This document shows positions 1 to 32,975 of a stretch of DNA of 32,975 nucleotides, in pieces. The first letter of the stretch is position 1. The number at the start of each line of letters is the position of its first letter. Source of the stretch: Caldifarciminota bacterium. Its GTDB lineage: Bacteria > Hydrothermota > Hydrothermia > WGAB01. Below the pieces are notes generated by a model. It was not told the origin of the DNA, did not search any database, and worked only from the letters and a program-made list of their open reading frames with translations. The stretch is taken from positions 1 to 32,975 of the forward strand of contig JALXEF010000170.1 of NCBI GenBank assembly GCA_027069855.1, read 5' to 3'. The position numbers were made by a program, and so were the translations under genes.

Positions 1-17
1 TCGCATCGTGCTGCCAT
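1..17 (-). CDS. start of an unidentified gene running off the left edge
   Basis: An ATG on the minus strand at 17 opens a reading frame of only five codons (Met-Ala-Ala-Arg-Cys) before the window ends. It is preceded by AAGGAGTGA, a good ribosome binding site about nine bases upstream, and by a strong promoter at 46-73. The product cannot be named from five residues. Confidence 0.5.
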
Positions 18-45
18 GGCAAATCACTCCTTTTGGGGGCCGCAA

Positions 46-73
46 ATTATACGCCCCGCCCCTGCCGGGTCAA
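46..73 (-). promoter_or_regulatory. sigma-70-type promoter for the left-edge gene
   Basis: On the minus strand TTGACC (68-73) is separated by 16 bases from a perfect TATAAT (46-51). The box lies about 28 bases before the ATG at 17, leaving room for a leader that contains the ribosome binding site AAGGAGTGA. Confidence 0.6.
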
Positions 74-193
74 AGGGCACCGGCCGGCGCTGTTTTTCTG
101 CCTGTGGCAACCCTGCAGATTCGGGGGCCTACCAGGGGCATCGCCGCTCTTTATGGTTCCATCCACGGTAGGAGCACCCCGGGCTTCTAAGGC

Positions 194-1747
194 TCAATCT
201 TTACGGTAATGGGTGCCGCGGCTTTCGGGATTCCGAAGGGCCGAACGCGCTACCACCAGGGCCGTTTGCAGGCCGTTCCGGAGTTCAATGAGCCGGGGGC
301 AGAGTTTGGTGTTGCGGTAAAAGTTTTCCACCTCCAGCCACAGGTGCCGGAGATCGCGCACCGCGCGCTGCAGGCGCTCGCGGGTTCGCACCACCCCCAC
401 ATAGTTCCACATGATGTGCTTGAGGGTTACCCAGTCCTGCTGGATCAGCGCCGGGTCGGGCTCCTCGGTGCCCGTATCCACCCATTCGGGCAGGGTGTAT
501 CGTGCGGGGTCGTCCAGGTCCGGGAAATCCTGCTGCACGGCCCGGGCCGCGCGGTCACCGAACACCAGGCCCTCCAGGAGCGAGGTGGACGCCAGGCGGT
601 TGGCACCGTGCAGTCCGTTGCAGGCCACCTCGCCCACGGCGTACAGGCCCTTCAGCAGGGTGCGGCCCCACAGGTCGGTCTTGACCCCGCCGCAGGCGAA
701 GTGCACCACCGGCACCACGGGGATCGGTTCCCGGGTGATGTCTATGCCCCGTTCCAGAAGCCGGTGGTACAGGCCGGGGAAACGCCGGCGGATGAACTCG
801 GCCGGCCGGTAGGAGGCGATGTCCAGAAGCACATATCGGTATCCGTGGAGGGTCATTTCTTCATGGATCGCCCGGGCCACGATGTCGCGGGGGGCCAGCG
901 AGCCCGCGGGATGATACCGTTCCATAAAGGGTTTGCCGTCGGGCGTCTTCAGCACGGCGCCCTCGCCCCGCATGGCCTCGGTGATCAGGAGGTTCTGCTC
1001 GTCTTCGCTGTAGAGCGCGGTGGGATGGAACTGGATGTACTCCATGTTGATCAGGCGGGCACCGGCCCGATATGCCATGGCGAAGCCGTCGCCCGTGGCC
1101 ACCCTGGGGTTGGTGGTGTGCAGGTAGATCTGGCCCAGACCTCCGGTGGCCAGCACCACGGCCCGGGCCAGGAACCGGTGCACCCGGCGGGTACGCCGTT
1201 CAAAGGCATACACACCCAGCACCTCGTCCGGTGCATAGCGGTCCAGGGGATGGGCACCGTGGTGCTCCGGCGTGATGAGGTCCACGGCCAGGTGTCCGGG
1301 AAACAGGACGATATTGGGATGTTGATCCGGGTGCCGGAGAAGGGCGATCTCCAGGGCCTTGCCGGTTTCGTCGCCCACATGCAGGATCCGGGGGGTGCTG
1401 TGGGCCGCCTCGCGGGTAAGGTGAAAGTCGCCGTCGGCCCGGTCAAACTGCACGCCCAGGGTGTGGATCACGATCTCCTGAAGCAGCCGGGGGCCCTCTT
1501 CGGCCAGGATCCGGGCGGCCTCGGGTAAACCGGCCCCGGCGCCTGCCTGCAGGATGTCCTGCACCAGCGCCTCGGGGTCACCCTCGCCCCGGAACACGAT
1601 GCCTCCCTGGGCCAGGTAGGTGGCACTCTCTTCGGGTCGTTCGGCCTTAGTAAGCACCCCCACCCGGAGCCCTGCCTGGGCCAAGCGCAGGGCTGTGGTG
1701 CCGCCGGCGATGCCGGTGCCGATGACCAACGCGTCAAAGGTCTTCAT
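194..1747 (-). CDS. nadB: L-aspartate oxidase
   Basis: This 517-residue flavoenzyme oxidises L-aspartate to iminoaspartate, the first step of de novo NAD synthesis. An N-terminal dinucleotide-binding GTGIAGG motif follows the first strand (MKTFDALVI). The succinate dehydrogenase/fumarate reductase family signatures follow: a flavin-attachment-region [43 protein letters not shown] and [19 protein letters not shown]. Length is normal for NadB. I chose the ATG at 1747 because the Rossmann strand begins right there; the open frame reaches further upstream only within the overlapping NUDIX gene. The start overlaps the end of the NUDIX gene by 14 bases, indicating translational coupling. nadA and nadC are not in this window. 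Certainty is high on family; a fumarate reductase subunit is unlikely given the NadB-type C-terminal helical region and absence of partner subunits. Confidence 0.93.
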
Positions 1748-2255
1748 GGTGCTGCAGATGCTGGAGGAAGGTATCCAAGAGAATCTGGTGGGCCTCAAAG
1801 GCCAGGGGCGGCGGCTCCACGAAAAAGGCCACCTCCCGGGCATCGTCGCCGGCCCGGGGGGTGCCCCCGTCGGCCTGGATTTCGTAGCCGATGACCACCA
1901 CGCGGCCGTAATAGCGGCTGGGCTGGGAGGCCACGGCCACAAGTCCCCGGAGCACGCCGGTCAGGCCGGTTTCCTCGGCCAGTTCCCGGAGTACCGCCTC
2001 CTCGGGTGATTCATCCAGTTCCAGGAAGCCGGAGGGCAGGGCCCACTCGCCCTCCTTCGGCGGCACGCCCCGGCGCACCAGCAGCACCCCCTGGCCCGGG
2101 CGGTACACCAGTGCAGCCACGGCAGGTACCGGATTCTCGTAGATCCATCGTTCACACCGGGGGCAGTAGGCGCGTTCGCGGCCCTCGTGGGTGCGGCGGC
2201 GCTCCAGGGGAGATCCGCAGTAGGGGCAAAAGAGGTACGGATACTGGGGTTTCAA
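1734..2255 (-). CDS. NUDIX hydrolase with N-terminal zinc ribbon
   Basis: A 173-residue NUDIX protein. Residues 10-13 (CPYC) and 31-34 (CPRC) form a zinc ribbon. The NUDIX box GX5EX7REUXEEXGU is intact near residues 76-98 (GFLELDE, then REL-EETGL), so it should hydrolyse a nucleoside diphosphate linked to another moiety. The zinc ribbon plus NUDIX layout resembles NudC-type and ADP-ribose pyrophosphatase relatives. Position just before nadB suggests an NAD(H) or ADP-ribose substrate, which is inference. The start is TTG at 2255: an in-frame TGA lies two codons upstream (2259-2261), and no ATG or GTG precedes the zinc ribbon. There is no clear ribosome binding site and the tRNA-Ser gene ends only 11 bases upstream, so it is probably read from the tRNA transcript. 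A broken paralogue lies at 5328-5425. Confidence 0.88.
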
Positions 2256-2266
2256 GGGTCAAAAGG

Positions 2267-2352
2267 CGGAGGGTGAGGGACTCGAACCCCCAAGGGGCTT
2301 GCGCCCCGGCGGATTTCAAATCCGCTGCCTTACCAATTCGGCGCAACCCTCC
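2267..2352 (-). tRNA. tRNA-Ser (UGA)
   Basis: The minus strand folds as a class II tRNA: a 7-bp acceptor stem (GGAGGGT with ACCCTCC), an anticodon stem GCGGA/TCCGC around the loop TTTGAAA (anticodon UGA), a long variable arm (GGGGC-GCAA-GCCCC) and a T arm with loop TTCGAGT. The discriminator base is G, as usual for serine tRNAs. The 3' CCA is not encoded (the following bases are CCT), so it must be added by the CCA enzyme. Confidence 0.96.
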
Positions 2353-2930
2353 GCAGCCCTAAATTGTACGCCTGGCGGAGGGCGCCGGGGAAGGGAAATC
2401 CCTCCGAGGTTTCGTTGCGTACAACCTTACCGCCTCCCTCCAACAAGATGCCCCAACGCCCCTGTCATGGAGGGCCGATTCCGCTGCGGACGAAGCCCCC
2501 ATCCCGGAGACCCAGGAAAAGCACTGAGCCTACAAAGGCATTAGTCCCGTCAATCCGACAACAAGGGTTTTCCGCTTCCGCCCTCGGGGGAACTGGCGAA
2601 TCCGGGAAGGTTTACCCCGGTTCCAAGGCGACGGGATCACAACGCGGAGCGACCATATCAGGGGGAAACAGATGGTCATCCATGAACACCACTGAAGAGG
2701 TTGGAAACAGATCCGCCAGATGCGTTGACGGCGTTTTCCCATCGTGCTGTTGCATGAGACGACAGCAACCTGGTCCGCTGACAGAGCCCGAGGTGTGCAC
2801 TCTCCCCTCATCCTACCCCTGCCCCCCCGGCCTGAACCCTCTTCCTGCAAATCCTTCACGATGGATGCTTCTGGTGGAGGCCGTGTAAAGAACCCTACTT
2901 TCTTCGCCTCAACGCAGGTCCTCGCAAATT
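2353..2930. other. 578-base gap, no supported gene
   Basis: The stretch between tRNA-Ser and the 748-aa secreted gene contains open frames on both strands, but none has a ribosome binding site, recognisable motif or codon use like its neighbours. Base composition is lower in G+C than the chromosome around it and resembles the adjacent secreted gene. It may be decayed DNA downstream of that gene. Confidence 0.5.
2363..2368 (-). promoter_or_regulatory. possible -10 box for tRNA-Ser
   Basis: TACAAT on the minus strand lies ten bases before the first tRNA base, about right for transcription starting just before the mature tRNA. No convincing -35 box was found. Confidence 0.4.
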
Positions 2931-5177
2931 TCAACGGATAACAACTACAGGTGAAGTGATCCTCCTCTCGCCTGACTTCACGACGATGTAATAAATTCCT
3001 GGTGGCACGAGGTGGTTCCTGAAATCGGTATGACGCCAGTTCCATACATGACGCCCACTTCCATAGTGCTGTTTTCCAGTGTGGAAAACGCGCCTGCCCG
3101 CCAAGTTGTAGACGGATATCTCAACAGACCGCTCACCGGAAAAGTCCATCCACACCGAACTGCCGCATATCCTGATTCCATTCGCAACAACCGGGCTGGG
3201 TTCACCTTCCACCTTCACGGGCGGGGTGTATTTGTACCACCAGGTAAAGCCACCAGCAAACCTATAAAACTCAGGATCCGGGTTGAAGTACGCGGTGGTT
3301 ACATGGACATAGGCGATGGAATCTTCCGGTGGTACCGGGTTCGGCGCATCAATCACGAGCATACAATCCGCAGATTCATTGGGCAAGAGAAGAACGGAAT
3401 CGGGTTCCACATAACCATTCCATCCGGGAGGCAGTCCGGTCAGGTCAACACCGTTACGGACGAGCAAGGGCAGCGTATCCGGGTTTGATACCCTGAAGTA
3501 AACCGGCTCTCCAGGAACGACTTCTTCGGTGAAAACAAGGTTTTTAGAAGAGATCCTGCCATCTTCCTCAAACAACCACGAGGAGGACAGGGTATCTTCA
3601 GACCCATCGTCTACCCAAGCGATAAAAGACCAGTAGGGTTGCCCATAAGCGTTCGGCCCAGCCGGATAGGGAACAGGAATGATGGACGAGTCACCGGGAG
3701 CTATGTAGGTTATCAGTGTGTCCATATACGGAGCCCAGGTGCTGGTGTCCGACACATTCAATACGGTGGTGGGGTCAGAGAGCAACACATGGATCGTGAC
3801 ATCCGTTGCAGGATCATCCCCTGGGTTTTTAGCGAACAGAAAGAGGGTATCTTGATTAAAGGACCAGCTGCATACCCATGGCCAGAAGGGTGGTTCATAC
3901 CAGGATCGGCATGGCCTTCTGATGATGACGATGGTGCCCGATATCACCGTGACATTATAGGTTGACTGAAAAAGTCCGATAACATCCGTGTAGCTGTTGT
4001 AAGAGTGTGAGCTCAAACTTTGTAAAGTGCCCTGCGCCGAAACTGTGATGGTATAACTCCCCACCTGGTTGGCGTTTATGTTCCACGAGGTTGCATTTTG
4101 ACCATTGAAGTTATCGCTGAGGGAGTTGAGCCATGCTATCAAGTTATGGGTGGGGTCGTTGTTGGGTAGGCTCAGCCCTGCTGGAAGGGAAATCGTTGCA
4201 GAGGATTGGCTGAGCGGATACCTGGGTTGATTGGAGAGCGTACTGAGAGGAGGAGGACCTGTGTACGTTGGCCCCACAACGATGCTGAATTGGCTTCCTT
4301 TCTTAACCACAGAGGGCGGCATGGTGCCGATGGCCAGCTCCCACGGGGCAGCAAACAAGAAGTCGCCCTGCCAGAGACTGTTCCAGAATAGGTTTCTACT
4401 GCACCTCCATAAGCCTAAGGCCGGATCAAGTACAAAAACCCATTTGGGCCCGAACCAGTACTGATAAAGAACAACCGCATGCCCTTCTGTGTTGTGCGTC
4501 AGGGTATCCTCTATCGTGTCTGGAGATTCAATGAAGTAGATCGCACCAGAGTGGAGGTAGGCATTCAGCGAATCCGTATTTAGAAACAGGATCAGTGGAT
4601 ATCGCAATGCCGATGAATCTGGAATTTCCCCAAGGGAATCGGGGGCATCGGGGTTGTATGGAACGCCATATATCAATGCCACCAATTGCATGAAGTTCCA
4701 CCCCTGTTGCTTCCAATTGTCTTCACATGCAGAGTAACCGGGTTTAACACCGTTGATTGCCTGTCTCCACGAGTACCCCGATCCATTCCAATATTGCAAA
4801 GATGAGTCGTTCGTGCTTACAAAACTCTGGCTTGAGAAGTGAGCGGCCCGTCGAAGGTCGGTGATGAAAGTTCCCGTCCATGCTCCTGCACCTTGCCAGT
4901 CATCGGTATTGGCAACGGCTCGTATTTCCCTTTGCGGGTACCGTGGGGGATTCGCATTTGCCTTCACATTGCCTTCAAAGAAGGCAAAGACCATCTGCAG
5001 AGCAGCATCACTACACCAGTGATTTGGATAGGGTGGGTTGCCGAGTTCCCCGAACACCGCCCAACCGCCAGGGCCATTCAGCGGCCGTTGGGAGTGATAC
5101 CACGGGGGCAACTGGGCATATGCGAGACCACACATACATATCATAACCACACTTGCCGCATATGCGGCGCGCCTCAT
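2931..5177 (-). CDS. secreted papain/C39-like cysteine protein with C-terminal FlgD-Ig/sorting-like domain
   Basis: A 748-residue exported protein. Residues 1-21 are a signal peptide ending AYA-Q. Residues about 45-285 look like a C39/papain-fold peptidase: Cys55 in HWCSDAALQMVF, His233 in EGHAVVLYQYW and Asp251 in FVLDPALG form a plausible catalytic triad. A middle part rich in Ser, Thr, Asn and Pro looks like beta-sandwich domains. The last 70-80 residues (ISVYNLAGRRV, then PPGIYYIVV) match the FlgD Ig-like/type-IX-secretion type A C-terminal fold, suggesting cell-surface delivery. A strong ribosome binding site (AAGGGGGTGA) precedes the ATG. G+C is about 50%, clearly below the flanks, suggesting transfer or relaxed selection. 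Substrate unknown; a non-catalytic papain-like fold is the alternative. It stands alone, not in an operon. Confidence 0.8.
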   Translation of the reverse strand: MRRAAYAASVVMICMCGLAYAQLPPWYHSQRPLNGPGGWAVFGELGNPPYPNHWCSDAALQMVFAFFEGNVKANANPPRYPQREIRAVANTDDWQGAGAWTGTFITDLRRAAHFSSQSFVSTNDSSLQYWNGSGYSWRQAINGVKPGYSACEDNWKQQGWNFMQLVALIYGVPYNPDAPDSLGEIPDSSALRYPLILFLNTDSLNAYLHSGAIYFIESPDTIEDTLTHNTEGHAVVLYQYWFGPKWVFVLDPALGLWRCSRNLFWNSLWQGDFLFAAPWELAIGTMPPSVVKKGSQFSIVVGPTYTGPPPLSTLSNQPRYPLSQSSATISLPAGLSLPNNDPTHNLIAWLNSLSDNFNGQNATSWNINANQVGSYTITVSAQGTLQSLSSHSYNSYTDVIGLFQSTYNVTVISGTIVIIRRPCRSWYEPPFWPWVCSWSFNQDTLFLFAKNPGDDPATDVTIHVLLSDPTTVLNVSDTSTWAPYMDTLITYIAPGDSSIIPVPYPAGPNAYGQPYWSFIAWVDDGSEDTLSSSWLFEEDGRISSKNLVFTEEVVPGEPVYFRVSNPDTLPLLVRNGVDLTGLPPGWNGYVEPDSVLLLPNESADCMLVIDAPNPVPPEDSIAYVHVTTAYFNPDPEFYRFAGGFTWWYKYTPPVKVEGEPSPVVANGIRICGSSVWMDFSGERSVEISVYNLAGRRVFHTGKQHYGSGRHVWNWRHTDFRNHLVPPGIYYIVVKSGERRITSPVVVIR

Positions 5178-5327
5178 ACTCTCACCCCCTTAGATCTGAT
5201 GGCTTTACAAGTGTGCACCCGAAACTTTAAAATGTCAATATGGCTATTATTGCACTATTTGCCTAAATTTGAGTTCTCGTGGCTCTTTGTGCTTTATAGT
5301 CCAGCGGGATAATGTGCTATGGAACCG
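5178..5327. other. AT-rich upstream region of the secreted gene
   Basis: This AT-rich stretch lies between the secreted gene and the NUDIX remnant. It holds the ribosome binding site of the secreted gene and a possible promoter at 5210-5238. No gene is seen. Confidence 0.5.
5210..5238 (-). promoter_or_regulatory. possible promoter of the secreted protease-like gene
   Basis: A perfect TTGACA on the minus strand (5233-5238) is followed after 17 bases by CACACT (5210-5215), a poor -10 with three of six consensus bases. The location, 33 bases before the ATG at 5177, is suitable. Confidence 0.3.
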
Positions 5328-5425
5328 CTACTCGCCCAGATCCAGGAAACCGGAGGGCAGGGCCCGCTCGCCCTCCCTCGGCGGCACGCCGGCGGATCAT
5401 CAACATGACCCCGGGCCCCATCCTA
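5328..5425 (-). pseudogene. NUDIX hydrolase remnant, paralogue of the gene at 1734-2255
   Basis: Bases 5341-5390 match 2020-2069 of the intact NUDIX gene at 47 of 50 positions in the same orientation. Translated on the minus strand the remnant reads MGPGVMLMIRR, then after a two-base deletion GVPPREGERALPSGFLDLGE and a stop. The intact gene reads [29 protein letters not shown] there. So it has a frameshift and lacks everything after the first part of the NUDIX box. Weak similarity may continue to about 5490 toward the zinc-ribbon region. The rest of the gap up to 5501 holds no gene. It is dead, and marks an old duplication on the far side of the low-G+C segment. Confidence 0.75.
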
Positions 5426-5501
5426 AAGTTCCGCTGAAACGACCCTTATCAGATGCCTTGCGGTAGGTGCGGTCGCCGCCCAGACAGGACTGTTTTCGGT
5501 G

Positions 5502-6101
5502 CTATCCCTGGAGCCAGAGGGTTTTGAGGAGGGCCAGGGCCAGGATGCCGGTGATCAAGAGAAGGGTGCTTTTCTCGGAGTGCAGAGCCCGGGCCAGGCT
5601 GGGATCGGGGCCGCGGCGGCTCCGGCTGTGGCGGCCCGGCACCGGCACAAACCGCGGGGTTTCCCGCCGGTACTTGCGATAAACCTCGCCGAACTGCTGC
5701 TCCAGATAGGCCTCCTCGGCCTGCACAATGAGGGTGTATTCCAGCCAGAACAGCACGATGTACAGGAGCCAGAGCCACAGCAGGGTGCCGGAAAGCACCA
5801 TCAGGAAGCCGGCCCCCAGGAAGAAGTTGCCCAGATAAATGGGGTTGCGCGTGTACCGGTAGGGCCCCCGGGTGACGAGTTCCGGGGCCTGGATGCGGCG
5901 GGAACGGGTGGTGGGTCCGGTATAGGCCACCGAAGCGATCCGCAGAAGTTCTCCGATGACGATAAGCCCCAGCCCGGCGATCCACTCCTCAACGCCGGCG
6001 CGGCCGAAGAACAGGGCCAACAGCACCAGCGGCACGCCCGCGTAGCTCCGCAGGCGGAACAGTTTCCGACCCCAGCGCACACCCGGCTGCTCAGATTTCA
6101 T
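5502..6101 (-). CDS. isoprenylcysteine carboxyl methyltransferase-like membrane protein
   Basis: A 199-residue integral membrane protein with hydrophobic segments near residues 18-55 and 95-125 and a further one near the C terminus. The ICMT/PEMT family signature is present: LVTRGPYRYTRNPIYLGNF (residues about 76-94), followed after the next membrane segments by EEAYLEQQFGEVYRKY. In this family the motif binds S-adenosylmethionine at the membrane. Bacterial members methylate diverse or unknown small molecules or lipids, so the substrate is not known. The ATG at 6101 overlaps the end of the oxidoreductase gene by 11 bases, making this the last gene of the lipid A operon. A role in modifying an envelope lipid is therefore an inference from context. 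The hydrophobic tail after residue 175 is longer than the usual core. Confidence 0.82.
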   Translation of the reverse strand: MKSEQPGVRWGRKLFRLRSYAGVPLVLLALFFGRAGVEEWIAGLGLIVIGELLRIASVAYTGPTTRSRRIQAPELVTRGPYRYTRNPIYLGNFFLGAGFLMVLSGTLLWLWLLYIVLFWLEYTLIVQAEEAYLEQQFGEVYRKYRRETPRFVPVPGRHSRSRRGPDPSLARALHSEKSTLLLITGILALALLKTLWLQG

Positions 6102-7026
6102 AACGCCTGAGGTTTTCGTGGATGGTGCGCAAAATGCGATGCGCCAGTTCCAGGGCCCGCAGGCCGTCCTCGCCGGTCACCGGCGGCTCCTGGTCGCGGG
6201 CGATGGCCCGCAGAAAGGCCGCGAGTTCCAGCGCCAGGGGCTCCTGGTTGCGGTCCACCTCCGGGAAATAGGGCAGCACGGTGCCGTCGCGCAGGAGATA
6301 GACCTCCACCTCCTTCTTGCGGGTGTCCAGCGAGATGTAGGTGTCCTTCTGGAAAATGCGGAACTTGCGCATGTGGGCCGAGTACACCCGGGAGGCCGTG
6401 AGGTTGACGGTACAGCCGTTTTTGAAGCGGATGCGGGCGTTGGCGATGTCCACCTTGTCGGTGAGCACGGGCACGCCCACGGCATCCAGGAACTCAATCT
6501 CCTGAGCCCCCACGAAGTAGAGCACGAGATCCAGATCGTGGATCATAAGGTCCAGCACCACGTCCACATCCGTACCCCGGCCGGGGAACAGCGTGAGCCG
6601 GTGGCTCTCAATGAACCGGGGGTTCTGCACCCAGTCGCGGATGGCCAGCACCGCGGGGTTGAACCGTTCCACATGGCCCACCTGGAACTTCACCCCCTTT
6701 TCGCGGGCCAGTTGCACGAGCCGGCGGGCCTGATCCAGCCGGGGGGTCATGGGTTTTTCCAAGAACAGGTGCCGCCCGGCCTCCAGCACCTGCCGGGCCA
6801 CCGGGTAATGGGTTTCGGTGGGGGTGACCACGCTCACGGCCTCGGTGGCCTCCAGCAGGGCCTCCAGGGAGGGAAACGCCTGAACACCCCAGCGCTCGGC
6901 CACCTCCCGGGCCCGCTCGGGCCGGATGTCATACACCCCCACGAGGTCGGATTCCTCCAACTGAGCCAGGATCCGGGCGTGCACGGACCCGAGGTGTCCT
7001 ACCCCCACGACGCCGGTGCGGATCAT
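6091..7026 (-). CDS. Gfo/Idh/MocA oxidoreductase, GnnA-like
   Basis: A 311-residue NAD(P)-dependent sugar oxidoreductase. The N-terminal Rossmann fold begins [13 protein letters not shown]; the family signature EKP is at residues 90-92 (FLEKPM). The C-terminal alpha/beta domain carries the catalytic-region motif [13 protein letters not shown] (His163, Asp164). Its position directly after lpxA, with a four-base ATGA overlap, matches GnnA, which oxidises the 3-OH of UDP-GlcNAc so that GnnB can aminate it, giving lipid A with amide-linked 3-acyl chains. GnnB, a PLP transaminase, is not in this window. So the specific GnnA assignment is an inference from context, while membership of the family is secure. 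Similar oxidoreductases beside lpx genes occur without a proven role. Confidence 0.85.
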
Positions 7027-7820
7027 GCGCGCCTGCCTCCTGCACGACGGATCACCCCGCGGCGGCTGTTGCGGAAGAAGTCCACCAGGTGCCGGATCTC
7101 GGGATGGGTTCCAAAGGCCTGGAGCAGTTGCTCCAGGGCCTCCTCCAGGCGCAGGCCCGGGGTGCGGTACAGCAGGCGATAGGCCTCCTTCAGGGCCTGG
7201 ATCGCCTCGCGGCTGAAGCCCCGGCGCCGCAGGCCCACAAGGTTGGGGCCGTACACCCGGGGCGGGTTGCCCTCCACCAGCATATAGGGCGGCACATCCA
7301 GGTTGATGCGGCTCATGCCGCCCACCATGGCATGGGCCCCGATACGGGTGAACTGGTGCACCCCCACCAGGCCCGACACGAAGGCGTAGTCTTCCACCTC
7401 CACATGGCCGGCGAGTTGGACATTGTTGACCAGGATGACATGGGAGCCCACCCGGCAGTTGTGGGCGATATGGGCATAGGCCATGATGAAGTTGTGGTCG
7501 CCCACCCGGGTTTGCTGGCCTTCGCCCGTGGCCCGGTGGATGGTGACGAACTCGCGGATCAGGTTGTGGTTGCCGATGACCACCTCGGTGTCCTCGCCCT
7601 GATAGGTGACATCCTGGGGCGGCATCCCGATGGCGGCGGCGTGGTAAATCCGGTTGCCCTCGCCGATGGTCACCCGGCCCTCAATGCGGACATGGCTCTG
7701 GATCACGGTGCTCGGGCCAATGCGGACCTTCGGGCCGATGACGGCATAGGGCCCGATTTCCACCCCCTCGGCGATCTCCGCCTCGGGATGCACCACGGCC
7801 GTGGGATGGATCCGGCTCAT
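7023..7820 (-). CDS. lpxA: acyl-[ACP]--UDP-N-acetylglucosamine O-acyltransferase
   Basis: A 265-residue LpxA, normal length. It transfers a 3-hydroxyacyl chain from ACP to UDP-GlcNAc in the cytoplasm, the first step of lipid A synthesis. The first 190 residues are a left-handed parallel beta-helix built from hexapeptide repeats ([18 protein letters not shown] and so on). The catalytic histidine is His120 in [12 protein letters not shown]. The signature [21 protein letters not shown] precedes the C-terminal helical domain (from about residue 195). It overlaps lpxC-fabZ upstream and the oxidoreductase downstream by four bases each, so the genes are translationally coupled. LpxD is excluded by the lack of its N-terminal uridine-binding domain and by the LpxA-type C-terminus. 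Confidence 0.95.
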
Positions 7821-9070
7821 GCGTCCACCACCGAAGCCATGAACTCGCCCTCGGCCACGATCCGGGTGCCCACCCGGGCCACGGCCCGCAGTTTGGCCAA
7901 ACGGCCGCCGAAGCGGAGCAGTTCGCCCTCCAAAATCAGGCGGTCGCCGGGCCGCACGGTGTGCCGGAACCGCACCTTGTCCAGGCCGGCGAACACGAGG
8001 AGTTTGCCCTCGGGATCCGGCACGCGGTGCAGCAGCAGGAAGCCGCCGGCCTGGGCCAGGGCCTCCACGATGAGCACGCCGGGCATGATGGGGTTTTCCG
8101 GGAAGTGGCCGGTGAAAAAGGGCTCGTTCATGGTGACATTCTTCACCGCCTGGATCCAGGTGTCGTCCAGGTAGAGCACGCGGTCCACCAGCAGGAAGGG
8201 ATAGCGGTGGGGCATGTAGCGGAGGATCTCGCGGATATCAAAGTTCGGGGTGGCGGCGGCCACGCGCCGGGCGAGGGCTACATGCAGGGCATGCCCCCCT
8301 TTCCACACCACGAACCGGGCCCGGGGCCGGTGCCGGCCCAGGGCGAGGTCGCCCACGAGATCCAGGATCTTGTGGCGCACGGGTTCGTCGGCAAACCGCA
8401 GGCCGTCGGGGTTCATAACGGAGCCGTTGGTGCGGAACACCAGGGCGTTGTCCAGGGAGCCGCCCCGGGCCAGGCCCCGCTCGTACAGGGCCTCCACCTC
8501 GTCTTCAAACAGGAAGGTGCGCGCCGGAGCGATCTCCCGCAGGTAGGTTTCCGGGGTCAGATGCAGGTGCAGCGCGCCCTGGAGCAGGCCGTTGCGGTAG
8601 GACACGCCGTACAGCACCTTCCAGGCATCGGCCGGGGTCACCTGGGCCCAAGCGCCGTCCTCGCCCTCCAGGAACACGGGATCGGCGGGCGCAAAGACCG
8701 GCACCTCGGCGTCCAGTTCCTGCAGGGGTGTTTCGGCGATGCGGCGGGCGTATTCCAGGGCGCTGCCGTCGTAAAAGGGGGCCTCGTCGTGGCTGAAGCG
8801 GAGCACGGCGGCATCCACGCCCAGGCCGAAGAGGGCCGAGAGCACGTGCTCGGCCACCTTCAGGTGGTGATCCCCGGTGCCGATGCCGGTGTACCGCCGG
8901 GTTTCCACCACGGCGCCGGGAACGGCCTCGTAGGTCTGTCCTGTGGGTTCGTGCACCAGCAGGAAGCCCACGCGGTCGGTGCGGGGTTCGATCAAAAGGC
9001 GCACCTCCTCGCCGGAATGCACGCCGAGGCCGCGGAACTCCAGGGAGGTTTTCAGGGTTTTCGCCTTCAT
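7817..9070 (-). CDS. lpxC-fabZ: bifunctional UDP-3-O-acyl-GlcNAc deacetylase / 3-hydroxyacyl-ACP dehydratase fusion
   Basis: A 417-residue fusion. Residues 1-270 are LpxC, the zinc deacetylase that commits to lipid A: Glu74-His75 in [18 protein letters not shown], His233 and Asp237 in [15 protein letters not shown] (zinc ligands His75, His233, Asp237) and the catalytic His260 in KGGHALH. Residues 275-417 are FabZ, the hot-dog-fold dehydratase of fatty acid elongation: His288 in [12 protein letters not shown] and Glu336 in [14 protein letters not shown]. All expected active-site residues are present in both halves. LpxC-FabZ fusions are typical of Bacteroidota and some other diderm phyla and balance lipid A against fatty acid synthesis. 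The ATG overlaps the lpxD stop (ATGA), with AAGGA just upstream. Confidence 0.96.
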
Positions 9071-10068
9071 TTTTCCTTCAGCCGTTTTTCCAGGGCCTTG
9101 AGCCGCCGGAACAGGTCTGGAAGTTTAAAGAACAGGGCCATGGCCCGCAGATACTGGGCCCGGGGGCGGGCGTAGGGGCCGGAGTACACCTCGCCCGGCG
9201 GCACATCCGAGATGATGCCGGCCTTGGCGGTGAGCACGGCCCGGTCGCCGATCTTCAGATGGTCGGCGATGCCCACCTGGCCGCCCATGAGCACATGGTG
9301 CCCCACGGTCACGCTGCCGGCGATGCCGGTCTGGCCGGCGATCACCGTGTGGGGGCCGATCCGGACATTGTGGCCGATCTGCACCAGGTTATCGATCTTG
9401 GTGCCCCGGCCGATGCGGGTTTCGCCCACCGTGGCCCGGTCAATGCAGGTGTTGGCGCCGATCTCGCAGTCGTCCTCAATCACCACCCGGCCCACCTGGG
9501 GAATGCGCACGAACCGGCCGTCCTGTTCCACGAAGCCGAAGCCCTCGCGGCCGATGACCGCCCCGGGCTCAATGCGCACCCGGTGGCCGATCTTGGTGCC
9601 GCGGCCGAGATAGACCCCGGGATAGATGAGGCAGGCCTCGCCGATCTCCACCTCGGGCCCCACGAACACACCGGCCCCGATGCGGGTGCCGGCGCCGATG
9701 CGCGCGCCGGCCTCAACCACGGCGAAGGGCCCGATGCTCACATCCTCGGCCACCTGCGCCTCGGGCGACACCCAGGCCAGGGGGCTGATGCCCTCCTGGT
9801 GCCAGTCGGGCCGGCGGAAAAGCGCGAGAATCGGCACCATGGCGGCCCGGGGATCGTCCACGAGGAGCCAGGCGCCGACGCCTTCAATATCTCGGGCCTC
9901 GCGGGCCACGACGGCGCCCACCGGCGTTTTCAGGGGGGCCTTTTCGGAAAACAGGAACACCAGCCGATCGTCGCCGCCCTCCTCGGGCAGGGCTACGCCG
10001 CGGATTTCCCGTTGGGGATCGCCCACGAGCCGGGCGTGGATCCGGCGGGCCAGGTCAGCAGTCTTCAC
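9067..10068 (-). CDS. lpxD: UDP-3-O-(3-hydroxyacyl)glucosamine N-acyltransferase
   Basis: A 333-residue LpxD, third enzyme of lipid A synthesis, adding the 2-N-acyl chain. Residues 1-95 form the uridine-binding domain. Residues about 100-290 are hexapeptide repeats of a left-handed beta-helix. The catalytic histidine lies in [13 protein letters not shown], and [10 protein letters not shown] and [11 protein letters not shown] are family signatures. The C-terminal helix ([21 protein letters not shown]) is typical. The start is GTG at 10068, preceded by AAGGAG at seven bases, and it overlaps the end of the HAD gene by 14 bases. Confidence 0.95.
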
Positions 10069-10759
10069 GGGGCGGCTCCTTGGCCTTGATCTGGTCCAGG
10101 ATGTCCAGGAGTTCGATGATGTCGTTGATCTCGTAATCGGCGCCGGAGTTCACGGTGCCAAAGGTGTCGCCGTAGCGGGCGAACACGGTAACCATGCCCA
10201 GGTGGGCGGCACCGGTGATGTCGCGTTCCGGCCAGTCGCCCACCATCATGGCCTCCCGGGGTTCCACGCCGAGTTTCTCCAGGGTCACGCGGAAGGGCTT
10301 GGGGGAGGGCTTGCGTTCGCCGGTGTCGTCGTAGGTGACCACCACCTCAAAGAAGTCGTGGAGCCCGACCTGCACCAGGCGGGTCCAGGCCTGAAGCTGC
10401 GGTGCATCGGACACGACGGCGAGCCGGTACCCCCGTTTCAGGAGTTCCATGAGGGTGTACCGCACATGGGGATAGAGCACGAGGGCCGCGTCCTTGGCGC
10501 GGCGATACGCCACGATGGCGGCGGCCAGCATCCGGGGGTCTTCGTAGCCGAGGTGGCGCTGCAGGAACCGGTTGAAGATGCGCTGGTCCTCAATGCCCAC
10601 CTCGTCGTAGATCTCGTAGATTTTGCGGACGACTTCGTCCTTGGACATCTTGAGGCCGGCGTCGATCATGGCCTCGGCCGCCGCCTCCACCCCCGCCTCC
10701 TTCATGCGCATGAAGTCCACCAGGGTGTTATCCAGATCAAACACGATGGCGCGGATCAT
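10055..10759 (-). CDS. HAD-superfamily hydrolase, first gene of the lipid A operon
   Basis: A 234-residue haloacid dehalogenase-type phosphatase. Motif I is DLDNT (Asp8 and Asp10 in [13 protein letters not shown]), motif II is VVSDAP, motif III is the lysine in ERKPSPKPF, and motif IV is [11 protein letters not shown] helical cap lies between motifs I and II (residues about 15-90), giving a subfamily I enzyme like phosphoglycolate phosphatase or YjjG-type nucleotidases. The substrate cannot be told from sequence. The ATG at 10759 is chosen because the HAD fold begins there and a perfect promoter sits just upstream; the open frame further upstream has no family similarity. The gene leads the operon that continues into lpxD with a 14-base overlap. 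Confidence 0.88.
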
Positions 10760-10765
10760 GCCCCG

Positions 10766-10794
10766 ATTATAGGTGCGGCGCGTAGGGCCTGCAA
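10766..10794 (-). promoter_or_regulatory. promoter of the HAD-lpxD-lpxC/fabZ-lpxA operon
   Basis: Minus strand TTGCAG (10789-10794), 17-base spacer, perfect TATAAT (10766-10771). The box ends only six bases before the ATG at 10759, so the mRNA should start at or next to the ATG (leaderless). No ribosome binding site is visible. Confidence 0.7.
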
Positions 10795-10853
10795 GGAACG
10801 GGCCGTTTCCAGCCGCGGCCGGAGAACGGCATTCGGGAAAGGGTGTTTTGTCT

Positions 10854-10891
10854 CTAAGGCGTTTTGGCGCGAAAGCGCCAAAACGCCTTAG
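10854..10891 (-). terminator. perfect 17-bp hairpin at the polX stop codon
   Basis: CTAAGGCGTTTTGGCGC (10854-10870), a four-base loop, and its exact complement (10875-10891). The stem includes the polX stop codon. There is no clear U-tract on either side, so it may stop transcription weakly, protect the 3' end of the polX mRNA, or insulate the lipid A operon promoter at 10766-10794. Confidence 0.6.
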
Positions 10892-12633
10892 GATACGCCC
10901 ATCTTTTTGCGTTTGGCCTGGAGCAGGTCCAGGAGTTCGGCCAGGGGCCGGGTGTTGACAATCTGCTGCGGGCCGAGCCAGGCCCGGCGGGCTACCCCCA
11001 CGCCCAGGCGGATCTGCCACAGCTGGCCAGCCTGGTGGGCGTCGGTGCCGATCTCCAGAAGCACACCCCTTTCGCCGGCGAGCCGGGCGTGCACATCGTT
11101 GAGATCCAGCCGCTCGTAATAGGCGTTGATCTCCAGGAAGGTGCCGGTTTCCAAAGCCTTTTCCACTAAGGCCTCAATGTCCACCCGGTAGCCCTCGCGG
11201 GTGGAAATCAATCGGCCCGTGGGGTGGCCGACGGCGTGCACATAGGGGTTTTCCATGGCCCGGAGGATGCGCTCGGTGGCATCCTCGTCCTTGCGCCACT
11301 GGTGCACCGAGGCCACCACGAAGTCCAGTTCGGCCAGCACCTCGTCGGGGTAATCCAGGGAGCCGTCGGGCAGGATGTCCACCTCGGTGCCCTTCAAGAG
11401 CCGAAAGCCCTCAAGACGGGCGTTGATGCGGTCAATTTCCGCGTTCTTCTTCCGCAGCCGGTCAACTTCCAGGCCGTGGGCGTACTTGACGCTCTGGGAA
11501 TGGTCGCACACGGCGATGTACTCGTAGCCCATCTTCTGGCCGAAGCGCACCAGTTCCTCCAGGGTGGCGGTGCCGTCGGAGTACTTGGAGTGCACATGGA
11601 GGTCGCCGCGGATCTCGTCGTATTCCACGAGACGGGGCAGTTTGCCCTGCTGGGCGGCCTCAATCTCGCCCCGGTCTTCGCGGAGTTCCGGCGGGATCCA
11701 CACGAGGCCCACGGCCTTATAGACGCTTTCCTCGGTTTCGCCGGCGATCTTCTCGGCGCCCCGGAACACGCCGTACTCGGAAATCTTGAGGCCCATGCTC
11801 CGGGCGATGCCCCGAAGGTGCACATTGTGGGCCTTGGAGCCGGTAAAGTACTGCAGCGCGGCGCCGTAGGATTCCGGCGGCACCACCCGCAGGTCCACCT
11901 GGTACCGATCCTGGAAGATGGCCGAGCCCTTGGTATCGCCGGCGGCGAGCACCCGAGTCACCTGGGGCAGCGACACGAACTTCTGGATGATGCTGCGGCC
12001 GTGCTCGGGCCGGGCCGCGGCCAGGATGTCCAGGTCGCCCACGGTTTCCTTCATGCGGCGGAAGGAGCCGGCGGGCGAGATTTCCAGCACCTCGGGCACC
12101 TGGCGGAGGGCCTCCACGATGGCCTGCACCAGGGGATAGGCGGCGCCCAGGGGAATCCGCTGGGCCATGCGCTCGTAGAGTTCCAGGCCCTTTTTGATGT
12201 TTTCAATCTTTTTCGGGCCCATGCCGGGCAGGCGGGCGAGGGAGCCGTCCTCCAGCACCCGTTTGAAGTCCTCCTTGGTGCGCACGCCCAGCTTTTCATA
12301 GGCCAGGCGGAGGGTTCGGGGGCCGATGCCCTGCACCTCCATGAGGTCCAGGAGGTCCTGGGGCACCTGTTTCATCACCTCTTCGTAGCGGTCAATGCGG
12401 CCCTCGTCCAGGTACTGGGCGATTTTCTTGGCGATGCCCTCGCCGATGCCGGGCAGGCGCATGAGGGCGGCCATGCCGCCTTTGCGGTAGATTTCTTCAA
12501 CGTCCTCGGGCAGGTCTTCCAGCACGCGGGCGGCCTTGCGGTAGGCCACCACCTTGAAGGGGATTTCGCCCAGGAATTCCAGGGCGTCGGCCATGCGGTC
12601 AAAGATCCGGGCCAGTTCCTGGTTTTTGTTCAT
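10888..12633 (-). CDS. polX: DNA polymerase/3'-5' exonuclease PolX
   Basis: A 581-residue bacterial family X polymerase, normal length, acting in base excision and gap-filling repair. Residues 1-85 are the 8-kDa helical domain and HhH motifs appear near residues 60-66 (PGIGEGIAKK), 99-105 (EVQGIGPRT) and 135-140 (LPGMGPKK). The polymerase carboxylates are Asp200 and Asp202 in VGDLDIL and Asp247 in YQVDLRVV. The C-terminal PHP domain starts GDLHVHSKYSDG (His346, His348, Asp353), continues with AVCDHS and ends with EIGTDAH, and should give the exonuclease or AP-endonuclease activity. The ATG at 12633 lacks a ribosome binding site but has a -10 box nine bases upstream, so it may be leaderless and separate from rtcA. 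Confidence 0.96.
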   Translation of the reverse strand: MNKNQELARIFDRMADALEFLGEIPFKVVAYRKAARVLEDLPEDVEEIYRKGGMAALMRLPGIGEGIAKKIAQYLDEGRIDRYEEVMKQVPQDLLDLMEVQGIGPRTLRLAYEKLGVRTKEDFKRVLEDGSLARLPGMGPKKIENIKKGLELYERMAQRIPLGAAYPLVQAIVEALRQVPEVLEISPAGSFRRMKETVGDLDILAAARPEHGRSIIQKFVSLPQVTRVLAAGDTKGSAIFQDRYQVDLRVVPPESYGAALQYFTGSKAHNVHLRGIARSMGLKISEYGVFRGAEKIAGETEESVYKAVGLVWIPPELREDRGEIEAAQQGKLPRLVEYDEIRGDLHVHSKYSDGTATLEELVRFGQKMGYEYIAVCDHSQSVKYAHGLEVDRLRKKNAEIDRINARLEGFRLLKGTEVDILPDGSLDYPDEVLAELDFVVASVHQWRKDEDATERILRAMENPYVHAVGHPTGRLISTREGYRVDIEALVEKALETGTFLEINAYYERLDLNDVHARLAGERGVLLEIGTDAHQAGQLWQIRLGVGVARRAWLGPQQIVNTRPLAELLDLLQAKRKKMGVS

Positions 12634-12642
12634 GGCATAAGT

Positions 12643-12648
12643 ATGATA
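12643..12648 (-). promoter_or_regulatory. -10 box of polX
   Basis: TATCAT on the minus strand ends nine bases before the polX ATG. No good -35 box is seen. The spacing matches the other short-leader promoters in this window (mutS, the permease, the DUF1573 gene). Confidence 0.4.
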
Positions 12649-12675
12649 CGGCGGCGAATCGGGCGCCTGGAGGCG

Positions 12676-13752
12676 TTATGCCTGCGGCGAAACCTCCAGC
12701 CAGCCGTTTTCGTGGCGGTACCGGATGCCCAGGAAACGTTCGGCCACCCACAGGGCGGTTTGGGTGTGGGAGGTGAGGTGCTGCACGGCCACCCGGCCGC
12801 CCCGAAGGGCCAGGATCCACACCAGGTTGTCCTGGAGATGGGGGTCCACGGCGTCGCCGGAACCCAGGAACCGGGCGGCTTTCCGGGCCAGGCGCCGGCC
12901 GATTTCCTCGGCGGGCACGCCCCGCTGGCACAACTGGTCCACGCCCACGGGCCGTTCGGCCGGGCCCAGGACCAGGGTGGCGGAACAGCCGGGCGAGCGG
13001 GTAGGCCAGGACCGGCCGCGGAGTTCCGGATGGAGCCCCAGGGCTTCCAGTTCCGGCAGCGCGCCCCGCAGGATGCGCTGACGCACGCGGCGGCCCTCCA
13101 GGCTGCGGCTCCCCTGGATCCAGAGGACCTGGGGAAACCGCCGGAAATCCACGGGCTCCAGGTTCAGGGGATCCAGGCGCTGCAAACTCTCCAGGCGGCG
13201 GGCCAGGGGTTCACCGGGCCGGAGGGGCCGCACCCGGAGCCGCACCACACCGCCGCCGGCAGGGTAGTAGCCGCGGTTTTCCGCGGTGGCCTCCAGGTGT
13301 TCGGCCAGCGGGCGGCTGTAGGGCAGGATCACCTGGTGCCAGTAGTCCCAGGTCATGGAAAAGGGCACATCCGTGCCGCCCACCAGGCGCAGCCGGCACC
13401 CCTCGCGGGCCAGCACGCAGGCGGGCAAAAGGGTTTGGAGGAACAGGGGGATGGACCCGGCGGTTTTGAAATCCACGGAGCGCGTGCCCCCGCGGGGCTC
13501 GGCCGGGTAAAAGGTGAGTTCGTTAAGCCCCACCCGCAGGTCTTCGGGCTCGGTGCGGCTGCCCGGCGCAAGCCAGAGCAGGGTTTTGACGATGAACAGG
13601 TGCTGGGTTTTGAGGCCGGGCTGGCGGCGGCCCTGCCGGATCCGGACCACCCGAAAGGGTTTGCCGGTGATCAGGCTGAACACCAGGGCGAAGCGGACGA
13701 TCTGGCCGCCGCCCTCGCCGTACGCGCCGTCCAGCAGCAGGGGTTCCGCCAC
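12676..13752 (-). CDS. rtcA: RNA 3'-terminal phosphate cyclase
   Basis: A 358-residue RtcA, which uses ATP to convert an RNA 3'-phosphate into a 2',3'-cyclic phosphate via a covalent His-AMP. Signatures: DGAYGEGGGQIVRFAL at the start (residues about 8-23), GGTDVPFSMTWDYW, and HLTSHTQTAL near the C terminus, where His329 is at the place of the nucleotidylated histidine. The usual Thr-Asn after this histidine is TQTAL here, slightly atypical. The start is GTG at 13752, one base after the stop of the beta-propeller gene, without its own ribosome binding site, so translation is coupled. No rtcB or rtcR is nearby. It is the last gene of the polyglutamate operon; a functional link to that pathway is not obvious. 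Confidence 0.9.
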   Translation of the reverse strand: MAEPLLLDGAYGEGGGQIVRFALVFSLITGKPFRVVRIRQGRRQPGLKTQHLFIVKTLLWLAPGSRTEPEDLRVGLNELTFYPAEPRGGTRSVDFKTAGSIPLFLQTLLPACVLAREGCRLRLVGGTDVPFSMTWDYWHQVILPYSRPLAEHLEATAENRGYYPAGGGVVRLRVRPLRPGEPLARRLESLQRLDPLNLEPVDFRRFPQVLWIQGSRSLEGRRVRQRILRGALPELEALGLHPELRGRSWPTRSPGCSATLVLGPAERPVGVDQLCQRGVPAEEIGRRLARKAARFLGSGDAVDPHLQDNLVWILALRGGRVAVQHLTSHTQTALWVAERFLGIRYRHENGWLEVSPQA

Positions 13753-13753
13753 G

Positions 13754-14512
13754 CTACGGCAGCGTGCGGGTGATGACCTTTCCGGCTTCCAGCAAAGGCA
13801 CGATCAAGCGCCGGTGCAGGGTGTCCACGCCCAGGTCGGCAGGGGTCCGAAGGTCTTCGGCGATCACCCGCTCCTCGCGCTCCGGGGCCCAGAGCACAAT
13901 GGTGCCGGACCGGTACCCGCTCACCACGAAGTCGCCGTTTTTGCAGCGGCCCAGGCCGTCGCCGCCGGCCACGAACCGGAATTCATGGAGCAGTTGAGGA
14001 TCCTGCATGTCCACCGAGCGATACAGCCGGGCCGGTGTGGTGAAGGTGATCACATACAGGGTGTCGCCCTCCACCCAGAGGCCGTTGGGATGGGGCACGG
14101 AGATCCAGCGCAGCACCTTGCCTTCGGCATCCAGTTCGTACACGCGACCGGCCTGGGTATCCGACACATACACACGGCCGTCCGGCGTGGCGGCCACATC
14201 GTTGAGAAATTGGGGCGGCTCGGGAAAGGCCCGGGGTCCGGCGAACAGGCGGACGGTGCCCTCCTGGAGCGACACCCATTGCAGCCGGTCCACATCGGCC
14301 ACCACCACGCCGTCGCGGAGGGCTGCCATGCCCTTGGGATCCCGAAGCCCACGGGCGAACACCCGGGGTTCCTTTTCCTCCTGCCACTGCCAGATCACGC
14401 CGTCGGCCTTCTGGAAGGCCCCGATATCCGAGATCAGCACCTGGTTGTCCAGCACCAGGGCGCTTTCCGGGTGCACAAAGGCCCACAGCAGAAAAAAGCC
14501 TGCCAGGCTCAT
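13754..14512 (-). CDS. secreted SMP-30/NHL-type beta-propeller protein
   Basis: A 252-residue protein with a short N-terminal hydrophobic signal (MSLAGFFLLWAFVHPESA) followed by repeated propeller blades: VLISDIGAF, PKGMAALRDGVVVADVDR, LNDVAATPDGRVYVSDTQAGRVYELD, PNGLWVEGDTLYVITF and TPADLGVDTLHRRLIVPLL. The pattern resembles six-bladed SMP-30/gluconolactonase or NHL propellers. Some members hydrolyse lactones or esters using a divalent metal; others only bind. The ATG at 14512 is preferred over the GTG at 14521 because GAGGAGGTGA sits correctly before the ATG and overlaps the GTG. It lies 24 bases after pgsB in the polyglutamate operon, so a periplasmic role with the polymer is a reasonable inference. 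No enzymatic activity can be assigned. Confidence 0.82.
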   Translation of the reverse strand: MSLAGFFLLWAFVHPESALVLDNQVLISDIGAFQKADGVIWQWQEEKEPRVFARGLRDPKGMAALRDGVVVADVDRLQWVSLQEGTVRLFAGPRAFPEPPQFLNDVAATPDGRVYVSDTQAGRVYELDAEGKVLRWISVPHPNGLWVEGDTLYVITFTTPARLYRSVDMQDPQLLHEFRFVAGGDGLGRCKNGDFVVSGYRSGTIVLWAPEREERVIAEDLRTPADLGVDTLHRRLIVPLLEAGKVITRTLP

Positions 14513-14536
14513 GATGCTCACCTCCTCGGGGAAATT

Positions 14537-15712
14537 TTACGGGTGGAGCGCCTGGAGCCGATCCACGATTTCCTGGCCCAGGCCCACGATGTTGCCCATG
14601 GTGACCACCAGGAGTTCGCGGGCCGGCAGGCTCAGGAGGGCCTGCACCACCCGATCGGCCGGTTGACCCTCCAGGTTCCGGATCCGGTCGGCGGGCACGC
14701 CGTGCCGCCGGAGGGCGGCGGCCACCGGATGCACCACGAACCCGGCCAGAAGGTACCGGTCGGCCACGAGATCGCGGCCCAACAGCCGGGCGAAGGCCTC
14801 GGTGCGTTGCGGCCGGTCTTTGCGCGCCACGAAGAGGGCCACGGTGGCCACCCCGGGGTGCCGGGCCACCACATTCTGCCAGATCAGCCGGGTGGATTCG
14901 GGGTCGTTGGCGGCGAAGGCGTTGTAAACCCACAGGGTTTTATCGGGCAGGGCGATGCGGAACCGCCGCAGGGCGCCGGGGTCCGGGGGCGCCTGCCACA
15001 TCCCCTTCAGGGCCTGCTCGCGGCTCAGGCCGAAGTGCTGCGCCACGGCCAGGGCCAGGGCCACATTCTCGGCGTGTTCCACATAGGAAAAGCCGTCCAG
15101 GTCGCCGGGCTGCACCCACTCCTCGGGCCGAACCACCACCAGTCGGCTGCCCCGGCGCCGGGCTTCGGCCTCCAGAAGCCGGGTGAACCGCTGGTCGGCG
15201 GTGAACAGCACGCCGTTCCTTGGCGTGGTGAGCGCCAGGTGGCGTGCCACATGCGCGAGGGTGGGGCCCATGGTGTCCAGGTGGTCTTCCCGGATGTTCG
15301 TGATCACGCCCACGGTGGACTGCACGATGCGGTCTTCCAGCACCCGCAGGTACTCGGGCGTGATGGCCATGCATTCCAGCACCAGGATGTCGGCGCCGGC
15401 CTCTACGGCCCGTTGCACGATGCGGAGTTGCTCCAGGATGTTGGGCCGGCCCGCCCGGAACACCGGCACCTCGCGGCCGTCGGGGAACAGGAACCGGGGG
15501 GCGGTACCCGTGGTTTTAGCCGCCACCCGGTGGCCCGGCAACTGCCGGAGCGCCGCATAGATAAGCCGGGTCACCGAAGACTTGCCCCGGGTGCCGTTGA
15601 CATGGATGCGGTGGGGAATCCGGGATAGGTTCCGCCGGTGCCGGTGGTACCGGTACGCCTCCACCGCCAGGAAGGTGGCGGTAACGCCCAGCGAAACCTC
15701 CAGCAGGGGCAT
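14537..15712 (-). CDS. pgsB: poly-gamma-glutamate synthase subunit PgsB/CapB
   Basis: A 391-residue ATP-dependent amide ligase that joins glutamates through their gamma-carboxyls, nearly the same length as Bacillus PgsB (393). An N-terminal membrane segment (residues 1-20) is followed by the P-loop NGTRGKSSVTRLI of the Mur-ligase-like fold, KTTGTAPR, LVLECMAITPEY, and VGVITNIREDHLDTMGPTL. The C-terminal part carries NAFAANDPEST and VTMGNIVGLGQ. The ATG at 15712 is chosen because the family's first helix begins there; it follows the barrel gene by two bases. With pgsC it makes the membrane-bound synthase core. The folylpolyglutamate synthase and Mur ligase alternatives are excluded by the N-terminal membrane anchor and the neighbours. 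Confidence 0.94.
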   Translation of the reverse strand: MPLLEVSLGVTATFLAVEAYRYHRHRRNLSRIPHRIHVNGTRGKSSVTRLIYAALRQLPGHRVAAKTTGTAPRFLFPDGREVPVFRAGRPNILEQLRIVQRAVEAGADILVLECMAITPEYLRVLEDRIVQSTVGVITNIREDHLDTMGPTLAHVARHLALTTPRNGVLFTADQRFTRLLEAEARRRGSRLVVVRPEEWVQPGDLDGFSYVEHAENVALALAVAQHFGLSREQALKGMWQAPPDPGALRRFRIALPDKTLWVYNAFAANDPESTRLIWQNVVARHPGVATVALFVARKDRPQRTEAFARLLGRDLVADRYLLAGFVVHPVAAALRRHGVPADRIRNLEGQPADRVVQALLSLPARELLVVTMGNIVGLGQEIVDRLQALHP

Positions 15713-15714
15713 GG

Positions 15715-17478
15715 CTATCGGCGGAGCAGCCGCCAGGACCCGCTGAAACCCACGGTCCAGGCGTCGTAGTTCTTGAAGACCAGGGAGGTGGCCGAATCCG
15801 TGGTGTGCACGCGGCGGCCGCGATAGGCCACGAAGCCGAACACAGGCGGCCCGCCGGGAACCGGCCGCAGTACGGGCGCCTGGATCCGGAACCCGGCCTC
15901 CCGGTCCTCGCGGCCAAAGTGCAGAGCGTCGTCGGCCCGGTTCGTCAGGTAGTGTTTCCAGGTGAGGGAGGCCGAGGCCCTGAGGGCGGCCACCCGGAGC
16001 TCCAGCTGGCCGGTGACGAAGGCATAGCTGGCATCGGGCTCCCAGGGCTGTACCCGGGTTCGGTACACCCCGAGCCGAAGCCCCACGCCGTACCGGCGGC
16101 GCTTGCCCTCCAGCCGCAGGTGCCACCGCTGGCCGGAAACATAGGCGAAGGGTTCATCGTAGCGATACCCGGCCCAGCCCAGGCCCACGGTCCAGGAGCC
16201 CCTCCGCAGGGCACGGCGGCCCCAGACCTCGGCCGAAAGGGCCGAATACCTCAGGGGATCCGTGCGTTGCAGGCTGCGCCGATACACGGGCCGCACATAC
16301 ACGCCGGGCCGAAGGGCGAGGCGGAACCCCAGGGTGTGCCGCCGTTTCAAGCGGCGGCTGCCCTCCACGGCCACGGCGATCCGGTTCTTCACCCGGTTCC
16401 ACAGGTAGCCGTAGGCCGTGAGGGAGCCCGAGAGCCGGCCGCGGCGGCCCCGATGCGTGAGCGTGGCGCGGAGCCGAAGCCGCAGATCGGTGGGGTTCTG
16501 GACGTCGGGATACCGGTACCGGGCGTCGCCCGCGCGGATCCGGTCCAGGTCGTCGGGGGCGAAGGTAAAGGGATTGCTGAGGAAGGCCAGCTGGGTTTGC
16601 AGGCTTAAGGTGGTGCGGGCCCGGCGGGGCAGGCCCACGAGGAAGAGCGGCACATAGAGGCTCCCTCGGGGTGCGCCCAGGAGCCGTTCCCGCGGCGAGG
16701 TTCGGCGCGAACGGCGTTTTTTGGTCTTCGGCACCTCGCGGTAGAGTTTCACGAGGCCCCGGCCGCCGGTCACCTCCACCCGGTACCGGTGCTCGCCGGG
16801 CGGCACCTTCAGAAAGCGCTTACGGGGCCGGGTTACGCGGAGGCTGGTATCCTCCAGCACCCGGGCCCGGAGCGAGGGTTTCCAGCGGTCCTTCAAGCGG
16901 AAGATCACCGAATCGCCCTCCAGCACCCGGAACGCCACGGGCGTGTTTTGCAGCGCGCGGAAATAGAACCACACCCGGGCCGGGCCCTTCACCTGGAACT
17001 CCACGGGCCCGTCCGGCCGCACCCAGTAGTAGGTGGTGCGCTTGTCCTTCACCGCCAGGGTGGCCGGCAGGCCGCCGGTCAGGGGCACCACCCGCCGCAG
17101 TTCGGGCTTGCGCCATTCGTAGTAGCGGATCCGCACAGGCCGGTCGCTGGTAAGCCGGTACCGGCCCTTGGGCAGGTGGATCCGCACCTCCCGGCGCCGT
17201 TTCACCTGCCAGGTCTTCAGGGGTTTGCCGTTCCTGAGGAGCCGCACCCGGGCCGGGCCCCGCTTGCTGAGGTTCTCCAGCCGGAACTTCACGCTCTTGC
17301 TGCGCTTGAGGGTCCAGCGGGCCGGATGCTTCCTGCTCACCCTCAGGTACAGGTACCGCACGCTGTCGCGCACCACGATCTGGCGGCGCCCCTTCAGGGC
17401 GGCCGTTTTATGCACCCAGTAGGCGGGTGCGGGCACGGCGACGGCCAGAAGCAAAATCAGGGCAAGAATGCGCTTCAT
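15715..17478 (-). CDS. secreted, very basic protein with predicted outer-membrane beta-barrel, in the polyglutamate operon
   Basis: A 587-residue protein I cannot assign to a known family. Residues 1-19 are a signal peptide (ending PAPA-Y). Residues about 20-270 are short beta-strand-like repeats extraordinarily rich in Arg and Lys: residues 20-129 hold 37 Arg/Lys against 6 Asp/Glu. From about residue 285 to the end, alternating hydrophobic/polar strands with many aromatic residues (for example RLSGSLTAYGYLWNRV, WTVGLGWAGYRY, AWTVGFSGSWRLLRR) look like an outer-membrane beta-barrel, roughly 14-16 strands by eye. It overlaps the pgsW-like gene by four bases and pgsB follows two bases after, so it is made with the synthase. 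I infer it is the outer-membrane export or anchoring component, its basic part binding the polyanion. Periplasmic localisation only is the alternative. Confidence 0.75.
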   Translation of the reverse strand: MKRILALILLLAVAVPAPAYWVHKTAALKGRRQIVVRDSVRYLYLRVSRKHPARWTLKRSKSVKFRLENLSKRGPARVRLLRNGKPLKTWQVKRRREVRIHLPKGRYRLTSDRPVRIRYYEWRKPELRRVVPLTGGLPATLAVKDKRTTYYWVRPDGPVEFQVKGPARVWFYFRALQNTPVAFRVLEGDSVIFRLKDRWKPSLRARVLEDTSLRVTRPRKRFLKVPPGEHRYRVEVTGGRGLVKLYREVPKTKKRRSRRTSPRERLLGAPRGSLYVPLFLVGLPRRARTTLSLQTQLAFLSNPFTFAPDDLDRIRAGDARYRYPDVQNPTDLRLRLRATLTHRGRRGRLSGSLTAYGYLWNRVKNRIAVAVEGSRRLKRRHTLGFRLALRPGVYVRPVYRRSLQRTDPLRYSALSAEVWGRRALRRGSWTVGLGWAGYRYDEPFAYVSGQRWHLRLEGKRRRYGVGLRLGVYRTRVQPWEPDASYAFVTGQLELRVAALRASASLTWKHYLTNRADDALHFGREDREAGFRIQAPVLRPVPGGPPVFGFVAYRGRRVHTTDSATSLVFKNYDAWTVGFSGSWRLLRR

Positions 17479-18599
17479 ACGGTGTCCTCCGGAGGTTCCT
17501 CGGGCCGGCGCAGGATCCGGCCCACCAGGTCATAGTGGGGCAGAAGCCAGAGCAACAGGGCGTTCACCAGAAGCAGCAGCACGATGACGCCCACCGAATA
17601 CCGCGGCTCCCAGAACAGGGGGCCGATGCCGGGCTCAGGCGTGACCGCCGGCGCCACGGCCAGGCCGTACCGCCGGGCGAGCCGCACGATCTCCAGCAGG
17701 TGTACCACCGGCACCCCCTGCTCCAAAAACCGATACACAACCCCCTGCACCGGCAACCCCTTGAGGAACACCCGTTCCTCGGGCCGGTTCAGACCGGGCC
17801 GGAGCAGGTAGCCCGCCTCGGTGGTGCCCAAACTGGCCACGCCGCCGCCGATGTTCACATAGGCCCGGATGGGGCGGCCCGCTGCGGCCTCCCGGTACCG
17901 CTGCATCCGGAGTTCAATGCTTTTGGCCAGGGGCAGCACATGGATTTTGGGGATGCCGTTGCGGGTGATGGCCGAATCCAGCAGCGCCCGGCCCTCGGGC
18001 GAAAGACCGCGGCCCACATCGTCGGCCCCGCCGTAGGAGGCGGCGATGGACACCGCCGGGATGAGGCCGACCTGGTAGAGTTCGTGTTCCATGTCCAGCC
18101 AGGTCCAGGTGGGCCGGTTGGCGCCCCAGCTGGAGGCGCCCACCGAGGTGATCACGAGGGGCCGGGCCCCGAGCGCCTGGATCGCCATCAGCGTGGCCAC
18201 ATTCAGGGCCGGGAACGATCCGGTCATGCCCACGGCCACGGCGTCGCCCCGGCGCACGCCGGCCTCGTGCAGGAACTGCACCACGAGGGCCGCAAAGTTG
18301 GGGTTGATGCTGGTGAGTTTGGCCGTGAGGTTGCCGGAACTCGTGGTGATCGGCGAGTTTTCCAGGCCGATGAGGCCGGTTTGGGCCGGATCGTTCACCG
18401 GGTCGATCTCAAAGCCATGGGCCAGGAACTGCTGCTTGAGGAAGGCGAAGGCCCGGGCCGTTTCGCGGGCGGCCTGGAGCTTGACCTCAAAAAGCGGCGC
18501 CCGGGTTTCGTGGAGCGAGGCCTCGGCCGCCACCAGGCTCACCAGGGCCACGAGCGCCAGAAATACCATGTCGCGGAGTTGCAGGGCCCGCCGTCTCAT
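17475..18599 (-). CDS. poly-gamma-glutamate system protein, PgsW-like
   Basis: A 374-residue protein with a membrane helix at residues 10-27 and another near the C terminus (VGVIVLLLLVNALLLWLLP, about 338-357), leaving a large extracytoplasmic domain. The central part contains ENSPITTSSGNLTAKLTSINPNF, GDAVAVGMTGSFPALNVA, ITSVGASSWGANRP and YVNIGGGVASLGT. I recognise this as the protein family found with pgsB and pgsC in diderm poly-gamma-glutamate loci (PgsW-type). Its biochemical role is unknown. The conserved Ser/Thr/Gly/Asn stretches and glycine-rich loops resemble a ligand- or nucleotide-binding fold, but no catalytic assignment is safe. It overlaps pgsC upstream and the barrel gene downstream by ATGA, so the three are coupled. 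Confidence 0.85.
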   Translation of the reverse strand: MRRRALQLRDMVFLALVALVSLVAAEASLHETRAPLFEVKLQAARETARAFAFLKQQFLAHGFEIDPVNDPAQTGLIGLENSPITTSSGNLTAKLTSINPNFAALVVQFLHEAGVRRGDAVAVGMTGSFPALNVATLMAIQALGARPLVITSVGASSWGANRPTWTWLDMEHELYQVGLIPAVSIAASYGGADDVGRGLSPEGRALLDSAITRNGIPKIHVLPLAKSIELRMQRYREAAAGRPIRAYVNIGGGVASLGTTEAGYLLRPGLNRPEERVFLKGLPVQGVVYRFLEQGVPVVHLLEIVRLARRYGLAVAPAVTPEPGIGPLFWEPRYSVGVIVLLLLVNALLLWLLPHYDLVGRILRRPEEPPEDTV

Positions 18600-19048
18600 A
18601 GCACCGGTGCCCCTCCGTGGATCAGGATCAAAAGGAGCCGGATCAATACCGTGACCACCAGCATCATGCTCAGGGTGGCCCGCACCCCCTGCTTGTCCAT
18701 CCAGTAGGCCATGAGCCCGGGGATGATGAACCCAAAGGCCCGCACCGCCAACACCATGTCGCCCACGGGCGTTTGCGCCAGTACCTGGGAGGCCTGGGAA
18801 AAGAAGAAGCCGATGACCACGGCCAGGAAGAGCCGGCGCCGGCCGTACACCAGCACATAGCGGGATACCAGTTTCAAAAGGCCCAGGGTGAGAAAGGCGG
18901 CGAGCAGGGTGCCGAGCAAAAGGTCCCAGCGGGTGAGGATCAGGGCGATGTACCCGGGCACCACCAGGCCGCCGGCCACATAGCCCAGCACCTCGGAAAG
19001 GTACAGGGAGAGCAGAAGGCCGAGGGCAATGGATTCCGCCAGGATCAT
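18596..19048 (-). CDS. pgsC: poly-gamma-glutamate synthase subunit PgsC/CapC
   Basis: A 150-residue integral membrane protein, the same size as Bacillus PgsC (149). It has four to five hydrophobic helices; the first contains the characteristic LGLLLSLYLSEVLGYVAGGLVVPGYIAL-type signature (residues about 8-36), followed by FLAVVIGFFFSQA, RAFGFIIPGLMAYWMDKQGV and a C-terminal helix. With PgsB it forms the catalytic membrane complex. The ATG at 19048 is preferred to the TTG at 19057, which lies inside the -10 box. It is the first gene of the operon pgsC, pgsW-like, barrel, pgsB, propeller, rtcA. Confidence 0.93.
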   Translation of the reverse strand: MILAESIALGLLLSLYLSEVLGYVAGGLVVPGYIALILTRWDLLLGTLLAAFLTLGLLKLVSRYVLVYGRRRLFLAVVIGFFFSQASQVLAQTPVGDMVLAVRAFGFIIPGLMAYWMDKQGVRATLSMMLVVTVLIRLLLILIHGGAPVL

Positions 19049-19056
19049 GGGTTCCA

Positions 19057-19062
19057 ATTATG
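19057..19062 (-). promoter_or_regulatory. -10 box of the polyglutamate operon
   Basis: CATAAT on the minus strand ends eight bases before the pgsC ATG, predicting a nearly leaderless mRNA. No good -35 box is visible in the GC-rich 54-base divergent gap. On the plus strand, TATCCT at 19086-19091 could serve the divergent VWA gene, 11 bases before its ATG. Confidence 0.4.
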
Positions 19063-19102
19063 GGGGCGTGGGCCCCGGGATGCCATATCCTAAACCCTGC
19101 CG

Positions 19103-20854
19103 ATGCCTGTACTGGCTTTCCTTGCGTTTCTGCTGGCCCTTATGGCCGCCCTCGGGCTCTACGGCCGGCGGCAGCCGGGTCTCTTGGGGCTCCGGGGGCT
19201 CAGTTTGGTACTCTTGCTGTTGATGGCCTGGAACCCCGGGGTGCCCTGGACCCGCACCCGCCACCTGCAACCCGTCGTGGTGGTGGACGCTTCCCGGAGC
19301 ATGGGCCAGGCCGACAAATGGCCCCAGGTGCAAAAGGTGCTGCAACAGCGGCTCGCCGGGCACCCCCTGCGGGTGGTGTTCCTGGTGGATACCGACCTCG
19401 TGGCCCGGGTGGATTCCCCGGTGGGGCGGTTCACCGATCTCTCGGTGCCCCTTCGGCGGCTCCGGGCGCCGATCGTGCTGCTTTCCGACGGCCTGCACAA
19501 CACCGGCCCTGCGCCCCTGGAACAACCTTTCCCCTACCCGGTGTCGGTGTGGTGGCCCCGGGTGGCGGCCGGGGTTTCGCCCCTGGCGGGCCTGAACCTG
19601 GAGGCGCCCCTGCGTCTGCTGGAACAGCAACCCTTTACCGTGGCCCTGCGGTGGGCTTCGCCGCCGCAGGCAGGCACGCTCCAGGTGTTCATAGACGATT
19701 CGCTGCTGGGCCGGTTCTTTGTGCCAGCGGGCGCTTCCTGGCAGCAGGCCCTGTCGGTGGCCGGGCTGCCGGCCGGCAGCCACCGGGTGCAGGTGCGCTG
19801 GGGCAGGTTTCAGAAAAGCCGCGCGTTGCAGGTGGATCCGGTGCCCTTCCAGGCGCTGGTGCGGGTGTACCGGCCGCTGCCCGTCGTGCGGTACCTCCGG
19901 CACACCCTGGAGGGCTTCGGCCGGGTGGAGGTGGTGCTGAAAACCCCTCAAGGGTGGCGTCGGCTCGGCGAAACCCCGAGGGCCGGCCCGGCCCCTGCAG
20001 ATCCCGAAAACTACACCGTAGTGGTGGAGATCGCTCCGCCGGCGCCCGAGAGCCTGTCCGTGCCCCAGGTGATCGTGGCAGGCCCGGAGCAGCCCCGCGG
20101 CCTCGCTCTGCAGGCCGGCCCGTGGTGGTATCCGAACCGGCCCGACCTGCCGCCCCTGGACTACCTGCGGGGCCCGGCCAAAGGCACACCGCTCTTGCAG
20201 GTCAAGGGGCGCCGGGGCACGCTGCAACCCGTGGCCGTGATCGCCGGTCGCCGGCTCTGGCTGCTCAGCGGCCAGGTGTGGCGCTGGGCGCTGGCATCGC
20301 CGAGCCTCTGGGATTCCCTGTGGGGCCGGTGGCTGGGCCGGCTCCTGGCGGGCCGCGTGCTGTTCCGGGCCTGGATCCAGCCTCGGACAGCCGCTCCGGG
20401 CAGCCCCATTACAGTGGAAGCGCTGCTTACCGACCTGCGGGGCCGGCGGGTGCCCGGCGCCTGGGTACGGGTGCAAAACGGCCCGGAACTGCTGGAACTG
20501 GACCCCGGCCGGTACTCGGGCCGGTTACGGGCGGCCGACAGCCTGGGGCTGCATCGGATCCGGCTGGTCTATGGCGCCGGCGCCGACACCTTAGGCCGCA
20601 AAACCCTGAAGTACCGGGTGAAGCCCTTAGACCTGGAAACCCTCACCCAGGGCGTGGACAGCCTGTTATTGGCCGAACTCGCCCGGCGCACCGGCGGCCG
20701 GGTGTTGCCGCCCGCGGGCCCGGTAACCCTTCAGCCCTATGGGGAACGGCAAACCCGGAAACTCTACTTTGCGCGGTCGCCCTGGCTCCTGTTGGCCCTC
20801 CTGATCTCCCTGTTCCTGGAATGGCTCCTCCGCCAGCGCAGGGGGTGGCTGTAA
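19103..20854 (+). CDS. membrane-anchored VWA-domain protein
   Basis: A 583-residue protein with two N-terminal membrane helices (residues about 3-19 and 27-43), a von Willebrand A-like domain and a C-terminal helix (LLLALLISLFLEWLL). The metal-ion-dependent adhesion site DxSxS is at residues 62-66 (VVVVDASRSMG) and IVLLSDGLHNTG gives the second acidic motif. The rest is beta-rich, with a Bat-like or carboxypeptidase-like Ig region near 445-510 (PGSPITVEALLTD). Two helices then VWA then C-terminal helix resembles Bat-type and related periplasm-facing VWA proteins of Bacteroidota and other diderms. No partner MoxR ATPase is seen in the window. It is transcribed divergently from the polyglutamate operon with a 54-base gap, so shared regulation is possible. 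Function unknown. Confidence 0.75.
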   Translation: MPVLAFLAFLLALMAALGLYGRRQPGLLGLRGLSLVLLLLMAWNPGVPWTRTRHLQPVVVVDASRSMGQADKWPQVQKVLQQRLAGHPLRVVFLVDTDLVARVDSPVGRFTDLSVPLRRLRAPIVLLSDGLHNTGPAPLEQPFPYPVSVWWPRVAAGVSPLAGLNLEAPLRLLEQQPFTVALRWASPPQAGTLQVFIDDSLLGRFFVPAGASWQQALSVAGLPAGSHRVQVRWGRFQKSRALQVDPVPFQALVRVYRPLPVVRYLRHTLEGFGRVEVVLKTPQGWRRLGETPRAGPAPADPENYTVVVEIAPPAPESLSVPQVIVAGPEQPRGLALQAGPWWYPNRPDLPPLDYLRGPAKGTPLLQVKGRRGTLQPVAVIAGRRLWLLSGQVWRWALASPSLWDSLWGRWLGRLLAGRVLFRAWIQPRTAAPGSPITVEALLTDLRGRRVPGAWVRVQNGPELLELDPGRYSGRLRAADSLGLHRIRLVYGAGADTLGRKTLKYRVKPLDLETLTQGVDSLLLAELARRTGGRVLPPAGPVTLQPYGERQTRKLYFARSPWLLLALLISLFLEWLLRQRRGWL

Positions 20855-21246
20855 AAACCCTTGCGCCATCGCCCACGCCGCCCTTTCGGCCTTTTATGAC
20901 AGTCCGCTGTCACAAACTTGCAATTTTGTGACAGTGCGCTATCGCTATGGGCGCTGAAGCCCCGCAACTGTCCGTCCCGGTGGGCTCTTCGGGCCGGAGA
21001 GCACCCCACGGCCTGCGTTGAACCCACTTTCTCGCCCCCGGCGGCCAAGTGTTGCCGCCTTCGGCCTTGGTTCCATGTGCGGAGTGCAAACCCGGGGGCT
21101 TTTCGGTGCGGTTACCTCGGCTTTCTTTTACCTCACAGCGGAACGGTTTGTTATTGCATTCGGATGGAACGGTTGGTTCTCGGAAGTTCCCTGGGCTTTT
21201 GAATTACCCGGGCCATCTGCGCAGCCGCACAGGTAAATAAGGCAGG
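20855..21246. other. 392-base non-coding gap between convergent genes, rich in inverted repeats
   Basis: No gene is supported. The region contains a cluster of TGACAG half-sites (20897-20934), a GC-rich hairpin at about 20978-21009 (GTGGGCTCT pairing with AGAGC and CCAC), and a second hairpin at about 21046-21071 (CCAAG...CTTGG around GCCGCC/GGC). A nine-base direct repeat GGAACGGTT occurs twice near 21139-21175. Both neighbouring genes end here, so a promoter region for them is not expected. A structured non-coding RNA is possible. Confidence 0.45.
20897..20934. repeat. three TGACAG half-sites forming overlapping palindromes
   Basis: TGACAG-TCCG-CTGTCA (20897-20912) is a perfect 6-4-6 palindrome. 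Its right arm is also the left arm of a 10-bp inverted repeat, CTGTCACAAA (20907-20916) and TTTGTGACAG (20925-20934) around eight bases. This could be a transcription factor operator or a cruciform/hairpin. Its owner is not known. Confidence 0.6.
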
Positions 21247-21522
21247 TCACGGAATCCCGGGGATGTTGCGAAGGCGGAAGGTGACTCGGGCGCCGTCCAG
21301 GTGCTCCTCCACGGCGACGATTTCGGTTTCCACGCCGAAATCCTTGAGGAGCCACACCAGGTCTTCGTACCAATCGTAGGCGCCGCAGGAGCGGCAAAAG
21401 GTGCCGGTGAACCGCACCTGGAAGGTATCCGGCCCCAGGTGTACCACCTGCGCCCGGGCCTCGGGCTCCCGGTACCGATTGTACTCGGCGACTGCGCGTT
21501 TCAGATGTTCCTGCCAGCGCAT
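21247..21522 (-). CDS. small conserved-looking protein with CxxC motif
   Basis: A 91-residue cytoplasmic protein I do not recognise. It has an amphipathic start (RWQEHLKRAVAEYNRYREPEA), then beta-strand-like VVHLGPDTFQVRFTG, a CRSCG pair of cysteines followed by AYDWYEDLVWLL, and a C-terminal strand region. The CxxC could bind a metal or be redox-active, but only one pair is present, so a zinc site would need a second molecule or other ligands. The ATG at 21522 is chosen over the GTG at 21582; TACCCT seven bases before it could be a -10 box. The gene stands alone, divergent from the permease. Codon use matches the chromosome, so it is probably a real gene. Confidence 0.65.
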   Translation of the reverse strand: MRWQEHLKRAVAEYNRYREPEARAQVVHLGPDTFQVRFTGTFCRSCGAYDWYEDLVWLLKDFGVETEIVAVEEHLDGARVTFRLRNIPGIP

Positions 21523-21646
21523 GGCCTGTAGGGTAAGGCCCAGGGAGTCATGGCCTCCCGGTATAACCCACTGCAATCCCACCCACCGCCCAGCCCAAAG
21601 GCCCGTATTCTAAATCCGTTGGGCGGCGGAGACGACGCTGCCGGCG

Positions 21647-21652
21647 TACAAT
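21647..21652 (+). promoter_or_regulatory. -10 box of the permease-nucleotidyltransferase gene
   Basis: TACAAT ends nine bases before the ATG at 21662. There is no ribosome binding site in between and no clear -35 box. Confidence 0.4.
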
Positions 21653-21661
21653 TTCCCAATC

Positions 21662-23278
21662 ATGGATTCTTCGCGCCGTCACAACATTGGGTTTCTTGAA
21701 GCGGTCAGCATCGGCATCGGGGGCATGATCGGCGGCGGCATCTTCGCCGTGCTGGGCCTCAGCGTGCAGATTTCCCGGGGTGCCGCTCCGCTGGCGTTTC
21801 TGCTGGCCGGGCTGGTGGCCCTCAGCACAGCGTATGCCTACGCCAAACTCTCGGTTCGCTATCCCAGCGAGGGCGGCACCATTGAGTACCTGGTGCGGGC
21901 CTTCGGCCCCAACGGCTTTTCCGGCGGGCTGAACCTTCTCCTTTTGGTGAGTTACACCGTGATGATCGCCCTGTACGCCTACGCCTTCGGCAGCTATGGA
22001 GCGGCATTGCTGGGGAACAGCACCGTCTGGAAACACCTCCTGATGAGCGCCGTGGTGGTTTTGTTCATGGGCATCAACGCCCTGGGCGCCTATGTAAGCG
22101 GCAAAGCAGAGGACCTCATGGTGGCCTTCAAACTCCTGGTGCTGCTTCTCGTGGCCGGCGCCGGCCTGGCCTTTGTGCACTGGCAACGCCTGGCCCCCTC
22201 CAACTGGCCCGACATGACCAGCGTCGTCGCCGGAGGCATGCTCATTTTCCTGGCTTACGAGGGCTTTGAACTCATCGCCAACACCGCCCAGGATGTGGAA
22301 CGCCTGGAGGTGCTTCCCCGGGCCTTTTACACCGCCGTGCTTCTGGTTATCTCGGTGTATGTGCTGATCGCCGTGGTCACCGTGGGAACCCTGCCCTTGC
22401 ACCAGATCCTCCAGGAACGGGACTACGCCCTGGCTGCCGTAACCCGGCCCGTGTTGGGAGCCACAGGCTTTTGGCTCGTGAGCCTGGCGGCCCTGGTATC
22501 CACCAGTTCCGCCATCAACGCCACCCTCTACGGAACCGCCCGGGCCAGCTATATGGTGGCAAAATACGGCCAGTTGCCCCGGATCATGGAGCGTAAGGTG
22601 TGGAAGGACGCCGCCGAAGGACTGATTCTCATTGGCATACTCGCCCTGCTCCTCGCCAACTTCGCCAGCCTGGAAACCATCTCTACCGCCGGCAGCGGGG
22701 GCTTTTTGCTGGTGTTCTTTATGGTGAACCTGGCGGCCTTCCGCCTGCGGCGCGAAATCAAAGCCAGGAGCGGCATCGTGCTTGTAGGGATGTTCCTGAC
22801 CCTGATGGCCCTGGCGATCCTGCTGTTTCGGATGTACCGGCTGGCCCCGGAAGCCCTGGAAATTTTTGCCATGCTGGTGATCCTCTCCTTTGTTGCCGAA
22901 GGCCTGTATCGGCTCCGTACAGGACGGGAGCTCCGCCACTACCTGGACGACCGGCTGCGCCAGCGGGAGGAGAACCTACAAAACTGGGCCTCCTGGATTG
23001 ACCTGGTGCTCCGCCACATCTACCAGCGTTTCAAGGACGCAGAGGTGTACCTGGTGGGCAGCCTGGCCCGTCACGAAAAGGCCCCCACCCACGATGTGGA
23101 CCTTCTGGTCATTACGGAGCACCCTCCCAGCCCAAAGGAAGAACGCCAGGTGGCCAAGGAGCTCACCGAGGGACTCACCCGCCAGCACCCCGTGCATTTT
23201 CACTTTGCCTCTAAAGGGCAACGGGAGGCCGCGCTCCGTTGTGCCCGGGTATACCGGCGGCTTCAGCCTTCCTCCTGA
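21662..23278 (+). CDS. APC-family amino acid permease fused to a C-terminal nucleotidyltransferase domain
   Basis: A 538-residue single frame. Residues 1-415 are an APC-superfamily transporter with about 12 helices: the first has the family signature SIGIGGMIGGGIFAVLG, followed by YAKLSVRYPSEGGTIEYL and helix-6-like FLAYEGFELIANTAQD. It should move amino acids or related amines across the inner membrane. Residues about 420-538 are a soluble domain like minimal nucleotidyltransferases (NTP_transf_2): GSLARHEKAPTHDVDLLV, with GS at 466-467 and Asp478/Asp480. The third carboxylate expected on the later strand is not obvious (VHFHF at 511-515), so activity is uncertain. A short basic linker joins the halves. 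The fusion suggests transport controlled by nucleotide binding or nucleotidylation. Substrate unknown. The last part could be a regulatory domain only. Confidence 0.85.
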   Translation: MDSSRRHNIGFLEAVSIGIGGMIGGGIFAVLGLSVQISRGAAPLAFLLAGLVALSTAYAYAKLSVRYPSEGGTIEYLVRAFGPNGFSGGLNLLLLVSYTVMIALYAYAFGSYGAALLGNSTVWKHLLMSAVVVLFMGINALGAYVSGKAEDLMVAFKLLVLLLVAGAGLAFVHWQRLAPSNWPDMTSVVAGGMLIFLAYEGFELIANTAQDVERLEVLPRAFYTAVLLVISVYVLIAVVTVGTLPLHQILQERDYALAAVTRPVLGATGFWLVSLAALVSTSSAINATLYGTARASYMVAKYGQLPRIMERKVWKDAAEGLILIGILALLLANFASLETISTAGSGGFLLVFFMVNLAAFRLRREIKARSGIVLVGMFLTLMALAILLFRMYRLAPEALEIFAMLVILSFVAEGLYRLRTGRELRHYLDDRLRQREENLQNWASWIDLVLRHIYQRFKDAEVYLVGSLARHEKAPTHDVDLLVITEHPPSPKEERQVAKELTEGLTRQHPVHFHFASKGQREAALRCARVYRRLQPSS

Positions 23279-23285
23279 GCCAGGA

Positions 23286-23477
23286 TCAGCACTTGCGGGG
23301 AACGCGGCCGTAGCCGCAGAGGTTGCACTCCAGATCGCCGTTGGCGTTGCGGGTGATCTTGCCGATCTTGCAATGGGGGCAGGGATCGCCCTCCTTCAAC
23401 AGCACCAGCCCCATGCCCAGGGCACCCTGGCTCATCTGCGTGCGGCTCTTGTGCAGCGGTTTCTTCTCGTCGCTCAT
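23286..23477 (-). CDS. small zinc-ribbon protein
   Basis: A 63-residue protein with CPHC (residues about 33-36) and CNLC (51-54), which should bind one zinc ion; the last residue is also Cys. The N-terminal half (DEKKPLHKSRTQMSQGALGMGLVLL) is charged then hydrophobic. The ATG at 23477 has GGAGG five bases upstream and overlaps the stop of the PLD gene (ATGA). Function unknown; such ribbons often bind nucleic acid or protein partners. Confidence 0.75.
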   Translation of the reverse strand: MSDEKKPLHKSRTQMSQGALGMGLVLLKEGDPCPHCKIGKITRNANGDLECNLCGYGRVPRKC

Positions 23478-24397
23478 GGTTCCTCCACCGGTTCTATCCG
23501 CTGGGCGGTGAGTTCGTTGTAAAACTTGAGGCGGCCCACCTGCTTGACCGCGTAAAACACCCCTTCCACCCGCACCCATTGGCCCTCCTGGATCGGCGGA
23601 TGCCCCCGCAGATACACCTTCAACGAGGCCTGTCCGTCGTCCAGGCGGAAAAGGGTATAGGGATTTCCGCGGCGGGAAAACTTCTGCCGAAGGTTCCGCA
23701 CCCGGCCGATGAGCGCCAGGTGCTTTTCATGGTAGGCCTCGGGCCGGGCCAGGATCCGGGCGATCAGTGAGGAGGTGTCCGGAGCCGGTTGCCGCGACGC
23801 CTGCACCCCGGTGGTCTCCTGTTCCACCACGGGCAGGCCCTGTTGCCACAGGGAATCAAAAAAGGCCGCCTGCTGATGCACGGCCAGCCCGTTGCGGATC
23901 AACACATTGGTCTCCAGGTTGTGGGTCAGCGCGTAGTACGACCAGTTGGTGGATCCCAAAAGCAGCCAGCGATCGTCCACCAGCAGCATTTTGGCGTGGG
24001 TGGTCTGGCCCCGTCGGTCCACGCGGACCGCGACCCCGGCCTGTTTCAACCGTTCCAGCACCCGACGGTTCCGGGGCCCCACCCGCCCCCGGAGGTGTTC
24101 CTCTCCGCCCTCGGTGAGCACCTGCACCACGACGCCCCGCCGGGCCGCCTGTTCCAGCAGGGAGTACAGGGTATCCAGCCGGTCGCCCGGACGGGCTTCA
24201 AAGAGTTCAAACATGAGGAGGCGGATGTGCCGGCGGGCGCTTTTCAAGAGGTCGCGGGCCACCGGATAGTAGGCCGGGCCGTTCACCGCGCGGGTGGCGG
24301 GCCGCAGGGCCACACACAGGTACAGCAGCGCACCCAGCAGCAGGCCCCCTGCGAAGGCCAGCACCACCCGTCGGGAAGGGAACCGCCGCCGGGCCAT
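23474..24397 (-). CDS. membrane-anchored PLD-like phosphodiesterase/nuclease with OB-fold tail
   Basis: A 307-residue protein with an N-terminal membrane anchor or signal (residues 9-30) and one phospholipase D motif: THAKMLLVDDRW with His134, Lys136 and Asp141, followed by GSTNWS. A single HKD motif means it should work as a dimer, as in Nuc-type endonucleases. Residues about 215-305 resemble an OB-fold nucleic-acid-binding domain (LALIGRVRNLRQ, YTLFRLDDGQASLKVYL, GQWVRVEGVF), as in nuclease-associated tOB/exonuclease VII-type folds. PLD plus OB suggests DNA or RNA as substrate, in the periplasm or at the membrane; a phospholipase is less likely. It lies between a small YtxH-like gene and the zinc ribbon in a tight operon. 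Confidence 0.8.
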   Translation of the reverse strand: MARRRFPSRRVVLAFAGGLLLGALLYLCVALRPATRAVNGPAYYPVARDLLKSARRHIRLLMFELFEARPGDRLDTLYSLLEQAARRGVVVQVLTEGGEEHLRGRVGPRNRRVLERLKQAGVAVRVDRRGQTTHAKMLLVDDRWLLLGSTNWSYYALTHNLETNVLIRNGLAVHQQAAFFDSLWQQGLPVVEQETTGVQASRQPAPDTSSLIARILARPEAYHEKHLALIGRVRNLRQKFSRRGNPYTLFRLDDGQASLKVYLRGHPPIQEGQWVRVEGVFYAVKQVGRLKFYNELTAQRIEPVEEP

Positions 24398-24402
24398 CGG
24401 GC

Positions 24403-24612
24403 TCAGGGAATCTCGGGTTCCCCGGTGTCAAAATGCTGCTCTTCCAGGCGGCGCAGGCGTTTCTCCAGGGCCCGGAGCCGTTTTTCCGGGCTGCGGTGCT
24501 GGATCCGCTCCAGGAGTTCCGGTCCCCGCCAGGGGGTCAACAGCAGCGTGAGGGCCGCGCCCACCAGGCCGCCGGTCAAAAAGAGCATCCAGAATCCGGT
24601 TTTGCCTCTCAT
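24403..24612 (-). CDS. small single-span membrane protein, YtxH-like
   Basis: A 69-residue protein: one membrane helix (residues about 7-25, FWMLFLTGGLVGAALTLLL), then TPWRGPE and a charged helix likely to be a coiled coil (EKRLRALEKRLRRLEEQ). The glycine-rich helix followed by TPxxGxE is the pattern of YtxH-like/gas-vesicle-GvpP-like proteins. It begins five bases after the DUF1573 gene and ends five bases before the PLD gene. Function unknown. Confidence 0.7.
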   Translation of the reverse strand: MRGKTGFWMLFLTGGLVGAALTLLLTPWRGPELLERIQHRSPEKRLRALEKRLRRLEEQHFDTGEPEIP

Positions 24613-24617
24613 CCGTT

Positions 24618-25310
24618 CTACTCCTGGTTGGCCACGATCCGCACGAACTTGTGCGGCAGGCGGCCGTCGTTGGTCTTGATCATCAACACACCGCTATAGG
24701 GCTTTTCCTCGCCCACGGTCACCCGCAGAAAGATCCGGCCCGTGTCGCCGGGCGCCAGGGTATCCGGCGACCAGCCGAGCACCTCCACCCCCTTGAAGCC
24801 GTTGATGGATTCCAGCACCAGGGGCAGCTGGCCGTCGCTGATGAGCAGGATGGTGTCCTCCCGAACCGTGCCGGGCTTCACCTGCCCCAGATTCAGCAGC
24901 GACGGATACACATAGCCCCGGGGCTTGGGCATGGCCTTCACCTCGCCCCGGATCAGGAGCCGCACTTCGGGCTGGTCGGGGTCGTTGGTGATCACGCTTA
25001 CCACCTTGGTGAAGCGCCGGCCGCCGTAGCCCGTGGAGTTGAAGGACACATGCAGGGGCTGGCTTTCACCCGGCGCAATCTCGGTGCTCTTGAGCATGGT
25101 GGCCGTGCAGCCGCAGGAGGTGCGCACCGACAGAACCTTCAGGGTATCGTCGCCCGTGTTTTTCAGCACGAAGTCGTGGGTATAGACCTTGCCCTCGTCA
25201 ATGGTCCCGAAGTCATGGACCGGTTCCGGCACCTCCAGGTGGGGCGCCGCCCAGAGGGCCGTGCCCAGCAGCAGAATGCCCCACACAACGCTCGTTTTCA
25301 TGCCTTTCAT
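24618..25310 (-). CDS. secreted DUF1573-domain protein
   Basis: A 230-residue exported protein with a signal peptide (to about WAA-PH, residue 22) and two Ig-like beta-sandwich regions. The first carries the DUF1573 signature: HDFGTIDEGKVYTHDFVLKNTGDD, then TSCGCTATM and ITNDP. DUF1573 proteins are common in Bacteroidota and other diderms as periplasmic or surface proteins of unknown function. The second region (NLGQVKPGTVREDTILLIS, GRIFLRVTVG) looks like a related ASH/DUF1573 repeat without the cysteines. Two ATGs are possible, 25310 and 25301; a -10 box nine bases upstream of 25310 favours the first. It heads the operon DUF1573, YtxH-like, PLD-OB, zinc ribbon. Confidence 0.85.
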   Translation of the reverse strand: MKGMKTSVVWGILLLGTALWAAPHLEVPEPVHDFGTIDEGKVYTHDFVLKNTGDDTLKVLSVRTSCGCTATMLKSTEIAPGESQPLHVSFNSTGYGGRRFTKVVSVITNDPDQPEVRLLIRGEVKAMPKPRGYVYPSLLNLGQVKPGTVREDTILLISDGQLPLVLESINGFKGVEVLGWSPDTLAPGDTGRIFLRVTVGEEKPYSGVLMIKTNDGRLPHKFVRIVANQE

Positions 25311-25319
25311 AGCCCCTTA

Positions 25320-25349
25320 ATCATACGCCGTCCCTTACAATTAGACCAA
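25320..25349 (-). promoter_or_regulatory. promoter of the DUF1573 operon
   Basis: TTGGTC (25344-25349), 18-base spacer, TATGAT (25320-25325) on the minus strand. The box ends nine bases before the ATG at 25310. On the plus strand TACAAT at 25336-25341 could serve the divergent holin-like gene, so the two promoters would overlap. Confidence 0.45.
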
Positions 25350-25364
25350 CGGAGGTACGCGTGC

Positions 25365-25706
25365 ATGCGGGGTTTGATTCTGCGCTGGATTCTCTCCATG
25401 ATCTCGCTCTGGCTGGTGAGCGCGGTGCTCCGGGGGGTGGAAGTGTCGGGCTTCTGGGCGTTGCTCTTCGCCTCGGTGGTGCTCGGGATCTTTAACGCCC
25501 TGATCCGCCCGGTGTTGCTGCTGCTCACCCTACCCCTGAACCTGCTGACCCTGGGCCTCTTTACCTTCGTGGTCAACGGATTCCTCATCTGGCTGACCGG
25601 CCGGGTGGTGGAGGGCTTTGCGGTCCACGGGTTCCTGACCGCCGTGGTGGCGGCCATCCTGCTGGCCGTGTTCAACAGCGTCATCAACTGGCTGGTGAAG
25701 GGATGA
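25365..25706 (+). CDS. phage holin family-type small membrane protein (YvlD-like)
   Basis: A 113-residue protein with four hydrophobic helices. Its signature (VVLGIFNALIRPVLLLLTLPLNLLTLG, then FVVNGFLIWL) is that of the phage holin 4 / YvlD family, which despite the name is a chromosomal membrane protein of unknown role in many bacteria. The ATG at 25365 has GGAGGT eight bases upstream. It overlaps the next gene by four bases. There is no phage gene nearby, so it is not a lysis gene. Confidence 0.85.
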   Translation: MRGLILRWILSMISLWLVSAVLRGVEVSGFWALLFASVVLGIFNALIRPVLLLLTLPLNLLTLGLFTFVVNGFLIWLTGRVVEGFAVHGFLTAVVAAILLAVFNSVINWLVKG

Positions 25707-25954
25707 TGCGGACCGGTCGGTACACCCTGGCCCTTTTCCTGATCCTGAGCGGTTTCCTGCTGCTTTTGGACAACCTGGGGCTTTTGCAGGGGCAGGCCTG
25801 GCGCACGGTGGTGCGCTTCTGGCCCGTGCTGCTCATCTTCCTCGGGCTGGAGTTTCTGCTGGAGGAGCGGTTCCAGTGGATCCTGGTGTACCTGCTGGTG
25901 TTCCTGGTGGGCTTCCTGGGGGTGCTGGTGTTCCGATCCCTGGGCGCCTTCTGA
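25703..25954 (+). CDS. LiaI/LiaF-like small membrane protein
   Basis: An 83-residue protein with three hydrophobic segments: LALFLILSGFLLLLDNLGLL, FWPVLLIFLGLEFLL and WILVYLLVFLVGFLGVLVF. The LDNLGLL...WPVLLIFLGLE pattern matches the LiaI-LiaF-like transmembrane family (DUF5668-like), linked in other bacteria to envelope stress. Overlap ATGA with the holin-like gene and three bases before ispE show one operon. Confidence 0.75.
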   Translation: MMRTGRYTLALFLILSGFLLLLDNLGLLQGQAWRTVVRFWPVLLIFLGLEFLLEERFQWILVYLLVFLVGFLGVLVFRSLGAF

Positions 25955-25957
25955 TCC

Positions 25958-26824
25958 ATGCCCCTTCTGCTTTCCCCGGCCAAGATCAATGTCGGGCTCT
26001 TCGTCATCGGCCGCCGGCCCGATGGTTTCCACAATCTGGACACCCTGTTCGCCCGGCTGGCCCTCTTTGACCGGATCGAGATAGAGCCAGCGCCGAACCT
26101 TGAGGTCACCTGCCGCCCGATCGGGCCCCAGGGGGCCGAGAATCTGGTGTTCCAGGCCCTGAGGCGGCTCGCGGAGGTGCTGGGCCGTCCGTTTCGGTTT
26201 CGGGTGGCCATAGAGAAGCGGGTGCCCATCGGGGCCGGCCTGGGCGGCGGCTCGGCCAATGTGGCCGCGGTGCTGGCGTGGCTCGTGGAAACCGGCCGGG
26301 TGCCGGCGCCGGTGGCCCGCCGGGTGGCGCGCGAGATGGGGGCGGATGTCGCCTTCTTCCTGGAGGGCGGACCCTGGGCCCGGGGCCGGGGCCGGGGCGA
26401 CGAACTGGAGCCCCTGACCGGGATGCCCCTCGGCGTTCCGGTGCTGGTGGTGGTGCCGCCCTACGGCGTCTCCACGGCCCGGGCCTACGCGGCCCTGGCA
26501 CGCGCCGCCTCCTACACGCCGCCCGAAGAGGCCCGGGCGCGCATGGAAACCCTGATCTCCGCGCTAAAGCAACGCGACTGGAACAGGGCTCATCGGGCCC
26601 TGGCCAACGACTTTGAGCCCGTGGTGTTTCGGTGGCACCCGGAACTCAGGGAACTGAAGATGCATCTGCGACGGGCCGGCGCGGCCCTCGCCGGCCTATC
26701 GGGCAGCGGCGCCGCGCTCTACGGCCTTTTCCCTGACGGCATTCCCGAGGCGCTGCCCCTGCCCGAGGGTTTCCGAAGCCTGGCCACGGAGATCGGCCCG
26801 GCGGAGCAGCACGAAGGCGGCTGA
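25958..26824 (+). CDS. ispE: 4-diphosphocytidyl-2-C-methyl-D-erythritol kinase
   Basis: A 288-residue GHMP kinase of the MEP isoprenoid pathway. It starts LLSPAKINVGLFVIGRRPDGFHNLDTLF, the IspE-specific N-terminus with the catalytic-region lysine and histidine. The ATP-binding loop PIGAGLGGGSANVAAVL is at about residues 90-106, EMGADVAFFLEGG contains the catalytic aspartate, and LAGLSGSGAALYGLF is the third GHMP motif. All expected features are intact. The last 129 bases overlap mreC on the other strand. Confidence 0.95.
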   Translation: MPLLLSPAKINVGLFVIGRRPDGFHNLDTLFARLALFDRIEIEPAPNLEVTCRPIGPQGAENLVFQALRRLAEVLGRPFRFRVAIEKRVPIGAGLGGGSANVAAVLAWLVETGRVPAPVARRVAREMGADVAFFLEGGPWARGRGRGDELEPLTGMPLGVPVLVVVPPYGVSTARAYAALARAASYTPPEEARARMETLISALKQRDWNRAHRALANDFEPVVFRWHPELRELKMHLRRAGAALAGLSGSGAALYGLFPDGIPEALPLPEGFRSLATEIGPAEQHEGG

Positions 26825-27517
26825 CCGGGCGTGGTCATACAGGGGCCGGGCGTCCACCCGCAGGTAAAAGGGATTGGTTTTCAGGGTGTCCACGCGCCGG
26901 GCCACGGCCACCCGCAGCCCCGGAGGCACCAGCCCACCCACGCCGCTGCTCACGAAGGTATCGCCCGGGGCCACATCGGCCCACGCGGGCAAATACTTGA
27001 TCCAGGGCCGGGGTCCGCCGGCATACACCCCCAGCACCCCGGTGCGCAGGGAGGCCACGCCCACCCGAAGATCGGGGTGGTACACCGTGTTCACCCAGGC
27101 GGTACGGGGATTCACCTGCACCACCTTGCCCACCAGCACCTCCCGGTGCACCAGCACCTCGCCGTAGGCCACGCTGTCCCGGGCTCCCCGGTCGATGAGG
27201 ATCCGCTGGGGCACGCCCAGGGGGTCAAAGGCCAGGGCGTGGGCGATCCGGGGGCTGGGCCGCACGCCCCACAGCGAGTCCAGCCGGGCCAGGGCCCTCC
27301 GCTGAAGGTCGGGGGAGAGGTCTATGAACACCTGGAGCCAGCGTTCGCGGTCGCGCTCGGCCGTGAGCAGGGAGGCCACCCGCTGGTCCAGGCGGTACAG
27401 GGGCCGGTACACCGAGGCCAGCAGCGCCCGGGAAGCAGCCTGGCGGACCGGCGGCAACAGAAAGAGCAGGGACAGCAAAAAGAACAGCAGGGTGGAGGTC
27501 CAGGAGGCGGCCCTCAT
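26696..27517 (-). CDS. mreC: rod shape-determining protein MreC
   Basis: A 273-residue MreC, the bitopic inner-membrane protein linking MreB to the wall-elongation machine. A membrane helix (residues about 8-24) is followed by a short helical stretch and two beta-barrel domains with the family features: DPLGVPQRILIDRGARDSVAYGEVLVHREVLVGKVVQVNP, then YLPAWADVAPGDTFVSSGVGGLVPPGLRVA. The coiled-coil region is short for MreC. The fold ends near FVLLRRAD (about residue 243); the remaining 30 residues lie in the 129-base head-on overlap with ispE and may have no function. Its ATG overlaps the mreB stop. mreD does not follow. Confidence 0.9.
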   Translation of the reverse strand: MRAASWTSTLLFFLLSLLFLLPPVRQAASRALLASVYRPLYRLDQRVASLLTAERDRERWLQVFIDLSPDLQRRALARLDSLWGVRPSPRIAHALAFDPLGVPQRILIDRGARDSVAYGEVLVHREVLVGKVVQVNPRTAWVNTVYHPDLRVGVASLRTGVLGVYAGGPRPWIKYLPAWADVAPGDTFVSSGVGGLVPPGLRVAVARRVDTLKTNPFYLRVDARPLYDHARSAAFVLLRRADLRGQASETLGQGQRLGNAVREKAVERGAAAR

Positions 27518-28569
27518 CGTGTGGTGACCTGGCTCCGGGGCTGGATCAGCACCTTCCGGTACCGGTCAATCTCCTCCAGGATCTTGCCGGCGCCCAGGGC
27601 CACGCATTCCACCGGGTTCTCCACCACATTCACCGCCAGGTTGGTTTCCTCCCGGAGGAGGGCGGCAAACCCCCGCAACTGGGAGCCGCCGCCGGAAAGG
27701 TAGATCCCCCGGTCAATGATGTCGGCCACCAGTTCGGGCGGCGTGCGCTCCAGGGCCCGCTTCACGGCGTCAATGATCTGATACACCACGGGCTTCAGGG
27801 CCTCGCGGATCTCATCGGAGTTCACCTCAATGGTCTTGGGGGCGCCGCTCACAAGGTCGCGCCCGCGGACCTCCATGCGGCGGGTTTCCTCCAGGGGAAA
27901 CACATTGCCGATCTCAATCTTGATCTGCTCGGCCGTTTGCTGGCCCACCTCCACCCGGTAGTGGTCGCGGATGAACTGGATGATGGCCTCGTCCATCTCG
28001 TCGCCGGCCACCCGGATGGAGGTATCGGTCACGATCCCGGAAAGGGAGATGACGGCGATCTCGGTGGTGCCGCCGCCCACATCCACGATCATGTGGCCGG
28101 CGGGCTCGTCGATGTCGATGCCGATGCCGACGGCGGCGGCCACCGGCTCGGCCACCAGCAGCACCTCGCGGCTGCCCGCGCTTTCGGCCGAATCGCGCAC
28201 CGCGCGGAGTTCCACCTCGGTGACGGCCGAGGGCACGGCGATCAGGGTGCGGGGGTTGGCCCACAGGTGTTTGCTGATGGTTTTGGAGAGGAAGGTGTAG
28301 AGCATCTCCTGCACCATCTCAAAGTCGGTGATCACCCCGTCCTTCATGGGGCGTTTGGCGAGAATGCCCTTGTGGGTTTTGCCGAGCATCCGCTTGGCCT
28401 CGTAGCCCACGGCCAGCACCTTGCCGGTGGCCTGGTCCACGGCCACCACCGAGGGCTCGTTCAGCACGATGCCCTGCCCCTTCACATAGATCAGGGTGTA
28501 GGCCGTGCCCAGATCCACGGCCACCTCGTTGCCCCACACGCGGAAGAGCCTCTTGAAAAACGACAGCAT
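27514..28569 (-). CDS. mreB: rod shape-determining protein MreB
   Basis: A 351-residue bacterial actin, normal length, that polymerises under the inner membrane and guides side-wall synthesis. An amphipathic N-terminus (MLSFFKRLFRVWGNE) should bind membrane. Phosphate 1 motif VAVDLGTAYTLIYVKG, NEPSVVAVD, phosphate 2 motif MIVDVGGGTTEIAVISL, the EQIKIEIGNVFP region and adenosine motif GIYLSGGGSQLRG are all present. The ATG overlaps the mutS stop (TGATG). Confidence 0.97.
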   Translation of the reverse strand: MLSFFKRLFRVWGNEVAVDLGTAYTLIYVKGQGIVLNEPSVVAVDQATGKVLAVGYEAKRMLGKTHKGILAKRPMKDGVITDFEMVQEMLYTFLSKTISKHLWANPRTLIAVPSAVTEVELRAVRDSAESAGSREVLLVAEPVAAAVGIGIDIDEPAGHMIVDVGGGTTEIAVISLSGIVTDTSIRVAGDEMDEAIIQFIRDHYRVEVGQQTAEQIKIEIGNVFPLEETRRMEVRGRDLVSGAPKTIEVNSDEIREALKPVVYQIIDAVKRALERTPPELVADIIDRGIYLSGGGSQLRGFAALLREETNLAVNVVENPVECVALGAGKILEEIDRYRKVLIQPRSQVTTR

Positions 28570-31112
28570 CAGGTCTCCACTTCCTTTTTCAACTCGTAGA
28601 GCAAGTTTAAAGCATCGCGGGGGCTCAGGCTATCCAGATCCAGCGATTTCAGGCGTTGCAGGAGGCGTTCGGCCGCCTCGTTGCGGGGCGCCGGCGGCTG
28701 GAACAGGTCCAGCTGGGTCAGCCGGGTGCGGATGGTGCCCTCGCGTTCAATGTCCTCCTGGATTTCCCGGGCCCGCTGGACCACCTCGTCGGGGATGCCG
28801 GCAAGTTTGGCCACATGGATGCCGTAGCTGCGGTCGGTTTCGCCGGGCACCACCTTTCGGAGAAAAATCACCTTGCCCTCCCACTCCTTCACCTTTGTGG
28901 TGAAGTTCCGCACGGCAGGATACATCTTGCCGAGTTTTGAAAGCTGGTGGTAATGGGTGGCGAACAGGGTTTTGGCCCCCACCCGCTTCAGCAGGTATTC
29001 CACCACGGCCCAGGCGATGGCGAGGCCATCAAAGGTGGAGGTGCCGCGGCCCACCTCGTCCAGGATCACCAGGCTCTTCTGGGTGGCGTTCCGCAGGATG
29101 TTGGCGGTTTCAATCATCTCGGCCATAAAGGTGGAAACCCCCCGGGCCAGGTCGTCGGAGGCCCCGATGCGGGTGAAAATGCGGTCCACCAGGCCGATAT
29201 GGGCCTCCGAGGCGGGCACGAAGGTGCCCATCTGGGCCATGAGGGTGATGAGGGCCACCTGGCGCAAAAAGGTGCTCTTGCCCGACATGTTGGGGCCGGT
29301 GAGGATGAAGATGCGGTGGTGCTGCAGGTCCATGTAGGTGTCGTTGGGCACGAAGGGCTCCTCAATCATGGCTTCCACCATGGGGTGGCGGCCGTCCTTG
29401 ATGCGCAGGGTGCCGTCGTCGGCCACCTCGGGCATGACATAGCGGCGTTTCCGGGCCACCAGGGCCTGGGACTGCAAAAAGTCCAGTTCGGCGATCACCG
29501 AGGCCACGGCCTTCAACGCCTGGGCCTGGGCCACCACTCGGCGCCGCAGGCCCTCCCAGATCTCCAGTTCCAGCCGCCGGGCCCGCTCCTCGGCCGACAG
29601 GATGCGGGACTCCAGTTCCTTGAGTTCCGGTGTGTAGAACCGTTCGGCGTTGGTCAGGGTTTGCTTGCGGATGTAATCCTGGGGCACCCGGTCCAGGTTG
29701 GCCCTGGTCACCTCAATGTAGTAGCCCAGCACATTGTTGTAGCCCACCTTGAGGGAGGCGATGCCTGTCCGCTCCTTTTCCCGTTGCTCCAGCGCCAGGA
29801 TCCGGGTTTTGCCGTGGTGGGCCAGGTCCAAAAGTTCGGCCAGTTCCTCGGACACCTCGGGCCGGATGAAGCCGCCGTCGCGCACGCTGGCCGGTGGATG
29901 CTCCACGATGGTGCGTTCAATCTCCTGGGCCAGATCCAACAGGGCCGGGGCCTGGTCCAGCAGGGGCTGCAGCAGGTCGTGGGGTTCCAGCAGGTGCCGG
30001 ACCTCTTCAAAGCGGCGCAGGGACTCGGCCAGTTTGCGGGCCTCCCGGGGGCCGGCCTTGCGGGCGGAGAACCGCGAGACGATGCGTTCCACATCGCCCA
30101 TGTCCCGGAGCAGGGTGCGCAGGGTTTCGTGGAGTTCGCGGTTTTCCACGAAGAGGCGGATCCGATGCAACCGGGTGCGGATGGCCTGGAGATCCAGAAG
30201 CGGGGCGATCAGGGCTTCCCGCAGGAACCGGCCGCCCATGGGGGTCAGGGTTTCATCCAGCACCGAAAGCAGGGAGAGGCCGCCCTCGTGGATGGGTTCC
30301 AGTACCTCCAGGTTCTTGAGGGTGGCGGTGTCCAGGTACAGGGTGTCCTGGAGCCGCAGCGGGCGCAGATTCCTGAGATGCTGGAGCATGCCGGGCTTTT
30401 TGTCGCGCAGGTACTCCAGCAGGGCGAGGGCCGCGCCCAGGGCCCGGGGCAGGTGTTCCACCTCAAAGGCCCTCAAGGAAGCCACCTGGAAGTGCTCCTG
30501 GAGTTCCCGGCGGGCGACCTCCGGGTCAAAGTGCCATTCCTCCAGGGGATACAGGGCCGCCTCTATGGCGTGGGGCAGTTCCGCGTCCCGGGGCAGGATG
30601 ACCTCTACCACGCCCCGCTTTTCCAGTTCCTCCAGGGCGCGTTCCGGTGGGGCCTCAAACACGAAGAAATCCGCGGTGCTCAGGTCCAGGAGGGCCACGC
30701 CCCAGGGGTGGGCGGTGGGATTCACGGCGGCGATGAACTGGAAGTTCTTTTCGTCCAGCAGGGCGGGGTCCAGGACGGTGCCGGGGGTGATGACCTCCAC
30801 CACTTCGCGGTGCAGCAGGGAGCGGCCCTTCTGGGGGGCCTCTTCCATCTGCTCGCAGATGGCCACCCGGTACCCGGCCTTCAGGAGCCGGGCGATGTAG
30901 GACTCGGCCGCGCGCACGGGCACACCGGCCATGGGCACCCGCTGGTTCTTGCTCAGGGGTTTGGAGGTGAGGGTGATCCCCAGCACCCGGGCGGCGACTT
31001 CGGCATCCTCAAAGAAGAGTTCGTAGAAGTCCCCCAGCCGGAACAGCAGCAATTCGTCGCGATACCGGCTCTTGATCTCGCGGTACTGCCGCAGGATGGG
31101 GGACTCCGCCAT
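28569..31112 (-). CDS. mutS: DNA mismatch repair protein MutS
   Basis: An 847-residue MutS1, normal length. The mismatch-reading Phe-x-Glu is at residues 29-31 (RLGDFYELFFEDA). Connector, core and clamp domains follow, with GYYIEVTRANLDRVP and QTLTNAERFYTPELKELE as core signatures. The ATPase has Walker A GPNMSGKSTFLRQVALI near residue 605, Walker B LVILDEVGRGTSTFDG near 680, and FATHYHQLSKL. The C-terminal helix-turn-helix dimer region is present. MutL is not in this window. A promoter lies nine bases upstream and mreB follows with a one-base overlap, an uncommon pairing. Confidence 0.97.
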   Translation of the reverse strand: MAESPILRQYREIKSRYRDELLLFRLGDFYELFFEDAEVAARVLGITLTSKPLSKNQRVPMAGVPVRAAESYIARLLKAGYRVAICEQMEEAPQKGRSLLHREVVEVITPGTVLDPALLDEKNFQFIAAVNPTAHPWGVALLDLSTADFFVFEAPPERALEELEKRGVVEVILPRDAELPHAIEAALYPLEEWHFDPEVARRELQEHFQVASLRAFEVEHLPRALGAALALLEYLRDKKPGMLQHLRNLRPLRLQDTLYLDTATLKNLEVLEPIHEGGLSLLSVLDETLTPMGGRFLREALIAPLLDLQAIRTRLHRIRLFVENRELHETLRTLLRDMGDVERIVSRFSARKAGPREARKLAESLRRFEEVRHLLEPHDLLQPLLDQAPALLDLAQEIERTIVEHPPASVRDGGFIRPEVSEELAELLDLAHHGKTRILALEQREKERTGIASLKVGYNNVLGYYIEVTRANLDRVPQDYIRKQTLTNAERFYTPELKELESRILSAEERARRLELEIWEGLRRRVVAQAQALKAVASVIAELDFLQSQALVARKRRYVMPEVADDGTLRIKDGRHPMVEAMIEEPFVPNDTYMDLQHHRIFILTGPNMSGKSTFLRQVALITLMAQMGTFVPASEAHIGLVDRIFTRIGASDDLARGVSTFMAEMIETANILRNATQKSLVILDEVGRGTSTFDGLAIAWAVVEYLLKRVGAKTLFATHYHQLSKLGKMYPAVRNFTTKVKEWEGKVIFLRKVVPGETDRSYGIHVAKLAGIPDEVVQRAREIQEDIEREGTIRTRLTQLDLFQPPAPRNEAAERLLQRLKSLDLDSLSPRDALNLLYELKKEVET

Positions 31113-31121
31113 GGTCGGTTA

Positions 31122-31127
31122 ATTATA
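31122..31127 (-). promoter_or_regulatory. -10 box of mutS-mreB-mreC
   Basis: A perfect TATAAT on the minus strand ends nine bases before the mutS ATG. There is no ribosome binding site between, and the -35 region is weak. Confidence 0.5.
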
Positions 31128-31133
31128 GAGAGG

Positions 31134-31146
31134 CGGGCAACGCCCG
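31134..31146 (-). terminator. small hairpin after the TIR/membrane-protein pair
   Basis: CGGGC-AAC-GCCCG just after the stop codon of the membrane protein gene, followed on the minus strand by CTCTCTAT. The stem is only five base pairs, so termination would be weak. It also lies in the upstream part of the mutS promoter. Confidence 0.3.
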
Positions 31147-31147
31147 G

Positions 31148-31633
31148 TTATGCCTGAAACCCCAGGAACAGGCCCAGGAGCAGCATCACGCCGTACACCA
31201 GGAACACCACCCACACCACGCCGCGCTCCACCCGGGTGAGCGTGGGGTACCGCCGGTGCTTCAGGTGGTGCCACTCCCTTTGAAAGCACGGGCAGGGCAA
31301 CCGGTTTTCCATCTCCTGGATCACGGCGAACTTGGCATCGTTCAGAATCCGGTAGGCCCGGATCATGTAAAGCCACAGGGCGTTCCACAGGATCCCCACA
31401 ACGCTGGCGGTCACCAGCAGCAGCGCCATCAGAACCCCGCCCTCACCAGGGGCCATGGGGTTCAGCAGGGTGCGGGCCAGGGAAAACACCGCGGCCAGGA
31501 GAACCGAATGCAGGGAGATGAAAAACCGGTTCGTGCGCTCCCGCCGGTGGCTGACATTTTCGGCTGTTTGCACATACACCTCGTATTGCCGCAGAAGGCC
31601 GTCTTCCCGGGCCGGAACATCGCGGCGATCCAT
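31148..31633 (-). CDS. RipA-like three-helix membrane protein, partner of the TIR protein
   Basis: A 161-residue protein. A soluble N-terminal part (LLRQYEVYVQTAENVSHRRERTN) leads into a first helix (FFISLHSVLLAAVFSLA), a second (VLMALLLVTASVVGILWNALWLYMI), then a conserved cytoplasmic stretch (RAYRILNDAKFAVIQEMENRLP, PTLTRVERGVVW) and a last helix (VVFLVYGVMLLLGLFLG). The Y-x-L-Y/V, RxRxNxFF and N-x-KFxVIxEME-x-x-LP pattern is that of small membrane proteins annotated as RipA-like. The ATG at 31633 has AGGAGG directly upstream and lies 11 bases after the TIR stop, so the two are one operon. By analogy with membrane effectors paired with signal-making enzymes, it could be a pore or membrane-disrupting effector. 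This is inference. Confidence 0.78.
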   Translation of the reverse strand: MDRRDVPAREDGLLRQYEVYVQTAENVSHRRERTNRFFISLHSVLLAAVFSLARTLLNPMAPGEGGVLMALLLVTASVVGILWNALWLYMIRAYRILNDAKFAVIQEMENRLPCPCFQREWHHLKHRRYPTLTRVERGVVWVVFLVYGVMLLLGLFLGFQA

Positions 31634-31644
31634 GGTCCTCCTCC

Positions 31645-32067
31645 CTATCGGGCCCACCTACGGATGGCCTGCAGAATGGAGTCGGTGCGCCAGCCCACGA
31701 TCTCGTCGGCCGCATCGGCCACCACCCGCGGCATCCGCTCGCGGCCCCGGGGTTTGACCCCGATGATGGGTTTGCCCATCTCCCTTGCCAGGTCCAGTTC
31801 CCGCTGGATCCAGTCGCTGTGGGCCGCATACATGCCGGCGAGCACCAGCACACAGTGCACGGGCCGGATCTGGTTCCGAAGGGCCTGTTCCAGGATGCGT
31901 TTTCCCACCCGCGTATCCGGGTCCACCACGGGGTCGTGCTCCGGTGAACTGTAATTTTGCCAGTGGAAGTAGGGGGCACGACTCAGAAGATCCACCAGGC
32001 GATCGTACTCCTCGTGATGCCGCCAGGCGTGGCTGATAAACAGGCGATAGATCCGCAATCTGGGCAT
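31645..32067 (-). CDS. TIR-like (ThsB/DUF1863-type) protein
   Basis: A 140-residue stand-alone protein of the MTH538/DUF1863 TIR-like family. The first strand and loop (YRLFISHAWRHHEEYDRLVDLL), PYFHWQNYSSPEHDP, RPVHCVLVLAGMYAAHSDWIQREL and KPIIGVKPRG match it. Glu90 in SDWIQRELD is at the place of the catalytic glutamate of NAD-cleaving TIR domains. In Thoeris, ThsB proteins of this kind detect phage and make a cyclic ADP-ribose-type signal. This protein is the right size for a ThsB. The ATG at 32067 is preferred over a TTG at 32127 because the fold starts there. The only partner gene is the membrane protein downstream; there is no ThsA. Confidence 0.82.
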   Translation of the reverse strand: MPRLRIYRLFISHAWRHHEEYDRLVDLLSRAPYFHWQNYSSPEHDPVVDPDTRVGKRILEQALRNQIRPVHCVLVLAGMYAAHSDWIQRELDLAREMGKPIIGVKPRGRERMPRVVADAADEIVGWRTDSILQAIRRWAR

Positions 32068-32424
32068 GTTTCCCGTTCTTTTCAGGGTACCGGGGCAATG
32101 CCCCACAGCTTCCGTCTCCTCATCCAAAACTCAAGGCAATTGTACACCCCGGAAAGGGTGGTGAAGAGGGCCTCATCTCCCCGTCAAACCCGTATCCTGC
32201 GTCCGTCCCGACGTCACCGTCATGAACAGCATTTCTCACACGAATTTAAGACCATGGGACCAATTTGTTAGGGAAATGCCCAGGAAGGTCTATAGCAATC
32301 TGTTAAGAGAAAAACACCGTTAAATTTTTAGCGCTCCTGCTTCGCAAATTGCACAGAAGCTAAGTCAGAGCAAAATTGGACCCAGAATTCCTCAAGGAAA
32401 CCTGCGGAGTTTTCGTGATTTGCT
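32068..32424. other. 357-base gap marking a change to AT-rich DNA
   Basis: No gene is supported. The sequence changes from GC-rich to AT-rich near 32230. TACAAT on the minus strand at 32139-32144 may be a -10 box for the TIR gene, and a short inverted repeat GGGGCAATGCCCC lies at 32092-32104, near its start. Confidence 0.5.
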
Positions 32425-32975
32425 CTACCTGATTCTTATCACACGGTTTCCGTAAAAGTCTATTTCAATATATATTGATCCATCACTTCTTGTAGTGACA
32501 ACGTATCTTATGTCTTTTTCGTTTGTTTTTCTATAAATTACTTCCGCTCCTTTTGCATGGTTGTAATACCGGTCAGTAACACTGGTATCTGAAAATCTAC
32601 CATCTGAGACAAGAACGACATCAGGTTTAAAAAGCTGGAAAATATCTGAGCAGTAACCGGCCTCCCTTCCGTGATGTGATGCCACATAGATGGTCGTTCC
32701 CTCAATAGCCTCTCTAAAGTCCTCTCTCTCCAATAGTGCCTTCCATCCTGGTTCTTCTAAGTCTCCCGGCAGCAATATCTTCTGTCCCCTATAGCTGACA
32801 ACTGCTACAAGGCTGTGATTGTTTAGATTGCTTAGGCCTCTTTCTTGCTGAAAAAAGATCTGGATTTCCACTCCCCCATTATTTTGAGGATAATGAGGAT
32901 TTATATGCTCTGGAACTGGCGCGGTATAAGTTTTGTCTAATTCTAAATACAACTTGATCAAATCAGAATCTTCTG
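32425..32975 (-). CDS. ComEC/Rec2-like metallo-beta-lactamase-fold hydrolase, 5' end cut by the window edge
   Basis: The last 183 or so codons of a gene that is still open at the right edge. The part seen is the C-terminal half of a metallo-beta-lactamase fold like the ComEC/Rec2 hydrolase domain: NNHSLVAVVSYRGQKILLPGDLEEPGW contains the conserved metal-binding Asp, TTIYVASHHGREAG the second metal site, and PDVVLVSDG follows. The N-terminal HxHxDH motif must lie outside. A TTG at 32961 is not a real start, since the frame continues. G+C is about 40%, far below the neighbours, so it is probably recently acquired. Substrate unknown; DNA or cyclic nucleotide hydrolysis are possibilities. Confidence 0.8.
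   Translation of the reverse strand, partial: EDSDLIKLYLELDKTYTAPVPEHINPHYPQNNGGVEIQIFFQQERGLSNLNNHSLVAVVSYRGQKILLPGDLEEPGWKALLEREDFREAIEGTTIYVASHHGREAGYCSDIFQLFKPDVVLVSDGRFSDTSVTDRYYNHAKGAEVIYRKTNEKDIRYVVTTRSDGSIYIEIDFYGNRVIRIR

What the first reader, a model, noticed from the sequence alone, without database searches (positions are those of the whole stretch)
14537..19048. Poly-gamma-glutamate operon of a diderm, without pgsA and with an unknown outer-membrane component
pgsC, a PgsW-like gene, a secreted barrel gene and pgsB follow one another with overlaps or 2-base gaps. PgsB and PgsC match the Bacillus proteins in length and motifs. In Gram-positives export needs PgsA (CapA), absent here. 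A polymer made at the inner membrane of an LPS-bearing cell must cross the periplasm and outer membrane, and the barrel gene is a natural candidate. This would be a dedicated export route for polyglutamate.
Basis: partly seen in the sequence, partly recalled or inferred. Interest (0 to 1): 0.8.

Follow-up and report, generated by a model that had tools for sequence, protein, structure and literature searches.

The report
Envelope-spanning polyglutamate export operon in diderms
A bacterium with two membranes carries the genes that make the polyglutamate polymer together with a two-part secreted protein that ends in an outer-membrane pore; the same gene set recurs across many two-membraned lineages, so it is probably how such cells get polyglutamate out, a step that appears not to have been described.

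Summary
The operon is real: pgsC, pgsW, a secreted gene and pgsB on the minus strand (14537-19048), joined by 4-base overlaps and a 2-base gap. PgsB, PgsC and PgsW all pass NCBIfam cut-offs. No CapA/PgsA is detected in the 100%-complete genome, which has LpxC (inside the window) and Omp85 proteins. The "barrel" gene is a fusion of two families named in no library searched: X, a duplicated periplasmic beta-sandwich, and Y, a predicted 14-stranded outer-membrane barrel (AlphaFold2 pLDDT 90; best PDB match OmpG, and matches to PgaA and AlgE). The usual order elsewhere is pgsB-C-W-X-Y. In 120 genomes of the phylum PgsW and Y occur together in 55 (4 W-only, 6 Y-only; Fisher p 3e-22). In 396 Bacteroidota genomes all six strong Y hits lie in that gene set. 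X is fused to inner-membrane PgsW in some lineages and to outer-membrane Y in others, so it probably bridges the two. I read X-Y as the periplasmic and outer-membrane conduit for polyglutamate (confidence 0.7). It is not universal: some Polyangia, Planctomycetota and Nitrospirota loci have PgsBCW without X-Y, and the Flavobacteriia sampled have X without Y. No transport or polymer was tested.

The parts
18596..19048 (-). pgsC (CapC), 150 aa, multi-pass inner-membrane subunit of the polyglutamate synthase
   Evidence: TIGR04011 equivalog over cut-off, PF14102 98 bits; several hydrophobic segments
17475..18599 (-). pgsW, 374 aa: TM helix 8-27, periplasmic alpha/beta domain 29-334, TM helix 336-355
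   Evidence: TIGR04332 316 bits; AlphaFold2 pLDDT 94; no PDB fold match at E<=0.001
15715..17478 (-). X-Y fusion gene, 587 aa, signal peptide at the N terminus
   Evidence: no Pfam/NCBIfam/PHROGs family; homologues next to pgsW in relatives
17101..17418 (-). X domain, first beta-sandwich (about residues 21-126)
   Evidence: AlphaFold2 strands; repeat of the second copy, hhalign probability 99.6%, E 6e-25
16723..17091 (-). X domain, second beta-sandwich (about residues 130-252)
16627..16719 (-). low-confidence linker, residues 254-284
   Evidence: pLDDT below 50
15721..16617 (-). Y domain, predicted 14-stranded outer-membrane beta-barrel (residues 288-586) with a helix at 308-316
   Evidence: Foldseek OmpG 1.4e-6, PgaA 1.6e-5, AlgE 1.3e-4; some family members hit OM barrel models
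14537..15712 (-). pgsB (CapB), 391 aa, ATP-dependent gamma-glutamyl ligase, P-loop NGTRGKSS
   Evidence: TIGR04012 389 bits, PF08245
7817..9070 (-). LpxC-FabZ fusion (context: lipid A synthesis, diderm cell)
   Evidence: PF03331 240 bits + PF07977

Best explanation
The operon encodes a trans-envelope polyglutamate synthesis and export system. PgsB (cytosolic ligase) and PgsC (inner membrane) make poly-gamma-glutamate at the inner membrane. PgsW, two TM helices around a large periplasmic alpha/beta domain, takes the place that PgsA has in Gram-positives as the outward-facing subunit. X, a tandem periplasmic beta-sandwich, bridges PgsW to Y. Y, a 14-stranded outer-membrane barrel with a net-positive lining, lets the polyanion out. 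Shown here: gene content, order, families, predicted folds, co-occurrence and fusions. Inferred: that the product is polyglutamate, that X touches PgsW and Y, and that the polymer passes through Y.
For: PgsB, PgsC and PgsW over NCBIfam cut-offs; PgsB over its cut-off and PgsW (two of them fragments at contig ends) are in the same 25 genomes of the relatives set, own genome included. PgsW in 0 of 14 controls, although one control passes the PgsB cut-off and B. subtilis is among those that ring. Y with PgsW in 55 genomes, W-only 4 (three at contig ends), Y-only 6, p 3e-22. In one family B-C, W and X-Y lie in separate places yet are kept, so proximity alone does not explain the link. 6 of 6 strong Bacteroidota Y hits lie in pgsB-C-W-X-Y. 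Fusions PgsW-X (Krumholzibacteriota; X's signal segment kept as a third hydrophobic segment, which puts X in the periplasm) and X-Y (this class). X and Y distances follow those of PgsB/C/W about as closely as those follow each other. Barrel fold and matches to OmpG, PgaA, AlgE. Inward-facing strand positions 25 K/R against 8 D/E in the window, net positive in nearly all of 31 members. LpxC and Omp85 in the genome, no CapA. Published: Cloacimonadota flocs sit in a DAPI-stained matrix taken to be polyglutamate (PMC13082233), and Cloacimonadota loci here carry X-Y.
Against: Some diderms have PgsBCW without X or Y (L115, L144, L147, L153, L158, L159, and G046 in the same phylum; L145 is cut off upstream of pgsW), so X-Y is not always needed or is replaced. 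The Flavobacteriia sampled have X but no Y. A weak Y-like barrel occurs outside pgs loci (G043). 14 strands is fewer than the 16-18 of known polymer translocons (PMC9601211), though loops and strand shear were not examined. The lumen charge is a crude parity estimate. No polymer, transport or interaction data.
Confidence: 0.7

Rival explanations
1. X-Y does not conduct the polymer but anchors or retains it at the surface (as Wzi does for capsules), or helps processing; the polymer crosses the outer membrane by another route.
For: Wzi is a barrel that anchors capsule without exporting it (PMC9601211). PgsBCW exists without X-Y in several diderm groups. 14 strands is small for a polymer channel.
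Against: No other outer-membrane export component is visible in the conserved gene set. X-Y is kept even where unlinked. The PgsW-X and X-Y fusions fit a through-line better than a surface anchor.
Confidence: 0.15
2. The system makes or moves something other than long polyglutamate, for example a short gamma-glutamyl chain on an envelope component, or Y is an uptake porin for glutamate or polymer fragments.
For: The product is not known in this organism. PgsB belongs to the Mur ligase/FolC superfamily. OmpG-like barrels are often uptake pores (general knowledge).
Against: PgsB and PgsC match equivalog models for polyglutamate synthase. A published Cloacimonadota culture shows presumed extracellular polyglutamate. 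No permease is conserved in the set.
Confidence: 0.1
3. The barrel gene is an unrelated porin that happens to lie in the operon.
For: Operons in compact genomes can include unrelated genes; the downstream propeller, RtcA and PolX genes here probably are such a case.
Against: 55 shared genomes of 120, 6 of 6 strong hits in an independent Bacteroidota sample, conserved order across many lineages, fusions, correlated divergence.
Confidence: 0.02

Closest known systems
Bacillus PgsBCA(E) / CapBCA(E) polyglutamate synthase
   Same: PgsB ligase and PgsC membrane subunit, both over equivalog cut-offs
   Different: No PgsA/CapA in the genome; PgsW instead, plus X and Y
NCBIfam TIGR04332 'poly-gamma-glutamate system protein' (PgsW here)
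   Same: PgsW is a clear member, 316 bits
   Different: The family name gives no mechanism; its fold and its tie to X-Y are added here
Synthase-dependent polysaccharide exporters (AlgE, PgaA, BcsC)
   Same: Inner-membrane synthase plus periplasmic part plus outer-membrane barrel; Y matches PgaA and AlgE by fold
   Different: Polyamide, not sugar; predicted 14 strands, not 16-18; beta-sandwich X instead of TPR repeats
Composite OPX/beta-barrel translocon of Myxococcus (EpsY/EpsX, PMC9601211)
   Same: Separate periplasmic protein and outer-membrane barrel encoded side by side
   Different: X is not an OPX (Poly_export) protein; barrel of 14, not 18 strands
EpsL (TIGR03014), XrtB-linked polysaccharide outer-membrane protein
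   Same: 6 of 51 X/Y family sequences hit it, best 1.1e-7
   Different: The window protein itself does not hit it
CapsuleFinder PGA model (PMC5542703)
   Same: Catalogues PGA loci in most phyla, diderms included, with CapB and CapC mandatory and CapA accessory
   Different: Its PGA model names no outer-membrane component, although the paper says diderms need at least one more protein

Membership tests
Poly-gamma-glutamate synthase (PgsBC) | PgsB equivalog (TIGR04012) | tested here: met
   389 bits against 222.7
Poly-gamma-glutamate synthase (PgsBC) | PgsC equivalog (TIGR04011) | tested here: met
   103 bits against 96.45
Poly-gamma-glutamate synthase (PgsBC) | PgsA/CapA (PF09587) in the genome | tested here: not met
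   no match in G000; rings in 35 of 60 relatives and 7 controls. Counted as accessory in PMC5542703
Poly-gamma-glutamate synthase (PgsBC) | product is poly-gamma-glutamate | not testable with these tools
   needs chemistry
TIGR04332 poly-gamma-glutamate system protein | score over the curated cut-off | tested here: met
   316 against 100
Synthase-dependent OM translocon (AlgE/PgaA/BcsC) | outer-membrane beta-barrel | tested here: met
   AlphaFold2 and Foldseek; prediction only, first-to-last strand closure not measured
Synthase-dependent OM translocon (AlgE/PgaA/BcsC) | 16-18 strands | tested here: not met
   14 long strands
Synthase-dependent OM translocon (AlgE/PgaA/BcsC) | TPR periplasmic scaffold | tested here: not met
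   the periplasmic part X is a duplicated beta-sandwich
Composite OPX/beta-barrel translocon | Poly_export (PF02563) domain in the periplasmic partner | tested here: not met
   one of 51 members at E 0.027, none in the window protein
EpsL (TIGR03014) | match of the window protein to the family model | tested here: not met
   0 families for the window protein; weak hits in 6 relatives

The most novel reading that the evidence does not exclude
PgsBCW-X-Y is a separate class of outer-membrane export machine, dedicated to a polyamide instead of a polysaccharide or a folded protein, spread through the FCB superphylum and neighbouring diderm lineages, in which PgsW replaces PgsA and a beta-sandwich bridge joins it to a small barrel.
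Probability: 0.5. Interest if true: 0.85.

Novelty: new variant of a known kind. Interest (0 to 1): 0.72.

Why it matters
How diderm bacteria move polyglutamate across the outer membrane seems not to have been described: the capsule survey says diderms need at least one more protein but names none for PGA (PMC5542703), and the 2026 Cloacimonadota paper describes the operon as CapB, CapC and CapA-like, without mentioning the outer membrane in its main text (PMC13082233). The two unnamed families X and Y give a specific candidate that can be tested by deletion and staining, and a marker for finding such producers in genomes.

Tried and rejected
Rejected: that the barrel gene is one novel protein (it is a fusion of two families). 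Rejected: chance neighbour (co-occurrence, independent Bacteroidota sample). Rejected: PgsA elsewhere in the genome. Rejected: OPX membership of X. Tested, nothing found: close relatives of the barrel protein in viral contigs; PDB relatives of X, Y or PgsW by sequence (no match to any at E <= 0.05); a fold match for PgsW (none at E <= 0.001). CapA near pgs loci: 1 of 80 loci (L127), but my profile came from only three seed sequences and is insensitive. The beta-propeller, RtcA and PolX genes downstream of pgsB were left out: in the closest relative other genes follow pgsB. Not tested: Fusobacterium, Leptospira and other known or suspected Gram-negative producers.

Full report
Observation. On the minus strand pgsC (18596-19048), pgsW (17475-18599), a secreted gene (15715-17478) and pgsB (14537-15712) follow one another with overlaps of 4 bases, 4 bases and a gap of 2 bases. 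PgsB, PgsC and PgsW pass the curated cut-offs of TIGR04012, TIGR04011 and TIGR04332. The secreted gene has no match in Pfam, NCBIfam or PHROGs.

Host. The closest relatives found with PgsW are titled candidate division WOR-3 / Hydrothermota; the closest (L081, 61% PgsW identity) is a WOR-3 MAG. The genome has LpxC, which lies in this window fused to FabZ, with LpxA and an LpxD-like gene beside it, and three Omp85 matches, so the cell is a diderm with lipid A synthesis. CapA/PF09587 gives no match in the genome.

The secreted gene is two families. Relatives keep the usual order pgsB-pgsC-pgsW-X-Y, with X (about 240-320 aa) and Y (about 300-420 aa) as separate genes; in this class they are mostly fused, and in the window pgsB has moved behind them. 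Profiles built from four split WOR-3-type genes each pick up X and Y across loci titled Bacteroidota, Cloacimonadota, Zixibacteria, Krumholzibacteriota, Calditrichota, Latescibacterota, Ignavibacteria, Neomarinimicrobiota, Fermentibacteria and others; titles are those of the depositors. Of 62 PgsW loci with at least 2.5 kb downstream, 53 have X and 45 have Y.

Structure. AlphaFold2 on a 51-row alignment gives mean pLDDT 90 for the window protein: two beta-sandwich domains (a duplication, hhalign E 6e-25), a low-confidence linker and 14 long strands. Foldseek's best matches are OmpG; PgaA and AlgE also match. TM-scores to OmpG normalised by its length are 0.53-0.60, so this is fold-class likeness, not close kinship. 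PgsW is predicted (pLDDT 94) as a periplasmic alpha/beta domain between two TM helices, with no PDB fold match at E <= 0.001.

Co-occurrence. In the relatives set, own genome included, PgsB over its cut-off and PgsW are found in the same 25 genomes. In the phylum set of 120, Y is in 61 and PgsW in 59, with 55 shared; Fisher p 2.7e-22, not corrected for shared ancestry. Of the four W-only genomes three end at a contig edge after pgsW or inside X (G033, G077, G092); G046 is a true lack. Of the six Y-only genomes G020, G036 and G108 begin at a contig edge, G026 is fragmented (410 contigs, no PgsB over cut-off and no PgsW), G066 is marginal (E 1e-3) and G043 is a weak hit beside a beta-propeller and glycosyltransferase genes. 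In family f6 B-C, W and X-Y lie in separate places; G006 and G032 keep all of them, and in G015 pgsB reaches the contig end. In 396 Bacteroidota genomes six have strong Y hits, all in pgsB-C-W-X-Y; three others are marginal, and one of those, looked at, is a long protein at a contig start.

Bridge. In Krumholzibacteriota-type loci PgsW is fused to X, with a third hydrophobic segment where X's signal peptide would be, so X would still face the periplasm; a second protein joins an X-like half to Y. In the window's class X is fused to Y. X is thus tied covalently to the inner-membrane part in one lineage and to the outer-membrane part in another, which suggests a bridge. Pairwise distances of X and Y follow those of PgsB, PgsC and PgsW (Spearman 0.54-0.65) about as closely as those follow each other (0.59-0.65).

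Lumen. By parity of strand residues the inward-facing positions of the window barrel hold 25 K/R and 8 D/E, and most family members are net positive. This fits a polyanion but is a rough estimate without coordinates or a control barrel.

Limits. Polyangia, Planctomycetota, Nitrospirota and some Deltaproteobacteria loci have PgsBCW without X or Y, and the Flavobacteriia sampled have X without Y. The set is therefore common, not universal, among diderms. No monoderm PgsW was seen, but only the best 80 of 214 relatives were listed.

Literature. Fusobacterium nucleatum is cited as the first Gram-negative shown to make polyglutamate (PMC3815933). CapsuleFinder lists PGA loci in most phyla without an outer-membrane part (PMC5542703). 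Cloacimonadota enrichments show DAPI-stained material taken to be polyglutamate (PMC13082233). I found no paper naming X, Y or an outer-membrane route for this polymer in the open-access library; subscription papers are mostly missing there.

Noticed in passing
window 21662-23278 (+): Amino acid permease (PF13520) fused to a C-terminal nucleotidyltransferase domain (PF01909), an unusual pairing.
   Followed up: no
window 13754-14521 (-): Secreted SGL/NHL beta-propeller 15 bases after pgsB; relatives also lie some kb from the unlinked pgsW in L054 and L062. Many other pgs loci have an LVIVD beta-propeller protein after Y.
   Followed up: partly
window 19103-20854 (+): Membrane protein gene divergent from pgsC; distant relatives lie next to pgsW in L069 and some kb from pgs in L083 and L084.
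   Followed up: no
window 6091-10068 (-): Lipid A cluster with an LpxC-FabZ fusion, LpxA, an LpxD-like gene and a GFO/IDH/MocA oxidoreductase.
   Followed up: partly
L134 13254-15707: LVIVD protein carrying an FGE-sulfatase domain behind the X-Y gene in a Krumholzibacteriota locus.
   Followed up: no
L121 2271-4826: 851 aa protein matching X over residues 26-635 and Y over 490-851, apparently more than one X unit fused to Y.
   Followed up: no
L129 4052-4894, L146 11998-12816, L137 12636-13529: After X, one gene on (two in L137), a 270-300 aa secreted protein without Y or Pfam match, possibly a replacement barrel.
   Followed up: partly

Follow-up and report, generated by a model that had tools for sequence, protein, structure and literature searches.

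By what route does poly-gamma-glutamate leave a cell enclosed by two membranes? The polyglutamate model of CapsuleFinder, as set out in the parts of that paper drawn on here, names CapA to CapE from an operon of the Gram-positive Bacillus anthracis; diderms are said there to need at least one further protein for crossing the outer membrane, and that passage lies outside the model (PMC5542703). We have analyzed a stretch of 32,975 nucleotides from a Caldifarciminota bacterium (contig JALXEF010000170.1; "the window" below), in which a gene for a 587-residue protein offers a concrete candidate for the missing polyglutamate exporter of double-membraned bacteria. The original prediction was attached to positions 16708-17478, i.e. 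residues 1-257 of this protein, and saw in their positive charge, placed ahead of a barrel, a feature suited to capturing the polymer. Several questions follow. Is there a barrel, and does it belong to a polyglutamate operon? How unusual is the charge; and is it shared by the relatives of the protein?

The Locus

The genes stand in the order pgsC, pgsW, the gene for the 587-residue protein and pgsB (Table 1), where pgsW is a name coined in this analysis for the gene matching TIGR04332. PgsB and PgsC both exceed the curated cut-offs of their NCBIfam equivalog models, which places them in a polyglutamate synthase operon. The genes are tightly packed: the stop codon of pgsW and the start codon of the gene after it overlap in an ATGA, and only 2 bases separate the stop of the gene for the 587-residue protein from pgsB. 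For pgsC, we used the ATG start at 19048; the longest open reading frame (ORF) reaches 19057. CapA/PgsA (PF09587), an accessory component in CapsuleFinder, had no match in the 2.14 Mb assembly, and the same search was positive in 7 of 14 control genomes. The closest named relatives by PgsW carry the labels candidate division WOR-3 or Hydrothermus, and Hydrothermus pacificus belongs to the phylum Caldifarciminota according to NCBI.

Two neighbors deserve mention. Immediately 3' of pgsB, on the same strand, an SMP-30/NHL-type beta-propeller is encoded at 13754-14521 (minus), possibly as a stand-in for the propeller of other pgs operons. At 21662-23278 (plus), the window encodes an unusual combination, an APC-type amino-acid permease carrying a nucleotidyltransferase domain at its C terminus.

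Table 1. Features of the operon and of the 587-residue protein (positions in the window)
Feature	Position	Strand	Basis
pgsC	18596..19048	-	TIGR04011, 103.1 bits (cut-off 96.45); Pfam CapC, 5.4e-28
pgsW, "poly-gamma-glutamate system protein"	17475..18599	-	TIGR04332, 1.9e-94
Candidate polyglutamate exporter, 587 aa, tandem beta-domain protein and barrel fused	15715..17478	-	
Signal peptide, residues 1-19, MKRILALILLLAVAVPAPA	17422..17478	-	sequence; helix 2-12 in model
Beta domain 1, residues 20-134, most basic part	17077..17421	-	AlphaFold2 strands; charge
Beta domain 2, residues 135-252	16723..17076	-	HMM match 109-249, 100.9 bits
Basic linker, residues 253-287	16618..16722	-	disordered 255-284, pLDDT under 50
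14-stranded barrel, residues 288-587	15718..16617	-	AlphaFold2 strands; CymA Z 22.5
pgsB	14537..15712	-	TIGR04012, 388.7 bits (cut-off 222.7)

Architecture of the 587-Residue Protein

Databases of known families say little about this protein: no Pfam or NCBIfam family matched it at E up to 1, and among the sequences of solved structures there was no match below E 0.52. A known domain identity was considered for the N-terminal part and rejected, as the Pfam matches of 44 split homologues (those in which domains and barrel are separate proteins) were weak, scattered and discordant, the commonest being AMPK1_CBM in 4 of the 44. Structure prediction is more informative. AlphaFold2, given 86 of 95 selected sequences as the alignment, produced a model with a mean pLDDT of 90.5. 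Its strands run from 21 to 134 and then from 138 to 249, which we read as two domains; the boundary at 134/135 is our reading of the strand list, and the cleavage site of the signal peptide was placed by eye. Domain 2 holds Arg174 within a GPxxLxVxxR motif, and the 45 residues separating the HMM-defined domain 2 from the barrel contain 13 Lys/Arg and 1 Asp/Glu. The remaining 14 strands, spanning 288 to 586, form a barrel whose closest solved folds are CymA (270 residues aligned, rmsd 3.4), OmpG (Z 19.4) and FadL (Z 15.8), followed by the polysaccharide secretin 4y25 at Z 13.2; AlgE gave a weak Foldseek match (E 5.2e-5).

Since the solved-fold matches left the N-terminal part uncovered, we folded a split homologue of 285 residues (L144) instead, using 44 of 50 domain-only sequences and obtaining a pLDDT of 92.4. 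The top neighbor of this model is a glucanotransferase module (Z 9.2), and next to it stands chain B of a cellulose synthase, which we take to be BcsB (Z 8.9; 110 residues aligned, 20% identity); entries named BcsB gave Z 7.4-7.7, and carbohydrate-binding modules of families CBM6/35/36/51 gave Z 7.4-8.2. We use "jelly-roll" as our own term for the fold common to the model and these neighbors. Z values of 8-9 are middling and would indicate a common arrangement, not a function; even so, the appearance of BcsB and carbohydrate-binding modules among the neighbors of the model suggests that the domains help to guide a polymer. In the models of both proteins, the N-terminal part has no helix of at least four residues outside the signal region.

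Where would these parts sit? The signal peptide, hydrophobic segments judged by eye and normal barrel topology presumably place the barrel in the outer membrane and the N-terminal part in the periplasm. A periplasmic domain ahead of a barrel, within a polyglutamate operon, was a central element of the original prediction, and the modelled strands, the CymA-like fold and the gene set of pgsC, pgsW and pgsB around the protein support it well.

Charge of the Domains and of the Barrel

Residues 20-129 had been described as containing 37 Arg/Lys and 6 Asp/Glu, and a recount gave identical numbers. The bias had been said to go on to about residue 270, and residues 20-270 do hold 71 Lys/Arg and 18 Asp/Glu; however, it does not stop there, as residues 295-587 (the end of the linker and the barrel) have 55 Lys/Arg and 22 Asp/Glu, which is basic though less so than the N-terminal part. 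The operon partners, in line with the prediction, are much less biased, with net charges of +4 over 153 residues for PgsC (longest ORF), +4 over 374 for PgsW and +14 over 391 for PgsB. For comparison, parts of 20 contigs together with the window, 164,785 bases out of 2.14 Mb, were put through crude GC3 gene finding, which yielded a sample of 96 ORFs. In this sample, the 587-residue protein has both the most basic 110-residue span (+31; next, +26) and the most basic 250-residue span (+54; next, +34).

What of the pore itself? The lumen side of each barrel strand was assigned by alternation, with the hydrophobic side outward, over 110 aligned barrel rows, some of them partial or duplicate. Among 99 positions of the 587-residue protein predicted in this way to face the lumen, 26 are Lys/Arg and 8 are Asp/Glu. 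Positions 396, 508 and 555 are Lys/Arg in 88-99% of aligned barrels, and 97% of the family have an acidic residue at 331 and 525. Summed over aligned positions, the predicted net lumen charge is +7 to +16 in eight of nine proteins of the fused type and +3 in the ninth; the 88 other barrel rows have a mean of +4, with 85% above zero. As far as sequence can tell, then, the lumen of the barrel would be net positive.

A Family that is Mostly Split

Iterated HMMs resolve the N-terminal region and the barrel into two separate families, and most of the relatives examined encode them separately. In most loci fetched from the phylum, two adjoining genes lie 3' of pgsW, the first of which encodes two tandem copies of one repeat, i.e. 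a tandem beta-sandwich (jelly-roll-like) protein, and the second a barrel. The domain family keeps close company with the pgs genes. Among 147 genomes of the phylum, 66 have both the domain family and TIGR04332, 4 have the domain family only, 4 have TIGR04332 only and 73 have neither (Fisher 1e-31, kinship ignored); the corresponding counts for PgsB above its cut-off are 65, 5, 4 and 73 (Fisher 3e-30, kinship likewise ignored). One genome, G026, has a domain/barrel pair and no TIGR04332 match. In three genomes of one family, in the same class (G006, G015 and G032; loci L071, L072, L077, L078, L079 and L080), the operon has come apart, with pgsW, pgsB and the domain/barrel pair spread over different contigs; in G006 and G015, pgsW comes next after a gene that, by eye, is gyrB-like.

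The association extends well beyond the phylum. In 80 named loci, the best of 395 PgsW loci in a species-level collection, a domain gene is present in 70, from 13 phyla as labelled, a domain-bearing ORF starts at most 400 bases past pgsW in 65, and a barrel is found in 58, several contigs ending early. The phylum labels come from MAG records, and some look wrong; L196 and L171, for example, are placed among other phyla in the PgsW tree. The domain gene was not recognized in the other 10 of these best 80 loci, namely all five Myxococcota, one Gemmatimonadota, one Verrucomicrobiota, two unassigned and one Caldifarciminota locus whose contig ends there; in 7 of the 10, inspection of the neighborhood by eye turned up no recognizable equivalent. 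All five loci labelled Cloacimonadota have domain and barrel genes 3' of pgsW, with some barrels cut by the contig end. A locus labelled Melioribacter, L185, likewise has a split operon with both genes. A 2026 study of Cloacimonadota described a matrix stained by a PGA-DAPI method and a three-gene CapB-CapC-CapA operon; "export" and "outer membrane" have no match in its main text (PMC13082233).

Fusions speak to where the domains act. Of the 80 named loci, 5 encode the domain pair and PgsW in one frame as a single protein, and 15 have at least one repeat joined to the barrel, 7 of these belonging to the Caldifarciminota clade studied here. Examples of PgsW with two repeats in frame are L125 (5938-7995), L137, L182, L195 and L196; PgsW and the repeats of L125 are separated by a third hydrophobic segment, which would tether the repeats to the inner membrane on its periplasmic side. 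As lineages differ in whether PgsW or the barrel is the fusion partner, the family should work between the two, which suggests that the domain pair bridges inner- and outer-membrane parts. Might the main task of the pair then be to connect PgsW with the barrel, with a charge that serves protein docking and leaves the polymer untouched? The two kinds of fusion would agree with this, as would the contact of BcsB CBD-1 with the TPR of BcsC in cellulose secretion, described in the sections of PMC11379886 used here. However, PgsW is not acidic overall, so there is no obvious charged partner, and the basic stretch exceeds, in our judgement, what a docking patch should need. We therefore regard a bridge that leaves the polymer alone as unlikely, and return to the reading in which the domains touch the polymer.

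A second set of neighbors raises a different possibility; could the barrel be part of a surface-attachment set akin to the type IX secretion attachment complex, together with a nearby C25 peptidase and beta-propeller? Homologues of an LVIVD propeller occur in 32, and the C25 peptidase in 26, of the 41 other loci of the phylum (within the stretches fetched), and a type IX secretion chain, 8gl6_F, is among the fold neighbors of the barrel (Z 13.8). Against this, none of the 15 fused loci fetched (8 genomes) has a propeller homologue and only one (L122) has a C25 peptidase; the constant partners are the pgs genes. A role in attachment is thus very unlikely for the barrel, and secretion is the reading that we carry forward. 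Both families do occur elsewhere in this genome (G000), which has seven C25 matches in frames of 1224-1626 residues, none on this contig. Examples beside non-fused pairs are L097 (8236-9207), L101 (1-2587) and other loci of L061-L120; the propeller protein is acidic with, by eye, a lipoprotein-like start, and the C25 protein is a gingipain-type peptidase. One may speculate that the two act on polyglutamate in the manner of a sortase or help to attach it.

How did the fused form arise? In a PgsW tree of 106 of 135 rows (identical, short or domain-match-less rows were dropped), the fused rows form one group (SH-aLRT 99), interrupted solely by G008. In that genome (L069, 4008-5602), the domain and barrel frames are broken apart within the linker, and the barrel has no signal. 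True re-splitting is unlikely, as the barrel frame opens inside the linker and its first start codon was found well inside the barrel; a frameshift or an assembly error is the likelier cause.

Charge across the Family

If charge were what the domains need in order to work, should it not be found wherever the domains are? In the eight distinct fused genomes of the tree, the N-terminal region carries +0.12 to +0.20 charges per residue, versus -0.02 to about +0.12 in the remaining 98 rows. The mean is +0.045 over 104 other loci (94 above zero, 8 below) and +0.027 over the 41 of the same phylum; contigs fetched twice are among the 104 other and the 15 fused loci, the latter coming from 8 distinct genomes, and a ninth fused gene (G010) enters the nine-protein counts and stands outside the tree and these locus counts. 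In 71 of 82 pairs from other loci, the domains exceed their own barrel in basicity. In other words, the domains are mildly basic as a rule, and strongly so in one fused Caldifarciminota (WOR-3) clade only. As that clade is one group in the tree, its common charge is probably the product of one evolutionary event. Strong basicity as an ancestral, family-wide trait is rejected by its weakness or absence outside the clade. The notion that fusion causes charge is also weakened; in eight other domain/barrel fusion loci, the fused repeats have -0.06 to +0.06 charges per residue.

Within the clade, the charge is maintained. The N-terminal regions of the nine fused proteins have net charges of +25 to +45, and their R/(K+R) ratio tracks GC content (rho 0.71, p 0.03). 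Among seven fused proteins (two of them near copies), 18 alignment columns are at least 85% Lys/Arg, versus 0.2 expected in shuffles and one such column for Asp/Glu; shared ancestry contributes to this number. In pairwise comparisons at 33% identity, Lys/Arg is kept in 54% of cases, Ile/Leu/Val/Met in 60% and Asp/Glu in 25%, with Lys-Arg exchanges making up 40% of the kept Lys/Arg pairs. Could such a bias nevertheless be a by-product, whether of the base composition or of neutral drift in a domain that evolves fast? The genome is rich in GC, and, relative to composition, Lys/Arg in the N-terminal region is kept no more than other residues, its ratio of 2.2 being the lowest of six classes (others, 2.5-5.3). 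Yet the clade also has basic members at 35-58% GC, with lysine supplying the charge in those of low GC; a composition artefact is rejected by the 35% GC member. Moreover, no other sampled gene of the genome attains the basic spans of this one, and the far better retention of Lys/Arg than of Asp/Glu also speaks against drift, so that we give the by-product explanation hardly any credence.

The residues involved tell a similar story of change within the clade. Outside it, the constant feature of the domain protein is one Arg per domain; at position 174, Arg is present in all nine fused proteins, and of the 219 other repeats not gapped at this position, 218 have Lys/Arg (215 Arg, 3 Lys) and one has His. 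In domain 2, 14 positions are Lys/Arg in at least 60% of fused proteins, and 12 of the 14 are only 10-39% Lys/Arg in other repeats. Positions 147, 162, 164, 190, 200 and 204 (78-100% Lys/Arg in fused proteins vs 10-23% in other repeats) look like basic gains of the fused clade. Conversely, positions 170, 201 and 219 are Lys/Arg in 80, 62 and 61% of other repeats versus 0, 2 and 2 of the nine fused proteins, position 170 being aromatic or His (Tyr, Trp, His) in all nine. With basic positions lost as well as gained, the charge has been rearranged, which is not a mere strengthening of a common patch. Positions 168, 170, 172 and 174 lie on one side of one strand (159-176), by sequence and by the strand in the model, and from the sequence pattern the pair of Lys/Arg170 and Arg174 may form a specific acid-binding spot in the wider family.

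All nine fused proteins have a linker with more basic than acidic residues, from 4 Lys/Arg and 2 Asp/Glu in 10 residues (G013, the weakest) up to 28 Lys/Arg and 4 Asp/Glu in 69, with G012 and G030 the strongest. In the latter two (L066 and L067), 18-19 Lys/Arg fall within about 21 residues, shortly ahead of the first barrel strand. A membrane-adjacent linker that is always basic is also what membrane-surface binding predicts; might the domains and linker simply anchor the protein to some other anionic part of the envelope, such as the lipid head groups of the inner leaflet of the outer membrane or cell-wall polymers, unrelated to polyglutamate? We think this quite unlikely, as the folded domains are also basic, at positions that are kept, and the domains track the pgs genes; contact with polyglutamate is again the reading that we prefer.

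A Possible Secretion Path

In the path that we envision, PgsB and PgsC would make the polymer at the inner membrane, where PgsW would also sit with its body in the periplasm; the two beta domains of the 587-residue protein would receive the chain in the periplasm, and the 14-stranded barrel would release it. In most lineages the domain pair would do so as a separate protein, and here it would be covalently tied to the barrel through a flexible basic linker. The domains and linker, having turned strongly positive, might then hold the polyanion and steer it into a barrel whose lumen is itself predicted to be net positive. We infer both the contact with the polymer and the direction of transport by this putative exporter.

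How much of this do we believe? That the 587-residue protein serves a poly-gamma-glutamate secretion system as its outer-membrane component, with its domains contacting the polymer, seems to us an even proposition. A shade more tentatively, we propose that pgsB, pgsC and pgsW with a tandem jelly-roll protein and a 14-stranded barrel may make up an undescribed envelope-spanning polyglutamate secretion machine in about a dozen double-membraned phyla, and that in the Caldifarciminota clade the head may have been fused to the barrel as an electrostatic funnel, including a flexible polycationic linker at the pore mouth. The idea that positive charge suits polymer capture is plausible for the fused clade, where basic positions are kept, but charge is not a conserved requirement. 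The original prediction had named homologues without conserved basic residues as evidence against it, and such homologues do in part exist; outside the clade the domains are near neutral or weakly basic, and most of the basic positions of domain 2 are not shared. The main doubt about the charge arises here, as these homologues presumably do the same job while nearly neutral. They also present an opportunity: a homologue series of low and high charge is natural material for asking what the charge does.

Comparison with Known Systems

The barrel's closest folds, CymA and OmpG, are likewise 14-stranded, yet they share only 7-9% identity with it. Neither is known to have N-terminal beta domains, and both serve other substrates. 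AlgE, which is not known to have basic N-terminal domains, has 18 strands versus the 14 of our model. Like the barrel of AlgE, the one described here would pass a polyanion; the pore of AlgE is electropositive (PMC4118822), and here the lumen charge is assigned from strand alternation only.

Poly-gamma-glutamate capsule operons (capBCA/pgsBCA) share PgsB and PgsC orthologues with this locus, as judged by the NCBIfam equivalog models, but CapA/PgsA had no match in this genome. Conversely, the barrel and tandem beta domains found here are unlisted in the CapsuleFinder polyglutamate model, as given in the portions of PMC5542703 cited above. Among the matches listed in a literature search that covered few subscription papers, with preprints outside it, no title concerned the barrel or the beta-domain family.

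Cellulose secretion combines periplasmic domains of the CBD/jelly-roll type with an outer-membrane barrel in BcsB and BcsC, as the 587-residue protein may do, going by the excerpts of PMC11379886 used here. The fold of the BcsB domain resembles the model of our split homologue, at the middling score given above; however, the flavodoxin-like domain that follows each CBD of BcsB is absent here, where the N-terminal parts are all-beta. The BcsC and PgaA exporters have periplasmic TPR helices and 16 strands, unlike the all-beta N-terminal region and 14 strands of this protein, and the synthase and polymer of cellulose secretion also differ. With strand number, periplasmic domains and synthase all different, the protein is a member of neither the AlgE nor the Bcs type; by analogy, though, its pieces would fit the exopolymer logic of alginate and cellulose, in which a synthase hands its product to a periplasmic guide and the guide to a barrel.
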